Assembly (NCBI RefSeq): GCF_004804335.1 | Contig: NZ_SRXY01000001.1 | Span: forward strand, 1-64,000 | Direction of reading: 5' to 3' | Source of the DNA: Pacificoceanicola onchidii | Lineage (GTDB): Bacteria > Pseudomonadota > Alphaproteobacteria > Rhodobacterales > Rhodobacteraceae | DNA: 64,000 nt | In this document: piece after piece, positions 1 to 64,000 of the stretch | Layout of the letters: the number at the start of each line of letters is the position of its first letter | Numbering within the stretch: position 1 is the stretch's first letter | Translations under genes and position numbers: made by a program | The notes under the pieces: model-generated | The model's input: the letters and a program-made list of their open reading frames with translations, nothing else | The model's database searches: none | What the model was told of the DNA's origin: nothing

Positions 1-2
1 AC

Positions 3-134
3 CTGCTGCTCACCATCGAAGCGATGAAAATGGAAACCGGCCTCCACGCCGAACGCGACGCAACCGTCAAAGCCCTAAACGTCACACCAGGCGCTCAAAT
101 CGACGCAAAAGACCTACTCATCGAGCTCGAGTGA
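3..134 (+). CDS. pyc: Pyruvate carboxylase, C-terminal end (partial)
   Basis: Only the last 43 residues are inside the window; the gene enters from the left edge. They contain the biotin attachment motif EAMKMET, whose central lysine carries biotin, followed by the rest of a biotinyl domain ending in DLLIELE. The wording of this tail (GLHAERDATVKAL, then PGAQIDAKDLL) fits the biotin carrier domain at the end of single-chain pyruvate carboxylase, which converts pyruvate to oxaloacetate. A biotin carrier domain of another acyl-CoA carboxylase is the alternative. The reading frame ends at the TGA at 132. Confidence 0.8.
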   Translation: MLLTIEAMKMETGLHAERDATVKALNVTPGAQIDAKDLLIELE

Positions 135-158
135 CAACAGGCGAATCTATCAAAACAT

Positions 159-191
159 CCCGGCCCGCAAATCCTGTTTTTGCGGGCCGGG
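159..191 (+). terminator. Hairpin after pyc
   Basis: A 13 bp perfect stem (159-171 with 179-191, CCCGGCCCGCAAA arm) with a 7 base loop lies 25 bases after the pyc stop. No T tract follows the stem, although Ts lie in the loop side, so termination is likely but not certain. Confidence 0.5.
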
Positions 192-275
192 AGACCGCAG
201 GCTTCCCCAGCGGCACCCTCTAAAAGCCCCTGCTTTTCTTGACTTTCTCGCGTGGGTTGCATTTGGCATGTTTTT

Positions 276-291
276 TGTGACGCAGGTCACA
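276..291. promoter_or_regulatory. CRP/FNR-family binding site
   Basis: The sequence TGTGACGCAGGTCACA is a perfect palindrome matching the CRP consensus TGTGA-N6-TCACA. It lies 103 bases before the start of the VPLPA-CTERM gene at 394, which is the only downstream gene it could serve nearby. A TTGACT at 239-244 could be a -35 element. The match is direct; control by a CRP-family protein is inference. Confidence 0.55.
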
Positions 292-393
292 TTCAGCCCG
301 GTATTTGCCACGAAATCGACAGCTTTTCGTTGCCGCACCCCTCCCGAACCGTTACTCATTTATTAATCTTCGGAACCAAGGGATTTCGTATTC

Positions 394-969
394 ATGAAGC
401 ATTTTGTACTTTCTGCCACAGCCGCAGTTGCTCTGGCCGCCTCTGCGTTTACCGCAGACGCTTCAACGGTTAACGGCGTTCTCGACGGGACCGGTCTTCG
501 CACCGACGGAGGAACTGTTTCTCTCGGTGCTTCTCTGTCCTTCATCACAACCGGAACCATCAGCTCCGGGGAATATGCCGGGTACACGCTGAGCAGCATT
601 GACCCGCTGACGATGGCAACCGGTGCGGTCAATAACGGGGAATCCTTCTCTGCCAGCGATGGCATTGACTTCGTCACCTTCACGATCACAGACACTGCGG
701 TCGCCTCGATCAATTCCAATGGCCCTGGCACGCCGGCTGGCTGGAGCCTCGCAGGATATGTGTCCGTGCTTGGCACCAACACCGGCCTGGCGCCGTCCGC
801 GAGCTTCTCGCTGGCTGGTACAAGTGTCGAAGGTGCAGGTTTCACCTTCTTCATCCAGACCCCGCCGCAGGACTTCACCCCGCCGTCCGAAGTGCCGCTG
901 CCCGCAGGCATGCCGCTTCTGCTTGGCGCTCTGGGTGGCCTCGCCTTCCTGCGCCGCAAGGCGAAGTAA
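394..969 (+). CDS. Secreted protein with VPLPA-CTERM sorting tail
   Basis: 191 residues. It has a signal peptide (about residues 1-23), a threonine-, serine- and glycine-rich body without recognisable enzyme motifs, and a C-terminal tail starting at about residue 167. The tail has the motif VPLPAG, a hydrophobic helix and a basic RRK end. This is the VPLPA-CTERM variant of PEP-CTERM signals known from Rhodobacterales, thought to be recognised by an exosortase-like protease; no such enzyme is in the window. Two other proteins here (12833-13501 and 44517-45071) share only the tail. A CRP-like site lies upstream and a strong terminator downstream, so the gene is probably transcribed alone. Function unknown; a surface or extracellular-matrix role is usual for the class. 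Confidence 0.8.
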   Translation: MKHFVLSATAAVALAASAFTADASTVNGVLDGTGLRTDGGTVSLGASLSFITTGTISSGEYAGYTLSSIDPLTMATGAVNNGESFSASDGIDFVTFTITDTAVASINSNGPGTPAGWSLAGYVSVLGTNTGLAPSASFSLAGTSVEGAGFTFFIQTPPQDFTPPSEVPLPAGMPLLLGALGGLAFLRRKAK

Positions 970-1001
970 AACGTCTGAGCTGATACGCTCGGTACAAGAT
1001 C

Positions 1002-1037
1002 AAAAGGCCGGAGGCACCGCCCCCGGCCTTTTCTTTT
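1002..1037 (+). terminator. Rho-independent terminator
   Basis: AAAAGGCCGG and CCGGCCTTTT arms enclose a short loop and are followed by TTCTTTT. It ends transcription of the VPLPA-CTERM gene that stops at 969. Confidence 0.85.
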
Positions 1038-1095
1038 GTGGGAGCAACAAGCTTTCCCCGCACCACCCGTTCGCCTTTGCAAACCTCAAGCCCCC

Positions 1096-1130
1096 GGAAA
1101 AACAAAACGGGGCCCGCAAAGGCCCCGTTT
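1096..1130 (-). terminator. Terminator of phaZ
   Basis: A 10 bp stem (AAACGGGGCC at 1105-1114 with 1121-1130) is followed, read on the minus strand, by a T-rich run (TTTTGTTTTT). It lies 26 bases beyond the phaZ stop codon. Confidence 0.8.
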
Positions 1131-1155
1131 CTTGAATTAACCTTAGAAACCCGGA

Positions 1156-2436
1156 TCAGGCTGCGTTGACGTTCGCCGCTTTCTTGCCCTTAGCCGGTTT
1201 CTTGTCACCTGCATTGCTGTCGATGAAGTCGAGCATCAGCGGGCGGATGTTGTTGCGCCAGCTCTTGCCCGCGAAGATACCGTAGTGACCAGCACCCGGC
1301 TCCACGTGAGAGGCCTTCATCTCGTCCGGCAGGCCGGTGCAGAGGTCAAGCGCGGCAATACACTGCCCCGGCGCGGTGATGTCGTCTTTCGCGCCTTCGA
1401 CGGTCTTGATGGCGACATTGGTGATCTTGCCCATGTCGACCTTGTGGCCATCGACCACAAATTCGTTCTTGGCAATCTCGCACTTCTTGAAGATGCGCTC
1501 GACCGTCGACAGGTAGAACTCCGCCGGCATGTCCATGACCGCCAGGTATTCGTCATAAAAGCGGTTGTGCGCGTCGTGATCGGAGGCCTCATCACGGCAC
1601 ACGCGCAGGATCTGCTCCTGGAACGCCTTGGAGTGACGATCCGCGTTCATGCTCATGAAGGACGCCAGTTGCAGCAGGCCCGGATAGACCATCCGCCCCA
1701 CGCCCTTGTACTTGAAACCGACGCGCTGGATCATCGTCTCTTCGAGCTGGCCCATGGTCACCCGTGCGCCAAAATCTGTCACATCGGTCTGAACCGCATC
1801 CGGGTTGATCGGCCCGCCGATCAGGGTCAGCGTGCGCGGCTGTGCCGCAGGGTCAAGCTCGGCGAGATACGCCGTTGCGGCGAGCGTCAGCGGCGCAGGC
1901 TGGCAGACCGCAACCACGTTTGTGTCCGGCCCCAGATGGCGCATGAAGTCCATCAGGTAGAGCGTGTAATCCTCGATATCGAACTTGCCCGCAGACACCG
2001 GAATGTCCCGCGCGTTGTGCCAATCGGTGATGTAAACCTCGCAGTTCACCAGCAGCGATTTTACCGTGGAGCGCAGCAGCGTGGCATAGTGACCGGACAT
2101 CGGCGCAACCAGAAGGATCTTGCGCGGCTGTTCTTCGCGGCCCGTCACGTTGAAGTGGATCAGATCGCCAAACGGCTTTTCCACAACAGTTTCAATGCTT
2201 ACGAGGTGGTCTTTGCCGTCGTCGCAGGTGAAGCTGCGAATGCCCCAGTCCGGCTTCACGACCATCCGCTCGAACGTGCGTTCCGTCACCTGACCCCAGG
2301 CCGCCATCCAGGCCAGACCCGGGTTCGGGATCGCGGCGAAGGCCGGATAGGAGGCCATGGTCTTCGCCGTTGCACCAAGCCATTGGCTGGTGTTCCGGAA
2401 GGTCTCCATCATATCATAGGTCGCCATGTAGCGCAT
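1156..2436 (-). CDS. phaZ: Intracellular polyhydroxyalkanoate depolymerase
   Basis: 426 residues, the usual size of the PhaZ family. It breaks down intracellular PHA granules to hydroxyacids. The fold is an alpha/beta hydrolase; Cys178 in VCQPAP is the probable nucleophile, corresponding to the cysteine nucleophile of Ralstonia PhaZ1. The family stretch QILRVCRDEASDH and the C-terminal GAGHYGIF (catalytic His) are present. The frame is open upstream to 2472, but the ATG at 2436 (MRYMATYDMMETF) fits the family and has GAAGGAG before it. The gene is divergent from phaC across 124 bases, the standard rhodobacterial arrangement. A terminator follows. Confidence 0.93.
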   Translation of the reverse strand: MRYMATYDMMETFRNTSQWLGATAKTMASYPAFAAIPNPGLAWMAAWGQVTERTFERMVVKPDWGIRSFTCDDGKDHLVSIETVVEKPFGDLIHFNVTGREEQPRKILLVAPMSGHYATLLRSTVKSLLVNCEVYITDWHNARDIPVSAGKFDIEDYTLYLMDFMRHLGPDTNVVAVCQPAPLTLAATAYLAELDPAAQPRTLTLIGGPINPDAVQTDVTDFGARVTMGQLEETMIQRVGFKYKGVGRMVYPGLLQLASFMSMNADRHSKAFQEQILRVCRDEASDHDAHNRFYDEYLAVMDMPAEFYLSTVERIFKKCEIAKNEFVVDGHKVDMGKITNVAIKTVEGAKDDITAPGQCIAALDLCTGLPDEMKASHVEPGAGHYGIFAGKSWRNNIRPLMLDFIDSNAGDKKPAKGKKAANVNAA

Positions 2437-2560
2437 GGGCTCTGCTCCTTCACGTTGTCTGCCCCCCGACATTTTCGCGTCAGTCGAGCCATTTCGCCGC
2501 TTTGCCTCCCGTCAAAGGCGGCGTTATCGTAGGGGAAGATCATAGGGGGGAATCGTTAAC

Positions 2561-4360
2561 ATGACAACGAACACTGAAGTCGCAGGCGAAAATCGCGAAA
2601 AACTCGAGGCAAATCTGGCCCGTGTCGAGGAGTTGCAGCAACGATTGATCTCCGCGATTTCCAAGCGCAAGCCCACCCCGCAGGCTCTGAACGGTCCCGA
2701 AAACGAATTCTATTCCAAGGCTGCACAGGCCTATTTTCAGGAATGGATGACCAATCCGGCCAAGGTTCTGGAACATCAGGTCGAATACTGGGGCAAGACG
2801 CTGACGCATTTTGTCGAAGCCCAGCAAACCCTCGCCCGTGGTCAACTCAAAGCCCCCGAGAACCCCGGCCCCCAGGATCGACGCTTCAAGAACCCGCTTT
2901 GGGATTCGCACCCCTATTTCAATTTCGTCAAGCAACAGTACCTGATCAACGCCAACGCGATTCGGGAAGGGATCGAGAAACTCGAAGAGCTGGACGATGT
3001 CGAGAAAAGGCGCCTGCGCTACTTCTCGCAACAGATCGTCGACATGCTCGCCCCCACGAACTTTCTCGCCACCAACCCCGATGCGCTGATGAAAGCGGTG
3101 GAAACCGAAGGCGAAAGCCTCGTGCGCGGGCTGGAGAACCTCGTCTCCGATCTCGAAGCCAACAACGGCGAGATGCTCGTCCGCCTCGCGGATGAAAGCG
3201 CTTTCTCCATCGGCGAGAACATCGCCACCGCTGAAGGCGAGGTGATTTTCCGCAATCGTATGATGGAAGTGATCCAGTACAAGCCAACCACGGAAAAAGT
3301 GCACGAAACCCCCATCGTGCTTTTCCCGCCCTGGATCAACAAATTCTACATTCTCGACCTCAAGCCTCAAAACAGCCTGATCCGCTGGGTTGTTGATCAG
3401 GGTTACACGCTCTTCGTGGTCAGCTGGATCAACCCGGACGCCTCTTATGCGGACATCGGTCTCGAAGAGTATGTCGAAGAAGGCTACCTCAAGGCGATCG
3501 GGGTCGCCAAAGAGGTCTGCGAAGTCGATAAGGTCAACGCGGTGGGCTACTGCATCGCGGGCACAACCCTGTCGCTCACCCTGTCCCTGATGAAGAAGCG
3601 CGGCGACAAATCGGTCAAATCCGCCACCTTCTTCACCGCGCTCACCGATTTCTCGGATCAGGGGGAGTTCACCCCTTTCCTGCAGAATGACTTTGCCGAC
3701 GGCATCGAGCAGGAAATCGAACAGGAAGGCATCCTGCCCTCCTTCATCATGGCGCGCACCTTCAGTTACCTGCGGTCCAATGACCTGATCTACGGGCCCG
3801 CCATCCGCCACTACATGATGGGCGAGACACCCCCGGCCTTCGACCTGCTCTACTGGAACGGCGATGGCGCGAACCTGCCCGGCAAGATGTTCAAGGATTA
3901 CCTGCGCGCCCTGTGCCAGCGCAACGAGTTCGCCGAAGGGACGTTCGAATTCCTGGGCGAGACCCTGTCGGTGAAGGACGTGGACGTGCCCCTGATGTCC
4001 ATCGCAACTGAAACGGACCACATCACCGCCGCCCGCGACGTCTTTCGCGGCGTGCAGATGATGGGCTCCAAGAACAAGCAGTTCGTGCTGGGCGAATCCG
4101 GCCACATCGCCGGGATCGTCAACCCGCCGACCAAGAACAAGTACGGCCACTACGTCAATGATGACCTGTCGCTCGACTTCGATGCGTGGAAGGAAACCGG
4201 CGAGAAGCACGAAGGCTCCTGGTGGCCGCATTGGGAAGCCTGGCTGCGCAAGCGTTCGGGCAAGAAAGTCCCGGCCCGCGTGCCCGGCGATTCGCCTTAC
4301 AAGAGCCTCTGCCCTGCACCGGGAACCTATGTCGCGATCAAAGCCCGCGATCAAATCTGA
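2561..4360 (+). CDS. phaC: Class I poly(3-hydroxyalkanoate) synthase
   Basis: 599 residues, typical for class I PhaC. It polymerises 3-hydroxyacyl-CoA into PHA at the granule surface. The lipase-like box is GYCIAGT with nucleophile Cys331; Asp486 (in TETDHI) and His515 (in GESGHIAG) complete the triad. The N-terminal PhaC domain, including FPPWINKFYILDL and the conserved WNGDGANLPG stretch, is intact. It is divergent from phaZ and followed by phaP 135 bases downstream. The second box glycine of the common GYCxGG form is alanine here, a change seen in some class I enzymes. Confidence 0.96.
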   Translation: MTTNTEVAGENREKLEANLARVEELQQRLISAISKRKPTPQALNGPENEFYSKAAQAYFQEWMTNPAKVLEHQVEYWGKTLTHFVEAQQTLARGQLKAPENPGPQDRRFKNPLWDSHPYFNFVKQQYLINANAIREGIEKLEELDDVEKRRLRYFSQQIVDMLAPTNFLATNPDALMKAVETEGESLVRGLENLVSDLEANNGEMLVRLADESAFSIGENIATAEGEVIFRNRMMEVIQYKPTTEKVHETPIVLFPPWINKFYILDLKPQNSLIRWVVDQGYTLFVVSWINPDASYADIGLEEYVEEGYLKAIGVAKEVCEVDKVNAVGYCIAGTTLSLTLSLMKKRGDKSVKSATFFTALTDFSDQGEFTPFLQNDFADGIEQEIEQEGILPSFIMARTFSYLRSNDLIYGPAIRHYMMGETPPAFDLLYWNGDGANLPGKMFKDYLRALCQRNEFAEGTFEFLGETLSVKDVDVPLMSIATETDHITAARDVFRGVQMMGSKNKQFVLGESGHIAGIVNPPTKNKYGHYVNDDLSLDFDAWKETGEKHEGSWWPHWEAWLRKRSGKKVPARVPGDSPYKSLCPAPGTYVAIKARDQI

Positions 4361-4385
4361 TAGAAATCAGCGACTTGCCGATTTT

Positions 4386-4429
4386 TTCTGCGGTGCAGCA
4401 AATAATTCTTGAAATGCTGCACCGCAGAA
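4386..4429. promoter_or_regulatory. Paired PhaR-type operator before phaP
   Basis: Two perfect 15 base arms (4386-4400 and 4415-4429) form an inverted repeat with a 14 base spacer. Each arm contains CTGC-N3-GCAG (4388-4398 and 4417-4427), the site type reported for the PHA-responsive repressor PhaR in Paracoccus and Rhodobacter. It lies between the phaC stop and the phaP start, where PhaR is known to repress phasin synthesis until granules titrate it away. The repeats are directly visible; binding is inferred. Confidence 0.7.
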
Positions 4430-4495
4430 TGCATATTCTTCTCAACAGCACGGAAAGAGGGGTGGGCCCTCGCTGTACAGAAAAGGATAAGCAAG

Positions 4496-4945
4496 ATGGC
4501 AAAAGCACAAGATTTCACCGGCATGTTCAAAGACATGATGGGCTCCTTCCCGGTCGACACCAAGGCCATGGAAGACGCATTCAAGACCTCCGCAACCATG
4601 AACGAGAAGCTCGCTTCCGTCGCTCTGGAAGCCGCTGAGAAGTCCTCCGAGATCTCCTCCAAGTGGACCAAGGACACGCTCGCCAAGATGGCCGACCTGT
4701 CCAAAGCCAAAGCCGAGCCGGCAGACTACGCCAAGTCCGTGACCGACTTCGCGTCCGCTCAGGCTGAAGTTGCCGCCGAAAACATGGCAGCCTTCGCTGA
4801 GATCGCCAAAAAAGTTCAGATGGACACCGTCGAGCTGATGATGGCCGCTGGCAAAGACTTCTCCGAAGACGCAACCGCAGCCGTCAAGAAAGCCACCGAC
4901 GAGCTGACCGCGACCGCGAAAAAAGCGACCGCAGCTGCGAAGTAA
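4496..4945 (+). CDS. phaP: Phasin, PHA granule-associated protein
   Basis: 149 residues, rich in alanine, lysine and glutamate and almost entirely helical, with no cysteine. It matches the phasin_2 family (MAKAQDFTGMFKDMMGSFPVDTK onset in pieces, then KWTKDTLAKMADLSKAK). Phasins coat PHA granules and control their number and size. The frame runs open to 4409, but the ATG at 4496 preceded by AAAAGGA gives the family-typical N terminus and avoids translating the operator. Regulation by PhaR is implied by the paired operator at 4386-4429. A strong terminator follows, and the usual downstream phaR gene is not present. Confidence 0.92.
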   Translation: MAKAQDFTGMFKDMMGSFPVDTKAMEDAFKTSATMNEKLASVALEAAEKSSEISSKWTKDTLAKMADLSKAKAEPADYAKSVTDFASAQAEVAAENMAAFAEIAKKVQMDTVELMMAAGKDFSEDATAAVKKATDELTATAKKATAAAK

Positions 4946-5029
4946 GTAAGTAAGTCATCGCCTCCACTCCTCCCCGGAGGCGATACCAGGATTTGCGCCT
5001 TCTCCTCCCATTTCGGCGCAATATCCTAG

Positions 5030-5061
5030 GGCGGGTACCGCAAGGTATCCGCCCTTTTTTC
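5030..5061 (+). terminator. Terminator of phaP
   Basis: GGGCGGGTACC pairs with GGTATCCGCCC (one G-T pair) around a GCAA tetraloop and is followed by six Ts. Confidence 0.88.
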
Positions 5062-5134
5062 GTCTGCGTTTTTCTCCGAAAAAACGCAGACGGTGGCAAA
5101 GTCGCACTTTCTCAAAGAAAGTGTCGACGCCACA
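5062..5134. repeat. Intergenic hairpin repeat, first unit
   Basis: A perfect 13 bp hairpin (5062-5074 with 5081-5093) is followed by a nested structure. The outer stem is GTGGC (5094-5098) with GCCAC (5130-5134); the inner stem is CACTTTC (5106-5112) with GAAAGTG (5118-5124). The segment after it, to about 5160 (GAGCATTCCGGGCGCGGCGCT), recurs at 5233. No gene is seen between 4946 and 5485. Confidence 0.75.
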
Positions 5135-5184
5135 CCCCGAGCATTCCGGGCGCGGCGCTCCCAAGCCCCGTCTTTTTCGACGAG

Positions 5185-5259
5185 TGGGCAAGGTCGCAGT
5201 TTTCACCGAAAACTGTCGACGCCCACACCATGAGCATTCCAGGCGCAGCGCTTGCCACC
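5185..5259. repeat. Intergenic hairpin repeat, second unit with compensating changes
   Basis: This copy repeats the first unit (AAGTCGCA becomes AGGTCGCA, TGTCGACGCC is kept) but with changed stems. The outer stem is GTGGGC (5185-5190) with GCCCAC (5222-5227); the inner stem is CAGTTTTC (5198-5205) with GAAAACTG (5209-5216). Both arms changed together, so pairing is preserved. A fragment of a third copy (ACATTCCAGGCACTCGCTC) lies near 5307-5326. Confidence 0.75.
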
Positions 5260-5336
5260 GGCCCAAACGCTCACGGACCCCCAAAACCGCCCTGCCTTCA
5301 CTCCACACATTCCAGGCACTCGCTCTGCCCCGCGCC

Positions 5337-5378
5337 AAGTTCCGTCCACGGAACTTGCAAAAGTCTTCGAAGACTTTT
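5337..5378. repeat. Twin-hairpin intergenic repeat
   Basis: AAGTTCCG-TCCA-CGGAACTT (5337-5356), a GC linker, then a 20 base perfect palindrome beginning AAAAGTC and centred on TTCGAA (5359-5378). The same plan, hairpin with TCCA loop, GC linker, hairpin, is found at 13514-13555 with different paired bases. It sits 108 bases before the first tRNA-Gly gene. Confidence 0.7.
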
Positions 5379-5485
5379 GTCCCCAGCGCCTCACCGCCGC
5401 TCCTGGAAAAATTCCTCGAAAAACCCGAAATTCCCTCTTGCGCCCATCCGCCCCCAAGGCTAAATCCGCCGTCACCAACTGGTAC

Positions 5486-5560
5486 GCGGGCGTAGCTCAG
5501 GGGTAGAGCATAACCTTGCCAAGGTTAGGGTCGGGCGTTCGAATCGCCTCGCCCGCTCCA
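5486..5560 (+). tRNA. tRNA-Gly (anticodon GCC)
   Basis: 75 bases including an encoded CCA. The acceptor stem is GCGGGCG (5486-5492) with CGCCCGC. The anticodon stem-loop TAACC-TTGCCAA-GGTTA shows anticodon GCC, and the T-loop is TTCGAAT. It is identical in sequence to the copy at 5631. Confidence 0.97.
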
Positions 5561-5630
5561 GTTCGGTCAATTTCGGGATGCGCCGCCTACCCAGCGGAAC
5601 CGCCGAAACGGGCCAAGACGAAAATGGTTT

Positions 5631-5705
5631 GCGGGCGTAGCTCAGGGGTAGAGCATAACCTTGCCAAGGTTAGGGTCGGGCGTTCGAATCGCCTCGCCCG
5701 CTCCA
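5631..5705 (+). tRNA. tRNA-Gly (anticodon GCC), second copy
   Basis: Identical over all 75 bases to the tRNA at 5486-5560, with encoded CCA. The two are separated by 70 unrelated bases, so this is a tandem duplication kept identical, probably transcribed together and processed. Confidence 0.97.
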
Positions 5706-5824
5706 TTTTCCTCCCACCCATCCAGAACAGCAGAGCAACAGGTTGCACAGCGCCGCTCCGTGCCCTCTTCCCCCCTTGCCGTCCCGCGCCTATAAGGCCC
5801 TCGATTGCCAAGGAGAAGACCGCG

Positions 5825-6412
5825 ATGCGCACCGCCACCGTAAGCCGCAAGACAGCCGAGACCGCGATTGAGGTCACCGTCAACCTCGACGGCACCGGCG
5901 TCTATGACAATTTGACCGGCGTCGGCTTCTTCGATCACATGTTGGACCAGCTCTCGCGCCACTCGCTCATTGATATGACCATCCGCGCGACAGGTGATCT
6001 GCACATCGACGATCACCACACCGTCGAGGACACCGGCATCGCCATCGGGCAAGCGCTGGTCGAGGCTCTGGGTGACAAAAAAGGCATCCGCCGCTACGGC
6101 GAATGCCACTTGCCGATGGATGACACGCAGGTGCGCGCGGCGCTCGACTTGTCGAACCGGCCGTTCCTTGTGTGGAACGTGGATTTCCCCACACACAAGA
6201 TCGGCACGTTCGACACGGAACTGGTGCGCGAGTTCTTTCAGGCGCTGGCGACCAATGGCGGCATCACGCTGCACATCGACCAGTTGCACGGCTTCAACTC
6301 GCACCACATCGCCGAGGCCGCTTTCAAGGCCGTCGCCCGCGCCCTGCGCATGGCGGTCGAGCCGGACCCGCGCGTGGCGGACAAGCTGCCGTCAACCAAG
6401 GGCGCCCTGTAA
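5825..6412 (+). CDS. hisB: Imidazoleglycerol-phosphate dehydratase
   Basis: 195 residues, the size of monofunctional HisB. It catalyses the sixth step of histidine synthesis, dehydrating imidazoleglycerol phosphate to imidazole-acetol phosphate with manganese. Metal-binding histidine motifs are present: GFFDHML near the N terminus, DDHHTVED, and [10 protein letters not shown] near the C terminus. The frame is open from 5516 through the second tRNA, but the ATG at 5825 has AAGGAG before it. The 3' end overlaps the convergent DUF2306 gene by 21 bases. Confidence 0.96.
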
Positions 6413-7000
6413 AGGGCGCTCTCGCAGCAGAACCCACTCCGCGATCAGCAGGTTCGGCACCCAACACAGCCAGGCGACGATCAGGTAGCCTGTTTCAAAC
6501 CCGAAGCCCATGCCAAGGAACGGCATGTAGACGCGCAGCGTGACCGCTGCAAAGGTCAGCGCCGCTGAACGGATCATCCAGCGGCGGTGCTCTGCGATGC
6601 GCTTCATCATGGCCAATCGCACAGCCTGCACCGTGGTCCCGACCCAAAGCACCGCCAGGATCCCAAATCCCCAGCCCGCCACCGGGCCAAACACCGTGCC
6701 GGCGGCCAGCACTAGCCCCGCCACGCCGGACAGCACAATCGCCAGGGCATAGACTCGCCCCATCCAGCGATGCAGCGCCGGGCGGCGCATCCGGAACCGC
6801 GTGGAAAACTGGAACGGCATAAGCGCCAGTGCCACCGGGGCGAGCCCGATATGCGCATAGAGCGCCAGCGCTTGGCCATCGAGGAAATGCGCCATGTGCG
6901 GCATCCCCGCCTCGACCCCCAGCACCAGAAAGCGCCACGATACGAGCGCCACCAAAAGCGACAGCCCCCAGAACAGATATCCTCTTATGCGCAGAACCAT
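6392..7000 (-). CDS. DUF2306 family membrane protein
   Basis: 202 residues with about six membrane helices. The family pattern is seen in [20 protein letters not shown], the basic [19 protein letters not shown] and [18 protein letters not shown]. Histidines in the helices (HRWMGR, EHRRW) could bind haem, but no function is established for the family. The start at 7000 is chosen because AGGAGG stands just before it; the frame is open to 7048. It is divergent from a TetR regulator with an operator-like repeat between them, so it is the probable target of that regulator. Its 3' end overlaps hisB by 21 bases on the opposite strand. Confidence 0.8.
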
Positions 7001-7022
7001 AACGCCCCTCCTTGCCGAATCT

Positions 7023-7047
7023 TGACAGTGTAAACTTGACACTGTCA
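7023..7047. promoter_or_regulatory. Probable TetR operator
   Basis: Perfect 8 base arms TGACAGTG (7023-7030) and CACTGTCA (7040-7047) lie between the divergent DUF2306 and TetR genes. Read on the minus strand, TTGACG (7073-7068) and TATATG (about 7051-7046) with a 16 base spacer form a plausible promoter that the operator overlaps. A second small repeat TTGAC-GCC-GTCAA is at 7061-7073. Confidence 0.6.
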
Positions 7048-7096
7048 TATAGACATGGACTTGACGCCGTCAAGTTTCTCATCGAAGACAGGATCC

Positions 7097-7693
7097 ATGG
7101 AGTTGACCAAGGAAAAATCACGCCACCACCACGGCAACCTGCAGGCCGCTCTTGTCGAGGCCGGGATCTCGATAATCCGCGCAGATGGCCTCGAGGCTTT
7201 GTCCTTGCGCAAATGCGCCGCCATGGCCGGCGTCTCTCACGCCGCGCCCGCGCATCACTTCGGCAATCTCGACGGTCTGAAACAGGCCATCGCGCAGGAA
7301 GCCTTTGCACGCTTCACGCAATTCATGCGCAGCCATGCAGACGCCGGGGACGACACGCCCCGCGCTCGGCTGCATGGTATTTGCCTTGGCTATCTCGCCT
7401 TCGCGCGCGCCGAGCCCGCGCTCTACGCGATGATCTTCTGCTACACGCCCAATACGCCGCCTGCGGACAAAGGCCCGAACGATATCGCCCGAGACCGAAC
7501 CCGCGGCCCCGCCTACCAGCTCCTGCGCGAGACCTGCGCGCCTTTTGTTCCAGCGGGCACCGATCCGGTGGTGATCGAAACGCAGGTCTGGTCTCTCGTG
7601 CACGGCTTCGCCCTGCTCTGCCAACACGGCCGCCTCGGCCCCGAGCCGCCCTCCGATGAGACCGTGCTCGCCATGCTCGACCGGATCGGTTGA
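7097..7693 (+). CDS. TetR family transcriptional regulator
   Basis: 198 residues. The N-terminal helix-turn-helix reads ADGLEALSLRKCAAMAGVSH followed by APAHHFGNLDGL, typical of TetR. The C-terminal part (CLGYLAFARAEPALYAMIF and WSLVHGFALL) fits a WHG-type TetR C-terminal domain. The start could also be the ATG at 7055; 7097 is preferred because it begins right before the basic HTH lead (TKEKSRHHHGNL) and leaves the operator untranslated. The likely job is repression of its own gene and the divergent DUF2306 gene; the ligand is unknown. Confidence 0.85.
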   Translation: MELTKEKSRHHHGNLQAALVEAGISIIRADGLEALSLRKCAAMAGVSHAAPAHHFGNLDGLKQAIAQEAFARFTQFMRSHADAGDDTPRARLHGICLGYLAFARAEPALYAMIFCYTPNTPPADKGPNDIARDRTRGPAYQLLRETCAPFVPAGTDPVVIETQVWSLVHGFALLCQHGRLGPEPPSDETVLAMLDRIG

Positions 7694-7754
7694 CCACGCG
7701 AAAGGCCGGTGCGGGAATAGGGTTGGCCTTGAGCGGCCGTTCATCTCACCCCAG

Positions 7755-7921
7755 GCGCGGAATCAAGGCCGCAGGCCGCCGCGCCCATCGACGGGCCGTC
7801 CCCACGGCACGGCGATTGGGTTGATGCTGGGAACTACACCGGCCTAGCGCGCCAGTTTCTGAGATAAATCGAGGGGATCAGAAGGAGGATCGCCGTACCA
7901 CGGCCCGTCGATGGCGCGGCT
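7755..7921. repeat. 166 bp foldback repeat, copy 1
   Basis: This segment is about 85% similar by eye to 61641-61806. It carries inverted arms: 7778-7799 (GCCGCGCCCATCGACGGGCC onset) and 7900-7920 (ACGGCCCGTCGATGGCGC onset), which pair except for one extra C. It begins GCGCGGAATCAAGG and ends GGCGCGGCT. No protein is encoded. It lies in the 400 base gap between the TetR gene and hisH. Confidence 0.8.
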
Positions 7922-8093
7922 TGTGCGCTGAGCATGAGGTCCCGGATAAAGTCCGGGACGGGGTAGGCTCAATGTCCGCTCAAGGCCAATACCTCCCCCT
8001 CCATACACCCGCGCCCAGACCCATGTTGACATTCCCCCGGTTTCACGCGACCCACGGGCGCAATCCCAAGGCCGACCAAGGAGGCACCCTGCC

Positions 8094-8729
8094 ATGCTCA
8101 CAGCGATCATCGACTATGAAAGCGGCAACCTGCACTCCGCCGAAAAGGCCTTCCAGAAAATGGCGCAGGAAACCGGCGGCGCGGAAGTGCGTGTGACCAC
8201 CGACCCGGACGTGGTCGCCAAAGCCGATCACATCGTCCTGCCCGGCGACGGCGCCTTTCCCGCCTGCGCCAGGGCGCTGCGCGCCTCCGGCTGCTTTGAT
8301 GCGATGATCGAAGCGGTCGAAACCCGCGGCCGCCCGTTCCTCGGGATCTGTGTCGGCATGCAGCTGATGGCCCGCAAAGGCCACGAATACGAAGATACCG
8401 ACGGGCTTGGCTGGATCGACGGCGAAGTCTCCGCCATCTCGCCGCGCGATGCGGCGCTGAAAGTCCCGCATATGGGCTGGAACGATCTGGTCATCGACAG
8501 CGCCCACCCGGTGCTGGACGGGCTGAAAACCGGCGATCACGCCTATTTCGTCCACTCCTACCAGATGGCCATGACGGACCCGTCCCAGCGCATCGCGCAT
8601 GTGGACTACGGCGGCGATGTCACGGCAATTGTCGGGCGGGACACCATGCTTGGCCTGCAGTTCCACCCGGAGAAAAGCGCCGGAGCAGGCCTGCGCATGA
8701 TCGCCAACTTCCTCAGCTGGCGACCATGA
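8094..8729 (+). CDS. hisH: Imidazole glycerol phosphate synthase, glutaminase subunit
   Basis: 211 residues. HisH releases ammonia from glutamine and passes it to HisF, which forms imidazoleglycerol phosphate and AICAR. The class I amidotransferase triad is visible: Cys86 in GICVGMQL, His191 and Glu193 in QFHPEKS. The start ATG has CAAGGAGG upstream at good spacing. It lies separate from hisA and hisF, with a DUF2147 gene on the other strand between. Confidence 0.96.
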   Translation: MLTAIIDYESGNLHSAEKAFQKMAQETGGAEVRVTTDPDVVAKADHIVLPGDGAFPACARALRASGCFDAMIEAVETRGRPFLGICVGMQLMARKGHEYEDTDGLGWIDGEVSAISPRDAALKVPHMGWNDLVIDSAHPVLDGLKTGDHAYFVHSYQMAMTDPSQRIAHVDYGGDVTAIVGRDTMLGLQFHPEKSAGAGLRMIANFLSWRP

Positions 8730-8748
8730 TATCCTTGTCAGCCGGGCC

Positions 8749-9132
8749 TTAGCGAATCCGGCTCCAGGTCTGGCTCGAACAGAGCAAACCACCCGCCACG
8801 CAGCCCGACAGTTTCAGGCTGTTGCCACTGAGTTGCATCTTGCCGGTGTAGATCTTGTTGTTCGACGGACGCCAGACCTTGCCCTTGTAGGCACCGCCCC
8901 CCTGCGGCGCCATGCTGCGCACCAACTGTTTGCCCTTGTTCGGGGAATTGTACTCGCCCGACGCATTGAACGTCCGGCTGATGACACCGCAGACATTTGC
9001 GCCGCACGGGCTGATCGTCACATGCGCATAGGCCCCGTCATCCACCTGCGTCTTCCAGGTGCCCACGGCCGGATCCGCGCTCGCCATCCCCGCGAGAGCG
9101 ATCAGCCCCGCCGCCAGAAGTGTCGTCTTCAT
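8749..9132 (-). CDS. DUF2147 family secreted protein
   Basis: 127 residues with a signal peptide (MKTTLLAAGLIALAGMASA). The mature part has the DUF2147 pattern: VGTWKTQVDDGAYAHVTISPC, CGVISR, and YKGKVWRPSNNKIYTGKMQL, ending in CVAGGLLCSSQTWSRI. Members are small periplasmic beta-rich proteins of unknown function, often in Rhodobacteraceae. The start at 9132 has GGAGGAG before it; the frame is open further upstream to 9216. It is convergent with hisH, 19 bases away. Confidence 0.82.
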   Translation of the reverse strand: MKTTLLAAGLIALAGMASADPAVGTWKTQVDDGAYAHVTISPCGANVCGVISRTFNASGEYNSPNKGKQLVRSMAPQGGGAYKGKVWRPSNNKIYTGKMQLSGNSLKLSGCVAGGLLCSSQTWSRIR

Positions 9133-9398
9133 CTTTATCTCCTCCCTGAGTGTCCGGGCAGCTTGGCGCAGGCGGCTTCTCCCGATCAAGATTGACGTAA
9201 CGGCGCGCCGCGTCATGACGTTACAGCATTTTCGCGCCCTCCGGTGCTCCCGCTCCGCCTGACGTACTCAAAACCAGCCCCAAAACCCGCGAAAAGATGC
9301 CCTTCGATCCCGCATTTTGACGCGGTGCAGCATGAATGGTTGCACCAAAGGCCACGTCAGACTAAGGGGCTGTCAAGACTTCCAAAAGGATGGGCGAG

Positions 9399-10121
9399 AT
9401 GATCCTGTATCCCGCGATTGACCTCAAAGACGGCAAGGCCGTCCGCCTGCTTCGGGGCGACATGGACAAGGCCACCGTGTTCAACGACGATCCCGCCGCG
9501 CAGGCGCTGGAGTTTGTTGCGGCTGGCTGCGAATGGCTGCACCTCGTCGATCTCAACGGCGCGTTCGCCGGCGAGCCGGTGAACGGCGCAGCGGTCGAAG
9601 CGATCCTCTCGCAGACCCGGACACCGGCGCAACTCGGCGGCGGCATCCGCGACATGGCAACCATCGAGATGTGGCTCTCCAAAGGCCTCGCTCGCGTAAT
9701 CCTCGGCACCGTTGCAGTCGAAAACCCGGCGCTGGTGCGCGAAGCCGCAGCGGCCTTCCCGGGCAAGATCGCCGTCGGCATTGACGCCAAGGACGGCCGC
9801 GTGGCCACCAAGGGCTGGGCCGAAGTCACGGACGTGGACGCAGTCGAGCTGGCAAAATCCTATGAAGACGCCGGCGTCGCGGCGATCATCTACACCGACA
9901 TCAACCGCGATGGCGCGATGCAGGGGCCAAATGTCGACGCCACGGCAGCGCTGGCCCGTGCTGTCACCATCCCGGTCATCGCCTCGGGCGGCGTTTCGTC
10001 TCTCAAGGATATCAAAGCCCTGCGCGACTGCGACGCATCGCTGAACGGCGCGATCTCCGGACGGGCGCTCTACGACGGCGCATTGGACCTGAAAGAAGCC
10101 ATCAAGGCGCTGCGCGGCTAA
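9399..10121 (+). CDS. hisA: ProFAR isomerase
   Basis: 240 residues. HisA is the TIM-barrel isomerase of histidine synthesis that converts ProFAR to PRFAR. The first strand has the catalytic Asp in YPAIDLKDG, the middle Asp in YTDINRDG, and the phosphate sites LGGGIR and IASGGVSS. The ATG at 9399 (MILYPAID) is preferred over the in-frame ATG at 9390, because the AAGG at 9386-9389 stands directly against the latter but at proper distance from the former. HisA and HisF are homologous half-barrel repeats. Confidence 0.95.
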
Positions 10122-10172
10122 CCCGCACCCACTACAGAGGATTTGCGCCGGGTCTGTGACCCGTCGCCACGC

Positions 10173-10200
10173 GGGGGCGCGGCCTGTCGGCCGCGCCCCC
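10173..10200. terminator. GC hairpin after hisA
   Basis: A perfect 12 bp stem (GGGGGCGCGGCC with GGCCGCGCCCCC) encloses a TGTC loop, 51 bases after the hisA stop. No T run follows, so it may be a transcript-end stabiliser rather than a classic terminator. Confidence 0.5.
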
Positions 10201-10288
10201 GTCCGCATCCGATCTGCGACATCGCTTCCCTTGCCCGCCCTCTTTGGCAGTGCTTCACTGATAGCGCGAACAGATCATAGGTGCGCTC

Positions 10289-10726
10289 ATGCCGATCACC
10301 AAAACCCGCTTCCCCGAAACGGCCAATCTCTGGACCCACGCCCAGCCCGGCGACTTCGTCGACGGCTACGCCGTGCGCTCGGACCTGCCCCTGAAAGACG
10401 CCCTGACCAAAGCCCTGCGCCTGCCCGGCTGGGCCAACGCGCTGCTATCCCTGCGCAACCTCCTCGTGGCCCCGCTCGGCCTGAAAACCGGGCCCACCGA
10501 CAGCGACGCGATCTTCCCGGTCACCTACGAGACAGAGCAGGAAATCAACATCGGCATCAACGATCGCCACCTCGACTTCCGCATCGGCCTCGCGCGCCAG
10601 GGCGAGATGATCCACATGGCCACTTGGGTCCACCCCCACAACCTTTTCGGCCGCGCCTACCTGATCCTGGTCATGCCCTTCCATATCCTGATCACCCGCA
10701 CCGCCCTGCGCCGACTGACAGCATAA
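10289..10726 (+). CDS. DUF2867 family protein
   Basis: 145 residues, no signal peptide. The pattern [20 protein letters not shown] followed by a hydrophobic C-terminal end ([20 protein letters not shown]) fits the DUF2867 family, whose function is unknown. The start ATG follows GGTGCGCTC, a weak ribosome site. It sits between hisA and hisF in the same direction, but carries no histidine-pathway motif, so its place there may be accidental. Confidence 0.72.
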
Positions 10727-10746
10727 CCGCCCCCATACGGACCCTG

Positions 10747-10769
10747 TCTTCTTCTCTGTCAAAATATCC
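10747..10769. repeat. Short dispersed intergenic motif
   Basis: TCTTCTTCTCTGTCAAAATATCC. Near-identical copies are at 24102, 32703 and 41333, and related forms on the other strand at 19386 and 46666. All copies lie between genes except the one at 46666. Confidence 0.65.
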
Positions 10770-10824
10770 ACATTCCGCCGCTACCACCTTCACAACGCCC
10801 CCGCTTTCGCGCTACCTCAGCGAC

Positions 10825-11583
10825 ATGTTGAAAACCCGCATCATCCCCTGTCTCGACGTCGCCGATGGCCGTGTGGTCAAAGGCGTCAATTTCGTTGATC
10901 TGGTCGACGCCGGCGATCCCGTCGATGCCGCCCGCGCCTATGATGCCGCCGGGGCGGACGAGATCTGCTTTCTCGACATCCACGCGACCCACGAAAACCG
11001 TGGCACCATGTTTGATGTGGTCACCCGCACCGCCGAGCAATGTTTCATCCCGCTGACCGTCGGCGGCGGCGTGCGCACCGTTGCCGATGTGCGGGCGCTG
11101 CTGCTCGCCGGGGCCGACAAGGTCAGCTTCAACTCCGCCGCCGTGGCCAACCCCGATGTGGTGGCCGAGGCCGCCGATCACTTCGGCAGCCAGTGCATCG
11201 TCTGTGCCATCGACGCCAAAACCGTCTCCCCCGGCAAATGGGAGATCTTCACCCACGGCGGGCGCAAACCCACCGGCATCGACGCCGTGGAATTTGCCAC
11301 CATGATCGCCGCGAAGGGCGCAGGTGAAATCCTGCTCACCTCCATGGACCGCGACGGCACGAAGTCCGGCTTCAACCTGCCCCTGACGCGCGCCATCGCC
11401 GATGCGGTCAGCATCCCGGTCATTGCCTCGGGCGGCGTGGGCGAACTTGACCACCTCGTCGAGGGCGTCACCGAAGGCCACGCCTCCGCCGTGCTGGCCG
11501 CCTCGATCTTCCACTTCGGCACCTACACCATCGCCGAAGCCAAGGCCCATATGGCCGCTGCGGGCGTGCCGGTCCGGCTGTGA
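10825..11583 (+). CDS. hisF: Imidazole glycerol phosphate synthase, cyclase subunit
   Basis: 252 residues. HisF uses ammonia from HisH to convert PRFAR into imidazoleglycerol phosphate and AICAR. The catalytic residues Asp11 (IIPCLDV) and Asp130 (CAIDAKT) and the phosphate loops VGGGVRT and IASGGVGE are intact. The frame is open from 10156, but only the ATG at 10825 gives the conserved [12 protein letters not shown] start. Its stop overlaps the GTG start of the next gene by four bases, so the downstream genes to hisE appear translationally coupled. Confidence 0.96.
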
Positions 11584-11999
11584 GCGCCGCAGGCACCTCT
11601 GACGGCAGCAATGTCGTGGTGCGTGAAGGCGCGGTCGAAGAGACCACCTGCAAACGCACCGGCAAACCTGTCACCATCGTCACCGGTCATCTCGACGTGG
11701 GCGACATGTCCGCCGGATGGTACACCGTCGCTGTCACCCATGGAGCCACGGACCAACTGCCGCTGCTGCGGCTCTACATCGGCGATTGGTCCGAGACGGC
11801 CGGCCCGCAGGAACGCTGGGGCATCCGCATGGGGATCGACCGCGACGGCGCGCATGTGGTGGACTGGCCGGAGGCGGACATCACTGAGGCCACCCCGATC
11901 TTCACCCCGCTCAGCCGCGCCCAGATCCTCGGCACGCCCATGGAAGCGCAGATCTGGACCCTGACAAACCGCATCCTGACCCGCGATTCCCGCCTGTAA
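11580..11999 (+). CDS. Small protein of unknown function, first paralogue between hisF and hisE
   Basis: 139 residues starting at a GTG that overlaps the hisF stop. No domain is recognised. It aligns over most of its length with the next gene product: [12 protein letters not shown] with [30 protein letters not shown] with [18 protein letters not shown], and the clearer block [12 protein letters not shown] then ERWGIRMG with [12 protein letters not shown] then QRWAIRSY. The end of both has Ile-Leu-(Gly/Asp)-Thr-Pro and a final KDSRL/TRDSRL. This copy has a single cysteine, lacking the CECC cluster of its neighbour. It is soluble by composition. Placement points to co-expression with the histidine operon. 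Confidence 0.75.
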
Positions 12000-12004
12000 G
12001 CGCC

Positions 12005-12421
12005 ATGGACTGGGAGGCCATCACCGTCGAAGAGACCGCGTCCCTCACACGAACTCCCTGTGAATGCTGCGGAAAAACGACCCTGCAGGCAGACGGAGAC
12101 CTGCATCACGGCAACGTCTGGATCAGTTGCTACTCGGTTCGCTGGTCGAACTGCTCTGATGCCCCGCCGCCGCTCCTGACGGTCTATGTGGGTGACGGGT
12201 CAGACGGCGCGCGGGCCGATCAACGCTGGGCGATCCGCTCATATTGGCGCAGCGAAGGGCTCGGGCTTGACGACTGGTCCGCCGAAGAGCGCGCCGCGAT
12301 CACGCTCTTCACGCTGCTGGATCGCGAAGATGTACTCGACACGCCCTTTGCCACGGAATACTGGTCCATGATCGACGCCATCATCATGAAAGACAGCCGG
12401 TTGGAGGCCCTACGCGCATGA
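12005..12421 (+). CDS. Small protein of unknown function, second paralogue between hisF and hisE
   Basis: 138 residues, starting five bases after the previous gene and ending in an ATGA overlap with hisE. It is a paralogue of the preceding protein, but has the cysteine cluster [11 protein letters not shown] at residues 18-28 plus two further cysteines (ISCYSV and SNCSDA), a plausible metal-binding knuckle. The second half, [20 protein letters not shown], is helical. No known family is recognised. The tight coupling on both sides suggests it is made together with HisF and HisE. Confidence 0.75.
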
Positions 12422-12726
12422 CCCTCGAAGAGCTCGAACAGATCGTCGCCACCCGCGCCGCCGCCTCCCCGGACGAGTCGTGGACCGCCAAGCTGCTGGC
12501 CAAAGGCCCGGAGAAATGCGCCGAGAAGTTTGGCGAAGAGGCGGTGGAGGCCATCATCGAAGCCATCAAGGACGACCGCGAAAAGCTCGCCTGCGAAGCC
12601 GCGGACGTGCTCTTCCACCTGCTCGTCATGCTCAAATCCCGCGACGTGCCCCTTTCGGCGGTCATGGCGGTACTGGCGGGGCGGCAAAGCCAATCCGGCC
12701 TCGCGGAAAAAGCCTCGCGCGCGTGA
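12418..12726 (+). CDS. hisE: Phosphoribosyl-ATP pyrophosphatase
   Basis: 102 residues, the size of stand-alone HisE. It hydrolyses phosphoribosyl-ATP to phosphoribosyl-AMP in step two of histidine synthesis. The MazG-like metal-binding pattern is clear: [17 protein letters not shown] followed by [14 protein letters not shown]. The ATG overlaps the previous stop (ATGA). It is the last gene of the hisF-hisE string. Confidence 0.95.
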
Positions 12727-12832
12727 GGCGCGGTCCACTCCCGCTATACGGGCACAGCACACAGAAACTTGAAAACAAGGGCGACGCAGGGTAAACACTT
12801 CGCAAATTTTATTTGCCTCCGGGGATTATTCC

Positions 12833-13501
12833 ATGCGTCGCACCGCGCTTTCTCTCGCTGCCCTTGCGTTTTCCGCCACAACCGCCACGGCCGTGCCCGT
12901 GTCCTATTCGGTGAACTTCACCTACCCCGGCGCCCAGTATTACTGCGTCGGCTGCGGCGGCGCATATGGTCCGCCCACCACGGCCGGCGGCACGCTTTCC
13001 GGCAGTTTCACACTGGACGGCTCTCTGACCGGGACCGACATCTTCACCGACTTCAACTTCACCAGCGGCATTCCTGAAAACGTCGAGCCTTTCGTTGGCA
13101 TGCCCGAACAGGTGGTCAGCTACACCTTCGGGGACCCTTACGTCACCATCTCCGATCTTGGCGGCGGCAGCTTCTCGATCCGCAACCACTATGGTCATTC
13201 AGGTTTCCTGGACAGCGAAGGCTGGGTGTCGATTCTCTACATGACCTTTGCGGATATGGGAGATATCGGAACGTCAGAGCTGGAGGTGGACTTCAACGAA
13301 CTGTTCCGCCTGCGCGGCTATACCGGGTTCGGCTACTATGGCCACACCTTCCGCGAAGACAGCCGTGGCCAGAACGTCGGACCATCGGTCGATTCCGCCG
13401 CCTCCGCCACGCTGATCTCCGCCGTGCCTCTGCCCGCTGGCGGGCTGCTGCTGCTCACCGGTCTGGGTGCCATTGGCCTGATGCGGCGCAAAAAGGTCTG
13501 A
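12833..13501 (+). CDS. Secreted protein with VPLPA-CTERM sorting tail
   Basis: 222 residues with a signal peptide cut near residue 20 (TATA-VPVSY). The body is rich in glycine, phenylalanine and tyrosine and has an early cysteine pair (YYCVGCGG). The tail is AVPLPAGGLLLLTGLGAIGL followed by MRRKK, the VPLPA-CTERM signal also seen at 394-969 and 44517-45071. Outside the tail and leader it does not resemble those two. The ribosome site is weak (CCGGGGATT). A twin-hairpin repeat lies 12 bases after the stop and could end transcription. Confidence 0.8.
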   Translation: MRRTALSLAALAFSATTATAVPVSYSVNFTYPGAQYYCVGCGGAYGPPTTAGGTLSGSFTLDGSLTGTDIFTDFNFTSGIPENVEPFVGMPEQVVSYTFGDPYVTISDLGGGSFSIRNHYGHSGFLDSEGWVSILYMTFADMGDIGTSELEVDFNELFRLRGYTGFGYYGHTFREDSRGQNVGPSVDSAASATLISAVPLPAGGLLLLTGLGAIGLMRRKKV

Positions 13502-13513
13502 TCCGGGCGGGCC

Positions 13514-13555
13514 AAATTCCATCCATGGAATTTGCAAGGTCCGTCCACGGACCTT
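13514..13555. repeat. Twin-hairpin intergenic repeat, second copy
   Basis: AAATTCCA-TCCA-TGGAATTT (13514-13533), a GC linker, then AAGGTCCG-TCCA-CGGACCTT (13536-13555). The loops and linker match the element at 5337-5378, while the stem bases differ in a paired manner. It sits between two converging genes. Confidence 0.75.
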
Positions 13556-13567
13556 CACCGCGCAGGC

Positions 13568-14035
13568 TCAGAGCTTTGACGAAATCACCCCGGTGTTAAA
13601 ACCGCCCATGCGCAGCTCGCCGAACAGGCGTTGATATTCGATCTTGGGGCAGCGGTTCTGGATCACGTCCACCCCGCGCGCCTCCGCCATCGCCGCCGCT
13701 TCGGCGTTCTCAACGCCGATCTGCATCCAGACCGTCCTGAGCCCGTCAAAACAGTCCAGCGCCTCTTCGACGATGGGCGGCACGTGTTCGGAGCGGCGGA
13801 AGATATCGACCATATCGACATCCTTCGGGCAGTCCTGCAATGACGCCCGTACCTCTTGTCCAAACAGCATCTTGCCCGCGTGGCCCGGATTCACCGGGAT
13901 CGCCGTGAAGCCTTTCAGCGACAGGTAACGCGCCACGTAGTAACTCGGGCGCACAGGGTTCATCGACACGCCCACAACGGCGATGGTTTTGGTGCGGGTC
14001 AGGATCTTTTTCAGAAAGGCGTCAGAATAGCTCAT
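13568..14035 (-). CDS. CoA-binding domain protein (YccU type)
   Basis: 155 residues forming one Rossmann-like CoA-binding domain. The nucleotide loop is IAVVGVSMNPVRPSYYVARY, and the family's NPG and VDIFRR motifs follow. VWMQIGVEN and then CPKIEY match the family end. Related proteins bind CoA or nucleotides, but their cellular role is unknown. It converges with the VPLPA-CTERM gene, with the twin hairpin between. Confidence 0.85.
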   Translation of the reverse strand: MSYSDAFLKKILTRTKTIAVVGVSMNPVRPSYYVARYLSLKGFTAIPVNPGHAGKMLFGQEVRASLQDCPKDVDMVDIFRRSEHVPPIVEEALDCFDGLRTVWMQIGVENAEAAAMAEARGVDVIQNRCPKIEYQRLFGELRMGGFNTGVISSKL

Positions 14036-14084
14036 GCGCCGACTTTAGGTCGCGAGACGAGCGATTGCACTATCGCGTTTCGAG

Positions 14085-14116
14085 AAAAGAAAAAGCGCCC
14101 GGGGCAACCCCGGGCG
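14085..14116 (-). terminator. Terminator of the DUF2235 gene
   Basis: GCGCCCGGGG-CAA-CCCCGGGCGC (14094-14116) is followed on the minus strand by TTTTTCTTTT. It faces the gene that stops at 14249. Confidence 0.8.
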
Positions 14117-14248
14117 CCAGTCACGGAACGAGGGACAGTGAAGACAACGCGGGGGTTCCGGCCCCGCGATGGTACAAATGATATAGGCACGAATGTCACA
14201 GTAAAAAGGGGGTTTCACCACTCTGTGAAGTTTTCCTTGACGCGCCCC

Positions 14249-15301
14249 TCAGGACTGGGCCGCAGCCTGCCGTTTCGGCATAACCCGTTCCAGAGTCGCA
14301 TGAAATTTTTCTGACGGATCGTGGCCAACCTTGCGCGCGTGGCGCAGCAGGAAGAGCTTTGCCGTCCCGGACCACGTCCCGACCGAGGGCGCGTTCTCAT
14401 CTGTGGGAAAGCGCGCCTGCCACCCTTCCGGCAACGCAATGCCGCAGCGCTCCAGCCGTTCCAGCATCCACACCAGAGGAATGTTCGACAGCCCCCGCGC
14501 CTCGTTGAACCCGCCAAGCTGGCCGCCGATGTCACCATGCGAGCCGCGGAACCAGACCTGCTCCATCTCGCCCTCCCAGCCCGGGCATTCGGTCCAGAGC
14601 ACGGGCGCAAAGGCGAGGCGCTTTTCGTCATAGGCCAGCGCGTGAAAGCCGTGTTTCACCGAAGCGCCGATGTCGTGGTTGTGAAAGCCGTGGCTGTCCC
14701 GATAGAAGCGCCAGAGGATCGGCACGCGAAAGCCCAGCGCCTTGACCGTGTCCCAGACCCCGATCATCTCGATGGGCGACTCGGCGTGGCAATAGCGGCG
14801 GTGAAACACATCCGCCGCCCGCCCTTCGGGGTCATATTGATACAGCCGGTAGGCCTGCCGGATGTTGCGCACCGTGGCGTGTTTCGCCTGCACCAGCCCG
14901 ACCTGGTCAATGACCCCCGCCAGCGAGCGCACCGCGTAGGCCCCGCGCGAATAACCCATCAGGAAGATGCGATCCCCCTCCCGATAGCGCGAGGCAAGAT
15001 AGCCATACGCACGCCGGATCTGACGGTTGATACCGCGCCCGACGATGATGTCATGGGTAGAGCGCCAGTCGGACCATTGCACGCCGGCCTCATAGTAGAC
15101 GGAGGTGCCCGGCGTTTCGGTCAGCAGCTTGTAGGTCAGCCCGGCGTTGGTCTCCTGTCCGGGTGTGAGCGAAGACATGGTGCCGTCAAGGATGATGACA
15201 TGGTCCACCGGCCCGCGGCGCGGCGCAAAGGAAGAGTGGCCCCGGGCGAAGCGCCTCTGAAGCCATCCAAGAACCGTATCACTCAGCCGCGTTTGGCGCA
15301 T
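14249..15301 (-). CDS. DUF2235 alpha/beta hydrolase
   Basis: 350 residues, a single DUF2235 domain. The nucleophile box is GYSRGAYAVRSLAG with Ser118; Asp184 (GVWDTVKALG) and His255 (RGSHGDIGG) complete the catalytic triad. The same domain is the lipase core of Tle1-type secreted phospholipases, but this protein has no type VI partners nearby, so it is probably a cytoplasmic hydrolase of unknown substrate. Its start lies inside the end of the upstream molybdenum hydroxylase gene (23 base overlap), so the two are likely co-transcribed. Confidence 0.85.
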   Translation of the reverse strand: MRQTRLSDTVLGWLQRRFARGHSSFAPRRGPVDHVIILDGTMSSLTPGQETNAGLTYKLLTETPGTSVYYEAGVQWSDWRSTHDIIVGRGINRQIRRAYGYLASRYREGDRIFLMGYSRGAYAVRSLAGVIDQVGLVQAKHATVRNIRQAYRLYQYDPEGRAADVFHRRYCHAESPIEMIGVWDTVKALGFRVPILWRFYRDSHGFHNHDIGASVKHGFHALAYDEKRLAFAPVLWTECPGWEGEMEQVWFRGSHGDIGGQLGGFNEARGLSNIPLVWMLERLERCGIALPEGWQARFPTDENAPSVGTWSGTAKLFLLRHARKVGHDPSEKFHATLERVMPKRQAAAQS

Positions 15302-17573
15302 CCTTCAACATCTCCCACACCCGCATCGGGGTGAATGGCATATCAACCTGTTTGATCCCCCGCGCCCACAGCGCGTCCTGAACCGCATTGCCCATGGCCG
15401 CCATTGCGCCCACGGTGCCCGCCTCACCGCACCCTTTCATGCCCATGGCATTGGCGGTGGAGGGGACCGGCTCTGTTTCAAACCCGATCATGGGCATTAT
15501 ATCGGCACGGGGCATGGCGTAATCCATGAACGTTGCCGTGAGCAATTGGCCGTCCTCGTCATAGACCACCCGCTCGACCAAAGCCTGCCCCAGACCCTGC
15601 GCAACCCCGCCATGCACCTGCCCCTCGGCCAGCATCGGATTGATAAGGTTTCCGAAATCATCAACCACCGTGTAGCGCTCGCAGGTGACAGAGCCGGTTT
15701 CGGGGTCAATTTCCACTTCCGCGAAATGCGCACCATTGGGGAAGCTGCGCGCGGGAAGTTGATCGCGCGCGCGCCAGATCAACAGATCCTCGCGCCCGGC
15801 CTCCCGCGCCATCTGCGCGGCTTCCAGCATGGTCGGTGACAGGTTCGAACCATCGGCGCGGAAGCGTTCGTCGTCAAAAGAGACCTCGCCCGCCGCAACG
15901 CCCATTTCATCGGCCAGAAAGGCGGAGAAGCCTTCGATCATCTCGCCAACGGCCTTCAGCGTGACGTTGGTCTGCACGGTGACAGAGCGCGACCCGCCGG
16001 TGCCGCCGCCCGATGCAATCAGGTCGGAATCGCCCTGCACCACCGTGATCCGATCCGCCGGGATGCCGGTCTGGTCAGACAGGAACTGTGCATAGACCGT
16101 CTCATGGCCCTGCCCGTTCGACTGTGTTCCGACATAGATCAAAGCGCCGCCGCCTTCCGTAAACTCTACCTGCACGCCTTCGCTAGGATCGCCCAGAATA
16201 CTTTCGATATAGTAACACAGGCCCAATCCGCGCAGTTTGCCCTGCGCCTCCGATGCGCTGCGGCGGGCGGCAAACCCGGCCAGATCGGCGCTCTCTTCCG
16301 CATGGCTCAGCACGCGCGGGAAATCACCGACATCATAGGTCTCGCCCGTAACGGTCTTGTATGGGAACTCCTTGACGAAATTGAGGCGGCGCAGCTCCTG
16401 CGGGTCCATCTCCAGCTCGCGCGCCGCGCGGTCCATCATCCGCTCCAGCACGTAAATCGCCTCGGGCCGCCCCGCACCGCGATAGGCATCGACCTGCGCG
16501 GTGTTGGTGAAAATCCCCTCGCAGCGCAGATAGGCCGTCTGGATGTCGTAGACACCGGTCAGCACGCGGGCAAAGAGGTTGGTCTGGATCGCCTGCGCGA
16601 AATTCGAGCAATAGGCCCCGAGATTACAGATATTGTGCACCCGGTAGGCAGTGATCTTGCCCGCCTCGTCAAAGCCCAGTTCGGCCAGCGAGACCAGATC
16701 GCGGCCCGCGTTGTCCGACAACATCGCCTCCGTGCGGTCCGACATCCAGCGCACCGGACGCCCCAGCATCCGCGCCGCCAGCGGCACGGTGAAATACTCA
16801 GGGTATGGCATGGCCTTCATGCCGAAACCGCCGCCCACATCCGGGTTGGTCACGCGGATCATCTCCGGCTCCAGCCCAAAGACGCGGCCCAGCTCGCCCT
16901 TCATCCCCCAGACGCCCTGCCCGTTGAAAGACAGATGCACCCGGCCCTCCTGCCATTCGGCAAAACAGCCGCGCGGCTCCATGGAATTGACGATGATCCG
17001 GTTGTCATCCACCTCCAGCCGCACCACCCGCGCGGAGTTCTCCAGCGCGATATGCGTCGCCTCCGCATCGCCAATGGCCCAGTCAAAGGCGCGGTTCTTC
17101 GGGGCCTCGATGGGGTAGATCGGATCGCCCAGCGGGGCCAGCCCCATGTGCACCGGCAGGTCTTCGTACTCAAACTCGATCAGCTCCGCCGCATCCCTCG
17201 CCTGCTCCATGCTCTCGGCGACGATCAGCGCAATCGGCTCACCGACAAAGCGCACGCGCCCTTCGGCAAGGAACGGGCGGCGCGGATTTGCCCCCTTGCT
17301 GCCGTCGCGGTTGGGCATGACGGTGTAGCTCATCGCCTCCGTGATCCCTTCGGCGGCCAGCGTTTCCGAGGTCATCACCAGATGCACACCCTCCGCCGCT
17401 TCGGCGTCTTCGGTGCCGATGGCCTTGATCTCCGCATGGGCCACGGGCGAGCGATAGACATAGGCGTGCAGCGCCCCGCCCGGGGTGATGTCATCGACAT
17501 ACCGCCCCTGCCCGGTGAGAAAGCGGGTGTCTTCAACCCGTGTGACTGACTGGCTTTTTCCGAACTTGTCCAT
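15279..17573 (-). CDS. Xanthine dehydrogenase family molybdopterin-binding large subunit (CoxL form II type)
   Basis: 764 residues, normal for the large subunit. Domains in order are the Ald_Xan_dh_C a/b hammerhead (residues about 20-130) and two MoCoBD domains. The active-site loop is AYRGAGR at residues 363-369, the form II pattern, rather than the AYRCSFR of true CO dehydrogenase. The conserved Glu is in GCGEAGTVGA near the end. The enzyme would hydroxylate an aldehyde or heterocycle. The medium (FAD) and small (2Fe-2S) subunits normally needed are not adjacent, so this is an orphan large subunit in the window. A DUF2235 gene overlaps downstream. Confidence 0.88.
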   Translation of the reverse strand: MDKFGKSQSVTRVEDTRFLTGQGRYVDDITPGGALHAYVYRSPVAHAEIKAIGTEDAEAAEGVHLVMTSETLAAEGITEAMSYTVMPNRDGSKGANPRRPFLAEGRVRFVGEPIALIVAESMEQARDAAELIEFEYEDLPVHMGLAPLGDPIYPIEAPKNRAFDWAIGDAEATHIALENSARVVRLEVDDNRIIVNSMEPRGCFAEWQEGRVHLSFNGQGVWGMKGELGRVFGLEPEMIRVTNPDVGGGFGMKAMPYPEYFTVPLAARMLGRPVRWMSDRTEAMLSDNAGRDLVSLAELGFDEAGKITAYRVHNICNLGAYCSNFAQAIQTNLFARVLTGVYDIQTAYLRCEGIFTNTAQVDAYRGAGRPEAIYVLERMMDRAARELEMDPQELRRLNFVKEFPYKTVTGETYDVGDFPRVLSHAEESADLAGFAARRSASEAQGKLRGLGLCYYIESILGDPSEGVQVEFTEGGGALIYVGTQSNGQGHETVYAQFLSDQTGIPADRITVVQGDSDLIASGGGTGGSRSVTVQTNVTLKAVGEMIEGFSAFLADEMGVAAGEVSFDDERFRADGSNLSPTMLEAAQMAREAGREDLLIWRARDQLPARSFPNGAHFAEVEIDPETGSVTCERYTVVDDFGNLINPMLAEGQVHGGVAQGLGQALVERVVYDEDGQLLTATFMDYAMPRADIMPMIGFETEPVPSTANAMGMKGCGEAGTVGAMAAMGNAVQDALWARGIKQVDMPFTPMRVWEMLKDAPNAAE

Positions 17574-17663
17574 GGCGTGCCTTTGAGACTGGGTGCGCTT
17601 TGGAGCAAAGAGTAGAGGTTGCCACGGCGGTGTCCAGCGGGTTCGGCGCCTCGGGTCAGGACG

Positions 17664-18779
17664 CTAGCCCGTCACAACCACTTGTGCGCGGCCGTATCCG
17701 TTGAATCCGGTGGCAAGGCAGAGGCTGTAGGCCCCCATGCCGCGGATCACCAGACGGTCCCCCGCCGCAAGGTCCTGTGGCAGGGGCAGCGGCTCCGGCA
17801 GCCGGTCAAGGCTGTCGCAGGTCGGCCCAAAGACAACGCGCGGCGCGCGCGGGCCGCTCCGGGGCATGCCGTCCGGGTCAAGCGCCGTGATACGCTCCGG
17901 CGCGGGCAGATCGCGCCACTCCATCAGCGCGCCATAAAGCCCGTCCGACAGGAACACACCCTCCTCGCAAAGCGCCTTGACCCCGAGCACAAGCGTGAAG
18001 CTTTCGGAGACCATCGCCCGGCCCGGCTCGCAAACAAGCTTTGGCGCGCCGCGCCCGAAGGACGCGGCCACGGCGGTTTCGATTGCGGCAAAGACAGCCT
18101 GCAGATCCGGTGCAACGCCGCGATTGGCGGCAAACCCGCCGCCCACGTTCAGCCGTTCGAGCTTTATCCCGGCCGCTTCGGCAATCTCTGCCGCGGCCGC
18201 GATATAGCGCCGCCACGGCTCGGGATCGTCACATTGCGTGCCGGGATGGAAGGTGATCGACGCCCGCGCGCCGCGTCCCTCGACCGCGCGCAGGAGGGCC
18301 TGCGCCAGCTCCGGCTCCGCGCCGAATTTCGAGCCAAAATCATAAGCCGCGCCTTTCACGGGCAGCTTGATGCGCACGGCAATTTCCTGCCCCATGATCT
18401 CGCCCAGCTTGTCCAGCTCGCTGATCCGGTCGATGCTCCAGGAGGTGATGCCAAAGCGCTTTGCCGCCGCGATCTCCGCCGCGCTGCGCACCGGGTTGTG
18501 GTAATGCAGCCGCGCCTCGGGACAGACCGCACGCACCGCCCGCATTTCATCGACCGAGGCCACGTCAAAGGCGCGCATGCCCGCCTGACACAGCGTGCGG
18601 AGCACATGGCGCTCCGGGTTGGCCTTGACCGCAAAGGTCACCTCTCCGGAAAAAGCCGTCTCAAACTGGCGGAATGTTCGGATCAGCGCGGCGGGGGAGA
18701 AGAGATAGACCGGCCTGTCCGGCTCGGTCCCGGCCAGAACCTCGGCCAAATCAAACGGAAAATCCGGGTGAATACCCAT
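17664..18779 (-). CDS. Ornithine decarboxylase-like PLP enzyme
   Basis: 371 residues, fold type III decarboxylase. Lys52 in FAVKANP binds pyridoxal phosphate; the HYHNPVRS, SITFHPGTQC and LNVGGGFA motifs and the CEPGRA phosphate site follow. The GPTCDSLD motif with Cys321 is the signature of ornithine decarboxylases, which make putrescine. Ornithine as substrate is the best guess; related carboxynorspermidine or lysine decarboxylases are possible. An Lrp/AsnC regulator gene is divergent, 125 bases away, and probably controls it. Confidence 0.85.
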   Translation of the reverse strand: MGIHPDFPFDLAEVLAGTEPDRPVYLFSPAALIRTFRQFETAFSGEVTFAVKANPERHVLRTLCQAGMRAFDVASVDEMRAVRAVCPEARLHYHNPVRSAAEIAAAKRFGITSWSIDRISELDKLGEIMGQEIAVRIKLPVKGAAYDFGSKFGAEPELAQALLRAVEGRGARASITFHPGTQCDDPEPWRRYIAAAAEIAEAAGIKLERLNVGGGFAANRGVAPDLQAVFAAIETAVAASFGRGAPKLVCEPGRAMVSESFTLVLGVKALCEEGVFLSDGLYGALMEWRDLPAPERITALDPDGMPRSGPRAPRVVFGPTCDSLDRLPEPLPLPQDLAAGDRLVIRGMGAYSLCLATGFNGYGRAQVVVTG

Positions 18780-18904
18780 CGCGCGCGTCTCCTGCTCTTT
18801 TGTTTTTTGCGTTTCCGCTATCCAGCTTGCGCAAAGACCGCTACGATTTCACGTGTCAGAATGACGAATTGACTCATTGGATTGCCCAAATCGGCGAGAG
18901 AGAC

Positions 18905-19336
18905 ATGCAAATCGACGAAACCGATCAGGCGCTGATCGCGCTCCTCTCCGACAACGCCCGCCTGCCGGTGGCCGATCTGGCCCGGCAGCTTGGCATTGCG
19001 CGCACCACGGTTCAGGCGCGGATCGAACGGCTTCTGGCAAAGGGGGCGCTGGAGGGGTTCACCGTGCGGCGCGGCCCCGGCCTGCGCGCGCCTTTGCGGG
19101 CCACGGTGCTTGTCTCCATCGCGCCGCGCGCCGGGGCGCAGGTGCTGTCGCGGCTCAAAACCATGCCGGTGGTGGAAGAGGTGCACACCACCTCGGGGCG
19201 GGTGGACATGATCGTCACGCTCTCGGCGCAAAGCACCGAGGAACTGGACGAAACACTGGACCGGATCGGGGCGGTGGAAGGTGTGAAAAGCTCGGAGAGC
19301 CTCATTCACCTCAGCACCAAGATTCAGCGCGGGTGA
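18905..19336 (+). CDS. Lrp/AsnC family transcriptional regulator
   Basis: 143 residues. The N-terminal winged helix reads IDETDQALIALLSDNARLPV then ADLARQLGIARTTVQARI. The C-terminal RAM/AsnC ligand domain has the pattern VVEEVHTTSGRVDMIV. Amino-acid binding is typical of the family. The ATG at 18905 is preceded by GAGAGA, and the open frame upstream is ignored. It is divergent from ornithine decarboxylase, so control of that gene by an amino acid is likely. Confidence 0.9.
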   Translation: MQIDETDQALIALLSDNARLPVADLARQLGIARTTVQARIERLLAKGALEGFTVRRGPGLRAPLRATVLVSIAPRAGAQVLSRLKTMPVVEEVHTTSGRVDMIVTLSAQSTEELDETLDRIGAVEGVKSSESLIHLSTKIQRG

Positions 19337-19408
19337 AAATTTTGCCGGGACAAAATTTTACTCGGGGCGTTGCCCCGGACCCCAAGGTATTTTTAGCCCA
19401 AAGAAACC
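19336..19408. repeat. Composite intergenic repeat
   Basis: Three parts in order: hairpin AAAATTTTG-CCGGGA-CAAAATTTT (19336-19359), hairpin CGGGGC-GTT-GCCCCG (19363-19377, with overlap of the loop), and a tail GGTATTTTTAGCCCAAAG ending AAACC (19386-19408). The second and third parts recur at 46625-46689. It starts at the Lrp stop codon and may act as a two-way terminator against yciB. Confidence 0.6.
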
Positions 19409-19412
19409 GGGA

Positions 19413-20027
19413 TCAGGCGGCGCTGTCTTCTTCGTCTTCTTCGATGCCGTAGGTCTTGAACAGGCCAGCCTGGGTGATGAAGAAGAGGATGATGGCTGCC
19501 GTGAGGCCGAAGGTTTTGAAATAGACCCAGATTTCCGTCGACATCGTGCGCCAGATGATCTCGTTGAGCGCTGCGAGGCCGAAGAAGAGCATCATCACGC
19601 GTTTTGTCAGGATCATCCAGCCTTCGTCCTGAAGCGGCATGACTCCTTCCATGACCGCACGCAGCCAGCTTTTGCCGCGCATGAGGCCGATCGCCAGAGC
19701 GCCGCCGAAGAGCACGTAGATCAGCGTGGGTTTCATCTTGAAGAAGCGGTCATCGTTGAGCCAGACCGACAGCCCGCCGAAGACAACGATCAGCACCGCC
19801 GTGACCGCCTGCATGCGGCTGAGGTGGCCGGTGAGTTTCCAAAGAATGCCGGTGGCGATCAGGAAAACCGGGATGAAGGCGGCAGTGACCACGATGAAGC
19901 CTTCGTAATCGGTGCCCCCAAAGGTGAAGACCTCGTCCTTGAGCCAGAGATAGGCGCCGAAGAAGGCCAGAACCGGGCCCATTTCGAGCGTGGTTTTCAG
20001 GCCGGGGCTGATTTCTTTTTGCGACAT
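19413..20027 (-). CDS. yciB: Inner-membrane septation protein A (IspZ/YciB family)
   Basis: 204 residues with five to six membrane helices. The family motifs LKTTLEMGPVLAFFGAYL, KPTLIYVLFGGALAIGL and ALNEIIWRTMSTEIWVYFKT are all present. YciB takes part in cell envelope maintenance and septation. The start ATG follows AAAGGAGCC. It is followed closely downstream by nothing on its strand and preceded by the DMT transporter gene (31 bases), which it may share a transcript with. Confidence 0.9.
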   Translation of the reverse strand: MSQKEISPGLKTTLEMGPVLAFFGAYLWLKDEVFTFGGTDYEGFIVVTAAFIPVFLIATGILWKLTGHLSRMQAVTAVLIVVFGGLSVWLNDDRFFKMKPTLIYVLFGGALAIGLMRGKSWLRAVMEGVMPLQDEGWMILTKRVMMLFFGLAALNEIIWRTMSTEIWVYFKTFGLTAAIILFFITQAGLFKTYGIEEDEEDSAA

Positions 20028-20058
20028 GTCAGGCTCCTTTGGACCTCAGATAGGGCGT

Positions 20059-20961
20059 TCAGCCGCCAAACTCAACGATCACCGCGCCCAGCGCGATCAA
20101 AGCCATGAGAGCGACGCGGCGCGGGCCGACGGTTTCCTTCAGCGCCAGCCAGCCGATGAGGGCGGCAAAGACCGTGGAGGTCTCGCGCAGGACCGCCGCC
20201 TCGCCCACCTTGTCGAGCCGCGTGGCGAGCATGATGCCGCCAAAGCTGGCGTAGGCGATAAGCCCGCCGATCACCCCGCGCGAGAGCAAGGGGCCAAGCG
20301 CCGGAGGGTGAGACATCGTGCGATAGCGCAGGGCCGCCACAATCGGGATGGCGATCCCGTCGATCATGAAAAACCAGGCAAGGAAGGTGAACGGGTTGGC
20401 CGTGGCGCGGATGCCGTATGCGTCATAGGTCGTGTAGAGCGCGACAAACAGCCCGGTGGCAAAAGCAAAGCCCAGCGCCGGGAGCAGGGTTTCGCGACCC
20501 AGGGTCAGCGTTCGGTAATTGTAGAGCGCGAGGCCGAAGATCCCCGCCAGCAGCGTGGCGACACCGGCCCATTGCACCGCGTTGAAATGCTCATGAAAGA
20601 TCAGGCTGGCCCCGATCACCGCAAACAGCGGCCCGGTGCCGCGCACCACCGGGTAAACCACCGTATAAGCGCCGCGGGTGTAGGCCATGGCCTGAAGGAT
20701 CTTGTAGATCGTATGGATGACAAAAGCCCCGGCAAAGATCACCCACATATGCGGCTCTGGCCATGGCACCACAAAGAGCGCAAAAGGCGCGGCCATCAGG
20801 CCGTAGGAGGCATCAATTGCCCCGCGCGAGAGCCAGGGATCGTGCCGCCCCTTTTGCAGCGCGCCAAAGGCGGCGTGCAGAAAGGCGGCCATGAGCGCGA
20901 GGCCAAGGGCCACATGGTGGCCGGTCTCGGTGCCTTCGATGGAGATCAGCCAATCGGTCAT
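20059..20961 (-). CDS. EamA/DMT family transporter
   Basis: 300 residues with ten predicted membrane helices in two EamA-like repeats. The second repeat contains VLRETSTVFAALIGWLALKE, the classic EamA ending, and a final VALMALIALGAVIV helix. The start is set at MTDWLISIEG at 20961; the frame is open upstream but with non-membrane, low-complexity sequence. Substrate unknown; relatives move amino acids, sugars or other small metabolites. Confidence 0.85.
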   Translation of the reverse strand: MTDWLISIEGTETGHHVALGLALMAAFLHAAFGALQKGRHDPWLSRGAIDASYGLMAAPFALFVVPWPEPHMWVIFAGAFVIHTIYKILQAMAYTRGAYTVVYPVVRGTGPLFAVIGASLIFHEHFNAVQWAGVATLLAGIFGLALYNYRTLTLGRETLLPALGFAFATGLFVALYTTYDAYGIRATANPFTFLAWFFMIDGIAIPIVAALRYRTMSHPPALGPLLSRGVIGGLIAYASFGGIMLATRLDKVGEAAVLRETSTVFAALIGWLALKETVGPRRVALMALIALGAVIVEFGG

Positions 20962-21665
20962 GGACCGGCTTTGGCGGATGCGGCGATCAGATGCAAGCAC
21001 CTGCGCCCGCCGCCGGAGTGCTCCGGGGCGGGGCCGGGCCATTTGGCCCGAGGGAGGAAAAAGAGGCGGCCGCCTGAAGTTGCGGACCTTTTCGCGGGGG
21101 GGTGGCCCCCGTGCCCATCCTGCGGCGTCACCCGCAGGCTCATTTCTACGGAATCGCGATCCCGCTGTGAGACGGGACAAGATCCTTGGCACGTTTGTGC
21201 AAAACCCCGGATCAAAAAACGCAGTCAGGCTGTCGCCGATCCGCGCGTATTTTGATGCTGGTTTGTTAGGGCTTGCGCCAAACGCTTGCTGTGGTCGACC
21301 GGGGAGAAAACTGCAGGATCGGAGTTAGGAAAACCTTGCGGTACCGTGCGGTGGGGGTTGGCGGGCTCAGAATGGGTGTTCGGTGTGCGGGCGAAACGGG
21401 GCGATCACGGGTAACGCATATGGCTTCTGCGGACGTTGAGCAAAGCGCGTCCCGAACCTGACCCGGGACCTCCCGGTCAATGCACGATCCGGGCCATCAT
21501 GCTGGAAGCATGTCTCCGACATGACGGGCCGTGGCGTGGCGCCCTTCGGGTTGGATTCCGCGCTGGGGCGCCGGGGACGGAAGCCTTTCAGACATGTCAT
21601 TTTCGAAACAAAACGCCACGCCAGTTCAAGAACACCCGAGTTAGCCCCGCGCCCACAGGTCTGCG
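20962..21665. other. Gene-poor 704 base stretch
   Basis: No credible gene is seen. The short open frames on both strands have no ribosome sites and read as GC-rich repeat sequence. The stretch holds a hairpin cluster at about 21463-21525 (CATGC-TGGAA-GCATG overlapping CATGTC-TCC-GACATG) and, at 21523-21563, a shortened relative of the 166 bp foldback repeat. Confidence 0.6.
21523..21563. repeat. Internally deleted relative of the 166 bp foldback repeat
   Basis: GACGGGCCGTGGCGTGGCG (21523-21541) and TTGGATTCCGCGC (21551-21563) match the two ends of the reverse complement of the repeat at 61641-61806, with the middle replaced by CCCTTCGGG. The match is short, so the kinship is probable rather than proven. 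Confidence 0.45.
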
Positions 21666-22190
21666 TCAGCCGCTGTGCGTCCCCCGGATCGGGTAATCAT
21701 TGTCCAGTACGTATTTGATCCGCGACGGCAGGCGCTCCAGTTCCGGCCGCAGGAACGGCGCGTTGGAGATGTCGACCATGTGCAGATTGCCCTCCGGGTT
21801 GATCAGGAACAACCCCGGCTCCGCGAAAGGACGATCGGTCTCCTGCGGCGAGCGCGGATCGGAGATGTAAAGGCCAAGGGTCTGCATCTGATCCGGCGTC
21901 AGGCCGAACCCAAGCGGCACGGTCACGCCCAGATCGGCCTTGAGTTTGCGCGCCTTGGCTTCGGTGTCGGCGGAGATGGCGGCCACTTCGATGCCCATCC
22001 CGGCAAACTCGGACTGCTTCGGCTCCAGATCACTCAGGTACTGGCGGCAGATCGGGCAATGGATGCCGCGATAGACAAAGATCAGCTGCCAGCCCGGCTG
22101 CTCCGGACGGCCCAGAGTGATCGTGCCGCCTCCAAGGCGGGCAACGTCGGTGACGGGAAACGGTTGGGCGGAGGAGAGAGCGTGCGGCAT
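21666..22190 (-). CDS. Peroxiredoxin-like (AhpC/TSA) protein
   Basis: 174 residues with a thioredoxin fold of the AhpC/TSA type. The peroxidatic region is YRGIHCPICRQYLSDLE, with a CxxC in place of the common PxxxTxxC, as in the peroxiredoxin-like family. The later GLFLINPEGNLHMVDISN is also characteristic. It probably reduces peroxides or acts as a thiol oxidoreductase. The ATG at 22190 is chosen as it follows a plausible ribosome site; the frame continues upstream to 22268. It lies downstream of the alkane hydroxylase gene, 81 bases away, and may share its transcript. Confidence 0.8.
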   Translation of the reverse strand: MPHALSSAQPFPVTDVARLGGGTITLGRPEQPGWQLIFVYRGIHCPICRQYLSDLEPKQSEFAGMGIEVAAISADTEAKARKLKADLGVTVPLGFGLTPDQMQTLGLYISDPRSPQETDRPFAEPGLFLINPEGNLHMVDISNAPFLRPELERLPSRIKYVLDNDYPIRGTHSG

Positions 22191-22271
22191 GGGATGTCCT
22201 GTTCTGAAAAGCGCCTGAGGCCTGATTGGACCTGACAGGTGGCAAGGCGAAAGACCCTGCGCAACCACGCC

Positions 22272-23291
22272 TCACTCAGTCGTGAGCGGATCGGGCGTTG
22301 TCATCCAGTGCCGCGCCCGCCGGTCCATCATGCGCCGCCACAGAGGCGGCACCAGCGCGATCACCGCCATGACCGGCAGCGATTGCGGCAATACGGGCAT
22401 GGCCTCCCGGTCAAGATCCAGCCCCGGATAAGGCACAGAGGGCCGCGTGTGGTGGTCCGAATGGCGCGGCGCGTTGAGCATCAGGGCAGAGGAAAACCCA
22501 TGCGGACTGTTCCACGAATGATGCGGGCCAACCGGCTCCAGCCGACCGGCGACCTCTCGCCGCCGAAGCCCGTAATGTTGCACGTAATCAGACAGATAGA
22601 GCTGTATCTGCGCATAGGCCGCCAGCGCCAGAAGCCAGAACACCCCGGCCCCGCCGCCCATAACATAGGCCACGCCGAGGGAGGCCAACGCCCCGAGCCC
22701 ATAGCCGCGATACGGGTGCATGCCGCGCCCGCGCCGAAACCGCGTCTCGGCCCTGTACCCTTCGATCAGCTCCCCCCGCCAGGCGCGCAGCAGGAAACGC
22801 CAGAACCCCTCACCGGGGCGCGCGGAGTTGGGATCGCGGTCGGTGGCCGCATGCACATGATGCACCCGCACATGCGCCGAGGCGTGATGGCCAAAGAGCA
22901 CCGCCGAATAGACCGCCATCCCCAAAAGCCGCAGGCTGCGCGCAGATCGGTGGATCAACTCATGCGCATTCGAATTGCTCACCTGCCCAAGGAACAGCGC
23001 CAAAGCCACGAAGAGCACGCCCTTCTCCCAGATCGGCATGGCGCCAGCCAGCACCGCTATGCCGCCGTAAAGCAAGGGAAAATGTGCCAAAGCTAGCAAG
23101 ACCGCCAGCCCGTCCCCTGCGGGGAACTCCGCACCGGGGTGATCGGGAGCCGCCAGAGCCGTGATCTTGTCCATGAAGAAGGTGAACACGGTGATATAGA
23201 GCAAAGCGGCCACGGCCCAACCACCACCGAACGCCATCCCAAGCGCCAGCAGAATCACCATCCCCCATGTCACTCCCGCAAAACGCGCCAT
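22272..23291 (-). CDS. alkB: Alkane 1-monooxygenase (AlkB-like)
   Basis: 339 residues with six or so membrane helices and the di-iron histidine boxes of membrane fatty-acid-desaturase-like hydroxylases: NAHELIHRS, HVRVHHVHA and RHSDHHTRP. AlkB hydroxylates the terminal carbon of alkanes, using electrons from rubredoxin, which is not seen nearby. The NSPHGFSSALMLNAPRHSDHH region matches AlkB rather than desaturases. The ATG at 23291 has GATTGAGGCAGGG before it; an ATG at 23324 and a GTG at 23342 are in-frame alternatives. Confidence 0.85.
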   Translation of the reverse strand: MARFAGVTWGMVILLALGMAFGGGWAVAALLYITVFTFFMDKITALAAPDHPGAEFPAGDGLAVLLALAHFPLLYGGIAVLAGAMPIWEKGVLFVALALFLGQVSNSNAHELIHRSARSLRLLGMAVYSAVLFGHHASAHVRVHHVHAATDRDPNSARPGEGFWRFLLRAWRGELIEGYRAETRFRRGRGMHPYRGYGLGALASLGVAYVMGGGAGVFWLLALAAYAQIQLYLSDYVQHYGLRRREVAGRLEPVGPHHSWNSPHGFSSALMLNAPRHSDHHTRPSVPYPGLDLDREAMPVLPQSLPVMAVIALVPPLWRRMMDRRARHWMTTPDPLTTE

Positions 23292-23430
23292 GCCCTGCCT
23301 CAATCTCCCTACCGACCCTAACATATTAACCAATTTCGTCACGCTTCGGGCGAAACCGGCGCAACTCTAAGCCAAATCGGTTGCGAATTGATGAGCGCCG
23401 CCGATACTCAGGCCAAAATTCGGAGCCTTC

Positions 23431-24093
23431 ATGATCCCGCTGTCGCATTTTGATCTGCTCTGCGTCGCCATCTTTCTCGGCGGCGCGCTGGCCTACCCGC
23501 TCCTAAAAGCGCAAACGCTGACCCGGAGCATGGTCAAGACGCTGGCGATCCTCGCCCTCATTCCAATCGCGCTGAACCACGGCGCACCTGTCGTCGCTCT
23601 GGCCCTGCTGTTCTCCGCAATCGGCGATTGGTCCCTTTCCCGCCCCGGAAAACGCGCCTTTCTGATCGCTATGGTCACCTTCCTCTGCGCGCACCTCGTC
23701 TACATCGCCCTGTTCTGGCAGATCCTCGACACATATGGCGCGCCCCCCTGGCCAGACCGCCGCCACCGCGCGCTGATCATCCTCGGAGGGTTTGCCCTCT
23801 GGACCGGCTACCATGTGATCCGCGCTGCCGGAGACCTGCGCGTACCTGTCGCCCTCTACTGCGCCGCGATTGCCGCCATGGCCGTGCTTGGCGTGCAGAT
23901 GCCACAGACCGCCGCCGGAAAGCTGATCAGCGCCGGGGCAATCCTCTTCGTCATCTCCGATGCGCTGATCGGGCGCGAGACATTCCTGCGCAAATCCTTC
24001 CCGGGACAGCCCCTCCTCATCTGGATCACCTACTGCGCCGCGCAGGCCCTTCTGACCTACGGTTTACTCGCCCTGTTAAACGATAAAGCCTGA
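23431..24093 (+). CDS. YhhN family protein, probable lysoplasmalogenase
   Basis: 220 residues with about eight membrane helices. The family motifs LLFSAIGDWSLS and AILFVISDALIGRETF carry the conserved acidic residues of the YhhN/TMEM86 family, whose animal members hydrolyse the vinyl ether of lysoplasmalogens. Its bacterial substrate is less certain. The ATG follows GGAGCCTTC. It is divergent from the AlkB gene by 140 bases and converges with the transglycosylase gene. Confidence 0.82.
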   Translation: MIPLSHFDLLCVAIFLGGALAYPLLKAQTLTRSMVKTLAILALIPIALNHGAPVVALALLFSAIGDWSLSRPGKRAFLIAMVTFLCAHLVYIALFWQILDTYGAPPWPDRRHRALIILGGFALWTGYHVIRAAGDLRVPVALYCAAIAAMAVLGVQMPQTAAGKLISAGAILFVISDALIGRETFLRKSFPGQPLLIWITYCAAQALLTYGLLALLNDKA

Positions 24094-24101
24094 CCCGCCT
24101 G

Positions 24102-24123
24102 TTTCTTCTCTGTCAAAATATCC
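24102..24123. repeat. Short dispersed intergenic motif
   Basis: TTTCTTCTCTGTCAAAATAT followed by CC, the same motif as at 10747. It lies between converging genes, nine bases after the YhhN stop. Confidence 0.65.
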
Positions 24124-24146
24124 AAAATAACGCCGCAGTCGCCCGC

Positions 24147-25034
24147 TCAATCGTTGCGATAGACGGCACAGAGGCAGCCGCTTTTCTTCAGCCGCGTGCA
24201 GAGTTTCCACGCCGCGTCCCGCGTGTTCCGGCCAATGCGCGCCATGTAATAGCCGCCCTGCGGCGAGGCGCGGCTCTTCTCCCAGATCAGCACCGGCTCT
24301 TCGCCGTTCAGCACCCGGGTGCAGCGTGCCGTCCTGCGGGCAAACAGGTTCAGCGCTTTTTTCTTCGTTGTCCCGAAGGCCAGTTGCACGCCGTAGGGCT
24401 TCACCACCGGCTCGGGCGGGGGATAGGCGGTCAGGATGCGTTTGCGGGCCAGCTCATGGCAGGCGCTCGCGAAAGGTTTGTCCTTTTGCAGCCGGAAGTC
24501 ATGGCTGTCCGGCGGCGTATCCGCCCACGTGCGGGCCGGGATTCCGGTGATGATGCGCACATAGTTGATCGTCTCTTTCGCCAGCCCACCGGTCCCGGCC
24601 ACAAGCCCATCCGCGCGCCGTTCGCCGCCGTTATAAGCCACCGCCGCCAGCCCGTGGTTGCCATAGCGCCGTCGCAGCTCCCCCAGATATTCCGCCGAAT
24701 ATTCAAGCGCTTCGGCAGGATTGTAAGGATCGCGCAAACCGCGCAGCTTGGCCGTTGAGGGAATGAACTGGGCGATGCCCTGCGCGTTTGCGTGGCTCAG
24801 CGCATTGGGGTTGAACCGGCTTTCCTGCCAGATCAGCCGGGCAAAGAACCCCGCGTCCAGACCATGCGCCCCGGCAAAACGCTCGATCGCCTGACAGGTG
24901 TCATAGACAAAATGCGCGGGCCTGATGCATTGCACGTAGCCAAAGGCCCCCGCCGAACACATCGTGCCCGCCTCCCGCGCATGACCCGCGCCGGGCAGAA
25001 GCAGGATCACCAAAAGCACCCATCGAAACACCAT
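24147..25034 (-). CDS. Lytic murein transglycosylase (SLT domain)
   Basis: 295 residues. A signal peptide comes first (VFRWVLLVILLLPGAGHA). The SLT domain spans about residues 45-165: the catalytic Glu lies in LIWQESRFNPNA, followed by GIAQFIPSTA and VAAYNGGERR-type AVAYNGG. The last 80 residues (YGVQLAFGTTKKKALNLFAR onwards) resemble a SPOR peptidoglycan-binding domain. It would cleave murein glycan strands in the periplasm. The ATG at 25034 is used; the TTG at 25046 is a less likely start. Confidence 0.88.
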   Translation of the reverse strand: MVFRWVLLVILLLPGAGHAREAGTMCSAGAFGYVQCIRPAHFVYDTCQAIERFAGAHGLDAGFFARLIWQESRFNPNALSHANAQGIAQFIPSTAKLRGLRDPYNPAEALEYSAEYLGELRRRYGNHGLAAVAYNGGERRADGLVAGTGGLAKETINYVRIITGIPARTWADTPPDSHDFRLQKDKPFASACHELARKRILTAYPPPEPVVKPYGVQLAFGTTKKKALNLFARRTARCTRVLNGEEPVLIWEKSRASPQGGYYMARIGRNTRDAAWKLCTRLKKSGCLCAVYRND

Positions 25035-25140
25035 GCGCAAGTACAACGCGCGCAGGGATAGAGGTCAACTCAGACTTTCATTACCCTGCCGGGCGTATTA
25101 GGTGGTTGAAACAAAGCGGCTCACAATTTCGGGATGGTCC

Positions 25141-26484
25141 ATGTCCTTCTTCGGCAAACTCAAGAACAGGCTGTTCAAGTCTTCCTCCAAACTCGATGAG
25201 GGGCTGGAGGCCATTGTCGAAGACGGTGGTCAGGAGGAAGTGCCCGAGACCCCGGTTGAAGCGCCTGTAGAGCCCCCTGTCGAGACGCCGCAAGCCCCGG
25301 TCGAAACTCCCCCTGCCGCGCCGCAGGAGGTGCCGGAGCCGGCCCCCGAACCGGCACCCGCGCCCGAGCCTGCCCCTGAGCCTGAGCCGTCGCTACCCGA
25401 ACCCAGACCAGAGCCGGAGGTGATCCCGCCAGCGGATCCGGAGCCGGCCCCTGCCCCGGTTCCCGAAGCCCCGGCCCCGGCAGAGCCCGCCGCGCCCGAA
25501 GCTCCGGAAGAGGCCCCCGCGCCGGAAGATACGGACGAGGCCCCCGAAGACCTCTCCATCGCCGCCGCGCTCGAAGAGGCCCCCGCAGAGGCCGCGCAGC
25601 CGGGCCTTCTGGGCCGTCTGTTTGGCCGCCAGTCCGGCGCGCCGGTGGTCAAGCGTGTGCTTGACGATGATATGGTCGAAAGCCTCGAAGAGCTGCTGAT
25701 CGCCTCGGACATGGGGGTCGATACGGCCCTGCGCGTCGCCGCGAACATCGCCGAAGGGCGCATGGGCAAGAAACTTTCGGTGCAGGAGATCAAGCAACTG
25801 CTCGCCAGCGAGATCGCCCGCATCATGGAGCCGGTGGCCCGCCCGCTGCCGCTCTACCCGACCAAACCTCAGGTGGTTCTGGTGGTTGGGGTGAACGGCT
25901 CCGGCAAGACCACAACCATCGGCAAACTGGCCAGCCAGTTCCGCGCTGCGGGCAAGAAGGTGGTGATTGCCGCAGGCGACACTTTCCGCGCCGCCGCCGT
26001 GGAGCAACTTCAGGTCTGGGGTGAGCGCGCCAATGTGCCGGTGCTGACCGCACCCGAAGGCACGGACCCGGCGAGCCTCGCCTTTGACGCCATGACCCGC
26101 GCGCAGGCCGACGGCGCGGATCTTCTGATGATCGACACCGCAGGCCGGTTGCAGAACCGCGCGGATCTTATGGAAGAACTGGCCAAGATCGTCCGGGTGA
26201 TCCGCAAGAAAGACCCCGAAGCGCCGCACAACACGCTCTTGGTGCTCGATGCCACCACCGGGCAGAACGCGGTCAATCAGGTCGAGACCTTCCAGAAGCT
26301 TTCGGACGTGTCGGGCCTTGTCATGACCAAGCTCGACGGCACCGCCAAGGGCGGCGTTCTGGTGTCTCTGGCGGACAAGTTCGGCCTGCCGATCCATGCC
26401 ATCGGCGTGGGCGAGCAGATCGACGATCTTGCCCCGTTTGATCCCGAAGAATTTGCCGCCGCATTGACCGGGCTGGAAGGATAA
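25141..26484 (+). CDS. ftsY: Signal recognition particle receptor FtsY
   Basis: 447 residues. Residues about 24-150 form an acidic, proline- and glutamate-rich A domain of low complexity. The NG GTPase domain follows: VNGSGKTTTIGKL (P-loop, residues 251-263), DTFRAAAVEQL, DTAGRL and TKLDGTAKGG. FtsY docks SRP-ribosome complexes at the membrane for co-translational insertion. The start at MSFFGKLKNRL is chosen for the conserved basic amphipathic opening; the frame is open to 25102. Confidence 0.96.
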   Translation: MSFFGKLKNRLFKSSSKLDEGLEAIVEDGGQEEVPETPVEAPVEPPVETPQAPVETPPAAPQEVPEPAPEPAPAPEPAPEPEPSLPEPRPEPEVIPPADPEPAPAPVPEAPAPAEPAAPEAPEEAPAPEDTDEAPEDLSIAAALEEAPAEAAQPGLLGRLFGRQSGAPVVKRVLDDDMVESLEELLIASDMGVDTALRVAANIAEGRMGKKLSVQEIKQLLASEIARIMEPVARPLPLYPTKPQVVLVVGVNGSGKTTTIGKLASQFRAAGKKVVIAAGDTFRAAAVEQLQVWGERANVPVLTAPEGTDPASLAFDAMTRAQADGADLLMIDTAGRLQNRADLMEELAKIVRVIRKKDPEAPHNTLLVLDATTGQNAVNQVETFQKLSDVSGLVMTKLDGTAKGGVLVSLADKFGLPIHAIGVGEQIDDLAPFDPEEFAAALTGLEG

Positions 26485-26584
26485 CCCTCCGCCTCGGCCC
26501 GAAAAACCGGCGGGGCCTTGCGCAAATTAACTCAAAAGCAACTAAATTCTTCCCCGTTCGGCGGGCCTTGGGCACAATGGCGGC

Positions 26585-26992
26585 ATGACACGCACAGCCT
26601 CTCTTGCCCTTGGCCTGTTTCTTGGCCTGAGCCCCCTCACCGCCATCGCGGCAGAATCGATGTCGGGTGGGGATTTCGAACGCTACGTTGACGGAAAGAC
26701 CCTTTATTTCGGCCTCGCGGGCAAAGCCTACGGCGCCGAGGAGTACCTGCCGAACCGGCAGGTGCGCTGGTCCTTCCTCGATGGCAAATGCAAGGATGGC
26801 TACTGGTACGAAGAGGCCGGGTCGATCTGTTTTGTCTACGAGGACAAGCCGGAACCGCAGTGCTGGTCCTTCTTCCAGGAAGGTGACAAGCTGCGGGCGG
26901 TGTTTGAAAACGATCCGACCAGCACGGTGCTCTACGAGGCGCAGCAGGACGAAGAACCGATGCTCTGCTACGGGCCGGACGTCGGCGTGTAA
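26585..26992 (+). CDS. Small secreted protein of unknown function
   Basis: 135 residues with a signal peptide ending near AIAAES. The mature part contains FERYVDGKTLYFGLAGKAYG, WSFLDGKCKDGYWYEE and four cysteines (CKDG, ICFV, QCWSF, LCYG), consistent with two disulfides in the periplasm. The layout resembles small Rhodobacteraceae proteins of unknown role. It lies 100 bases after ftsY. Confidence 0.75.
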   Translation: MTRTASLALGLFLGLSPLTAIAAESMSGGDFERYVDGKTLYFGLAGKAYGAEEYLPNRQVRWSFLDGKCKDGYWYEEAGSICFVYEDKPEPQCWSFFQEGDKLRAVFENDPTSTVLYEAQQDEEPMLCYGPDVGV

Positions 26993-27031
26993 TCCCCCGG
27001 CGCGGGGCCGGGGGACCGGGTCAAACCGGGA

Positions 27032-27508
27032 TTACTTGCCCGAAAGCTGCTGCAGCGCGCCGGCCCAGTCTTCGACATGGTAGGTGCGGGCAATCTTGCC
27101 GTCTTCCAGCTCGTGAATGTCGATGGTCAGGATGTCAAAGCTGCGGCCCTGACCGTCCACGCCAAAGAACGGCGCAACCGGGGTGCCGGTGGCACGGCTG
27201 CGCACCACAACCACGTCGCCGCTTTCGTGCATCGCCTCGACTTTCCAGTTCATGTCCGGGATCAGCTTGGAAAAGCCGCCCATCTGGCCAAGGAACGCCT
27301 CGCGGCTCTTGGACTTGCCGGAGTAGTCGCCGATGCTCTGCCAATCCGCTTCCGTCACCTCCACAAGGGCGGCCTGATGGCTTTCGGAGCCGGGGTTGCT
27401 GAGCAGGTCATAGAAAACCTGAACGGTCTCGGTGTTGTCGGCAAGAGCGGCACCGGCAAAGGAAATGGCGGTGGCGATGCCAGCGAAAAGCGTGCGTGTC
27501 TTGGTCAT
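27032..27508 (-). CDS. SnoaL-like protein with signal peptide
   Basis: 158 residues. A signal peptide (SFAGAALA) precedes a SnoaL-like/NTF2-fold domain, seen in VQVFYDLLSNPGSESHQAAL, IPDMNWKVEAMHESGDVVVV and DILTIDIHELEDGKIARTYH. Members act as cyclases or isomerases or only bind ligands. It is divergent from the LysR regulator at 27646 with 137 bases between, so that regulator probably controls it. Confidence 0.82.
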   Translation of the reverse strand: MTKTRTLFAGIATAISFAGAALADNTETVQVFYDLLSNPGSESHQAALVEVTEADWQSIGDYSGKSKSREAFLGQMGGFSKLIPDMNWKVEAMHESGDVVVVRSRATGTPVAPFFGVDGQGRSFDILTIDIHELEDGKIARTYHVEDWAGALQQLSGK

Positions 27509-27645
27509 GGGATCTGTCCTTTTGCGATTGTGAGGACCGCGTTTGTCGTCTGACGTTTGTCGCGGTGCGTGCCGTTAAGATGGACAAATCTCCAATGTTT
27601 CATAAGATAGGATATTTAAATCTCACTGTTCGGATTTCTTGAACT

Positions 27646-28578
27646 ATGATCGACCGCCTGCGCCAGTTGGCCATCTTTGCCCGGACCATCGACCACGGCT
27701 CCTTTCGCGGGGCGGCGCGGGATCTGGCGCTGTCGCCTTCGGTGGTCAGCCACCATGTCTCGCAGCTCGAAGAGCAGCTTGGCGTGCCGCTGATCTACCG
27801 CTCGACCCGCAAACTGAGCCTGACGCCGGAAGGGGAGCGGCTTCTGGCGGCGACGCACAAGATGCTGGCGGCGGTCGAAGGGGAGCTGGCGGACCTGTCC
27901 GCCGAGGCCAAGGAGCCCAGCGGCACCCTGCGGATCACCCTGCCCGCCGTTCTGTCTCAATCGGTGCTGATGGCGCGGATTGCCGCCTTCTCCGCCCGCT
28001 ATCCCCGCATCGCGCTGACGCTGGATGTCTCGGACGTGCGGCGGGAGCTGATCGCGGATCGGTTCGATCTGGCCATTCGGCTGGGTGCGGGGGCCAGAAC
28101 CTCCGCCACCTCGCGCCGGTTGTTCGACCTGCGCCGTGTGCTGGTGGCCCCGCGCGCCCTGGTCGACGCGCGCGGGCCGGTCTCCCACCCCGCGCAACTT
28201 CAGGACTGGCCGTGGTACACGCTGGAAGCGGTGCATGCCCGGACCGAGCGGTTCACCGATGCCAGCGGTCAGACGGCGACTGTCCGGCTGGAGCCTATCG
28301 CGCAGACCAACGACGTATCGGCGCTCTACAGCCTGTCCAAAGCCGGGGCGGCACTGGCGATGGTGCCCGATTTCCTCGCACAGGACGACATTGCGGCGGG
28401 GCGGATGGTGCATGTGCTGCCGGACTGGAGCCTGCCTGCGATTGAGGCTTTTGCGGTCTGGCCCGCCAATGCGCCGAAACACGGGATCGTGCATCTGGCT
28501 CTGGACGCCCTGAGCGACCGCCCCCGCCCCTCCCGGCGCACCGGGGCAAAGCCCCGGCCTACCGGACCGGCACTCTGA
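27646..28578 (+). CDS. LysR family transcriptional regulator
   Basis: 310 residues. The N-terminal helix-turn-helix reads GSFRGAARDLALSPSVVSHH then VSQLEEQLGVPLIYRSTR, followed by a LysR substrate-binding domain from about residue 90. Codons for the last 14 residues lie in a dispersed GC hairpin repeat (28541-28565), so the C terminus RTGAKPRPTGPAL is repeat-derived. It is divergent from the SnoaL-like gene and probably regulates it. Confidence 0.9.
   Translation: MIDRLRQLAIFARTIDHGSFRGAARDLALSPSVVSHHVSQLEEQLGVPLIYRSTRKLSLTPEGERLLAATHKMLAAVEGELADLSAEAKEPSGTLRITLPAVLSQSVLMARIAAFSARYPRIALTLDVSDVRRELIADRFDLAIRLGAGARTSATSRRLFDLRRVLVAPRALVDARGPVSHPAQLQDWPWYTLEAVHARTERFTDASGQTATVRLEPIAQTNDVSALYSLSKAGAALAMVPDFLAQDDIAAGRMVHVLPDWSLPAIEAFAVWPANAPKHGIVHLALDALSDRPRPSRRTGAKPRPTGPAL
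28541..28565. repeat. Dispersed GC hairpin repeat with TACC side
   Basis: CCGGGGC-AAA-GCCCCGG followed by CCTACCGG. Reverse copies of the same plan are GTAGGCCGGGGCTCTGCCCC at 41406-41428 and, with other paired bases, at 45710-45734. This copy overlaps the 3' end of a LysR gene. Confidence 0.6.
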
Positions 28579-28599
28579 CACCTCCCGAGACGCACAGTC

Positions 28600-29484
28600 T
28601 CAGGCGGCGAAGCCTGTGCTGGCGCTGCCGGGCCGCGTGCTGACCGCCGCAAACCCCTGCCGCAGGTAGTCCTGCATCACCGCAACCAACTCGCGCCGGG
28701 TGCTGGTCCCATACATGTTGATCGCCTGCAGGCCCTGATCCGGCAGGATGCCGGGATCAATGTACTCCAGAAACTCCGGCGCGTGCCCTTCGAGATGCGA
28801 CGTCACCGCCAGATCGGCGCTGACCGAGGCTTCGACCGTGCGGTCGCTGTCCGTGGTCACCGCCATCTCCCAATCAATCCCCGCCTTGTCCAGCAAGGCC
28901 AGCGCCGCAGGGCGGAAGCCGCAGTTCTGGTTATAGGCCAGCCGCAGGGGCCGCGCCCGGCAGGCGGTGCCCCCCGGCGCGCCAACCCAGCGCAGCGGCA
29001 CGGAGGCCAGCGTTTCGCCCCCCTCGCCCACCGTGTCTTCGGTGGTCAGGATCACATCCGCCTCTCCCTTGGAGAACAGCCCCTTCACGTCCCGCGTATA
29101 AGAGCTGACCAGCCGCACCTTCACACGCGGATGGCTGCGCCCCATACGCCGCAGCACCTCGGGGATCACCGGGTAGACGATGTCATGCGGCACGCCGAGC
29201 ACCAGCTCGCCCTCCCAGCTCTGATCGGTCAGACGGCTGTAAATCTCGTCGTTCAGATCAATCATCTTCTGCGCATAGGTCTGCAGCTGCACCCCGGCGG
29301 GTGTCAGCGTCACGCCGCGCCCCGAGCGCTCCAGCAACTTGAGATCGAGCATCTCTTCGAGCCGTTTGAGCTGCATGGAGACCGCCGATTGCGTCAGGTT
29401 CAGGAAACCGGCGGCCCGTGTCACACCCCCGGAATCGGCCACGGCCAGGAAAGAGCGCAGGGTGGTGATGTCGAGATTTCGCAT
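28600..29484 (-). CDS. LysR family transcriptional regulator
   Basis: 294 residues. The helix-turn-helix is SGGVTRAAGFLNLTQSAVSM then QLKRLEEMLDLKLLERSGR. The effector domain follows from about residue 92, with VLGVPHDIVYPVIPEVLRRM. It is divergent from the small DUF1127 gene at 29609 across 124 bases and is therefore its probable regulator. The two LysR genes in this stretch converge and are not close paralogues. Confidence 0.9.
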   Translation of the reverse strand: MRNLDITTLRSFLAVADSGGVTRAAGFLNLTQSAVSMQLKRLEEMLDLKLLERSGRGVTLTPAGVQLQTYAQKMIDLNDEIYSRLTDQSWEGELVLGVPHDIVYPVIPEVLRRMGRSHPRVKVRLVSSYTRDVKGLFSKGEADVILTTEDTVGEGGETLASVPLRWVGAPGGTACRARPLRLAYNQNCGFRPAALALLDKAGIDWEMAVTTDSDRTVEASVSADLAVTSHLEGHAPEFLEYIDPGILPDQGLQAINMYGTSTRRELVAVMQDYLRQGFAAVSTRPGSASTGFAA

Positions 29485-29608
29485 TCATCAATCCTCGTGA
29501 TGGAATACTTAAAGAACATTCGTTTCACAAATGATCGCACATCCTGCATATCATCACCATACGAAATGACCAAGTCCGGTATCATCACAATTCTTGAAGG
29601 AGACTATC

Positions 29609-29815
29609 ATGATCCGTGCTCTACCCCTGATCGCCCCGCAGATTGCGCTGCGCCCCCTCTCCCGCCTCGGCCAGTGGGCCGCGCTTGCCCGGCAACGCCG
29701 CGCTCTGGCCAGGCTTGACGACGCGGCGCTGAGCGACATCGGATTGTCGCGCGATGCGGCACAATCCGAAGCCAGCCGCCCGTTTTGGGACGCTCCGTCA
29801 AATTGGCGCATTTGA
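29609..29815 (+). CDS. DUF1127 small protein
   Basis: 68 residues. The C-terminal half ALARLDDAALSDIGLSRDAA matches the DUF1127 domain, an arginine-rich small domain common in alphaproteobacteria, with members linked to RNA maturation and phosphate or nitrogen responses. The start has AAGGAG at ideal spacing. It is divergent from a LysR regulator. Confidence 0.85.
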   Translation: MIRALPLIAPQIALRPLSRLGQWAALARQRRALARLDDAALSDIGLSRDAAQSEASRPFWDAPSNWRI

Positions 29816-29964
29816 AACCTGTCTTTCGGTCGCAGATCGGCCGGTTGTGCTTGAAAAACGCCGGGGCTTCCCCAATATTCCATTCAGGGTCCACGCTTGC
29901 ATTGGCACGCGTGGGGTCCGCGCCTGTCGCGCGGAGTTGAACAGGGATTAATCGGAGGCTTTTC

Positions 29965-30708
29965 ATGGCTGACTTTAACACGATCCGGGCTTCTGGCGTC
30001 TCCGGCGCCCGCGCCGCCCAGATTGACGAAGGGCTGCGCGCCCATATGAACAAGGTCTACGCGACGATGTCCGTTGGCACGCTGCTGACGTTCCTCGTGG
30101 CCTGGGCTGTTGGCTCCAACGCCGATCTGCTGAGCATCTTCCGCGACCCGGCGACGCTGCAGCCGAATATCCTCGGCTGGATCGTGATGTTCGCACCGCT
30201 GGGCATGATCTTCCTCTTCGGCGGCATGATCAACCGGCTGTCAATGGCTGGCGCACAGCTGTTCTTCTATGCGTTCGCGGCCATCATGGGCCTGTCGATG
30301 GCGTGGATTTTCGTGGCCTTCACCGGCTACTCGATCGCGCAGATCTTCCTCGTGACCTCGATCGCCTTTGCCGGTCTGTCGCTCTGGGGCTACACCACGA
30401 AAAAGGACATCTCCGGCTGGGGCTCCTTCCTGATCATGGGTGTGATCGGCATCATCGTGGCGTCGCTGCTCAACATCTTCCTGCAATCGCCGGCGATCTA
30501 TTACGCCGTGTCGATCCTGGGTGTGCTGATCTTCGCGGGTCTGACCGCCTATGACACGCAGAAGATCAAGAACGAGTACATCCAGCACGCCGCACATGCG
30601 GATCAGGAGTGGCTGGGCAAAGCCGCCATCATGGGCGCGCTGAGCCTCTACCTCGACTTCATCAACATGTTCATGTTCCTGCTGCAGCTGTTCGGCAACC
30701 GCGAATAA
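29965..30708 (+). CDS. BAX inhibitor-1/YccA family membrane protein
   Basis: 247 residues with seven membrane helices. The family ends SILGVLIFAGLTAYDTQKIK and MGALSLYLDFINMFMFLLQL carry the conserved aspartates that gate ion leak in BI-1 proteins. The N-terminal tail (IDEGLRAHMNKVYATMSVG) is the rhodobacterial form. The ribosome site is GGAGG. A strong terminator follows. Confidence 0.92.
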   Translation: MADFNTIRASGVSGARAAQIDEGLRAHMNKVYATMSVGTLLTFLVAWAVGSNADLLSIFRDPATLQPNILGWIVMFAPLGMIFLFGGMINRLSMAGAQLFFYAFAAIMGLSMAWIFVAFTGYSIAQIFLVTSIAFAGLSLWGYTTKKDISGWGSFLIMGVIGIIVASLLNIFLQSPAIYYAVSILGVLIFAGLTAYDTQKIKNEYIQHAAHADQEWLGKAAIMGALSLYLDFINMFMFLLQLFGNRE

Positions 30709-30730
30709 CATTTGCACCATGACACTTACG

Positions 30731-30764
30731 AAAGGGCCGGTCACCGCGACCGGCCCTTTTCGTT
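30731..30764 (+). terminator. Rho-independent terminator
   Basis: GGGCCGGTC (30734-30742) pairs with GACCGGCCC (30748-30756), with TTTTCGTTT after it. It ends the BAX inhibitor-like gene. Confidence 0.9.
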
Positions 30765-30833
30765 TGGCGAGGTTTTTATTGCTTGGTGCGCGATCCGCGC
30801 TAGGCTCAGGGCAACCACGGGGGAGACTGGTCT

Positions 30834-31289
30834 ATGCCAAAGATCACGCGCGAGGCAGTGAAGCGGGAAACGGGAGACGGCGCTTGCGGGCCTTACGAAG
30901 AGCTGAGGTTCAGCGACAGCGGCGGGCTGACCCAGTTCGGCGCGCATGAGGAAATCCTGCAACCGGGCTCCAGCTCATCCACGCTGCACTGGCACGCGGA
31001 AGAGGACGAAATGGTCTATGTGCTCGACGGCAATGTCACCCTGCGCGAAGGCGACACGGAAACGCCGCTCACCGCCGGTGAGGCGGCCTGCTTCAAGGCC
31101 GGGGTCGAGACAGGCCATTGCATCGAGAACCGCAGCAAGGCCCCGGCCCGCCTTCTGGTCATCGGAACGCGGGCCGTGCGCGACCGGGTGCACTACCCCA
31201 ACCACGACCGCGTCCAGCACGTGGACCGCGCCCATGACGAGCGCCGCTGGAGCAATGAGGCGGGCGCGCCCGCCGATCCGTTGCCATAA
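30834..31289 (+). CDS. Cupin domain protein
   Basis: 151 residues with one cupin barrel. The metal motif is LHWHAEEDEMVYVLDG (two His and Glu) and the second motif GVETGHCIEN supplies the last His. Length and context suggest a small metal-binding sugar- or acid-modifying cupin, with no defined substrate. An end rich in His and Arg (YPNHDRVQHVDRAHDERRW) follows the barrel, as in several rhodobacterial cupins. The start has GGGGGAG nearby. Confidence 0.85.
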   Translation: MPKITREAVKRETGDGACGPYEELRFSDSGGLTQFGAHEEILQPGSSSSTLHWHAEEDEMVYVLDGNVTLREGDTETPLTAGEAACFKAGVETGHCIENRSKAPARLLVIGTRAVRDRVHYPNHDRVQHVDRAHDERRWSNEAGAPADPLP

Positions 31290-31362
31290 AGACTCGCCCC
31301 CGCACGGTTTGGCCGGAATTCGCCGATGACCCCTGTGCGGGGATTCACCCAGGGCCCTAGAA

Positions 31363-31379
31363 GCGTTATACTATAACGC
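31363..31379. promoter_or_regulatory. Operator-like palindrome
   Basis: GCGTTATA-C-TATAACGC, perfect 8 base arms, 29 bases before the start at 31408. It could be a repressor site for that gene. No regulator gene is adjacent. Confidence 0.4.
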
Positions 31380-31407
31380 AAGTTGCCCAAATCCGCAGAG
31401 AGACGCC

Positions 31408-31836
31408 ATGAAAACCAGTCCGATCGCCCTGCTCGCCGCCCTTGGCGCCACATCCGCTGCCGCCCAGCCGGACACATGGGACCTGCTGGATGATATCGAG
31501 ATCGACGAGATCGTGACGGAAACCTCCTACGAGGTGAAAAAGCGCTACCCGGCCGGGATTGCCGAAGCCCCGCAATCCATCACCATCACCGGCTACGCCG
31601 CCCCGGCGCTGCCCGGTGAACTCGTCCAGGAACTGATGCTGGTGGCGGACATGGGCACCTGCCCGTTCTGCGGCAGCCTCGATCACGGGGCCTCGCTGAT
31701 GGTCTCGCTGGCCGAGCCGATCCCTGCGGTGGACGAAAACAAACGCATTACCCTGCAAGGCACCCTGCGCCGCGTCACGGACCCACAAACCTGGCAGGCA
31801 GTGATCATGGAAGACGCGCGGATCGTCTCCGACTAG
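31408..31836 (+). CDS. Small periplasmic protein with CPFCG motif, function unknown
   Basis: 142 residues with a signal peptide ending near AAAQ. The mature part has a mixed beta pattern (PQSITITGYAAPALPGELVQ) and the motif MGTCPFCGSLDHGASLMVSL at about residues 88-107. The CxxC and nearby His could bind a metal or be redox active. The final part, KRITLQGTLRRVTD followed by WQAVIMEDARIV, looks like an OB-type strand region. Family not recognised; similar proteins occur in Rhodobacteraceae with no assigned role. Confidence 0.75.
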   Translation: MKTSPIALLAALGATSAAAQPDTWDLLDDIEIDEIVTETSYEVKKRYPAGIAEAPQSITITGYAAPALPGELVQELMLVADMGTCPFCGSLDHGASLMVSLAEPIPAVDENKRITLQGTLRRVTDPQTWQAVIMEDARIVSD

Positions 31837-31867
31837 GGCCTCCACCGCCTCCCGATCAAACACAGAA

Positions 31868-31897
31868 AAGGCCGCTGCAGGAACCCTGCGCGGCCTT
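31868..31897. terminator. Two-way terminator
   Basis: AAGGCCGC and GCGGCCTT arms extend with TGCAGG and CCCTGC into a near-perfect stem, with T tracts on either side. It serves the converging genes that stop at 31836 and 31924. Confidence 0.7.
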
Positions 31898-31923
31898 CTT
31901 CGTTCCGAAAGGAACGCGCAAGA

Positions 31924-32091
31924 TTACTTGATCTTGCCTTCCTTGTATTCCACGTGCTTGCGCGCAACCGGGTCGTACTTCCGGATGACCATTTTCTCGG
32001 TCATGGTGCGTGCGTTTTTCTTGGTCACATAGAAGTGGCCGGTGCCTGCGGTCGAGTTCAGGCGGATCTTGATAGTCGTCGGCTTCGCCAT
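31924..32091 (-). CDS. rpmG: 50S ribosomal protein L33
   Basis: 55 residues. [20 protein letters not shown] then [20 protein letters not shown] is the alphaproteobacterial L33. It lacks the four zinc-binding cysteines of C+ L33 forms. The frame runs open further upstream to 32301 but the ATG at 32091 is the conserved start, with AGGAGACACGACA before it. Confidence 0.96.
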
Positions 32092-32189
32092 TGTCGTGTC
32101 TCCTGGGGTCGTGCTGCTACAGGGCGGCAGCCCCGTGAAAATCGTTCGAGCCTGCCTTTTACCCGCACCGCCCCCCGAGTCAACGGGGT

Positions 32190-32228
32190 AGGCGAGAAAA
32201 TAAAGGCGTTTCGGGCGAAACCCGAAAC
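32190..32228 (-). terminator. Terminator of rnpB
   Basis: On the minus strand GTTTCGGG-TTTCG-CCCGAAAC (32228-32208) is followed by GCCTTTATTTTC. It lies nine bases beyond the mature RNA end. Confidence 0.8.
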
Positions 32229-32236
32229 AGAAGAAC

Positions 32237-32659
32237 GCGCGGAAGGCCTGTAAGCCGGATTCTGTCCCGGCGCCGGTCTCCCGGGCGCCTTGGACGGCCA
32301 TTCCTCTGGGCCATGCGTTGCCACATGGCTCAAGCTGCCAACCCGGACCACTCGGGGTGAAGCCCCCCTGCCCCGATATTCCGACCCGGGAAAACCCGAA
32401 AGGGAATCAGGCGGGCGCGCGGTCCCTATTTGGCATTGCTCCCGGTGGGGCTTGCCATGCGGGGTCTGTTGCCAGCCCCCCGGTGGGCTCTTACCCCACC
32501 GTTTCACCCTTACCCCATCCGAAGAAGGGGCGGTTTCATTTCTGTGGCGCTCTCCGTCAGGTTACCCTGCCCGGGCGTTACCCGGCACCGATGCTTCAGC
32601 GAGTCCGGACTTTCCTCTCGCTCTCCAAGGAGAGAAAGCGGCCGTCCAGCCTTCCGCGC
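32237..32659 (-). ncRNA. rnpB: RNase P RNA (A type)
   Basis: About 423 bases, on the minus strand. Read 5' to 3', P1 (GCGCGGAAGGC) opens at 32659, followed by TGGACGGCCGC, then GAGAGGAAAGTCCGGACTCG and GGTAACGCCCGGGCAGG of the conserved core. The end has GAATCCGGCTTACAGGCC, and the final GGCCTTCCGCGC pairs back with P1 at 32237. RNase P RNA cleaves tRNA precursors. Ends are set by the P1 stem and may be off by a base or two. Confidence 0.95.
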
Positions 32660-32702
32660 AAGCGCCGCAATAAGAAGCGCGGCCGCAGCCGTCAATCCCC
32701 TG

Positions 32703-32723
32703 CTTCTTCTCTGTCCAAATATC
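32703..32723. repeat. Short dispersed intergenic motif
   Basis: CTTCTTCTCTGTCCAAATAT followed by C, the same motif as at 10747. It is in the gap between rnpB and the hydrolase gene at 32800. Confidence 0.6.
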
Positions 32724-32799
32724 AATGCCCCGCCACACAAACGCAGGCCGCCGGATCACCGGACGCGCGCCGCAGGCGCGCGGAGGAGGCAGCGCAGGC

Positions 32800-33510
32800 T
32801 CAGCGCAGCATCAGCGGCATGGCAAGCCAGCGGCGCAGGGCGTCCGCCACGGCTTCGGGGGCTTCCAGCGCGGGCAAATGCCCCGCCTCTTCGATCACCT
32901 CCAGCACCGCGCCGGGGATCAGGTCGGCCATGAAAGCATGGCGTTTGACCTCAAAAAGCGGATCCTGCCCGCCGCAGAGCACCAGCACAGGCACCGCGAT
33001 CTTGCGCAGCGTCCCCTGCTGATCACGCCGCCGCTGCAGCGCGCGGGCCTGCCGCAGATACACCTCAAGCCCCAGCACCTCCGCCATGTCCCGCGCCAGC
33101 GCGAGAATGTCATTGCGATACGGTCCCGGTGCCAGTGCCTCCAGCGGCAATTCATACTCCAGCACCTCGCGAAACCGCCCGGTCTTGGCCCGCACGATGC
33201 GCGGATCGCGCTCCGCCGCCTGCTGCGGGGTGTCCGCCAGCGGCGAGGTGTCCATCAGAGCGAGCCGCGACACCCGGTCCGGCGCGCGCCGCGCCACCTC
33301 CAGCGCCACCATGCCACCCATGCCGTGCCCGACCAGCGCGCAGCGTTTGGGCAGCAGATCGAGCATGCCGGAGGCAATCTCTTCAATCCGCTCGCCCTGT
33401 GTCGGGGCGATGCACATGACAGCAAAATCGCGGCTCAGATCCGCCAGTTGCGGCCCGAAAGCGCGCGCATCGGCCAGAAGCCCCGGAATGAAGACAACAG
33501 TTTCGCGCAC
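32800..33510 (-). CDS. Alpha/beta hydrolase-fold protein with Gly at the nucleophile position
   Basis: 236 residues, alpha/beta hydrolase fold. The oxyanion strand is FIPGLLADARAF. The nucleophile elbow reads VGHGMGGMVAL, where the family has GHSMGG, so the catalytic serine is replaced by glycine (codon GGC). The acid GGQDPLF and the His EAGHLPALE are kept. It is therefore either an inactive, ligand-binding hydrolase or one with a changed mechanism. Substrate unknown. A 17 base palindrome GAAAACT-TAT-AGTTTTC lies upstream at 33560-33576. Confidence 0.82.
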   Translation of the reverse strand: MRETVVFIPGLLADARAFGPQLADLSRDFAVMCIAPTQGERIEEIASGMLDLLPKRCALVGHGMGGMVALEVARRAPDRVSRLALMDTSPLADTPQQAAERDPRIVRAKTGRFREVLEYELPLEALAPGPYRNDILALARDMAEVLGLEVYLRQARALQRRRDQQGTLRKIAVPVLVLCGGQDPLFEVKRHAFMADLIPGAVLEVIEEAGHLPALEAPEAVADALRRWLAMPLMLR

Positions 33511-33611
33511 GTCCCAGCCACCCTTCGGTCCGGCGCGGCCCAGCAGACACGCACCAAGAGAAAACTTATAGTTTCCGGCACATTACCAGACCCGTTCGCC
33601 TTGGAAAGAGC

Positions 33612-33644
33612 GGAAAGAAAAACCGGCGCAAATTTGCGCCGGTT
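33612..33644 (-). terminator. Terminator of the LysM-SBP pair
   Basis: AACCGGCGCAAATTTGCGCC plus GGTT is a perfect palindrome (33621-33644), followed on the minus strand by TTTTTCTTT. Confidence 0.85.
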
Positions 33645-33677
33645 CATTAGAGTAGGTCACGGGGCGGAGACCACGGC

Positions 33678-34730
33678 TCACCCGTCCGCCTGCATCCGAT
33701 CCCAGAAAACGCCCAGATGCTTGGAGACAATCTCGTTGTACCTATCGCTTTCCTTGAGCTTCGCCAGCCCCGCATTGAAGCGATACAGGAACGTCGTCCC
33801 GCGCCAGTGCCGCTTGGAAATGATCATATGCATGCCCAGCGACGACACCGGCCGGTCCAGCGGCACAACCTGCCCCTGCAGCCCCATCTCCTTGGTCACC
33901 TGCGCGCCAAGGAAGACGTTCAGAGACACCGCATCAACTTCGCCATCCAGAAGCTTGTTGAAACAGGCCGGCTCATCGTCCGCGCGGACCAGTTCGACCT
34001 TGCCGGTCGTCAGCCATTGCCGTTCCGGCGTGTCGAGGTCAAAGGACAGGAAGCCATCGGGGCGGCAGATCTTCTTGCCAAAGATGTCCTCATCCCGCTC
34101 GAAGGTGAAATCCGAGCCGTCCTTGACGAAGAGCAGCATCAGCACTTCGGCCAACGGATCCGAGAAGTGGTAGTTCACGCAGCGCTCTGAATCGCGCTGG
34201 GAGTCGCAGTCCGGCTGATACCACGGGAAGCCCATGTCAAAGGTCTTGTCGTTGAGCGCCGGGAAATGCTTGCCCCAGTCATTCTCCCAGGTGATCGAAT
34301 AGGTCACCGGGTCCGGCGTGGTTTCCATCGCCGCGTTGACAAGCTCCGTCAGCATCCCCTGCCCCGGCCAGCCGAGATCGGTGAACGGCTCGTAGTTTGA
34401 GCCGGTCAGCAGCTTGAGCTCCGCGTTCTCCACATCCGTCTGCAAGGGGGTTGCATCGGCGGTGACCGTGGTCGCCTCGCAGGGAATGATCAGCATGTCA
34501 CCCGGCTTGACCTGGAACACCGAAGCGGTCAGCGCGACCTCGTTGGCATAGTAGATCAGCGTCCACTTTTCCGGGTCACCATAGCGCGCCTCGGCAATGG
34601 TAAAGATGGTCTCACCTGCCCCGACGCGGTGCGCGGTGGGGGCGCAATCCTGCGCCAGTGCCGCGCCGCCGGTGAGGCTTCCAAGCGCCGCGACGATCCC
34701 CGCCGCGGCCATCTGTGTCCAGTGACCCAT
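33678..34730 (-). CDS. LysM and solute-binding domain protein, second of a tandem pair
   Basis: 350 residues. A signal peptide ends near GGAALAQ. A LysM peptidoglycan-binding domain spans about residues 34-84 (HRVGAGETIFTIAEARYGD). From about 105 on it resembles the family 3 solute-binding fold of amino-acid ABC transporters (LLTGSNYEPFTDLGWPGQGM and later ACFNKLLDGEVDAV). It is a paralogue of the protein encoded just upstream, three bases away. No ABC permease is adjacent, so it may be a wall-anchored sensor or scavenger rather than a transport component. Confidence 0.8.
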   Translation of the reverse strand: MGHWTQMAAAGIVAALGSLTGGAALAQDCAPTAHRVGAGETIFTIAEARYGDPEKWTLIYYANEVALTASVFQVKPGDMLIIPCEATTVTADATPLQTDVENAELKLLTGSNYEPFTDLGWPGQGMLTELVNAAMETTPDPVTYSITWENDWGKHFPALNDKTFDMGFPWYQPDCDSQRDSERCVNYHFSDPLAEVLMLLFVKDGSDFTFERDEDIFGKKICRPDGFLSFDLDTPERQWLTTGKVELVRADDEPACFNKLLDGEVDAVSLNVFLGAQVTKEMGLQGQVVPLDRPVSSLGMHMIISKRHWRGTTFLYRFNAGLAKLKESDRYNEIVSKHLGVFWDRMQADG

Positions 34731-34733
34731 GGA

Positions 34734-35858
34734 TCAGAGCCCCGCCCAGATGCTGGACATATGGGTGTCGATCACGTTGAGGTACTCTCCGCTCTCGCGC
34801 ATCTCATCAAGCCCCGCGTTGAACGCGCCAATCAGCGCATCTGCGCGCGGGTTGTTCTTGTGCGCAACCACATGCAGCCCTTCGATCGCCAGCGGACGGC
34901 GCAGCATCAGCTCCACATCCGAGGTCAGCCCCATGTCCTTGAGCACCACGCGGCCGGTGAACTCGTTCATCGCCACCGCATCGGCGCTGCCGTTCACCAG
35001 ACGGTTGAAGCACTCCTCGGCGCTCACCGGCTGCTGCAGACGCGCGCCCATCTTGGTCAGGTAGTGGCCGCCACCTTGCCGGCTGCCCGCCTCAAAGCCG
35101 AGCGGGCTGCACACGCGCATACCTGCAAGATCGGCTTCGCTGTTGAAGGTGACCGGACGATCACGGGAGGTGAAGAGCACCACCAGCATCTCGAACATCG
35201 GCTCAGAGAAGACGTAATCGGTGCAGACCGAATTGGTGTCGCCCTCTTCGCAGCGCGGCTTTTTCCAGGGGAAGGCCAGATCCACCATGCCGTCGGCGAG
35301 CATCGGGTCAAGGTGCACGGAGCGGTCGTTGACCCAGTAGAACTTGTGCTGGCCGGTGCTGTCATCGGCGACAAAGGCGCGATTCACCAGATCGGTGATC
35401 ATGCCCGAGCTCATCTGGAGGCGGTTGGTGAAGGGGCGGAAATCGTCACCGGCGAGCAGGCGCACATCCACGCCCCCCGCAGCCTCGGCCGCGCTGCGCT
35501 GGCGCGCGGCCAGCTGCGCTTCGGTGCTGACCGGCGCGGCGGCCGGGGCGATCTTCGGCGCAGCGGTTGCGTTGGCTTCGACAACGGTGCCGCCTTTGAG
35601 GCCCGTCGGCAGGCCGTCGATGCAGGGCATGCGGTAGGTCGCGCCCACGCGAATGCTGTCCGGGCTGGCGATGATGTCGATGTTGTTGCGGTAGATCGCG
35701 GACCAGGCGCCGACGTTCTTGTAGAGCTTGTCAGCAATCAGCGACAGGCTGTCGCCGCGTTGGACGGTGTAAAGCCCGCCGCAGGTGTCCTGCGCCTGGG
35801 CCGACAGTGTCGTGGCCGTAACCACAGCGGCAGCAAGCGCGCTCGCGCGTTTCAACAT
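34734..35858 (-). CDS. LysM and solute-binding domain protein, first of a tandem pair
   Basis: 374 residues. A signal peptide comes first (VVTATTLSAQA). LysM covers about residues 30-80 (YTVQRGDSLSLIADKLYKN). A linker precedes the solute-binding-like domain (LLAGDDFRPFTNRLQMSSGM, and SAEECFNRLVNGSADAVAMN). It shares the whole architecture with the following gene, including DMGL-type segments before the end. The start has GGGGGAT upstream. Joint tandem arrangement suggests a hetero-pair or recent duplication. Confidence 0.8.
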   Translation of the reverse strand: MLKRASALAAAVVTATTLSAQAQDTCGGLYTVQRGDSLSLIADKLYKNVGAWSAIYRNNIDIIASPDSIRVGATYRMPCIDGLPTGLKGGTVVEANATAAPKIAPAAAPVSTEAQLAARQRSAAEAAGGVDVRLLAGDDFRPFTNRLQMSSGMITDLVNRAFVADDSTGQHKFYWVNDRSVHLDPMLADGMVDLAFPWKKPRCEEGDTNSVCTDYVFSEPMFEMLVVLFTSRDRPVTFNSEADLAGMRVCSPLGFEAGSRQGGGHYLTKMGARLQQPVSAEECFNRLVNGSADAVAMNEFTGRVVLKDMGLTSDVELMLRRPLAIEGLHVVAHKNNPRADALIGAFNAGLDEMRESGEYLNVIDTHMSSIWAGL

Positions 35859-35989
35859 AGCAGCATCCCCCTAGATTCTGTGCCAGAAATCTGGCGCATC
35901 TAGTGGTCACTCGTCAACCTAAACGCAAGTACTTGTGGTCGACCATAGTGGCTTCCGACATGTTAACAAGGCGTTAACAGCGATATTTA

Positions 35990-36607
35990 TTATTTACGTC
36001 GCGCCAACAGAAGCGTGTGACCATGGGTCTCGGGATCGTTTGGCGCAAAGCTTTCGGTCTCGCAACCCGCAGCGCAGAGAATCGCCCGGTAGTCCTCTTC
36101 GCTCAGTGAGGCGTGATAGACCGGCGCGCCGTTCACGTGGCCAAGCGCCTCGCCCGCACCCGGCCCCACGGTTAGCAGCAGCCGCCCGCCGGGATTGAGG
36201 TGGTCTGCGATGCGCGGCAGGGCCGCGCGCTGTTCGTCCATGGTGAGGTGAAAGAACGAGCCCCAGCCAATGATCGCATCAAAACGCTGGCCCAGATCCA
36301 GCACGCGCATGTCTGCGTTGATCGCCGCTGCCTTCGGAAACCGATTTCGGAAAATCTCCAGCATGGGCTCGGCAAAATCCGCGCCGGTCAGGGCAAAGCC
36401 CTGCTCGGACAGATAGCGGCCAATCGGCTCCCCGGCGCCGCAGCCCAGATCGAGCACCGGCCCGCCTCTGGGCACATCGCGCAAGGTCCGCTCCAGCCAG
36501 CCGCGTTCAAACAAGCTGCGCCCACGCTGCGCATCATACGCGGCGGCTTCGCGCTCATAGGTGGCTTGGGTTGTCTCTGAAAGTCCGGGTGGCGGTGTCT
36601 CGGTCAT
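35990..36607 (-). CDS. Class I SAM-dependent methyltransferase
   Basis: 205 residues. Motif I is VLDLGCGAGE (residues 51-60), followed by LTGADFAEPML (motif II acid) and IIGWGSFFHLT. The rest (HLNPGGRLLLTVG) is the typical post-III region. Substrate unknown. The start at 36607 overlaps the stop of the preceding SnoaL-like gene by ATGA. The frame is open to 36820 but no better start is present. Confidence 0.87.
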   Translation of the reverse strand: MTETPPPGLSETTQATYEREAAAYDAQRGRSLFERGWLERTLRDVPRGGPVLDLGCGAGEPIGRYLSEQGFALTGADFAEPMLEIFRNRFPKAAAINADMRVLDLGQRFDAIIGWGSFFHLTMDEQRAALPRIADHLNPGGRLLLTVGPGAGEALGHVNGAPVYHASLSEEDYRAILCAAGCETESFAPNDPETHGHTLLLARRK

Positions 36608-37656
36608 ACCCCCCGATGTGCCACGATCTGCATCCAGATGGCCAGCGAATCGTAGAGCGTCCATTCCCGGCGCAGCCCCTGCGGGCCGAATTCCGCGTGG
36701 CTCATGCCCATGATGTGCACCGGCGCGCCTGTCGGTGGCCCGAAAATGCCCCAGCCTTCGTGCCGCCCGGACAGCGACCAGCGCACCGCCGCGCGGGCCG
36801 GCATCAGCGGCTCTTCGCATCCCATCGTGTGGTGGACCCTGAACTCCGCCGAGGGGAAAGCCGCGCGCAGGCCCATCCAGAATTGCGTTGCCGCATCATG
36901 GCCAAACTGCTCGACGCCGCCGGGAAAGCTCAGCCCGCAGGCCGCGTCGTACTGGTCCGTGATGGTCTGGAGCTCGCCATCCAGAATCCGCGTCAGAAGC
37001 TCCGCAAACGCCAGTCCCCACTGGCTGCCGTTGCCTTCGCCGGTATAGGGCCCCTGCTGGTCCACCTCCGGGCGAAACGGCATGGTCTCAAGGTCCGCGC
37101 GCTGCCACAGATCGGCCGCCAGCCGCTCTGGCTCCAGCCCCAGTTGCGCGCAGACCGCGCCATGATCCCGCACGCTCCAGATGTCGCTGATGCGGTTGTT
37201 TTTGGCATAGGTTTCAGACAGTTCCCGGTAGCGCAGCGCCCGCCCCGTGGGCGCACCGAAAGGACCGGGACCGCGATGATGACCCTGCAGCCAGACCCGG
37301 CTGGCGCCCAGAAATCCGCGCTCTTGTTTGCCGGTGCTGAACACGTCTTCGGTCAGCGCAACCTGATCGGGCACCGCCACCATCTGTCCTTGCAGATCCG
37401 CCAGAACCGACCCTGTGCCAAAAGCAATCCCGAGCGCGTCGCGGCGGATCACATGGGCATGGAAACAGGATTTCAAAGCGCCCGCGATGGTCCGCTCGCT
37501 GCGCATCACATGGGTGGTCTCGCGCAGGAAATCGTTGAACGCCGGGTCAGAGCCGCTCGCCGCGCGGGCGGCGGCGATCTGCCCCAGAGGCTGGTTCGAT
37601 TGGGTCATGCGCGGCAGGTTGGCCAGCGGATGGCTATGGGCGGGATGTGCACTCAT
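36604..37656 (-). CDS. SnoaL-like polyketide cyclase family protein, two-domain
   Basis: 350 residues. Two NTF2-like halves appear: one around FNDFLRETTHVMRSERTIAG and the RDALGIAFGTGSVLADLQG stretch, the other around DAATQFWMGLRAAFPSAEFR and VRWSLSGRHEGWGIFGPPTG. The GPPTGAPVHIMGMSHAEFGP pattern is usual in the ester cyclase/SnoaL family. A hydrolase, cyclase or binding role is possible. The ATG at 37656 (MSAHPAHSH) is used; 37710 is an alternative. It is translationally coupled to the methyltransferase gene. Confidence 0.7.
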   Translation of the reverse strand: MSAHPAHSHPLANLPRMTQSNQPLGQIAAARAASGSDPAFNDFLRETTHVMRSERTIAGALKSCFHAHVIRRDALGIAFGTGSVLADLQGQMVAVPDQVALTEDVFSTGKQERGFLGASRVWLQGHHRGPGPFGAPTGRALRYRELSETYAKNNRISDIWSVRDHGAVCAQLGLEPERLAADLWQRADLETMPFRPEVDQQGPYTGEGNGSQWGLAFAELLTRILDGELQTITDQYDAACGLSFPGGVEQFGHDAATQFWMGLRAAFPSAEFRVHHTMGCEEPLMPARAAVRWSLSGRHEGWGIFGPPTGAPVHIMGMSHAEFGPQGLRREWTLYDSLAIWMQIVAHRGV

Positions 37657-37736
37657 CTTCGGAGCGCCTCGGGCTGAGAGGGCATGATGCGGGTTCTCCG
37701 GGTTGATCACGCGGGGGCGTCATCACCTTGGCAAGC

Positions 37737-38513
37737 TCAGCCCCGTCCTTCCCGAATTAACCGCACAAGGGTTGTGAAGTAGTTAACCTTGAATCCCGCT
37801 TCAAGAAGATCGCCGGGTGTGTCTTGCCGGATCTCGCTCCAACCCTGCTCGGTCCAATGCCGCCGCAGCATGTCCAGCCCTTCGAAACTGCCCTGTTCGA
37901 TCACCGTGCGTTGCAGAGCCACGCGCAGATGGTCCGGCAGACCGGCAAAGAAATGCCGCGCCTCGGCCTCCTCCTGCGCCTGCCAGATCTCCGACAGGCA
38001 TTGCCCCTTCTCGTCCCAGAGCACGGCCTCGCGCATGAAGGGGGCCACGGCTTCGGTCCAGTAGACCCCGTGCCGCTCCTCCGCCAGATAGCCAAGCCGA
38101 AGCAGTACAACGCCGATCTTGCGGTGTGTTTCGGGCAGGGTGAACGCCGCGCGCGTATCCGGCAAGGTTTCCGCATGGCCCGCCGCGTGGGAGATAAAAG
38201 CCTGAAAGGTATGATCAAAATCAGCCTGCACCGGGCTGAGCCGACCAAGGTGCGGGCGCAGATCCTCCCGCGCAACAACACGTGTGTAAACCCCGCCGCG
38301 CGCCCCCGAAGCAAAGATGCCAAGCCGCACCAGCGCCTCCGCCCCCACCCCGATCACCGGGGACGGGGCCACAAGGCTGCTGCCAAAGGCGCTCTGCTCC
38401 ATGCCAAGCGGGATTTCCCGCGCGAGGTACTCGGCGGCCAGCGTCAATCCCTGCCGCTGTGGCAGGGTCAAAGGCGCATCCTTGGCGCTACGGCTTCGAA
38501 GCGAATCGGGCAA
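37737..38513 (-). CDS. Protein of unknown function
   Basis: 258 residues, soluble, no signal peptide, no recognised domain. Visible pieces are an N-terminal TLPQRQGLTLAAEYLAREIP and a helical centre. The stretch HLRVALQRTVIEQGSFEGLD precedes a C terminus rich in leucine and aromatics. The GC content and codon use match the surroundings. Its neighbours are the SnoaL-like gene and an M15-like peptidase gene in the same direction, but spacing of about 80 bases on both sides gives no tight coupling. Confidence 0.7.
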   Translation of the reverse strand: MPDSLRSRSAKDAPLTLPQRQGLTLAAEYLAREIPLGMEQSAFGSSLVAPSPVIGVGAEALVRLGIFASGARGGVYTRVVAREDLRPHLGRLSPVQADFDHTFQAFISHAAGHAETLPDTRAAFTLPETHRKIGVVLLRLGYLAEERHGVYWTEAVAPFMREAVLWDEKGQCLSEIWQAQEEAEARHFFAGLPDHLRVALQRTVIEQGSFEGLDMLRRHWTEQGWSEIRQDTPGDLLEAGFKVNYFTTLVRLIREGRG

Positions 38514-38591
38514 AGGGGCACTCGTCTCAACTGGTCTGCCCGGACTGTGCCAAGGCGAAAGGCGTCAGGCAAACACTGTGCACCCGCAGAG

Positions 38592-39230
38592 TTAACGTAA
38601 GGGTAACACGGCCCCGGAAATGCCCGGAAAATCGGCATATCGCGCGCGCCGCTGCGCCTCTGGCTCGGACGGCGCGGCACCGGGCCGCAACAGGCAGCCT
38701 TTCGGCGCGATATAGCTGTCGATGCGGCGCTGCGGCTTCGGCCGCCAGGAAATGTTGAAAGCGCAGAGCTTGGGAAAAAACCAAACCTCGGCAAACGGCA
38801 CGTGATCATAAAGCCACCACGCCAGATCCTGCCAGTCGCGCCCCTGCGCGTACTGATCGGCAAACCAGGGGATCGCAATGGAGGCCCCGGCGATAGGCCG
38901 ATCCGGGATGTCCCAGATATGGCACTCCAGATGCCAGTCATTCGCCGCGCAATTCAGCCCGTTTTCATTGCCAAACGCGTTAAGCGCAGGGGCGCGATAG
39001 CCCGAGCGCACAAAGATCCGCCCGAAGGTCTCCTGAAGCGGATCCAGAATGGTCTGACAGAACGCTTCACCCCTTTCGATGGCCAGATCCGGGTCTTCCG
39101 GGATGTTCGGGATACCGTAGAGGTTGCCTATCTCCGAATGCAGAAACTCGCGCAAAAAGAAGTGTTTGGACAGGCGCACACGGCCCAGATCCTCCAGCCC
39201 GCGCATGGATTTCGGTTTGCGGCGTGGCAT
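38592..39230 (-). CDS. Peptidase M15-like protein
   Basis: 212 residues. FFLREFLHSEIGNLYGIPNI and RSGYRAPALNAFGN match the M15_3 family of murein peptidases, whose zinc ligands are His and Asp residues. The C-terminal part DWHLECHIWDIPDR is a plausible ligand region. No signal peptide is seen. Its start overlaps the stop of the VOC gene by one base (TAATG), so the two are translated together. Confidence 0.65.
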   Translation of the reverse strand: MPRRKPKSMRGLEDLGRVRLSKHFFLREFLHSEIGNLYGIPNIPEDPDLAIERGEAFCQTILDPLQETFGRIFVRSGYRAPALNAFGNENGLNCAANDWHLECHIWDIPDRPIAGASIAIPWFADQYAQGRDWQDLAWWLYDHVPFAEVWFFPKLCAFNISWRPKPQRRIDSYIAPKGCLLRPGAAPSEPEAQRRARYADFPGISGAVLPLR

Positions 39231-39658
39231 TACCCGTAGCCGTTCCAGCGAAAGGCCCCTTCCGGCCCCAGCTGTGAAAACGGATTGTGTGCCACTTCCC
39301 AGACATGGCCCTCGGGGTCCTTGAAATAGCTGATGTAGCCGCCCCAGAAGACCTCATGCGGGGCCTTGAGCACCTTGGCCCCCGCCGCTTCGGCCTTGGC
39401 CGCCAGAGCGTCGACCTCTTCGCGGCTGTCGACATTGTGAGACAGGGTCGAGGCCCCGGTGCCGATCTCATCCGGCGACAGGCCCATATCCCGCGCCAGA
39501 TCCTCCAGCGGATAGAGGCCCAGCGTCTGCCCCAGCAGATCAAAGGCAACCACCCCGTCCTGCGTCTCCACCCGGCGCCATCCGAGCGCCTCGTAAAACC
39601 CCGCCGCCGCATCCATGTTGCGCACGCCCAATGTGATCAGGCTGATCCGTTGTTCCAT
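39230..39658 (-). CDS. VOC family protein
   Basis: 142 residues, one vicinal oxygen chelate (glyoxalase-like) domain. The pattern SLITLGVRNMDAAAGFYEAL then GWRRVETQDGVVAFDLLGQ is typical. The end FKDPEGHVWEVAHNP carries the usual metal-site glutamate. Substrate unknown. It overlaps the preceding hydrolase gene by 22 bases and the following gene by one base. Confidence 0.87.
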   Translation of the reverse strand: MEQRISLITLGVRNMDAAAGFYEALGWRRVETQDGVVAFDLLGQTLGLYPLEDLARDMGLSPDEIGTGASTLSHNVDSREEVDALAAKAEAAGAKVLKAPHEVFWGGYISYFKDPEGHVWEVAHNPFSQLGPEGAFRWNGYG

Positions 39659-40524
39659 CTCGTCTCTCCCAAACGTTTAATCCACTCCGTAATCCTCTCC
39701 GCCAGCGGCACCGACTGCCCGGGCGAGAGAATATCCCCTGCAATCACATGGTGATAGCAGTCGTCTTCGGCCCCCATATGCACGGTCTCCACCGCCACCG
39801 ATCCACCCCAGCGCGCCGCCACATGGCGCGTCTGCCCATGGTCGATGATCGCGTCATCTGGATCAAAAAGCACCATGGCCGGGGTCTTGATCGCCGCGTA
39901 GTCAATGCTGCGCGCCGCCCTGACCGCACGCGCCATGGGAAACAGCGCCGCCGTGGGATAGCGCGTGGTCCAGAACACGCCATGCGCCGCGTTGCGCACC
40001 TCGATCTGCCGTTCTTTGCCGGCCACGATTGGCCCCCAGATTTCAACACCCGGCCAGGTCAAAATCCGCGCGGCGGCGGATTTGATACGGAAATTCGGCG
40101 CGAGCATCACCACGCCGTCCACATCCGCCCCCTCGGCCAGCGCCAGCGCCGCCAGCGTGGACCCGGTGGAACAGGTGATCAGAACGGTTCGCTCCCCGAT
40201 CCGCTGACCAATCGCCACAGCCTGCCGCAGGTCGTCAAGCCAATCCTCCAGCGTCGCCTTGCCCATCTCCGCGCCCGGCACCCCGTGCCCCGCAAGCCGC
40301 GTGAAAAACAGGTTGGCCCCAAGCGCCTGCGCCACCAGATCCGGCATCGGACGCAGCTCTTCGGAGGTCGCTGAAAACCCGTGGATATAGACAAGGCTCA
40401 GCCCTGTCCGCACGCCCGCGGCCCCGGCCCAGATCACGCGCTTTTCCGTGCCGGGTGTGATCCCCGGAACCCGCGCCTCCCCGGCGGCCAGTTCAGCATC
40501 CAGATCACCCAAGCCCCGCCCCAT
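39637..40524 (-). CDS. Alpha/beta hydrolase
   Basis: 295 residues. Opening strand SLVYIHGFSATSEELRPMPD; nucleophile elbow LITCSTGSTLAAL with the serine in CSTGS; acid DPDDAIIDH and His DDCYHHV near the end. The form (two hydrophobic caps, YPTAALFPMARAVR) resembles carboxylesterase or lysophospholipase types. It is three bases from the upstream hydrolase stop and overlaps the VOC gene, forming a compact operon. Confidence 0.83.
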   Translation of the reverse strand: MGRGLGDLDAELAAGEARVPGITPGTEKRVIWAGAAGVRTGLSLVYIHGFSATSEELRPMPDLVAQALGANLFFTRLAGHGVPGAEMGKATLEDWLDDLRQAVAIGQRIGERTVLITCSTGSTLAALALAEGADVDGVVMLAPNFRIKSAAARILTWPGVEIWGPIVAGKERQIEVRNAAHGVFWTTRYPTAALFPMARAVRAARSIDYAAIKTPAMVLFDPDDAIIDHGQTRHVAARWGGSVAVETVHMGAEDDCYHHVIAGDILSPGQSVPLAERITEWIKRLGETRWNNGSA

Positions 40525-40527
40525 AAC

Positions 40528-41265
40528 TCAGCCCAGAACCTCCAGCACCGCCTCTTCGATCAGCGCGAGGCACTCCGGCTCGGAAAACCGGTGATCGGCT
40601 CCCTTGACCAGCGTCAACCGCACATCCGCACCTTCGATATGATCAAGCAAAGCCAGAGCGGTCTCGCGCGAAACCGCCTCATCCTCGGTGCCCTGCAAAA
40701 GCCGCACCGGCCAACCCATCGGCAGCGGCGCGCGCAACACAAGGTTCTCGCGCCCGTCCTCGATCAGCCTCCTTGTCACGATATAGGGATCCTCATAGGC
40801 AGACGGCAGTTCGACCCCGCCCTCTTCCATCACCGCCCGGCGCTGCGCGTCGTCAAACCCGGCCCAAAAGCCATCCTCGGTGAAATCCGGCGCCGCAGCA
40901 ATTCCGACAAATCCCGCGACATCAAGCCGTTGCGACAGGATCGACGCGATCCAGCCCCCCATGGAACTGCCCACCAGCACCACCGGCCCCTCCGTCACAT
41001 GCCGCACCACGGCCTCGGCATCCGCCGCCCAGTCGCCAATGCAGCCGTCCTCAAACACCCCGCCGGAGACGCCATGCCCGCTGTAATCGAGCCGCAGAAA
41101 CGCCCGCCCCCGCGCCTTCGCCCATGCCTCCAGATGCACCGCCTTGGTTCCTTCCATGTCCGAGCGATAGCCCGACAAAAACACCACGCAGGGACCGGTT
41201 CCCGCCGTATACGCATAGGCCAAACTCTCCCCGCGCGGCCCGTCAATGTAAGCAATCTCTGTCAT
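40528..41265 (-). CDS. Alpha/beta hydrolase, ABHD10-like
   Basis: 245 residues. CVVFLSGYRSDMEGTKAVHL is the oxyanion region, LVGSSMGGWIA the nucleophile elbow with the Ser, QGTEDEAV the acid and KGADHRFSEP the His. The pattern, with SDMEGTKA after the first strand, is that of ABHD10-type acyl-protein thioesterases. It is the first gene of the hydrolase-VOC-peptidase string. Confidence 0.85.
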   Translation of the reverse strand: MTEIAYIDGPRGESLAYAYTAGTGPCVVFLSGYRSDMEGTKAVHLEAWAKARGRAFLRLDYSGHGVSGGVFEDGCIGDWAADAEAVVRHVTEGPVVLVGSSMGGWIASILSQRLDVAGFVGIAAAPDFTEDGFWAGFDDAQRRAVMEEGGVELPSAYEDPYIVTRRLIEDGRENLVLRAPLPMGWPVRLLQGTEDEAVSRETALALLDHIEGADVRLTLVKGADHRFSEPECLALIEEAVLEVLG

Positions 41266-41332
41266 GCTGCCTCCAGTTCAATCCGCCGCACACAATAGGC
41301 AGCACCGTCAGAAACCCAAGCCCCGAGCCGGC

Positions 41333-41354
41333 TTTCTTCTCTGTCCAAATATCC
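41333..41354. repeat. Short dispersed intergenic motif
   Basis: TTTCTTCTCTGTCCAAATAT followed by CC, the same motif as at 10747, here between the ABHD10-like and Tag-like genes. Confidence 0.6.
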
Positions 41355-41405
41355 AATCGAACCCAAGCGCATCCTCGCCCTGCGATTGCCCGGGCGCAGC
41401 AGCCC

Positions 41406-41428
41406 GTAGGCCGGGGCTCTGCCCCGGC
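41406..41428. repeat. Dispersed GC hairpin repeat with GTAGG side
   Basis: GTAGG followed by CCGGGGC-TCT-GCCCCGG. It is the reverse-orientation relative of the copy at 28541-28565. Confidence 0.6.
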
Positions 41429-41434
41429 ATCGCC

Positions 41435-42106
41435 TCACCCATCCACGCTCTGCGCCAGCACGCGGGAAATCACCGTCAGGCTCTCCCCGCTCTGCTCTTT
41501 CCAGGTGTTGAACGCGTCCTGCACCGCCTTCTTTGCACCCTTGGAGGTCGGCGCCTTGTCGATCACCCCTTCCGCGATCAGCCGCGTCACAACGCTGCCC
41601 GACAGGATATAGCTCTCCTTGCCCAGCATCCTGAGCGCATAGGCCCCCGTCGCCCCGCCCAGCCGCGATCCTTCCTTTTGCAGCCAGGCCAGAAGCCCCG
41701 CGTAATCCTCCGAAGGCCAGTCGCCGATGCGGCGGCCAAAGCTGCCGTACTCCCGGCTGACTTCCTGGATGAACACCGCGTTTTCCTGAATGGCCCGCAC
41801 CTTGGGCGGGCTGCGCACAATCCGGGTGTCGGTGATCAGTTCGTCAAACCAATCGTCGGACATATGCCCTACGCGTCCCACGTCAAAGCCATGGAACGCC
41901 TCTTTGATCCCCGGCCATTTCTTGTCCACCACGGTCCAGCTGATCCCGGCGTTCATGATCCCGCGCGAAAACTGCGCGAGCCAGCGGTCATCCGGGATCG
42001 CCGCCAGTTCGTCCGCCGACTTCGGCGGAGCCGTGCCTTCCAGCAAAACCGCCCGCCCGCCTTTGCGATCGGCGGCAATGTTCAGAATCTCTTCATAGCT
42101 GCGCAT
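41435..42106 (-). CDS. tag: DNA-3-methyladenine glycosylase I-like protein
   Basis: 223 residues. The core IMNAGISWTVVDKKWPGIKE then AFHGFDVGRVGHMSDDWFDE then LITDTRIVRSPPKVRAIQEN follows the Tag fold. The catalytic region of TagI proteins is recognisable, but the classic N-terminal zinc-binding motif is absent and the length exceeds the usual 190 residues, so it is a divergent member. It would excise alkylated purines. The ATG at 42106 is used; the frame is open further to 42613. Confidence 0.75.
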   Translation of the reverse strand: MRSYEEILNIAADRKGGRAVLLEGTAPPKSADELAAIPDDRWLAQFSRGIMNAGISWTVVDKKWPGIKEAFHGFDVGRVGHMSDDWFDELITDTRIVRSPPKVRAIQENAVFIQEVSREYGSFGRRIGDWPSEDYAGLLAWLQKEGSRLGGATGAYALRMLGKESYILSGSVVTRLIAEGVIDKAPTSKGAKKAVQDAFNTWKEQSGESLTVISRVLAQSVDG

Positions 42107-42308
42107 GACAATGCCCTCACCCGGCTCCCCTTTGGCGCGAGCGTGGCACAGCTTCGCGCGCAATGAAAGAACGAAAATAGAACACGCATCCAATTCCCCC
42201 CCGGGTCCCCCCACCGCTTGACACCTCCGCCGCGCCCCGCCAAAAGGCGGCCACACATAACCCGCAACCGGGCGTTCCGTGGGCGCCAAAACGACGAGGA
42301 GCATGGCC

Positions 42309-44255
42309 ATGAGCCAGATTTCCCTGACCTTTCCCGATGGCAACAGCCGAGACTTTGACAAGGGCGTAACCCCCGCCGAAGTCGCTGCATCCATTTCCAA
42401 ATCCCTTGGCAAGAAAGCCATCTCCGCGATGGTCGACGGCCAGCACTGGGATCTCCAGTGGCCGCTTGAAGCGGATGCCAAGATCGCCATCAACACCATG
42501 GCGGATGAGGCCCCCGCGCTGGAGCTGGTGCGGCACGACCTCGCGCACATCATGGCCCGCGCCGTGCAGGAGATCTGGCCCGACGTCAAAGTCACCATCG
42601 GCCCGGTCATCAAGGACGGCTGGTACTACGATTTCGACCGCGCAGAGCCCTTCACCCCCGAAGATCTGGGCGCGATCGAAAAGAAGATGAAAGAGATCAT
42701 CAACGCCCGCGATGCCGTGCGCACCGAGGTCTGGGACCGCGACGTGGCGATCAAGTACTACGAGGATCGCGGCGAGCCCTACAAGGTCGAGCTGATCGAA
42801 AGCATCCCCGGCGACGAGCCACTGCGCATGTATTGGCATGGCGAGTGGCAGGATCTCTGCCGTGGCCCGCACCTGCTGCACACCGGACAGGTTCCGGGCG
42901 ACGCCTTCAAACTGATGAGCGTGGCCGGTGCCTACTGGCGCGGCGATTCAAACCGCGCCATGCTGCAACGCATCTACGGCACCGCCTTCCGCAACAAGGA
43001 AGACCTGCGCAAGCATCTGAACATGCTCGAAGAAGCCGCCAAACGCGACCACCGCAAGCTGGGCCGCGAGATGGACCTCTTCCACATGCAGGAAGAAGCG
43101 CCGGGTCAGGTGTTCTGGCACCCGAACGGCTGGACCGTCTACACCGCCCTGCAGGACTACATGCGCCGACAGCAGCGCAAAGGCGGCTATGTGGAGGTCA
43201 ACACCCCGCAGGTCGTGGACCGCAAGCTCTGGGAAAAATCCGGCCACTGGGAAAAGTATCAGGAGAACATGTTCATCGTCGAAGTGGACGAGGAACACGC
43301 CCGCGAAAAGGCGGTCAACGCGCTCAAGCCGATGAACTGCCCCTGCCACGTGGAAATCTTCAAACAGGGTCTGAAATCCTACCGCGAGCTGCCGCTGCGC
43401 ATGGCCGAATTCGGCTCCTGCGCCCGCTACGAGCCGTCCGGCGCGCTGCATGGCATCATGCGGGTGCGCGGTTTCACGCAGGACGATGGTCACATCTTTG
43501 CCGAGGAAAGCCAGATCGAAGCGGAATGCAAACGCTTCATCGCCTTCCTGTCCGAGATTTACCGCGATCTGGGCTTTGCGGAGTTCCGCGTTCTGTTCTC
43601 GGACCGCCCGGAAACCCGCGCAGGCTCGGACGAGACCTGGGACAAGGCGGAAAAGGCCCTTCTCGAAGCCACCCGCGCAGCAGGCGTGGAGCCCGAGATG
43701 AACCCCGGCGAAGGGGCATTCTATGGCCCGAAGCTGGAGTTCTCCCTGACCGACGCCATCGGCCGGGTCTGGCAGTGCGGCACCTTCCAGGTGGACTTTG
43801 TCCTGCCCGAACGGCTCGACGCCACCTACATCGGCGCAGATGGGGCCAAGCACCGTCCCGTCATGTTGCACCGCGCGACGCTCGGCTCGTTCGAGCGCTT
43901 CATCGGCATCCTGATCGAAGAGCATGCAGGCAAACTGCCCTTCTGGCTCGCCCCGCGTCAGGTGGTTGTCGCCTCCATCGTCTCCGAGGCGGATGAGTAT
44001 GTGCGCGAGGTTGTCGCCGCTCTGCAAGCCGCCGGCGTCCGGGCCGAAGCCGACATCCGCAACGAAAAGATCAACTACAAGGTGCGCGAGCACTCGCTGA
44101 GCAAGGTCCCCGTGATCCTCGCCATCGGCCATCGCGAGGTTGAGGAACGCACCGTCACCGTGCGCCGCCTTGGCGAGAAGCAGACCAAGGTTCAGGCTCT
44201 GGACGACGTGATTGCAGAGCTGAAGCAAAGCGCGCTGCCCCCGGATCAGGCCTGA
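42309..44255 (+). CDS. thrS: Threonyl-tRNA synthetase
   Basis: 648 residues, typical for bacterial ThrRS. Domains in order are the N-terminal TGS domain (residues about 1-65), the editing domain, the class II catalytic domain ([10 protein letters not shown] with zinc-ligand Cys) and the anticodon-binding domain with [10 protein letters not shown] near the end. The ATG at 42309 is preferred over 42303, since AGGAG at 42297 then has normal spacing. A very clear terminator follows. Confidence 0.97.
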
Positions 44256-44283
44256 CGCCACACAGTTCCCGGACTACAGAAGA

Positions 44284-44314
44284 ACGGCCCCCGCTGCGGG
44301 GCCGTTTTTTTTTG
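44284..44314 (+). terminator. Terminator of thrS
   Basis: ACGGCCCC and GGGGCCGT arms with a CGCTGC-rich loop and nine Ts after the stem. Confidence 0.93.
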
Positions 44315-44516
44315 CGCAATCCCACTCGTTTGCATTCTTGGCTGGTTTCCATATCCCGACACGGCTCGGCCTGTTGCGTCACCGCCGCAAACTCTGATCG
44401 GCTAGCCTGCCGGCACCCTCAAAGCCACCCTCTTTGCCAACCCGTGACAACACACGGAAAAATTGTTAACCAAATTCACCTTTTAATCGTGAAGCGGGTA
44501 ACCAGGGGGCCTTCAC

Positions 44517-45071
44517 ATGAGAAAATCACTCAAACGTCTCGGCGCTGTGGCCACGGCTGTCACGCTGGCCGCCGGTCTCACCGCAAGCGCGGCGACAGCG
44601 GCAACGGTCAGCGTCACCTATGGCTTGCTGCTCTCCGCCACCTTCGAAGGCACGTTGCAGGGCGATGGCAACACCTTCCTTGTGACCGGCGTGCAGGATT
44701 TCGCGACGATTGCAGGCCTGCCCGCCGCATCGCTGACGTTTGTCACATCCTACGATGCACTGGGTTTTGCCGTGCCCGGCGCCCTCCCGACGATTTCGCT
44801 GGACGGCTCCTCGTTGGACATCCTCGCCTGTGAAGACGCCACTTGCGAGGGCGGTTTCCTGTTTGCGGTGAACTCGGTTGCCTCCGCAACAATCGGCGGA
44901 GACATATTCGCGCGCCTCACCTCGGGAACCACGACTCCCACGGCCTTTGTACCCTCTGCCTATTCGGCCACGCTGAACGAAGCGGCCCCCGTACCGCTGC
45001 CTGCGGGCTTGCCGCTTTTGCTGGCCGGGATCGGCGGGCTGGCGCTGCTGCGCAGGCGCACACGTCGCTGA
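44517..45071 (+). CDS. Secreted protein with VPLPA-CTERM sorting tail
   Basis: 184 residues. A signal peptide ends near SAATAA. The body is short and alternates hydrophobic and small residues, with a cysteine pair ACEDATCEGG. The tail APVPLPAGLPLLLAGIGGLA followed by LLRRRTRR is a VPLPA-CTERM signal. It lies directly upstream of the bufferin cluster but is separated from it by 316 bases with a probable terminator, so the two are likely independent. Confidence 0.8.
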   Translation: MRKSLKRLGAVATAVTLAAGLTASAATAATVSVTYGLLLSATFEGTLQGDGNTFLVTGVQDFATIAGLPAASLTFVTSYDALGFAVPGALPTISLDGSSLDILACEDATCEGGFLFAVNSVASATIGGDIFARLTSGTTTPTAFVPSAYSATLNEAAPVPLPAGLPLLLAGIGGLALLRRRTRR

Positions 45072-45387
45072 AATATTGCTGACATGCGGCGTGATCTGTG
45101 ACGTCGCGCCCGCCCAGCTTGCGCAAAGACTGTAACATTCCAGCGCTGGAAGCATGACACAAGGCTCCGAAATGTTTCGGGGCCATTTGCTTTGCCCCTG
45201 TTTTTATTGACTTTCTGCGGTTGCAAAACCTCACGAAACCCAGCCCGCGGCTGACAGGCCTGTGATGCACGGGGGCGTGAATGGTTCTGAAACAGTTTCA
45301 AAGGCAGAGTGAAGAGGTCCCGGGCAAACGCCACGGGGCACCAAGTTTCAAATCGTTCAAAGACTGACCAGACTGAAAGGAAGTCCA
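45072..45387. promoter_or_regulatory. Control region before the bufferin cluster
   Basis: No gene is seen. It contains a palindrome TTCCAGCGCTGGAA (45138-45151), a hairpin GGC-T-CCGAAATGTTTCGG-G-GCC (45163-45184) with later Ts that may terminate the VPLPA gene, and TGAAAC-A-GTTTCA (45288-45300). GTTTCAAA recurs at 45294 and 45353. Any of the palindromes could bind a metal- or stress-responsive regulator; which one is not decidable from the sequence. Confidence 0.5.
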
Positions 45388-45687
45388 ATGTCCAAGACCC
45401 TCAAAACCGCTGCCATCGTTGGTGCTGTTGCTGCCTCTTTCGCTGCCACCGGCGTGCACGCGATGGACAAGGAAAAGTGCTTCGGCGTGAGCCTCGCGGG
45501 TGAAAACGACTGCGCCGCCGGCCCCGGCACCACCTGCGCGGGCAGCTCCAAGGTTGACTATCAGGGCAACGCATGGACCCTGGTGGACGCAGGCACCTGC
45601 GCCGACATCGAACTGCCGGCCATGGCAGACGGCACGGCCCGCATGGGCAGCCTCGAAGCGCTCGAGCGTGACCTGCCGTCGACCTAA
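45388..45687 (+). CDS. bufA: Bufferin precursor peptide (BufA1, DUF2282)
   Basis: 99 residues. Signal peptide to about residue 25, then the core with four cysteines (31, 42, 50, 71) in the pattern [20 protein letters not shown] followed by TCAGSSKV and DAGTC. This is the DUF2282 bufferin form. In characterised systems the cysteines are converted by the partner enzyme to thiooxazole-type copper-binding groups, and the product buffers metal in the periplasm. It has a strong ribosome site (AAGGAAG) and leads a four-gene string. A GC hairpin lies between it and bufB, which may let the precursor be made in excess. Confidence 0.9.
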
Positions 45688-45709
45688 GACCCGTCTTTGA
45701 CAATACGGG

Positions 45710-45734
45710 GGGCGGGGCTCAGCCCCGCCCTACC
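45710..45734. repeat. Dispersed GC hairpin repeat between bufA and bufB
   Basis: GGGCGGGGC-TCA-GCCCCGCCC followed by TACC. It has the plan of the copies at 28541 and 41406, but other paired bases. It may attenuate transcription into bufB. Confidence 0.65.
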
Positions 45735-45752
45735 GCCTGTTTCTCTTTGGAA

Positions 45753-46610
45753 ATGACCGTCATGTACGACTTCGAACCAAACCTGCCGCCCCTGCCCGGG
45801 GTTGGATACAAGCCCCAGCATTACCGCGACATCCTCGAAGAGGCGGCACCGGTTGGATGGCTCGAGGTTCATGCGGAGAACTACATGGGCGCGGGCGGGC
45901 GCCCGCTGGCGCAAATGCGCGCCCTGTCCGAGCGGTTTCCCATATCTGTGCATGGCGTGGGCCTGTCGATCGGCGGCGCGGGCCGTCTTGATCCAGAGCA
46001 CCTTGCGCGGCTCAAACACCTTGTGGGCTGGCTGAACCCGGCGAGCTTTTCCGAGCATCTGGCCTGGTCCACCCACGACAGCCACTTCTTCAACGATCTT
46101 CTCCCCCTGCCCTATACCGACGCCACGCTGGCGCGCATCTGCGATCACATCGACGAGGTGCAGGACGTCTTGCAGCGCCCGATGCTGCTGGAGAACCCTT
46201 CGTCTTACCTCGCTTTTGCCGAGAGCACCTGGGAAGAACCCGCGTTCCTGCGCGAAATCGCCCGGCGCACCGGCTGCGGGCTGCTTCTGGATGTGAACAA
46301 TGTCTTTGTCTCCGCCGTGAACCTCGGGTTCTCGCCGCAGAACTATATCGACGCCTATGATCTTGACCGTGTTGGCGAAATTCACCTTGGCGGGCATGAC
46401 GAGGACGAGGACGATCACGGCGCGCCGCTGCTCATCGACAGCCACGGGCGCGAGGTCGCCGATCCGGTCTGGGCGCTTCTGGATTACGTTCTGGAACGCT
46501 CGGGGCCGAAGCCGATCCTGATCGAATGGGACACGGATGTGCCGGACTGGCCGGTTCTGCGCGAAGAGGCTGTGCGGGCGGACCGCGCTCTGGCCGGAGT
46601 GTTGGTATGA
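45753..46610 (+). CDS. bufB: MNIO family bufferin-modifying enzyme (DUF692)
   Basis: 285 residues, a TIM-barrel of the multinuclear non-haem iron oxidative (MNIO) family. Conserved stretches are EVHAENY (38-44), SVHGVGLSIGG (66-75), SEHLAW (100-105), LLENPSSY (145-152), LLLDVNNVFVS (177-187), EIHLGGH (209-215) and DSHGREV (229-235). Their His, Asp, Glu and Asn residues bind the iron atoms. It would oxidise cysteines of BufA. Start at 45753 (ATG) or 45762. It ends in an ATGA overlap with bufC, so the two are translated together. Confidence 0.9.
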   Translation: MTVMYDFEPNLPPLPGVGYKPQHYRDILEEAAPVGWLEVHAENYMGAGGRPLAQMRALSERFPISVHGVGLSIGGAGRLDPEHLARLKHLVGWLNPASFSEHLAWSTHDSHFFNDLLPLPYTDATLARICDHIDEVQDVLQRPMLLENPSSYLAFAESTWEEPAFLREIARRTGCGLLLDVNNVFVSAVNLGFSPQNYIDAYDLDRVGEIHLGGHDEDEDDHGAPLLIDSHGREVADPVWALLDYVLERSGPKPILIEWDTDVPDWPVLREEAVRADRALAGVLV

Positions 46611-47437
46611 GCGGCGCAGATCTTCGGGGCGCTGCCCCGTCGCAGCCCGAGGCTGCGACTCCCCGGGATATTTTGAGCACAAAGAAACCAAATCCCGTCT
46701 CGCAAGCGGGTTTTCTTGGCGCGCTGCGGGATGCGGAGCTGGACGTGCCCGACGGGCTGATGGATGGCGAAGGCCGGCCCGCGGGGCGGCGGTTTGCGGT
46801 GTATCGCAACAACGTCGCCGTGTCGCTGCGCGAGGCGCTGGAGGCCGGGTTTCCGGCTGTGGCCAAACTGATCGGGCCGGAGAATTTTGCACGGGCCGCC
46901 GGGATGTATCTGCGGGCGGAACCGCCGGGTTCACCCCTGATGATGGGCTATGGTGCTGGATTTGCCGATTTTCTGGCGGGGATCGAAGCACTGAACAGCA
47001 TCGGCTACCTGGCCGATGTGGCGCGGCTCGAATTTGCCCTGCGCGAGAGTTACCACGCCGCCGATGCGCCCGTTCTGAACCCGGCGCGGCTTCAGGACCT
47101 TTCGGAAGAGGCGCTCATGGCGGCCCGTCTGGTGCTGGCTCCAAGCGTTCGGCTGCTGCGCTCGCCCTGGCCGGTGCTGTCCGTCTATCGCTTCACCATG
47201 ACGCCCGGCAGCCCGAAGCCGCAGGCGCAGGCCGAAGACGTGCTGATTGCCCGCCCCGAGTTTGACCCCGAGCCGCATTTGTTGCCCACGGGCGGCGCGC
47301 CCTTCCTTGCCGCCGTTCAGGTCGGGCAGAGTTTTGGCGCGGCTCTGGAGGCTGCGGGCGAAGACTTCGATCTGGGCGCGATGCTTGGCCTGTTGCTGCA
47401 GACCGGCGCGCTCAGCGACATCATAACGATCCCCTAA
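46607..47437 (+). CDS. bufC: HvfC/BufC family modification partner (DUF2063)
   Basis: 276 residues. The DUF2063 domain begins at about residue 30 (VSQAGFLGALRDA) with FAVYRNNVAVSLREALEAGF then PAVAKLIGPENFARAAGMYL and a second half after residue 150. BufC-type proteins bind the precursor and the MNIO enzyme. The start at 46607 overlaps the bufB stop. Residues 7-28 (RGAAPSQPEAATPRDI and onwards) are coded by a dispersed intergenic repeat (46625-46689), so the N terminus is longer than normal. An internal start near residue 33 is not evident. Confidence 0.88.
   Translation: MSGADLRGAAPSQPEAATPRDILSTKKPNPVSQAGFLGALRDAELDVPDGLMDGEGRPAGRRFAVYRNNVAVSLREALEAGFPAVAKLIGPENFARAAGMYLRAEPPGSPLMMGYGAGFADFLAGIEALNSIGYLADVARLEFALRESYHAADAPVLNPARLQDLSEEALMAARLVLAPSVRLLRSPWPVLSVYRFTMTPGSPKPQAQAEDVLIARPEFDPEPHLLPTGGAPFLAAVQVGQSFGAALEAAGEDFDLGAMLGLLLQTGALSDIITIP
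46625..46689. repeat. Composite intergenic repeat inside bufC
   Basis: Hairpin CGGGGC-GCT-GCCCCG (46625-46639), hairpin GTCGCAGCC-CGA-GGCTGCGAC (46639-46659) and the tail GGATATTTTGAGCACAAAGA then AACC (46666-46689). The first and last parts recur at 19363-19408. Here it lies in the reading frame at the start of bufC. Confidence 0.65.
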
Positions 47438-47447
47438 GGAGCCCCCC

Positions 47448-48020
47448 ATGGACACCCTGATCTCTCTTCACAACCGCCTGTTTTCCATGGTCGAACGCTT
47501 TGGTGACGGGCTCTTGCCGCTGCTCTCGCGCCTGGTTTTTGCAGGGGTGCTGTTCCACTATTTCTGGGCGTCGGGCCTGACCAAACTGGGCGACGGTTTC
47601 TTCGGTTTTCTCAGCCCCAGCGTCGGCGCCTACGCGCAGATTTTCCCCAAGGCGATGGAAGCGGTGACCTATGACACCTCTCAACTGAGCTGGTTCCACT
47701 GGCTCGTGGTCGTCGCTGGCACATGGGCGGAGTTCATCCTGCCCGTGCTCATTGTGATTGGCCTGTTCACCCGCCTCGCGGCGCTTGGGATGATCGGGTT
47801 TGTCGTGGTGCAGAGCCTGACCGACCTCTACGGCCACGGCGGCATCGAACACGAAGGTACGCTGGGCGCATGGTTTGACCGCGCCGCCGACAGCCTGATC
47901 CTCGATCAACGCGCCTTCTGGGTGTTTGTCCTGCTCACGCTGGTGATCAAGGGCGCAGGGGTTCTGTCCGTCGACCGGATCCTGAGCGCCCGCATGGGCG
48001 GCCAGCCGGTCACGGCCTGA
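47448..48020 (+). CDS. DoxX family membrane protein of the bufferin cluster
   Basis: 190 residues with four membrane helices. The DoxX pattern is FAGVLFHYFWASGLTKLGDG then FFGFLSPSVGAYAQIFP, with a later WAEFILPVLIVIGLFTRLAA. In related clusters DoxX may supply electrons or oxidoreductase function at the membrane. The ribosome site AAGGAG is seven to eight bases before ATG, ten bases after the bufC stop. A terminator follows. Confidence 0.88.
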   Translation: MDTLISLHNRLFSMVERFGDGLLPLLSRLVFAGVLFHYFWASGLTKLGDGFFGFLSPSVGAYAQIFPKAMEAVTYDTSQLSWFHWLVVVAGTWAEFILPVLIVIGLFTRLAALGMIGFVVVQSLTDLYGHGGIEHEGTLGAWFDRAADSLILDQRAFWVFVLLTLVIKGAGVLSVDRILSARMGGQPVTA

Positions 48021-48046
48021 CCTTGTCAGCAACCTGACATTCAAAC

Positions 48047-48074
48047 AGCGCCTGACCATTCAGGCGCTGTTTTG
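48047..48074 (+). terminator. Terminator of the bufferin cluster
   Basis: CAGCGCCTGA-CCAT-TCAGGCGCTG followed by TTTT. Confidence 0.93.
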
Positions 48075-48084
48075 CGTTCAAAGC

Positions 48085-48453
48085 TCAGAAATGCGCCTTC
48101 GGCTCGTCCGGCTTGCCCGCCGCCAGCGCCAGGATCCCGCCAAGCCCGGCAAAGGCAATCGGGAACATGGTGAAGACGTTGAAGCCAAAAGCCACATACA
48201 TGCCGAGTGCCGAGACCAGCAGCAGGATGCCGCCCCAGAGCGCGCGCGCCTTTGCCATGGCGCCGCCCGCAATCGCCAGCATGGGCGACAGGATCGAGAC
48301 CACGCGCACCAGCGCCGGATCGTCGAACATGCCGAACACCTCTTCAACCTCGTTGAAGTTACGCGCAAGCTCCGTGTAGCCGAAGCCGAAAAAGCCGACG
48401 AGCATCCCGAAGACGCCCGCGATGATCCCCAAAGTCAGTGCCGCGTTGCGCAT
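48085..48453 (-). CDS. Small membrane protein of unknown function
   Basis: 122 residues with four membrane helices, a DUF4064-like layout (GIIAGVFGMLVGFFGFGYTE, then LSPMLAIAGGAMAKARALWG). The loop ELARNFNEVEEVFGMFDD is acidic. Its start shares a base with the stop of the ArsC-like gene (TGATG), so it is translated after it. Confidence 0.7.
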   Translation of the reverse strand: MRNAALTLGIIAGVFGMLVGFFGFGYTELARNFNEVEEVFGMFDDPALVRVVSILSPMLAIAGGAMAKARALWGGILLLVSALGMYVAFGFNVFTMFPIAFAGLGGILALAAGKPDEPKAHF

Positions 48454-48770
48454 CAGGCCGCTCCTAGGGCGGATTGCGCCGCCTTGTCCCAGCCCAATGT
48501 CATGCTCTCGCCATCGACGATCAAGGGGCGTTTCATCAAGGTCGGATGCGCTTTCAAAAGATCCAAAGGCGCGCCCGCCCGCTCAGAATCACTCAGGCCC
48601 CGCCATGTGGTGGACCGCGTGTTGAGCAATTTTTCGCCGAAGGCCTCCAGGGCGGCTGTCAGAACATCCTGTGGAATTCCGTCTTCCCGCACATCCATAA
48701 ATTGTATGTCCGGCAGGGCTTTGCGCGCCTTTCTGCACGTATCACAGGTTTTCAGACCATAGAGGATCAT
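48453..48770 (-). CDS. ArsC/Spx family reductase-like protein
   Basis: 105 residues, a thioredoxin-fold ArsC family protein. The active region is YGLKTCDTCRKARKALP, a CxxC as in YffB and Spx-like proteins. The later AHPTLMKRPLIVDGESMTLG is the conserved RP loop. It probably binds glutathione or regulates; arsenate reduction is less likely without ars genes nearby. The ATG at 48770 is used; the frame is open to 48959. Confidence 0.87.
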   Translation of the reverse strand: MILYGLKTCDTCRKARKALPDIQFMDVREDGIPQDVLTAALEAFGEKLLNTRSTTWRGLSDSERAGAPLDLLKAHPTLMKRPLIVDGESMTLGWDKAAQSALGAA

Positions 48771-49003
48771 GCCAATTCCTTCGTCGTTTGCGTTCACATA
48801 AGGGGCGAAAGACTGAAATACGAGGACGTTTTGCTTGATTTTTACAAAAGCGCTGCAAATCCTAAGGCTGTGACTTTCGACGATCAGCCCCGGAACACCG
48901 CAACGTCTCTTGCAGCTAAGTTCTTTCCTGAAAGGCGAATGTGACGAAAAGCCCCGCAACAGTCGGGGCTGTTTACTATGACTGGGAAAGGAGCACGGGG
49001 ATT
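48771..49003. promoter_or_regulatory. Leader region of the cold shock gene
   Basis: A 233 base gap. It contains a hairpin AGCCCCG-CAACAGT-CGGGGCT (48950-48970) followed by GTTTAC, and CTTTCC-TG-AAAG-type pairs at about 48923-48934. It may act as a temperature-responsive 5' leader, as in other cold shock genes, or end a short transcript. Confidence 0.45.
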
Positions 49004-49210
49004 ATGCCGAACGGCACCGTGAAATGGTTCAACACGACCAAAGGCTACGGGTTCATTGCCCCTGATGAAGGTGGCAAAGACGTATTTGTTCATATTTCTG
49101 CGGTAGAGCGCTCTGGTCTGACCGGCCTCGCCGACAATCAGAAAGTCAGCTACGAGCTGCGTGAAGGCCGGGATGGCCGGGAAATGGCGTCCGATCTTCA
49201 GGCGCTCTGA
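49004..49210 (+). CDS. Cold shock protein (CSD family)
   Basis: 68 residues, one cold shock domain. RNP1 is KGYGFIAPDE and RNP2 is VFVHISAVE; the start MPNGTVKWFNTTKGYGF is typical. It binds single-stranded RNA or DNA as a chaperone. The ATG at 49004 has AAAGGAG upstream, and the earlier open frame is not used. Confidence 0.96.
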   Translation: MPNGTVKWFNTTKGYGFIAPDEGGKDVFVHISAVERSGLTGLADNQKVSYELREGRDGREMASDLQAL

Positions 49211-49405
49211 GACCTGACGGCAGACGATCTGCCGGATCAGACCAAGATGAGGCAGTGGGCCGCGCTTTGCGGCCCACGCTGCTCTGTTGTGCCGCTCGAA
49301 CCAGCGGGTTTCACCGCACCGACGCTCTCAATTTGAAACACTAAATGCGCCTTGGACCGGGGCTTTGCGGCTATACTGCCCTTACACCTGAAACGGGGGC
49401 TTTGG

Positions 49406-49717
49406 ATGGGTCGTGAGTTCAAGATTATTCTGGCGGTGCTGATTGGCGGGCCGGCCTTTGTCATTGGTGTGGCCCAGTTCAAACCGCTCACCTCCTGGGA
49501 GCCGCCCGCCGATGCGCGCCAGACCGCGAGCCTGCCGGAAGTGGCGAAAGACGGCGGGTATGCGCTCTGCCGCGAAACCATGCCCGGCGTCGATTGCGCC
49601 TGTTTCCAGCAAAAGGCCACGCAGGTTCTGCAGGATGATCGGCCGCGCGTCGGTGGGTTCCGTTATGCGGATCAATGGGAACTGGCCAAGGCGCAGGCGA
49701 GCGAGTCCTGCTCCTGA
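49406..49717 (+). CDS. Small membrane-anchored protein of unknown function
   Basis: 103 residues. A single N-terminal membrane helix (FKIILAVLIGGPAFVIGVAQ) is followed by a periplasmic part with four cysteines (ALCRETMPGVDCACFQQKA and a final SCS). The cysteine spacing may form disulfides. No family recognised. It converges with the amidotransferase-like gene across a short tandem repeat. Confidence 0.7.
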   Translation: MGREFKIILAVLIGGPAFVIGVAQFKPLTSWEPPADARQTASLPEVAKDGGYALCRETMPGVDCACFQQKATQVLQDDRPRVGGFRYADQWELAKAQASESCS

Positions 49718-49719
49718 TC

Positions 49720-49752
49720 TCAGGCGGACTTCAGGCGGACTTCAGGCGGATT
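49720..49752. repeat. Three 11 base tandem repeats
   Basis: TCAGGCGGACT occurs at 49720-49730, 49731-49741 and, with one change (TCAGGCGGATT), at 49742-49752. The last unit contains the stop codon of the minus-strand gene. Confidence 0.85.
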
Positions 49753-50518
49753 TCAGTACCTGACCGGACTGCCCCGCAGACCAAGCCCGCACCGCCTCGC
49801 CAAAGGCTTCGAACAGCGGGCGCGAGACCGGATCATTCGCAGCGTCCCATTCCGGATGCCATTGCACCGACAGGGTAAAGCCCTTGGCCCCCTCCACATG
49901 GATCGCCTCCGGCGTGCCGTCGGGCGCAAGGCCCTCGATCACGATACGCCGTCCCGGCGTCTTGATCCCCTGCCCGTGCAGCGTGTTGGTCATCACCTCG
50001 TTCGAGCCGAACAGCCGGTGAAACACGCCACCTTCGGTCAGGTTCACCACATGACGCAGCGCGAATTTCTCTTCCAGTGTGCCATCGGGAGGCATGCGGT
50101 GGTTCATGCGACCCGGCAGATCGCGGATCTCCGGGTACAGCGTGCCGCCCATGGCCACGTTGACCTCCTGAAATCCCCGGCAAATGCCCAGAAACGGCTG
50201 CCCGCGCTCCACGCAGGCCCGCACCAGCGGCAGCGTGATGGCATCGCGCGCGCGATCATACGTGCCATGCGCCTCGGTCGACGCCTCGCCATATTCCTCC
50301 GGGTGGACGTTCGGGCGGCCACCGGTCAGCAGAAAGCCGTCGCAGGTGTCCAGCAGTTCCTCGACGCTGAGGAACCGCGGATCGGCAGGAATCAGCAGCG
50401 GCATACAGCCGGAGACTTCAGCCACGGCCTCGGAATTCATCGTCCCGCCCGCATGCGCGGGGTACTGATCGTTGATCAGGTAGGTGTTGCCGATGATGCC
50501 AACGATAGGCCGTGCCAT
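49742..50518 (-). CDS. Gamma-glutamyl-gamma-aminobutyrate hydrolase family protein
   Basis: 258 residues, class I glutamine amidotransferase-like fold (peptidase C26, PuuD type). The nucleophile is in FLGICRGFQEVNVAMGG, with His and Glu in VQWHPEWD. It would cleave gamma-glutamyl bonds, as PuuD does in putrescine use. No puu genes are adjacent. The ATG at 50518 (MARPIVGIIGNTY) is used, as the longer frame to 50797 has no better support. Confidence 0.87.
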   Translation of the reverse strand: MARPIVGIIGNTYLINDQYPAHAGGTMNSEAVAEVSGCMPLLIPADPRFLSVEELLDTCDGFLLTGGRPNVHPEEYGEASTEAHGTYDRARDAITLPLVRACVERGQPFLGICRGFQEVNVAMGGTLYPEIRDLPGRMNHRMPPDGTLEEKFALRHVVNLTEGGVFHRLFGSNEVMTNTLHGQGIKTPGRRIVIEGLAPDGTPEAIHVEGAKGFTLSVQWHPEWDAANDPVSRPLFEAFGEAVRAWSAGQSGQVLKSA

Positions 50519-50683
50519 ATAAATGCTCCGTCTGTCCTGCGTGTCGACCTTACAAATAAACCATACTGTCCCCTTACGAAAGATGAAGAGCCCTGCAGCA
50601 GCGCACAATGATGCCGCAGGACCTGTGAAATGAGCACCAATTGCACAGTTTGTCGCGCCCCCGAAACCGGGTAGCCTGCCGCC

Positions 50684-51313
50684 ATGGCAACACATCCCGT
50701 TGATCTTTCCAAATGGCCGCGCGCGGCGCAGTACCGGCTGTTTCGCGGCTATGAACGGCCCCACTACGCGATCACCGTACGGCTTGATCTGACCCATGTG
50801 ATGGCGCGCAAGGCCAGCGGGCTATCCCCTTATCACGCCTGCCTTTTTGCCATTGGCGCGGGCATTCACGCGGTGCCGGAACTCTGCATGCGCTTTCGCG
50901 GCGAGACCGTTGTGCGGCATGACAGGGTGAGCCTGTCGATGCCGGTTCCCCGCGCGGACGGGGGCTTCAACTTCGGCTATGTGCCCTTCGATACGGACTT
51001 CGCCCGCTTCGACAAGATCGCGGCGCAGCGCATCGCGCAGGCCCGCGCCGCGACAGATCTGAACCCGATTGATGACAGCATAGGTGATGCGGTGGTCTTT
51101 GCCTCCTGCCTGCCCTGGCTCGATTTTACCGCGCTCGACAACGCCCTGCCCAACGCCGAGGACTGCATTCCGCGCGTCAGCTGGGGCAAGATCGTGCCGG
51201 AACAGGGGGGCTTTCGCGCGGCCATGACCATACAGGTGCACCACGCACTGGCGGACGGGGCGCATCTGGGTGTGTTCTTCGAGACCGTACAGGAAACGCT
51301 GGGCGCGCTGTGA
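50684..51313 (+). CDS. CatA-like acyltransferase
   Basis: 209 residues, chloramphenicol acetyltransferase fold. The catalytic histidine motif is VHHALADGAHLGVFFE; the earlier RLDLTHVMARKASGLSPYHA then LFAIGAGIHAVPELCMRFRG fits the family. The motif has ALADG in place of the usual AVCDG of resistance enzymes. It is likely an acetyltransferase for a native substrate; a resistance role cannot be claimed from sequence alone. Confidence 0.85.
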   Translation: MATHPVDLSKWPRAAQYRLFRGYERPHYAITVRLDLTHVMARKASGLSPYHACLFAIGAGIHAVPELCMRFRGETVVRHDRVSLSMPVPRADGGFNFGYVPFDTDFARFDKIAAQRIAQARAATDLNPIDDSIGDAVVFASCLPWLDFTALDNALPNAEDCIPRVSWGKIVPEQGGFRAAMTIQVHHALADGAHLGVFFETVQETLGAL

Positions 51314-54271
51314 TCAGCCGCGCGGCATCTTCAGCGTCATATTGCGCCCGCCCTTGGTGTAGCGCAGCTCGCTTTCGCTGATCGAGGCCACCCGGCCGCC
51401 ATCAATGCGGTCGCCCACTTTCACCTTCTTGTAGCTGCCCGAGGGCAGCCGCACGAGCGCACGGCGGTTCGACGGCGTACCGTAGATACCGATCAGGCTG
51501 ACCTTGCTGAGGTTGATCGCGTTGCGCACCGTGGCCGAACGGGCAACGCTGCCCGCCGTGGTGCCGCTGGGCTGCACCGTGCGCGGCGCAATGGCTGCGG
51601 CAGAGGCTGTCTGAACAGGTTCCGCCGGACGGCTGCGCTCGGCGCGGCGCACAATCGCCTGCATGTTGCGCGGTCGGGTCACCGGCACCAGAGACCGTGC
51701 AATCGCGCGATCCGTCGCGGGCGCTTCCGGCTCTTCCTCAACCGCCACTTCCTGTTCGGTCCGGGGCCGCATCACCGGGCGCAAAGCGGCCAGTTCGGCG
51801 TTGGAAATCCCGGTCTGCGTGGCGCGCTCGCGCTGCTCAACGATGTCATCGGGGCGGGCTTCGGGGCGGACGCGGCTCAGCGGGTTTTCCGTCTCTCCTG
51901 CCGCATCCGTTCCCGGCACAGGCGGCGGCGCGGCAGCAACCCCGCGCAGCGGCGGCACCACGGGCGGACGCCCGGTATAGATGCGCAGACCATCGGGGCT
52001 GAGCGCCCCTTCCGGCGTGGCGCGGATAAGCCCGCGCGGATCAAAGTTGAACACCATCCCGGCGGGCGGCGGCAGGCCCGGGTCCAGCATGGCAAACTCC
52101 GGCCCGATCTCCGCCGCACCGGGCAGCGCCACGGCGTCGGATTTCATCACCGTGGGATCAAGCGAGGCGGCATAGACCTCGTCGATGGCGTCCTCGGGCG
52201 GGGTCAGCGGCGCGCTCGGCGCACGCAGCCAGACGCCGGTCGCCGCATAGGTCGCGGCGGCCTCTTCCGGGGTCGGCGCGGCCTGCGGCGCGATGGGCTG
52301 TGTCGGGCGCGGCGCGGGAGACGGCACCGGCGTGCCCAGCCCCAGCGAGGCCACCTGCAAATCTTCCGCCACCTCGTCCTCGGCTTCGGCGCTTTCCTCT
52401 TCGGTCGCGGGCGCGCGCGCAAGCGGGGTTTCGGGATCGGCGCTCGGGATCGTGGCGGTGCCTTCCGGCAAGCTCGCCACGGCTTCCGGCTCATCAGAGC
52501 CGAAGAGGCCCGCCAATCCGTCCTGCATGAAGACAGAGGCCCAGGCCGCAACCCCCACAAGGAACAGCAGCAGCGTCGCGGTCAGCATCAGCCCAAGGTA
52601 ACGCGGCTTGCCGCCGATCTCCTGTCCGCGCGCGCCAAAAACGGTCATCCGTTCCGCTTCGCTCTGCGCGGCCACGGGCGCGCCCTTGGCAGGCATCGGC
52701 GGGGCGGGCGGGGTTTTCCTGGCCGCAGCGTCCGGCGCCGGGCGGCGCGCGGCGATCTTGGCCAAAGCGCCGTTTGACGGCGGCTCGCTGGCCGGGGCGG
52801 CAAGCGCCGGATCCGGCGCGGGTATCTCGGGGGCCGGGGCCGGTTCGGCCACCGGGGCCTTGGGAACCGGTTTGGCAGACAGCGTCGGGCCCGCAGGGGC
52901 GGGTGCCGCGCGGCCACTGTCCAGCTTTGGCACGGCGCGCGCCGGGGCCTCGGGGGCCGCCTTTTCCGTCTTGTCCGTCTTGCCTTGGCCGCGGCGCGAC
53001 AGGAACCGCATCGCGCCCGCCACCGCACCGCCTTTCTTCGCGGTCTCGGCGCTGTCCGGCGCATCCTCGCCTGCGCGCGGCGCGGTCAGGCTCTGTGCCA
53101 GCTCCGGCGCAGGCGCTTTCGGCGGTTGTGGCTTGGCAGGCGCATCCACCGGCGCGCCGGGCGTGCGGGCCGCAAGGGCCAGTGCGCGCGCGCGGGCCGC
53201 ATCCGGCGCTTTTGGCTCGGCTTTCTTCGCAGGCGCAGGCGGTGTATCCGCCTTCGGTGGCTCGGCCTGCTCCTGCTTTGCTTCCGGTTCAGGCACAGGT
53301 TCAGCGGCTGGCTCAGACGCTGGTTCAGGGGCTCGCGCCGGGGTCTGCACCACCGGGGTGAACCGCGGTTTATGCTCGCTCTGCGGGATCTCGGGTGTGC
53401 TGGCGGTATCCGTCTCGGACAGCGCTTCGCGCACGGTCGAAAAATACAAGGACGCCCCGGCATCGGGATCCCCCGGCGTCAGCTCGGGCGGCGTCACCGG
53501 CACTGCCTGCGGCGGCTCTTCGTGCGGCGCGTCCTCCGCAGTCAGCACCACAGGCTCCGGTTTCGGCTCAGGCTCCGGCGTCGGTTCTGGCTCCGGGGCA
53601 GGCTCCGGTTTCGCCTGGACTTCCGGCTCGGGCGCAACCTCCGGCACAGGTTCGGGAGCAACCACGGGCTCCGGCGCCGTCTCAACCGGAAGATCAAGCT
53701 CCGCCTGTGGCGGCGGCGGCACCGGCGTCAGCGCCGCCTCATCCGCCTCGACAATCTCAATCGGCGCTGCAAGCCGCTTGACCCGGCCTTTCCAGCTTTT
53801 GACCTTGCCGAAATGCACCGCGCCCTTGAACGCCCCTTCGGGCGCAATCGCCGCGTGGGACACGCCGTCAAAGCCGTGCGTCTTTGCAAAACTCTCCGCC
53901 TCGTCCAGCGTCTCGCGCGCGACAGCGGCAATCAGGATACGCCCGCGATCGACCACCTGATCGAACACCAGCTCGTCCACCTGATACGGTGTCGCCCCTT
54001 CCAGCGCCTGCTGCACCGCCTCGGTGCGCGCCGCTGCCGGACCGCCGGGATCGGGCGTGTCGAGAAAACGGATCTGCTCATTGGGAATGACCAGCACCAC
54101 CTTGCCGCCTTCGGGATCCAGCGCAAGCGCCTGATCGCGCAGCGCATTGACCGCCGCGTCCAGATCCGGAACGTCCAGCGCCACCTCCGAAATCCGCGCC
54201 CAGCGGCCATCCACATGGCGCAGCAAGGCAATGCCTTCGAAAGAGAGGGAAAGAGCAAAATCAGGTACCAT
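51314..54271 (-). CDS. Large envelope protein with PilP/GspC-like C terminus
   Basis: 985 residues. Residues 1-165 resemble an actin-like GspL/PilM-type domain (VPDFALSLSFEGIALLRHVD and VVLVIPNEQIRFLDTPDPGG). A long region (about 185-540) is rich in Pro, Ala and Glu. A single membrane helix lies at about 558-585 (LMLTATLLLFLVGVAAWASV). The last 62 residues read VSLIGIYGTPSNRRALVRLP then KVKVGDRIDGGRVASISE, like the PilP/GspC HR domain. No type II secretion or type IV pilus genes are nearby. It probably spans the inner membrane with a long periplasmic arm. Its function is not known. Confidence 0.75.
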   Translation of the reverse strand: MVPDFALSLSFEGIALLRHVDGRWARISEVALDVPDLDAAVNALRDQALALDPEGGKVVLVIPNEQIRFLDTPDPGGPAAARTEAVQQALEGATPYQVDELVFDQVVDRGRILIAAVARETLDEAESFAKTHGFDGVSHAAIAPEGAFKGAVHFGKVKSWKGRVKRLAAPIEIVEADEAALTPVPPPPQAELDLPVETAPEPVVAPEPVPEVAPEPEVQAKPEPAPEPEPTPEPEPKPEPVVLTAEDAPHEEPPQAVPVTPPELTPGDPDAGASLYFSTVREALSETDTASTPEIPQSEHKPRFTPVVQTPARAPEPASEPAAEPVPEPEAKQEQAEPPKADTPPAPAKKAEPKAPDAARARALALAARTPGAPVDAPAKPQPPKAPAPELAQSLTAPRAGEDAPDSAETAKKGGAVAGAMRFLSRRGQGKTDKTEKAAPEAPARAVPKLDSGRAAPAPAGPTLSAKPVPKAPVAEPAPAPEIPAPDPALAAPASEPPSNGALAKIAARRPAPDAAARKTPPAPPMPAKGAPVAAQSEAERMTVFGARGQEIGGKPRYLGLMLTATLLLFLVGVAAWASVFMQDGLAGLFGSDEPEAVASLPEGTATIPSADPETPLARAPATEEESAEAEDEVAEDLQVASLGLGTPVPSPAPRPTQPIAPQAAPTPEEAAATYAATGVWLRAPSAPLTPPEDAIDEVYAASLDPTVMKSDAVALPGAAEIGPEFAMLDPGLPPPAGMVFNFDPRGLIRATPEGALSPDGLRIYTGRPPVVPPLRGVAAAPPPVPGTDAAGETENPLSRVRPEARPDDIVEQRERATQTGISNAELAALRPVMRPRTEQEVAVEEEPEAPATDRAIARSLVPVTRPRNMQAIVRRAERSRPAEPVQTASAAAIAPRTVQPSGTTAGSVARSATVRNAINLSKVSLIGIYGTPSNRRALVRLPSGSYKKVKVGDRIDGGRVASISESELRYTKGGRNMTLKMPRG

Positions 54272-54439
54272 GCCCGGTCTCTACCAGTCCCGCTCTCATG
54301 GCGGGAGTCCAATTCCTGTACACCCCCAGTATATAGCAAGCTTTTGCCGAGGAAAAGAAAAGCTGCGCTGCGGGGGCTTGCCGCAGACGGCGCAAGCCCT
54401 GACATTGAAGAGACAGCTTTTCAACCGGAGGCCCCTTCC

Positions 54440-55132
54440 ATGCTGCGTGTTGCCCTTTTTGCCGTTCTGGCCCTCTCCCTGCCCCTCTCCGCCGCCGCCG
54501 AAGATGCGCCAACGCGCACCCTGACGGTCTCGGGGCAAGGCACCGTCACCGCCGTTCCGGACATGGCGCGGCTCAGCCTTGGCGCGCGGGCGCTGGACAA
54601 AACGGCCCTCGGCGCGATGAACCAGACCTCCGAAACCCTTGAGGCGGTGCTCGCCCGGCTCACCGAACTGGGGCTTGACCCGCGCGACGTACAGACCAGC
54701 GCGCTGCGGCTCGATCAGCGCTGGCGCAACGGCAGCCTCTCCAAAGGGCAGGAATTCGAAGGCTATGAGGCCTCGAACATGCTGACCATCCGCGTGCGCG
54801 ATCTCGACCGGCTGGGCGATGTGCTTCAGGCGGTGCTCGATGACGGGGCCAATTCGCTGGCCAACCTGCAATTCGACGTGGCCGACCCGCGCCCGCTTCA
54901 GGACGAAGCGCGCCGCGCGGCGGTGCGCGATGCCATGGACAAGGCCCGGCTCTATGCGGGGGCGGCAGGCGTGCGGCTCGGGCCGGTGCTCTCGATCACC
55001 GATTCCGCCTCGCCCATGGTTGCCAGCCGCGACATGCCCGTGGTCGCCTTCGCCGAAGCCGCCCGCGTGCCGGTGGCCGCAGGCGAGATCACCCTGCGCG
55101 GACAGGTGACCATCGTCTTTGGCCTCGAATAA
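54440..55132 (+). CDS. SIMPL domain protein (DUF541)
   Basis: 230 residues. Signal peptide ends at SAAAED. The SIMPL pattern is LTVSGQGTVTAVPDMARLSL and ALDKTALGAMNQTSETLEAV, then NMLTIRVRDLDRLGDVLQAV, ending GEITLRGQVTIVFGLE. The family includes BP26 and E. coli YggE, envelope proteins linked to oxidative stress. The ATG at 54440 has CGGAGG upstream. Confidence 0.9.
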   Translation: MLRVALFAVLALSLPLSAAAEDAPTRTLTVSGQGTVTAVPDMARLSLGARALDKTALGAMNQTSETLEAVLARLTELGLDPRDVQTSALRLDQRWRNGSLSKGQEFEGYEASNMLTIRVRDLDRLGDVLQAVLDDGANSLANLQFDVADPRPLQDEARRAAVRDAMDKARLYAGAAGVRLGPVLSITDSASPMVASRDMPVVAFAEAARVPVAAGEITLRGQVTIVFGLE

Positions 55133-55162
55133 CGCGTTTTTCCAATGGCGCGAGGGGGCGCT

Positions 55163-56524
55163 CTACCCCTCCGCCACCATGCGCACGCCTTTGGTCCAGA
55201 ACCGCCAGCCCAAGGCGACCGCAGCCACCGCAAGACCCAGCGTCAGGCCCAGCCAGACCCCCATGCCGCCAAAGCCAAACGCGATGCCAAAGCCGTAGGC
55301 CGCCGGCATCCCCACCCCCCAATAGGCAAAGACCGCCCAGAACAGCGGCACTCTTGTGTCCTGCAAACCCCGCAGGAAACCGATGTGCAGCACCTGCGCC
55401 GCGTCCACCACCTGGAACAGCGCCGCCATCATCAACAGGCCGGTGCCCGTGGCGATGATCGCCGCGCGCGCCGGATCCGCCTTGTCGATGAACGCCCCGA
55501 TCATCAGCTCTGGCAAAAGCAGCATCAGCGCCACCGAGGCCACGGCGGCAATCGCGCTCATCACCAGCGTCACCTTCGCCCCGCGCACCAGATGCTCCCG
55601 GTCGCCGCGCCCCATGGCGTTGCCCGCGCGGATCGTCGCGGCGTTGCTCAGCCCCATCTGCACCATGAAAGTTGCCGTCGAGATCTGCAGCGCAATGCCA
55701 TGCGCGGCCAGATCAATCACCCCGATCCAGCCCATCAGGACCGCTGATCCGGCAAAGAGCGAGACCTCCGCCAGCGTGGTCAGCCCGATCGGCAGGCCAA
55801 GGCCAAACACGCGAGAGAACATCTCCCAGTCGGGTTTCCAGAACCGCACGAAAATCTGGTGATCCGGCAGGGTGCGCAGCGCATAGATCACGATCAGCAC
55901 CATGCCCGCGAGGCTCGACGCAACCGAGGCCACCGCCGCCCCGGTGATCCCCAGTTCCGGCGCGCCCCAGTTGCCAAAGACAAAGGCATAATTCGCCAAG
56001 GCGTTCACCACCGCCGCCGCAACAGTCACCCAAAGCACCACGCGGGTGTACTCAAGTCCCGCCAGATAGCTCTTGAAACACATGATCCCGAGCGCGGGCA
56101 GCATCCCGAACCCCGCCAGCCGCAGGTAGGTCTGCGCCATCCCGGCGGTCTCGGCGGTCTGCCCCATGGCCATCAGGATCGGCCCGGAAAACCAGAAGAG
56201 TGGCAGGCTGACCGCGAAATACAGCAGCGACCACCACAGCGCCATGCGCGTGGCGCGGCGGATCTGCACATCATCGCCCTGCGCCGAAAACGCCGCCACC
56301 ATCGGCATGATCGCCCAGGCAAAGCCGCTCCCGAGCAGGAACAGCGTAAAGAAATACGAGCCCGCCAGCGTCAGCGCCGCCAGCTCCGGCACCCCGTACC
56401 AGCCCATCATGATCGTGTCGGTCAGCCCGATGGCAAACTGCGCCAGATGGCCGCCGATGATCGGCAGACCCAGCGTCAAAATAGCCTTGGCGTGGCCTTT
56501 GGAACTCAAAACGTCGCGTGTCAT
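55163..56524 (-). CDS. MATE family efflux transporter
   Basis: 453 residues with twelve membrane helices in two MatE repeats. The pattern GLPIIGGHLAQFAIGLTDTI and IDLAAHGIALQISTATFMVQ is typical, and charged residues sit in the helices. It exports cations, drugs or metabolites using a sodium or proton gradient. The ATG at 56524 is used; the GTG at 56527 would add one residue. Confidence 0.92.
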   Translation of the reverse strand: MTRDVLSSKGHAKAILTLGLPIIGGHLAQFAIGLTDTIMMGWYGVPELAALTLAGSYFFTLFLLGSGFAWAIMPMVAAFSAQGDDVQIRRATRMALWWSLLYFAVSLPLFWFSGPILMAMGQTAETAGMAQTYLRLAGFGMLPALGIMCFKSYLAGLEYTRVVLWVTVAAAVVNALANYAFVFGNWGAPELGITGAAVASVASSLAGMVLIVIYALRTLPDHQIFVRFWKPDWEMFSRVFGLGLPIGLTTLAEVSLFAGSAVLMGWIGVIDLAAHGIALQISTATFMVQMGLSNAATIRAGNAMGRGDREHLVRGAKVTLVMSAIAAVASVALMLLLPELMIGAFIDKADPARAAIIATGTGLLMMAALFQVVDAAQVLHIGFLRGLQDTRVPLFWAVFAYWGVGMPAAYGFGIAFGFGGMGVWLGLTLGLAVAAVALGWRFWTKGVRMVAEG

Positions 56525-56601
56525 CACACACGCTTAGGCCCTGCACAAAAAACCGGCAAGACCCAAGAGTACAGCATCACAAATCGCGATATATCCGCGC
56601 C

Positions 56602-57405
56602 TCAGCCACCCTCCGGCGCCACCGCCTTCTGGTACAGATGCCATGTGGTGTGGCCAAGGATGGGCAGGGTGAAAATCAGCCCGAGGAAAGCCGGAACCAG
56701 CGACAGCATGATCGTCGCCGTGATGATCGCCGCCCATGTGAGCATGACCACCGGGTTCTTCTGCACCACCCCGATCGAGGTCAGCATTGCCGTCACGAAA
56801 TTGGTTTCCCGGTCGAGCAGCAGCGGCATGGCCACCACCGTCACCGCAAACAGCGCCGCCGACAAGATTGCCCCCGCCACCGAGCCAACCGCCAGAAAGG
56901 TCCAGCCCGCCGGGGTAAAGAACACCGTGTAGAGGAAGCCGTCAAAGTTCGAAAAAGACGCGTTTTGCAGGATGATCGCCAGCCACAGCCGGATCTGGTA
57001 CATCCAGACCCAGAAGATGAACAGCGTGACAAAGGCCATCCAGCCCATCTCGCGCTTTCGCTGTGCGGCCATGACACCAAGGATATCGGACCAGCCGAAA
57101 TCCTCGCCTCGCTGCATGCGCCGCGACATCTCGTAAAGCCCGGCCGCGGCAAACGGCGCAACGAGCGGAAAGCCGACAACCGCCGGAATGATCATCCAGA
57201 TCTGTCCCAGCCAGACCAGGCACCAGACAAAGCCGATTCCGAACAGCGCATAAAACAGACCAAAAAACCCGCTCATCACCGGCCGCGCCAGAAAATCCGC
57301 AAAGCCCGCCTTGAGCGCCTCTCGGATGTCGTCGGGCGTGACCGTGTTGATCACCGGCATGCCGCCCGTAGGCGGCGCTGTGGCCGCTTCTGTCTTGGAA
57401 GTCAT
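56602..57405 (-). CDS. DUF2189 membrane protein
   Basis: 267 residues with five to six membrane helices. GFADFLARPVMSGFFGLFYA and VVGFPLVAPFAAAGLYEMSR, followed by ILGHTTWHLYQKAV, match DUF2189, of unknown function. The ribosome site is GAGAGGGTC, some distance before ATG. It stands between the MATE and CIA30 genes in the same direction. Confidence 0.85.
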   Translation of the reverse strand: MTSKTEAATAPPTGGMPVINTVTPDDIREALKAGFADFLARPVMSGFFGLFYALFGIGFVWCLVWLGQIWMIIPAVVGFPLVAPFAAAGLYEMSRRMQRGEDFGWSDILGVMAAQRKREMGWMAFVTLFIFWVWMYQIRLWLAIILQNASFSNFDGFLYTVFFTPAGWTFLAVGSVAGAILSAALFAVTVVAMPLLLDRETNFVTAMLTSIGVVQKNPVVMLTWAAIITATIMLSLVPAFLGLIFTLPILGHTTWHLYQKAVAPEGG

Positions 57406-57453
57406 GACCCTCTCCTCATCAGGGGTGCGCGTCCCTGCCCCCGAGCCTAACCC

Positions 57454-58026
57454 CTATTCCACTTTCACCCAAGCCACATCCAGAAGTGCCTCGTAATCCG
57501 CGCCGTAGGCCACCAACCCGATGCTGGTCACCCGCGCCGGGTCAAATGTCGCCTTCAGCCCGCCCTGCGCTGTAAACCGGCTCCAGGGCAGGACAATCTC
57601 CTCCCACTGGCCGGAGGTCTCGAACTCAGCCGCAAAATAATGCCAGGGCCGCAGCGAACCCGATGGCCGAAGGTGCACAAAATACCGCGCCCCATTGCCC
57701 CGCAGCCGAAGCCGCAGGCCCGTGCCCTGCTCCAGCAACGCCCCGTCAAGCGCCCGGCGCATCTGGATGAAACCGCCGTTGTTCGCCGTGCTCACCGTGC
57801 CGGTCAGCCGCGCAAATTGATCCGCCCCCTGCCGCACGAGCTGCATCGTGCCGTCCGACACACCGCCCATCACCCGGTCACTCACATAGCGCCATGCCTC
57901 GGCCTCGCCGTCGGTAAAATCTTCGATCATGAGCCCCCCGGCTTTTGCCGCCGTGACGGGCCAGCACAACGCCGCCCCCGCGCCCGCCAATACCCGCCTG
58001 CGGGTCATTCCGTTTCTTGTTTGCAT
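57454..58026 (-). CDS. CIA30 family protein
   Basis: 190 residues. The signal region MTRRRVLAGAGAALCWPVTA has an RR pair and resembles a Tat leader. The CIA30/NDUFAF1 beta-sandwich follows: MIEDFTDGEAEAWRYVSDRV then MGGVSDGTMQLV. Mitochondrial CIA30 assists complex I assembly; bacterial secreted members are uncharacterised. The ATG at 58026 has GGAGG before it. It is divergent from the lipoate ligase-like gene. Confidence 0.85.
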   Translation of the reverse strand: MQTRNGMTRRRVLAGAGAALCWPVTAAKAGGLMIEDFTDGEAEAWRYVSDRVMGGVSDGTMQLVRQGADQFARLTGTVSTANNGGFIQMRRALDGALLEQGTGLRLRLRGNGARYFVHLRPSGSLRPWHYFAAEFETSGQWEEIVLPWSRFTAQGGLKATFDPARVTSIGLVAYGADYEALLDVAWVKVE

Positions 58027-58146
58027 CGCTGCGCCTCCATATGCACCGTCACCTAGCCCCGCATCCGGCCTGTGCCAGTGGTGGCGCTTGGAAAACTGCC
58101 CTATGAGGGATGGGCGATGCGCTATGAAATGCGAAAGGATGCCGCC

Positions 58147-58830
58147 ATGACTGCCGCTCTGCACAGCCTGCCGGACGCGGCGGACGGGCTGGCGTTCGAA
58201 GCCGATCTCTTCTCCGGGACGGACGCCGCCGTCGGGATCTGGACCGCCGCCACCCGCGCCCTTGTCTGCCCCAAGGCCTACCAGGCCCGCAAAGGTTTTG
58301 CCGAAGCTGCCGAGGCCTCGCGCCAGCGCGGCTGGCCCGTGCACCTGCGCCCCACCGGCGGCGGCATCGTCCCGCAGGGGCCGGGTGTGGTGAACCTCGC
58401 GCTTGCCTTCAACGCGCCCAAGGACTTCAACATCGAAGACAGCTACCGCCTGTTCACGCAGGTTATCATCGACGGCTACGGCGCGCACGGGGCCCTCATG
58501 CATCCGGGCGAGACACCGGGCAGCTTTTGCGATGGCGCGTGGAACCTTTCGGTCGCGGGCCGCAAACTCGTCGGCACGGCGCAGCGCTGGCGCCCGGTGC
58601 GCGGCGGGCGGCCGCGCGTGCTCGTCCATGCGCTGATCCTGACCACGGACACCTTCGGCCCCGGCGCCCGCGCGGTAGACGCCTTGCACGCCGCGCTCGG
58701 CCTCGATCCAGTGTCCGAGGCCGTGCACACCAGCACCGAATCCGCCTTCGGCCTGACCACCCTGCCCGCGGAAGCGCTGATCACAGCCGCAAAAACGGCG
58801 CTCGCTTCAATTCACACGCCAAACACTTAG
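58147..58830 (+). CDS. Lipoate-protein ligase A-like protein
   Basis: 227 residues of BPL/LplA/LipB fold. The binding loop is HLRPTGGGIVPQGPGVVNLA, and the second motif AWNLSVAGRKLVGTAQRW carries the lysine that attacks the acyl-adenylate in such ligases. It may attach or move lipoyl or octanoyl groups. The ATG at 58147 has AAAGGA at good spacing; the frame is open to 58072. The last codon TAG is formed at the left edge of the 263 bp element that follows. Confidence 0.83.
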   Translation: MTAALHSLPDAADGLAFEADLFSGTDAAVGIWTAATRALVCPKAYQARKGFAEAAEASRQRGWPVHLRPTGGGIVPQGPGVVNLALAFNAPKDFNIEDSYRLFTQVIIDGYGAHGALMHPGETPGSFCDGAWNLSVAGRKLVGTAQRWRPVRGGRPRVLVHALILTTDTFGPGARAVDALHAALGLDPVSEAVHTSTESAFGLTTLPAEALITAAKTALASIHTPNT

Positions 58831-59092
58831 GGTCAGGACCCATGGATTTACGACGCGCAGTTTGACAGATTTTGCTCCAGACAAGGCATAGAGCCGCAGG
58901 AATAGTTATCTATTTCAAGGCTCTATAACGCAGATTGGGGCAAAATCCGTCAAACCCGGAGGGCAAGGAGAAATGCACGCTCTCAACGGCGTGGTTTCCT
59001 TGCCAAGGCAACCAGCCTTGCCTGCGAAATCCAAGCCACGGATACCGCACATTTTTCCTTGCTGCGCGCCGTAAATCCATGGGTCCTGACCC
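58830..59092. mobile_element. MITE-like element, 263 bp with 31 bp inverted ends
   Basis: The ends 58830-58860 and 59062-59092 are inverted repeats over 31 bases with one mismatch, starting GGGTCAGGACCCATGGATTT. TA is duplicated on each side (58828-58829 and 59093-59094). Inside, GTTTGACAGATTTTGC (58859-58874) pairs with GCAAAATCCGTCAAAC (58938-58953), and GAGCC with GGCTC, so the left half folds back. There is no open frame for a transposase, so movement would need an outside enzyme of an IS with the same ends. Confidence 0.88.
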
Positions 59093-59110
59093 TAGGACGA
59101 AGCCTCTTCG

Positions 59111-59491
59111 TCAGGCGGCCTCTGCCCGCGCCGCAAGCCAAGCTTCGGCCGCCGCCTCTTCGTCCAGTTCAAACGCCTTGATGGCAATGCCGGGGATCAC
59201 CGCCCCTTCGATCTCGGCGGCGGTGCGCAGCAAGGCTGAATCCGTCAGAACGGCTATGCTGGAAAAATGCCCAAACAGGCCGAAAAGCCTTGGCAATTGC
59301 GCCATCTTGATGCCGATGGCTTCAAAGGAGGGCATGGCAAATTCCGGGATCCGGTAGAGGATCTGACCGCCCTGCATGCCAGAGGCCATCTCGACAAAAG
59401 CATCCAGCCCGTCGCGCATCTCATTGGCCCCAACCGGTCCGTCGAGCAGAATATCAATCCGGTTCGGCGCGGGATTTGTCAGTTTCAACAT
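59111..59491 (-). CDS. STAS/SEC14-like (SpoIIAA-like) protein
   Basis: 126 residues of the SpoIIAA-like family (PF11964). The pattern NRIDILLDGPVGANEMRDGL then DAFVEMASGMQGGQILYRIP and IAVLTDSALLRTAAEIEG fits. No kinase partner is adjacent. Function unknown. The MITE-like element lies 18 bases beyond its stop. Confidence 0.8.
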   Translation of the reverse strand: MLKLTNPAPNRIDILLDGPVGANEMRDGLDAFVEMASGMQGGQILYRIPEFAMPSFEAIGIKMAQLPRLFGLFGHFSSIAVLTDSALLRTAAEIEGAVIPGIAIKAFELDEEAAAEAWLAARAEAA

Positions 59492-59535
59492 GGCAGTCTC
59501 CTCGTCCTTCTGGGGCGTTCCGATCTGTCACGCTG

Positions 59536-59564
59536 GAAAAAGAACGGCGGGATAACCCCGCCGT
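59536..59564 (-). terminator. Terminator of ppk2
   Basis: ACGGCGGG and CCCGCCGT arms (59544-59551 with 59557-59563), followed on the minus strand by TTCTTTTTCC. Confidence 0.8.
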
Positions 59565-59594
59565 CCTCTCGTCTCATTTCGGCATGCGGCGCGC

Positions 59595-60554
59595 TTATTC
59601 GCTGCCCTTGCGCGCATCGGGGTGCAGCGTTGCGCCCAGAATGTGATCGGCGCGGTGGATCACATGGCCGGCGCCGCCCGCGATCAGCGGATCGGGAGGG
59701 GTGGCGATGCTCTCGTCCTTGCCCGGATAATCCAGCGTGCTCAGGAAGTGCTTCATGCAGTTCAGGCGCGCGCGCTTCTTGTCGTCGGACTTGATCACGG
59801 TCCAAGGCGCATCAGCGGTGTCGGTGTAGAAGAACATCGCCTCCTTGGCCTCGGTGTAATCGTCCCACTTGCCAAGGCTTGCCTTGTCGATCGGCGACAG
59901 TTTCCACTGCTTGAGCGGGTCGGTCTCGCGGCTGGCAAAACGGGATTTCTGCTCGGCCTGCGTGACCGAGAACCAGTATTTGTAGAGCCGAATGCCGGAG
60001 CGCACGAGCATCCGCTCAAGATCCGGGGTCTGGCGCATGAATTCGAGGTACTCGGTCGGCTCGCAGAAGCCCATGACCCGCTCTACGCCCGCGCGGTTGT
60101 ACCAGGAGCGGTCATAGAGCACGATCTCCCCTTCGGTCGGCAAGTGATCGATATAGCGCTGGTAATACCACTGTCCGCGCTCTTCGTCCGTGGGCTTGTT
60201 CAGCGCCACGACGCGCGCGGAACGCGGATTGAGGTGTTCGGTAAAGCGTTTGATTGTACCGCCCTTGCCCGCCGCATCGCGCCCTTCGAAAAGCAGCACG
60301 AATTTCTGACCCGTCTCCTGCGCCCAGAGCTGCACCTTCAACAGCTCCGCCTGAAGCTGCGCCTTCTCCTTCTCGTATTCCTTGCGCGACAGCTTGGTCT
60401 TGTAGGGATACTGACCGGTCTCGAACGCCCGGCGGATCTCGTCGGTGGTGGGGTGCGGCTTGGCCGGTGCTTTGGGCACATCGGTGCCCACAGCCTTGGC
60501 CGCAGCCACGGCAGCTACGGGTGCTTTCACGGATTTCACGGCGGTCGTTGTCAT
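59595..60554 (-). CDS. ppk2: Polyphosphate kinase 2
   Basis: 319 residues, single-domain PPK2. The Walker A loop is FEGRDAAGKGGTIKRF (Lys97), the lid module is YDRSWYNRAGVERVMGF, and QKSRFASRETDPLKQWKLSP follows. It moves phosphate between polyphosphate and nucleoside diphosphates. The first 30 residues (Ala, Lys and Val rich) are a variable extension. A class I assignment (acting on diphosphates) fits length and lid. Confidence 0.94.
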   Translation of the reverse strand: MTTTAVKSVKAPVAAVAAAKAVGTDVPKAPAKPHPTTDEIRRAFETGQYPYKTKLSRKEYEKEKAQLQAELLKVQLWAQETGQKFVLLFEGRDAAGKGGTIKRFTEHLNPRSARVVALNKPTDEERGQWYYQRYIDHLPTEGEIVLYDRSWYNRAGVERVMGFCEPTEYLEFMRQTPDLERMLVRSGIRLYKYWFSVTQAEQKSRFASRETDPLKQWKLSPIDKASLGKWDDYTEAKEAMFFYTDTADAPWTVIKSDDKKRARLNCMKHFLSTLDYPGKDESIATPPDPLIAGGAGHVIHRADHILGATLHPDARKGSE

Positions 60555-60644
60555 ACGCGTCTCCTGCAGGTTTCAGATTTCGCGCGTTTCTACCCCGGCC
60601 AAACGGCCCCCACCTTGACCCCTGTCAAATTGTGAACGGATTTC

Positions 60645-61535
60645 TCACATTTTTATGACATCCCGCCAGGAATGCTCCGGCGCAAAGCCCAGCACGTCCC
60701 GCGCCTTGCGGTTGCAATACATCGTCTCGTTGCCTGTCATCTCGCGCTTGACCGGAATGCCTTCGTAGAACTGCTCCCGCACCTGCGCATTCGACGCGCC
60801 CACCGACAGATCGTCATTGGCAACGTTGAACACCTCATACCCCAGCCCGTCCACGGCGAGGCACCGCATCACCATCTGCCCCAGATCGCGCACATCTATA
60901 TAGCCAAAGATATTGCGCTCGCGCAGCGCCGCATCCGCCACGAAGGCCGGGAACAGCGTCTCGTACTCCTCCGGCGCGATCACGTTGTTGATCCGCAAGC
61001 CATAAACGTCGATCCCGGCGCGCGCCTGAAACGCCCGCCCGGTCGCCTCACCCACCACCTTGCTCATCGCATAGGCATCCTCCGGCTCGGTCGGGTGATC
61101 CTCATCCACCGGAATATACTGCGGTTTACGCACCCCATCGGCAAAGCAGATTCCATAGGCCGTCTCCGAACTGGCAAAGATCACCTTCGGGATTCCCAGC
61201 TTCACCGCCGCTTCCATGACATTGTACGTCGAGAGCGTGTTCACCCGGAACGTCTCGCAATCGGGCGCAATCAGGATCCGCGCCAGCGCCGCGAAATGCA
61301 CCACCGCATCAAACTTCGGCACCCCTGTCCCCGGCGCCAGCTCTGCGAAATTCGCGTAACCCGACAGCGCGCTGAACACCTGCCCCGGGTCGGTCAGATC
61401 GCAGATCAGGTTGTCCACCCCTTCCGCCTCGAGCGGCGTCAGATCGAGGTTCAGGACCGTATGCCCTTCTGCGGCCAGCATCGGCAGAATATGCCGCCCC
61501 GCCTTGCCGCTGCCGCCGGTGAATGCAATGCGCAT
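60645..61535 (-). CDS. NAD-dependent epimerase/dehydratase family protein
   Basis: 296 residues of extended SDR type. The dinucleotide loop is IAFTGGSGKAGRHILPML. The catalytic part has SSETAYG and, further on, EDAYAMSKVVGE with the Tyr-x-x-x-Lys. The NVIAPEEYETLFPAF and DVRDLGQMVMRCLA regions are typical. Substrate unknown, probably a nucleotide sugar or a sugar acid. The ATG at 61535 follows GGGAAGGGCATCTC. Confidence 0.85.
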   Translation of the reverse strand: MRIAFTGGSGKAGRHILPMLAAEGHTVLNLDLTPLEAEGVDNLICDLTDPGQVFSALSGYANFAELAPGTGVPKFDAVVHFAALARILIAPDCETFRVNTLSTYNVMEAAVKLGIPKVIFASSETAYGICFADGVRKPQYIPVDEDHPTEPEDAYAMSKVVGEATGRAFQARAGIDVYGLRINNVIAPEEYETLFPAFVADAALRERNIFGYIDVRDLGQMVMRCLAVDGLGYEVFNVANDDLSVGASNAQVREQFYEGIPVKREMTGNETMYCNRKARDVLGFAPEHSWRDVIKM

Positions 61536-61640
61536 GAGATGCCCTTCCCTGGTTTTCCACCCTAGAGGTAATGCGCTTTGGCCCGTCCTGCAAAGACACG
61601 GGCTAGGGAAATTTGGACAACCAAGTTCGCCCACCCAAAT

Positions 61641-61806
61641 GCGCGGAATCAAGGCCGCAGGCCGCCGCGCCATCGACGGGCCGTCCCCACGGCACGGCAA
61701 TTGGGGTGTCGTTAATCGCCACACCAGCCTAGCGCGCCGGTGACTTGAATAAATCAAGGGGAACGGAAGTTGGATCGCCATGCCACGGCCCGTCGAAGGC
61801 GCGGCT
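61641..61806. repeat. 166 bp foldback repeat, copy 2
   Basis: Related to 7755-7921 over the whole length. The inverted arms are 61664-61684 (GCCGCGCCATCGACGGGCC) and 61785-61805 (ACGGCCCGTCGAAGGCGCGG), with a single mismatched position. It lies in the 420 base gap between the epimerase gene and trpA; nothing else is recognised in that gap. Confidence 0.8.
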
Positions 61807-61955
61807 CGTACTCTGGCCATTTGGTCCGGGACAGGTTCGTTCTACGCCCAAACGCACCCCCGGAGAGTTTGCCCGTTGCGCGGAACCAGCCTTCACCCCA
61901 TTGATTTTCCCGCGCGCATCCGGCACATCGACTGGAACACGCAAGAGGGACACCC

Positions 61956-62747
61956 ATGACTCGCATCGACGCCACCTTTGCCCGCCTCAAGGCCGACGGA
62001 AAGAAAGCCTTCGTTTCCTACATCATGGCGGGCGATCCGGACGTGGAAACCTCCCTCGCCGTGATGAAAGGCCTGCCGGACGCCGGCGTCGACATCATCG
62101 AACTGGGCCTGCCCTTCACCGATCCCATGGCCGATGGCGAAACCATCCAGCTCGCCGGTCAACGCGCCCTCGCACACGGCATGTCCCTTGACCGGACCCT
62201 TCAGATGGTCCGCGATTTCCGCGCCGGGAACGACACCACGCCGATCGTGCTCATGGGCTACTACAACCCGATCTACAATCGCGGCGTCGACACCTTCCTC
62301 GCCCAGGCAAAAGAAGCCGGCATTGACGGGTTGATCGTTGTCGACCTGCCGCCCGAAGAGGACGAAGAGCTGTGCATTCCGGCGCAGAACGCCGGGCTCA
62401 ACTTCATCCGCCTCGCCACGCCCACGACCGATGACAAACGCCTGCCCAAAGTGCTGCAGAACACCTCCGGCTTTGTCTACTACGTCTCGATCACCGGCAT
62501 CACCGGGGCCGCCGCCGCGCAGGCCGCCGAGGTCGCCCCGGAAGTTGCCCGCATCAAGGCCCAGACCGACATCCCCGTGATCGTCGGCTTCGGCATCCGC
62601 ACCCCGGAGACCTCCCGCGAGATTGCCAGCGTGGCCGACGGCTGCGTTGTCGGCTCCGCCATTGTCTCCGAGATTGCCGCAGGCAAGAGCCCCTCTGACG
62701 TGCTCGCCTTTGTCAAAGGTCTGGCAGACGGCGCGCATTCGGCCTGA
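61956..62747 (+). CDS. trpA: Tryptophan synthase alpha chain
   Basis: 263 residues, a TIM barrel. It cleaves indole-3-glycerol phosphate to indole, which passes to TrpB. The catalytic Glu is in [11 protein letters not shown], the Asp in VVDLPPEE, and the phosphate site in [19 protein letters not shown] is conserved. The ribosome site is AGAGGGA. trpB is not in the window. Confidence 0.97.
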
Positions 62748-62783
62748 TCTGCCGCCTCCAAGCATCTGAAATCTCTACAATAC

Positions 62784-62803
62784 CCCGGCCCACGCGGCCG
62801 GGT
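62784..62803. terminator. GC hairpin between trpA and the histidine kinase
   Basis: CCCGGCC-CACGC-GGCCGGG, without a T run. It lies between two converging genes. Confidence 0.45.
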
Positions 62804-63999
62804 CATCCCCCCCTTTCTGAACCATCGGGCGCATGTCCCATAACCTCCGGGTGGGACTGGCATAGCAACCGCGCCATCGCTGCGCCCAGCGTGGCACGGC
62901 GGACCGGCTTGGCCACATGTGCATCAATCCCCTGCCGCAGGTATTCCTCCACCTGGTGCGTCATTGCGTTGGCGGTCAGCGCAATGATCGGCACGCGCGG
63001 CAGATCGCGGGCCTGCTCGAACTGGCGAATAAACCCGGCGGCTTCCAGCCCGTTCATTTTCGGCATGTTCACATCCATCAGGATGAGATCAAACGGGTTG
63101 GCGCAATGGGCCGAAACCGCGGCCGCACCGTCCTCAACCATGGTCAGGTCAAGCCCGTAGCGCTTCAACATCAGGTCGAGCACCCGCTGGTTCGTCAGAT
63201 TGTCTTCCGCCGCAAGAATGCGCCACAGGTGACAGCCCAGCAACAGCTCCCAATCGCCGCCCTGCGTGGCCGGTGTGGCCACGGGCTGCGCTGCATCCAC
63301 CGCAGCGCCCACATCGAAACTGGCATGAAAGGACGAGCCGCCGCCCTCGTTCGGGGCAAAGGTCAGATCACCGCCCATCAGGCGGCACATCTCCCGCGCG
63401 ATGGCGAGGCCAAGCCCCGTCCCGCCAAAGCGCCGCGTCACCGACCGGCCCGCTTGTGAAAACGGTTTGAACAGCGTCTCGCGCTGCTCATTGGGCACGC
63501 CCCGCCCGGTGTCCGTCACAAGGCAATGACCACCTTCCGCATCGACCCAGACCCGCAGGGTCACGCTGCCGGACTTGGTGAACTTGATGGCATTCGACAA
63601 AAGGTTGCTGATCACCTGTCCCAGCCGGGTGGGATCGCCGCGAATCTGCCGCTCCGCGCTCGGTTCGATGGTCACCGCCATCAACAGCCCCTTCTCCCGC
63701 GCCTTGAAACTGAACAGTTGCTGCGCCCGGTCAATCAGCTCCGGCAGGTCAAAGGGGATGGTCTCCACCTCCATCTGCCGCGCCTCGATCTTGGTCAGGT
63801 CCAGAATGTCATTCAGCAAGGAGAGCAGCGTTTCCCCCGACGATTGCATCAGCGCCGCCATGTCGGCCTGCTCGTCGGTCAGACCGGATTCCGCAAGCGC
63901 GGACCCCATTCCAAGAAGTCCATTGAGCGGGGTGCGAATCTCGTGGCTGATCATCGCGAGGAAGGCGCTTTTGGCGGCGCTCGCATCTTCGGCCAGCGT
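62803..63999 (-). CDS. Hybrid sensor histidine kinase (partial, continues beyond the window)
   Basis: The gene is cut by the right edge; the visible 398 residues read on from TLAEDASAAKSAFLA. HisKA has the phosphorylated His in ISHEIRTPLNG. The HATPase part has SNLLSNAIKFT (N box), DTGRGVPNEQRETLFKPF and FGGTGLGLAIA. A receiver domain follows (ILAAEDNLTNQRVLDLM, with the Asp in LILMDVNMPKMNG and the Lys in AHVAKPV). It is a phosphorelay kinase whose sensor and upstream parts are outside the window. Confidence 0.93.
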   Translation of the reverse strand, partial: TLAEDASAAKSAFLAMISHEIRTPLNGLLGMGSALAESGLTDEQADMAALMQSSGETLLSLLNDILDLTKIEARQMEVETIPFDLPELIDRAQQLFSFKAREKGLLMAVTIEPSAERQIRGDPTRLGQVISNLLSNAIKFTKSGSVTLRVWVDAEGGHCLVTDTGRGVPNEQRETLFKPFSQAGRSVTRRFGGTGLGLAIAREMCRLMGGDLTFAPNEGGGSSFHASFDVGAAVDAAQPVATPATQGGDWELLLGCHLWRILAAEDNLTNQRVLDLMLKRYGLDLTMVEDGAAAVSAHCANPFDLILMDVNMPKMNGLEAAGFIRQFEQARDLPRVPIIALTANAMTHQVEEYLRQGIDAHVAKPVRRATLGAAMARLLCQSHPEVMGHAPDGSERGG

Positions 64000-64000
64000 C

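Follow-up and report, generated by a model that had tools for sequence, protein, structure and literature searches.

A Buf1-type bufferin operon in Pacificoceanicola onchidii with a stem-loop after bufA, a putative upstream control site and a candidate repeat-encoded BufC start

Gene content and predicted product of the operon

Four genes of the same direction at positions 45388 to 48020 of the DNA analyzed here, a 64,000-nucleotide stretch of the Pacificoceanicola onchidii genome (the window), raise the question of whether they form a biosynthetic operon for a bufferin, as an earlier note had claimed, and of what sets the output of such an operon. The four genes are present at these positions on one strand, and the cluster is an ordinary bufferin operon of known kind, to which three family-level additions were found: a stem-loop between bufA and bufB, a site upstream of bufA and an apparently repeat-encoded start of BufC. 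These additions are the less expected parts.

The first gene, bufA (45388-45687, + strand), encodes a bufferin precursor of 99 aa with cysteines at positions 31, 42, 50 and 71 and matches PF10048 (DUF2282; 7.7e-24). It is followed by bufB (45762-46610, +), encoding an MNIO-family bufferin maturase (NF050167, MNIO_BufB; PF05114; PDB 3bww), by bufC (46607-47437, +), encoding the DUF2063/RRE partner (PME type 1; PF09836, 1.1e-22), and by doxX (47448-48020, +), the fourth core gene, encoding a DoxX-family membrane protein (PF07681, 1.9e-7). The ATGA overlap of bufB and bufC described before is present at 46607-46610, and alternative starts of bufB lie at ATG 45753 and TTG 45747. The Pfam matches of bufA, bufB, bufC and doxX (DUF2282, MbnB_TglH_ChrH, DUF2063 and DoxX, respectively) each exceed their own gathering score. 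A search of the own genome returned a single MNIO and a single DUF2282 match. Regarding the terminator said to close the operon, the hairpin at 48043-48072 (+ strand; -22.9 kcal/mol, z = -5.59, equalled by none of 200 shuffles) is strong by folding, yet it has a short T tract and is unlisted by the consensus terminator scan.

BufB scores 374.6 bits against the NCBIfam model NF050167 (MNIO family bufferin maturase; equivalog cut-off 310) and stays below the NCBIfam cut-offs of HvfB, ApyH, MbnB and ChrH. It matches PF05114 (MbnB_TglH_ChrH) at 1.5e-104 and resembles the solved MNIO structure PDB 3bww (1.4e-46) as well as the MNIO chain in 8hci, a TglHI entry. The putative iron-ligand motifs read earlier from the letters proved intact, as the putative metal-site residues H64, E98, H99, E144, D177, N179, N180, H208, H212, D226, H228, E255 and D257 all fall in columns that are invariant across 28 aligned sequences. 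Except for N179, D226 and H228, we take these residues to belong to the metal site from their conservation. N179, D226 and H228 were matched to N175, D242 and H244 of HvfB through the 3bww alignment, assuming a one-residue offset, and for HvfB the available part of the same source describes a mixed-valent diiron state that is attained only when the partner HvfC is present (PMC13419390).

The AlphaFold2 model of BufC (mean pLDDT 92.1) was matched by Foldseek to 8hci (2.7e-6), 8hi7 (4.4e-6) and 3dee (1.4e-4), the predicted fold thus matching TglI and the DUF2063 protein NGO1945 (3dee). Judged from this model, BufC is a partner protein with a DUF2063 and RRE fold (PME type 1). Against the NCBIfam model of HvfC it reached 37.1 bits, short of the cut-off of 142, and the doxX product gave a weak match to HvfX (28.2 bits, cut-off 80).

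With BufB above its NCBIfam cut-off, a DUF2282 precursor, a TglI/NGO1945-like partner and the Buf1 core gene set, which according to the available text of PMC12452194 consists of the four gene types found here, the identity as a bufferin cluster is supported. It is highly improbable that the cluster is an HvfABC/oxazolin-type (EGKCG) system rather than Buf1: BufB also matches NF003818 of the HvfB family, but its 225.9 bits lie under the cut-off of 360 and under the BufB score, and the precursor is a DUF2282 protein without the EGKCG repeats of the oxazolin HvfABC precursor. What the present cluster shares with oxazolin HvfABC, fontiphorin and other captophorins is an MNIO enzyme with a DUF2063 partner, a pair that makes 5-thiooxazoles in those systems (PMC13097082, available part). 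Methanobactin (MbnABC) is likewise a copper-binding peptide made by an enzyme of this superfamily; however, as described in the available part of PMC12452194, it serves copper acquisition, its precursor has no Sec signal and its partner protein is MbnC, and BufB remains below the MbnB cut-off.

The cysteine pattern of BufA that had been reported (31, 42, 50 and 71) is read directly in the sequence, and its N-terminus, judged by eye, looks like a Sec signal that ends in V-H-A and is followed by MDKEKC. A strict four-cysteine motif fits 93 of 124 loci, all with 10-7-20 spacing, while the other 31 loci lie outside it, a few of them with other spacings; the NCBIfam search returned no BufA match. 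In the available part of PMC12452194, the published Buf1 peptide is Sec-exported to the periplasm and binds copper, its two central cysteines become thiooxazoles and a disulphide joins the outer two; according to preliminary results mentioned by its authors, the signal peptide is part of BufB-BufC recognition. Measured against this source, the claim that the cysteines are turned into heterocycles stands for the central pair, with two thiooxazoles predicted at Cys42 and Cys50, but not for all four, since Cys31-Cys71 is a predicted disulphide; the description of the peptide as secreted does not stand, the published Buf1 product going to the periplasm instead (PMC12452194).

Operon membership rests on sequence and fold, and we infer the chemistry, copper binding and localization from published relatives. 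BufA would be made with a Sec signal peptide and held in the cytoplasm by the BufB-BufC complex, and BufB, an iron oxidase, would convert Cys42 and Cys50 into thiooxazoles. The modified BufA would be exported, the Cys31-Cys71 disulphide would form, and the mature bufferin would chelate excess copper in the periplasm, with DoxX as a presumed accessory membrane protein. That the locus is a four-gene Buf1-type bufferin operon whose product chelates excess periplasmic copper is very probable.

The Caulobacter CC3254-CC3257 and gig Buf1 operons have the same DUF2282 four-cysteine precursor, MNIO enzyme, DUF2063 protein and DoxX protein in the same order (PMC12452194 and PMC3511200, available parts), whereas the present genome is without an NrsF match and the present operon has another upstream site and a seemingly repeat-derived BufC tail. 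In Caulobacter these operons are part of the SigF regulon, for which a response to chromium and cadmium is described (PMC3511200, available part), and "gig" stands for gold-induced genes (PMC12452194, available part), both of which would fit a bufferin whose target is a different metal or stress (gold, chromium, cadmium) and not copper. We regard this as improbable, as chelation of both Cu(I) and Cu(II) and a growth benefit in copper excess are reported for the Buf1 bufferin of Caulobacter (PMC12452194, available part).

Counting the own genome, BufB was found in 46 of the 81 genomes searched (33 of the 49 that belong to the same family and 13 of the other 32), and the named relatives that have it include Ruegeria, Salipiger, Marivita, Pelagimonas and Leisingera. 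bufA lies upstream of bufB in 44 of these 46 genomes, again counting the own, and 78 of the 80 named loci gave matches to all four genes, the remaining two to A, B and C alone. thrS occupies 42303-44255 (658.9 bits, cut-off 383.65). Within the limited flanks available, 96 of 126 loci have a same-strand thrS match upstream of bufA, and every one of the 96 falls within the 110 loci L023-L052 and L069-L148; a VPLPA-CTERM gene between thrS and bufA was matched at the own locus only (1 of 126).

The stem-loop between bufA and bufB

The gap between bufA and bufB contains a stem-loop at 45706-45735 (+ strand), which we propose to be an internal terminator or a stabilizer of the mRNA 3'-end. The own gap folds at -30.9 kcal/mol (z = -2.58). 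Among 41 bufA-bufB gaps (44 loci with bufA, minus 3 with too-short gaps) the median folding z was -2.39, with 24 below -2, compared with a median of -0.19 and 17 below -2 in 164 control windows of the same length inside bufB (Mann-Whitney, 4.6e-10).

An unbroken stem of at least 8 bp was found in 100 of 110 bufA-bufB gaps and was missing from 10, with a median stem of 11 bp that begins 14.5 nt past the bufA stop. The stem is better than its own shuffles at p ≤ 0.05 in 91 of the 110 gaps, and at least 4 T within the 8 bases after the stem occur in only 33. This set combines 33 gaps from genomes of the window's family with 77 from named roseobacter-type loci taken as family, many rows being close relatives; L112, L124 and L142, whose gaps are longer than 200 or shorter than 25 nt, were left out of the stem count. 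When each family genome contributes a single row, a stem of at least 8 bp is present in 29 of 33, in 27 of these at p ≤ 0.05; of the 66 gaps of 45-135 nt between same-strand genes in 424 kb of the own genome, 24 have one, 16 at p ≤ 0.05 (Fisher, 7e-7, with rows that are not independent). The 66 background gaps include the bufA-bufB gap itself. A stem in such a gap is, at this frequency, not rare in the own genome. Outside the family, no 8 bp stem was found in the 8 testable gaps; the 13 out-of-family rows (L052, L056, L058-L068) were kept apart, and the rest of them are 3 gaps that were too short and 2 loci without a found bufA.

The sequence of the stem differs from genus to genus, while its place in the gap is kept within the family. 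In Ruegeria, where 18 of 19 gaps were aligned (L089 was left out), the stem is near-invariant and the flanks are variable. The own stem has 49 strand-wise matches in its genome at ≤3 mismatches, two of which are the site itself, and in genome G021 the stem sequence occurs at 18 palindromic sites, its own buf site counted. Since the stem in these two genomes resembles dispersed hairpins, it could be a passive repeat, one of the functionless hairpins gathering in roseobacter intergenic DNA. We consider this unlikely, given the excess of stems in family genomes over the background gaps, the different stems of different genera and the near-invariance of the stem amid variable flanks in Ruegeria. 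An Rfam search of 44000-48600 to E 1 gave 4 matches, every one under its gathering score; a weak Brucella sRNA match (18 bits, gathering 270) spans the stem-loop, and none lies at the repeat described below.

A comparable stem-loop, placed inside an operon and behind a gene whose product the cell needs in surplus, is the puf intercistronic hairpin of Rhodobacter capsulatus, which Klug reportedly described in 1987. The operons of clostridial ABC importers also have an internal stem-loop after the gene needed in excess, GC-rich and with little U as here; these internal terminators set operon stoichiometry and have longer GC stems and less U (PMC9045158, available part). By comparison with such systems, the GC-rich stem-loop is most likely a leaky internal terminator or a 3'-stabilizer, and we lean towards the reading that it acts as such after bufA, giving many precursors per enzyme. 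Among the matches listed in a search of the open literature, none was on point for a stem-loop in MNIO clusters.

The repeat at the start of bufC

A copy of a dispersed palindromic repeat at 46626-46687 (+ strand) encodes about residues 7-27 of BufC. The repeat core CCCGGGATATTTnnnGCACAAAGAA occurs at 31 places in the own genome and its reversed pattern at 0; a hairpin of GGGGC..GCCCC type precedes 30 of the 31 copies, and a second, variable hairpin accompanies 21. A wider repeat pattern, allowing no mismatch, was found in 31 of the 49 family genomes and in 32 of all 81, with up to 102 matches in one genome and 0 for the reversed control. A custom codon model, for which long ORFs of the window served as training set, places 28 of the 31 own copies between predicted genes. 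Copies L010 and L016 are placed inside ORFs by this predictor and, judging by eye from the ORF lists, are probably intergenic.

An intact repeat at the bufB/bufC junction is present in the own genome, in G001 and G026 and in Allosediminivita pacifica, in each case in frame after the ATGA start. The junction element looks degenerate in Mameliella (L108) and perhaps in Thetidibacter (L113), and in most other relatives a short MSVSQ-like stretch opens BufC. A claim of several independent origins for the bufC repeat was dropped, as the BufB tree asks for 3 changes but its well-supported branches force only 1.

The first 30 residues of the BufC model have a pLDDT of 56-70, which suggests a disordered N-terminal tail; few aligned rows cover that stretch, and the low confidence may reflect this. 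It is likely that BufC is translated through this repeat-derived, probably disordered tail. Translation could instead begin at TTG 46673 inside the repeat, which would leave the repeat as mostly untranslated spacer: an in-frame TTG lies equally far from the bufB stop in G000 and G001, and the bufC start is downstream of the degenerate element in Mameliella and probably in Thetidibacter. This start appears doubtful, as ATGA is the usual start in relatives and the ATGA frame is open and stop-free in all four genomes with the intact element.

Translation through the repeat, the reading we prefer, has a parallel in the palindromic elements inside Rickettsia genes, where a palindromic repeat is read in frame as part of a protein. 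Those elements differ in sequence and lineage, and most of the present copies (28 of 31) are intergenic by the codon model. On the roseobacter palindromic repeat itself, none of the matches listed in the open literature was on point.

Putative upstream control and the family as a whole

Upstream of bufA, a putative control site that we call the buf box (TGACN6GTGANNCACGN4CGTGA) is located at 45252-45280 (+ strand), 108-136 nt before the bufA start. A looser pattern (GTGAnnCACGn3-5[CT]GTGA) was found in 50 of 109 upstream regions, starting 81-120 nt before bufA in 48 of the 50 and at 126 in the own. At ≤1 mismatch the long form has 10 sites in 49 genomes, of which 8 are just upstream of bufA and the other two, in G002 and G003:C11 and with one mismatch each, lie elsewhere. 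As these buf loci represent 8 of the 22 BufB-bearing family genomes searched, the box is not universal at ≤1 mismatch. The own genome has one exact box, its other 23 strand-wise matches all having three mismatches, and the reversed control gave 5. Going by these site counts, the putative box appears nearly private to the buf operon where it is present.

The chances that a dedicated regulator acts at this box are about even. No regulator gene was recognized beside the operon among the flanking genes scanned. The Caulobacter bufferin operon is controlled by SigF/NrsF (PMC3511200, available part), and the NrsF anti-sigma factor (PF06532) gave 0 matches in the own genome, the control Caulobacter vibrioides being positive. 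Two overlapping terminator-like hairpins lie at 45163-45194 (+ strand), upstream of bufA and after the preceding gene; the region has 5 terminator-like sites compared with a shuffle mean of 2.7 (sd 1.6), which is weak evidence by itself. The sigma-70 promoter scan of the region returned 0 sites. The motif TGTAACA at about -240 (+ strand, 69 of 109 upstream regions) was dropped as a promoter element, because by eye it seems to overlap the thrS stop codon in several relatives.

As a tentative wider reading, which we think possible and no stronger, bufferin output in roseobacters may be under a two-part, family-specific control, with a dedicated regulator at a near-single-site box and, inside the operon, a stem-loop terminator whose stem has been exchanged from genus to genus, at times for a copy of the genome's own dispersed hairpin; the start of BufC would come from a different dispersed palindromic repeat, captured in frame. 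If this is true, scattered repeats would supply both a regulatory and a protein part of one RiPP operon. The cluster is one more member of a recently described copper-buffering system; its stem-loop bears on how enough precursor is supplied to a single enzyme pair, its upstream box on what switches bufferins on where NrsF is missing, and its BufC start would be an example of repeat DNA that has fed into a biosynthetic operon.

Genes on either side of the bufferin operon

The interval between thrS and bufA contains a gene for a VPLPA-CTERM sorting-domain protein at 44517-45071 (TIGR03370, 35.4 bits; cut-off 25.35). As a match to this gene was found in only 1 of the 126 compared buf loci, namely that of the window itself, it is probably a local insertion. 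Downstream, the operon is adjoined on the opposite strand by a DUF4064-like small protein gene (48085-48453), which scored 24.1 bits, below the gathering score of 32.1, and by an ArsC-family gene (48453-48794). Relatives of the former were found in 67 of the 126 loci and relatives of the latter in 76. Further downstream, a chloramphenicol acetyltransferase-family gene is located at 50684-51313 (PF00302, 1.5e-18).

Hairpin between bufA and bufB

The stem between bufA and bufB (45710-45733) is one member of a loosely defined group of dispersed hairpins with the form GGCGGGGC-n-GCCCCGCCCTAC. With up to 3 mismatches allowed, this pattern gave 49 strand-wise matches in the P. onchidii genome, two of which represent the bufA-bufB site, while its reversed control gave no matches in the same genome. 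Separately, the sequence TTCCAGCGCTGGAA at 45138-45151, 5' of bufA, is a perfect palindrome.

Loci with additional bufA-like genes or MNIO matches, and the BufA tail

Among the compared genomes, one locus (L038, genome G008) carries a tandem pair of bufA-like genes 5' of bufB, and a genome from another family (G080) has three MNIO matches.

Beyond its last cysteine, BufA has an 11-residue tail (residues 87-97; 45646-45678). The corresponding tail motif is present in 74 of the 93 loci fitting the strict cysteine motif, and the tail may play a role in recognition or stability.
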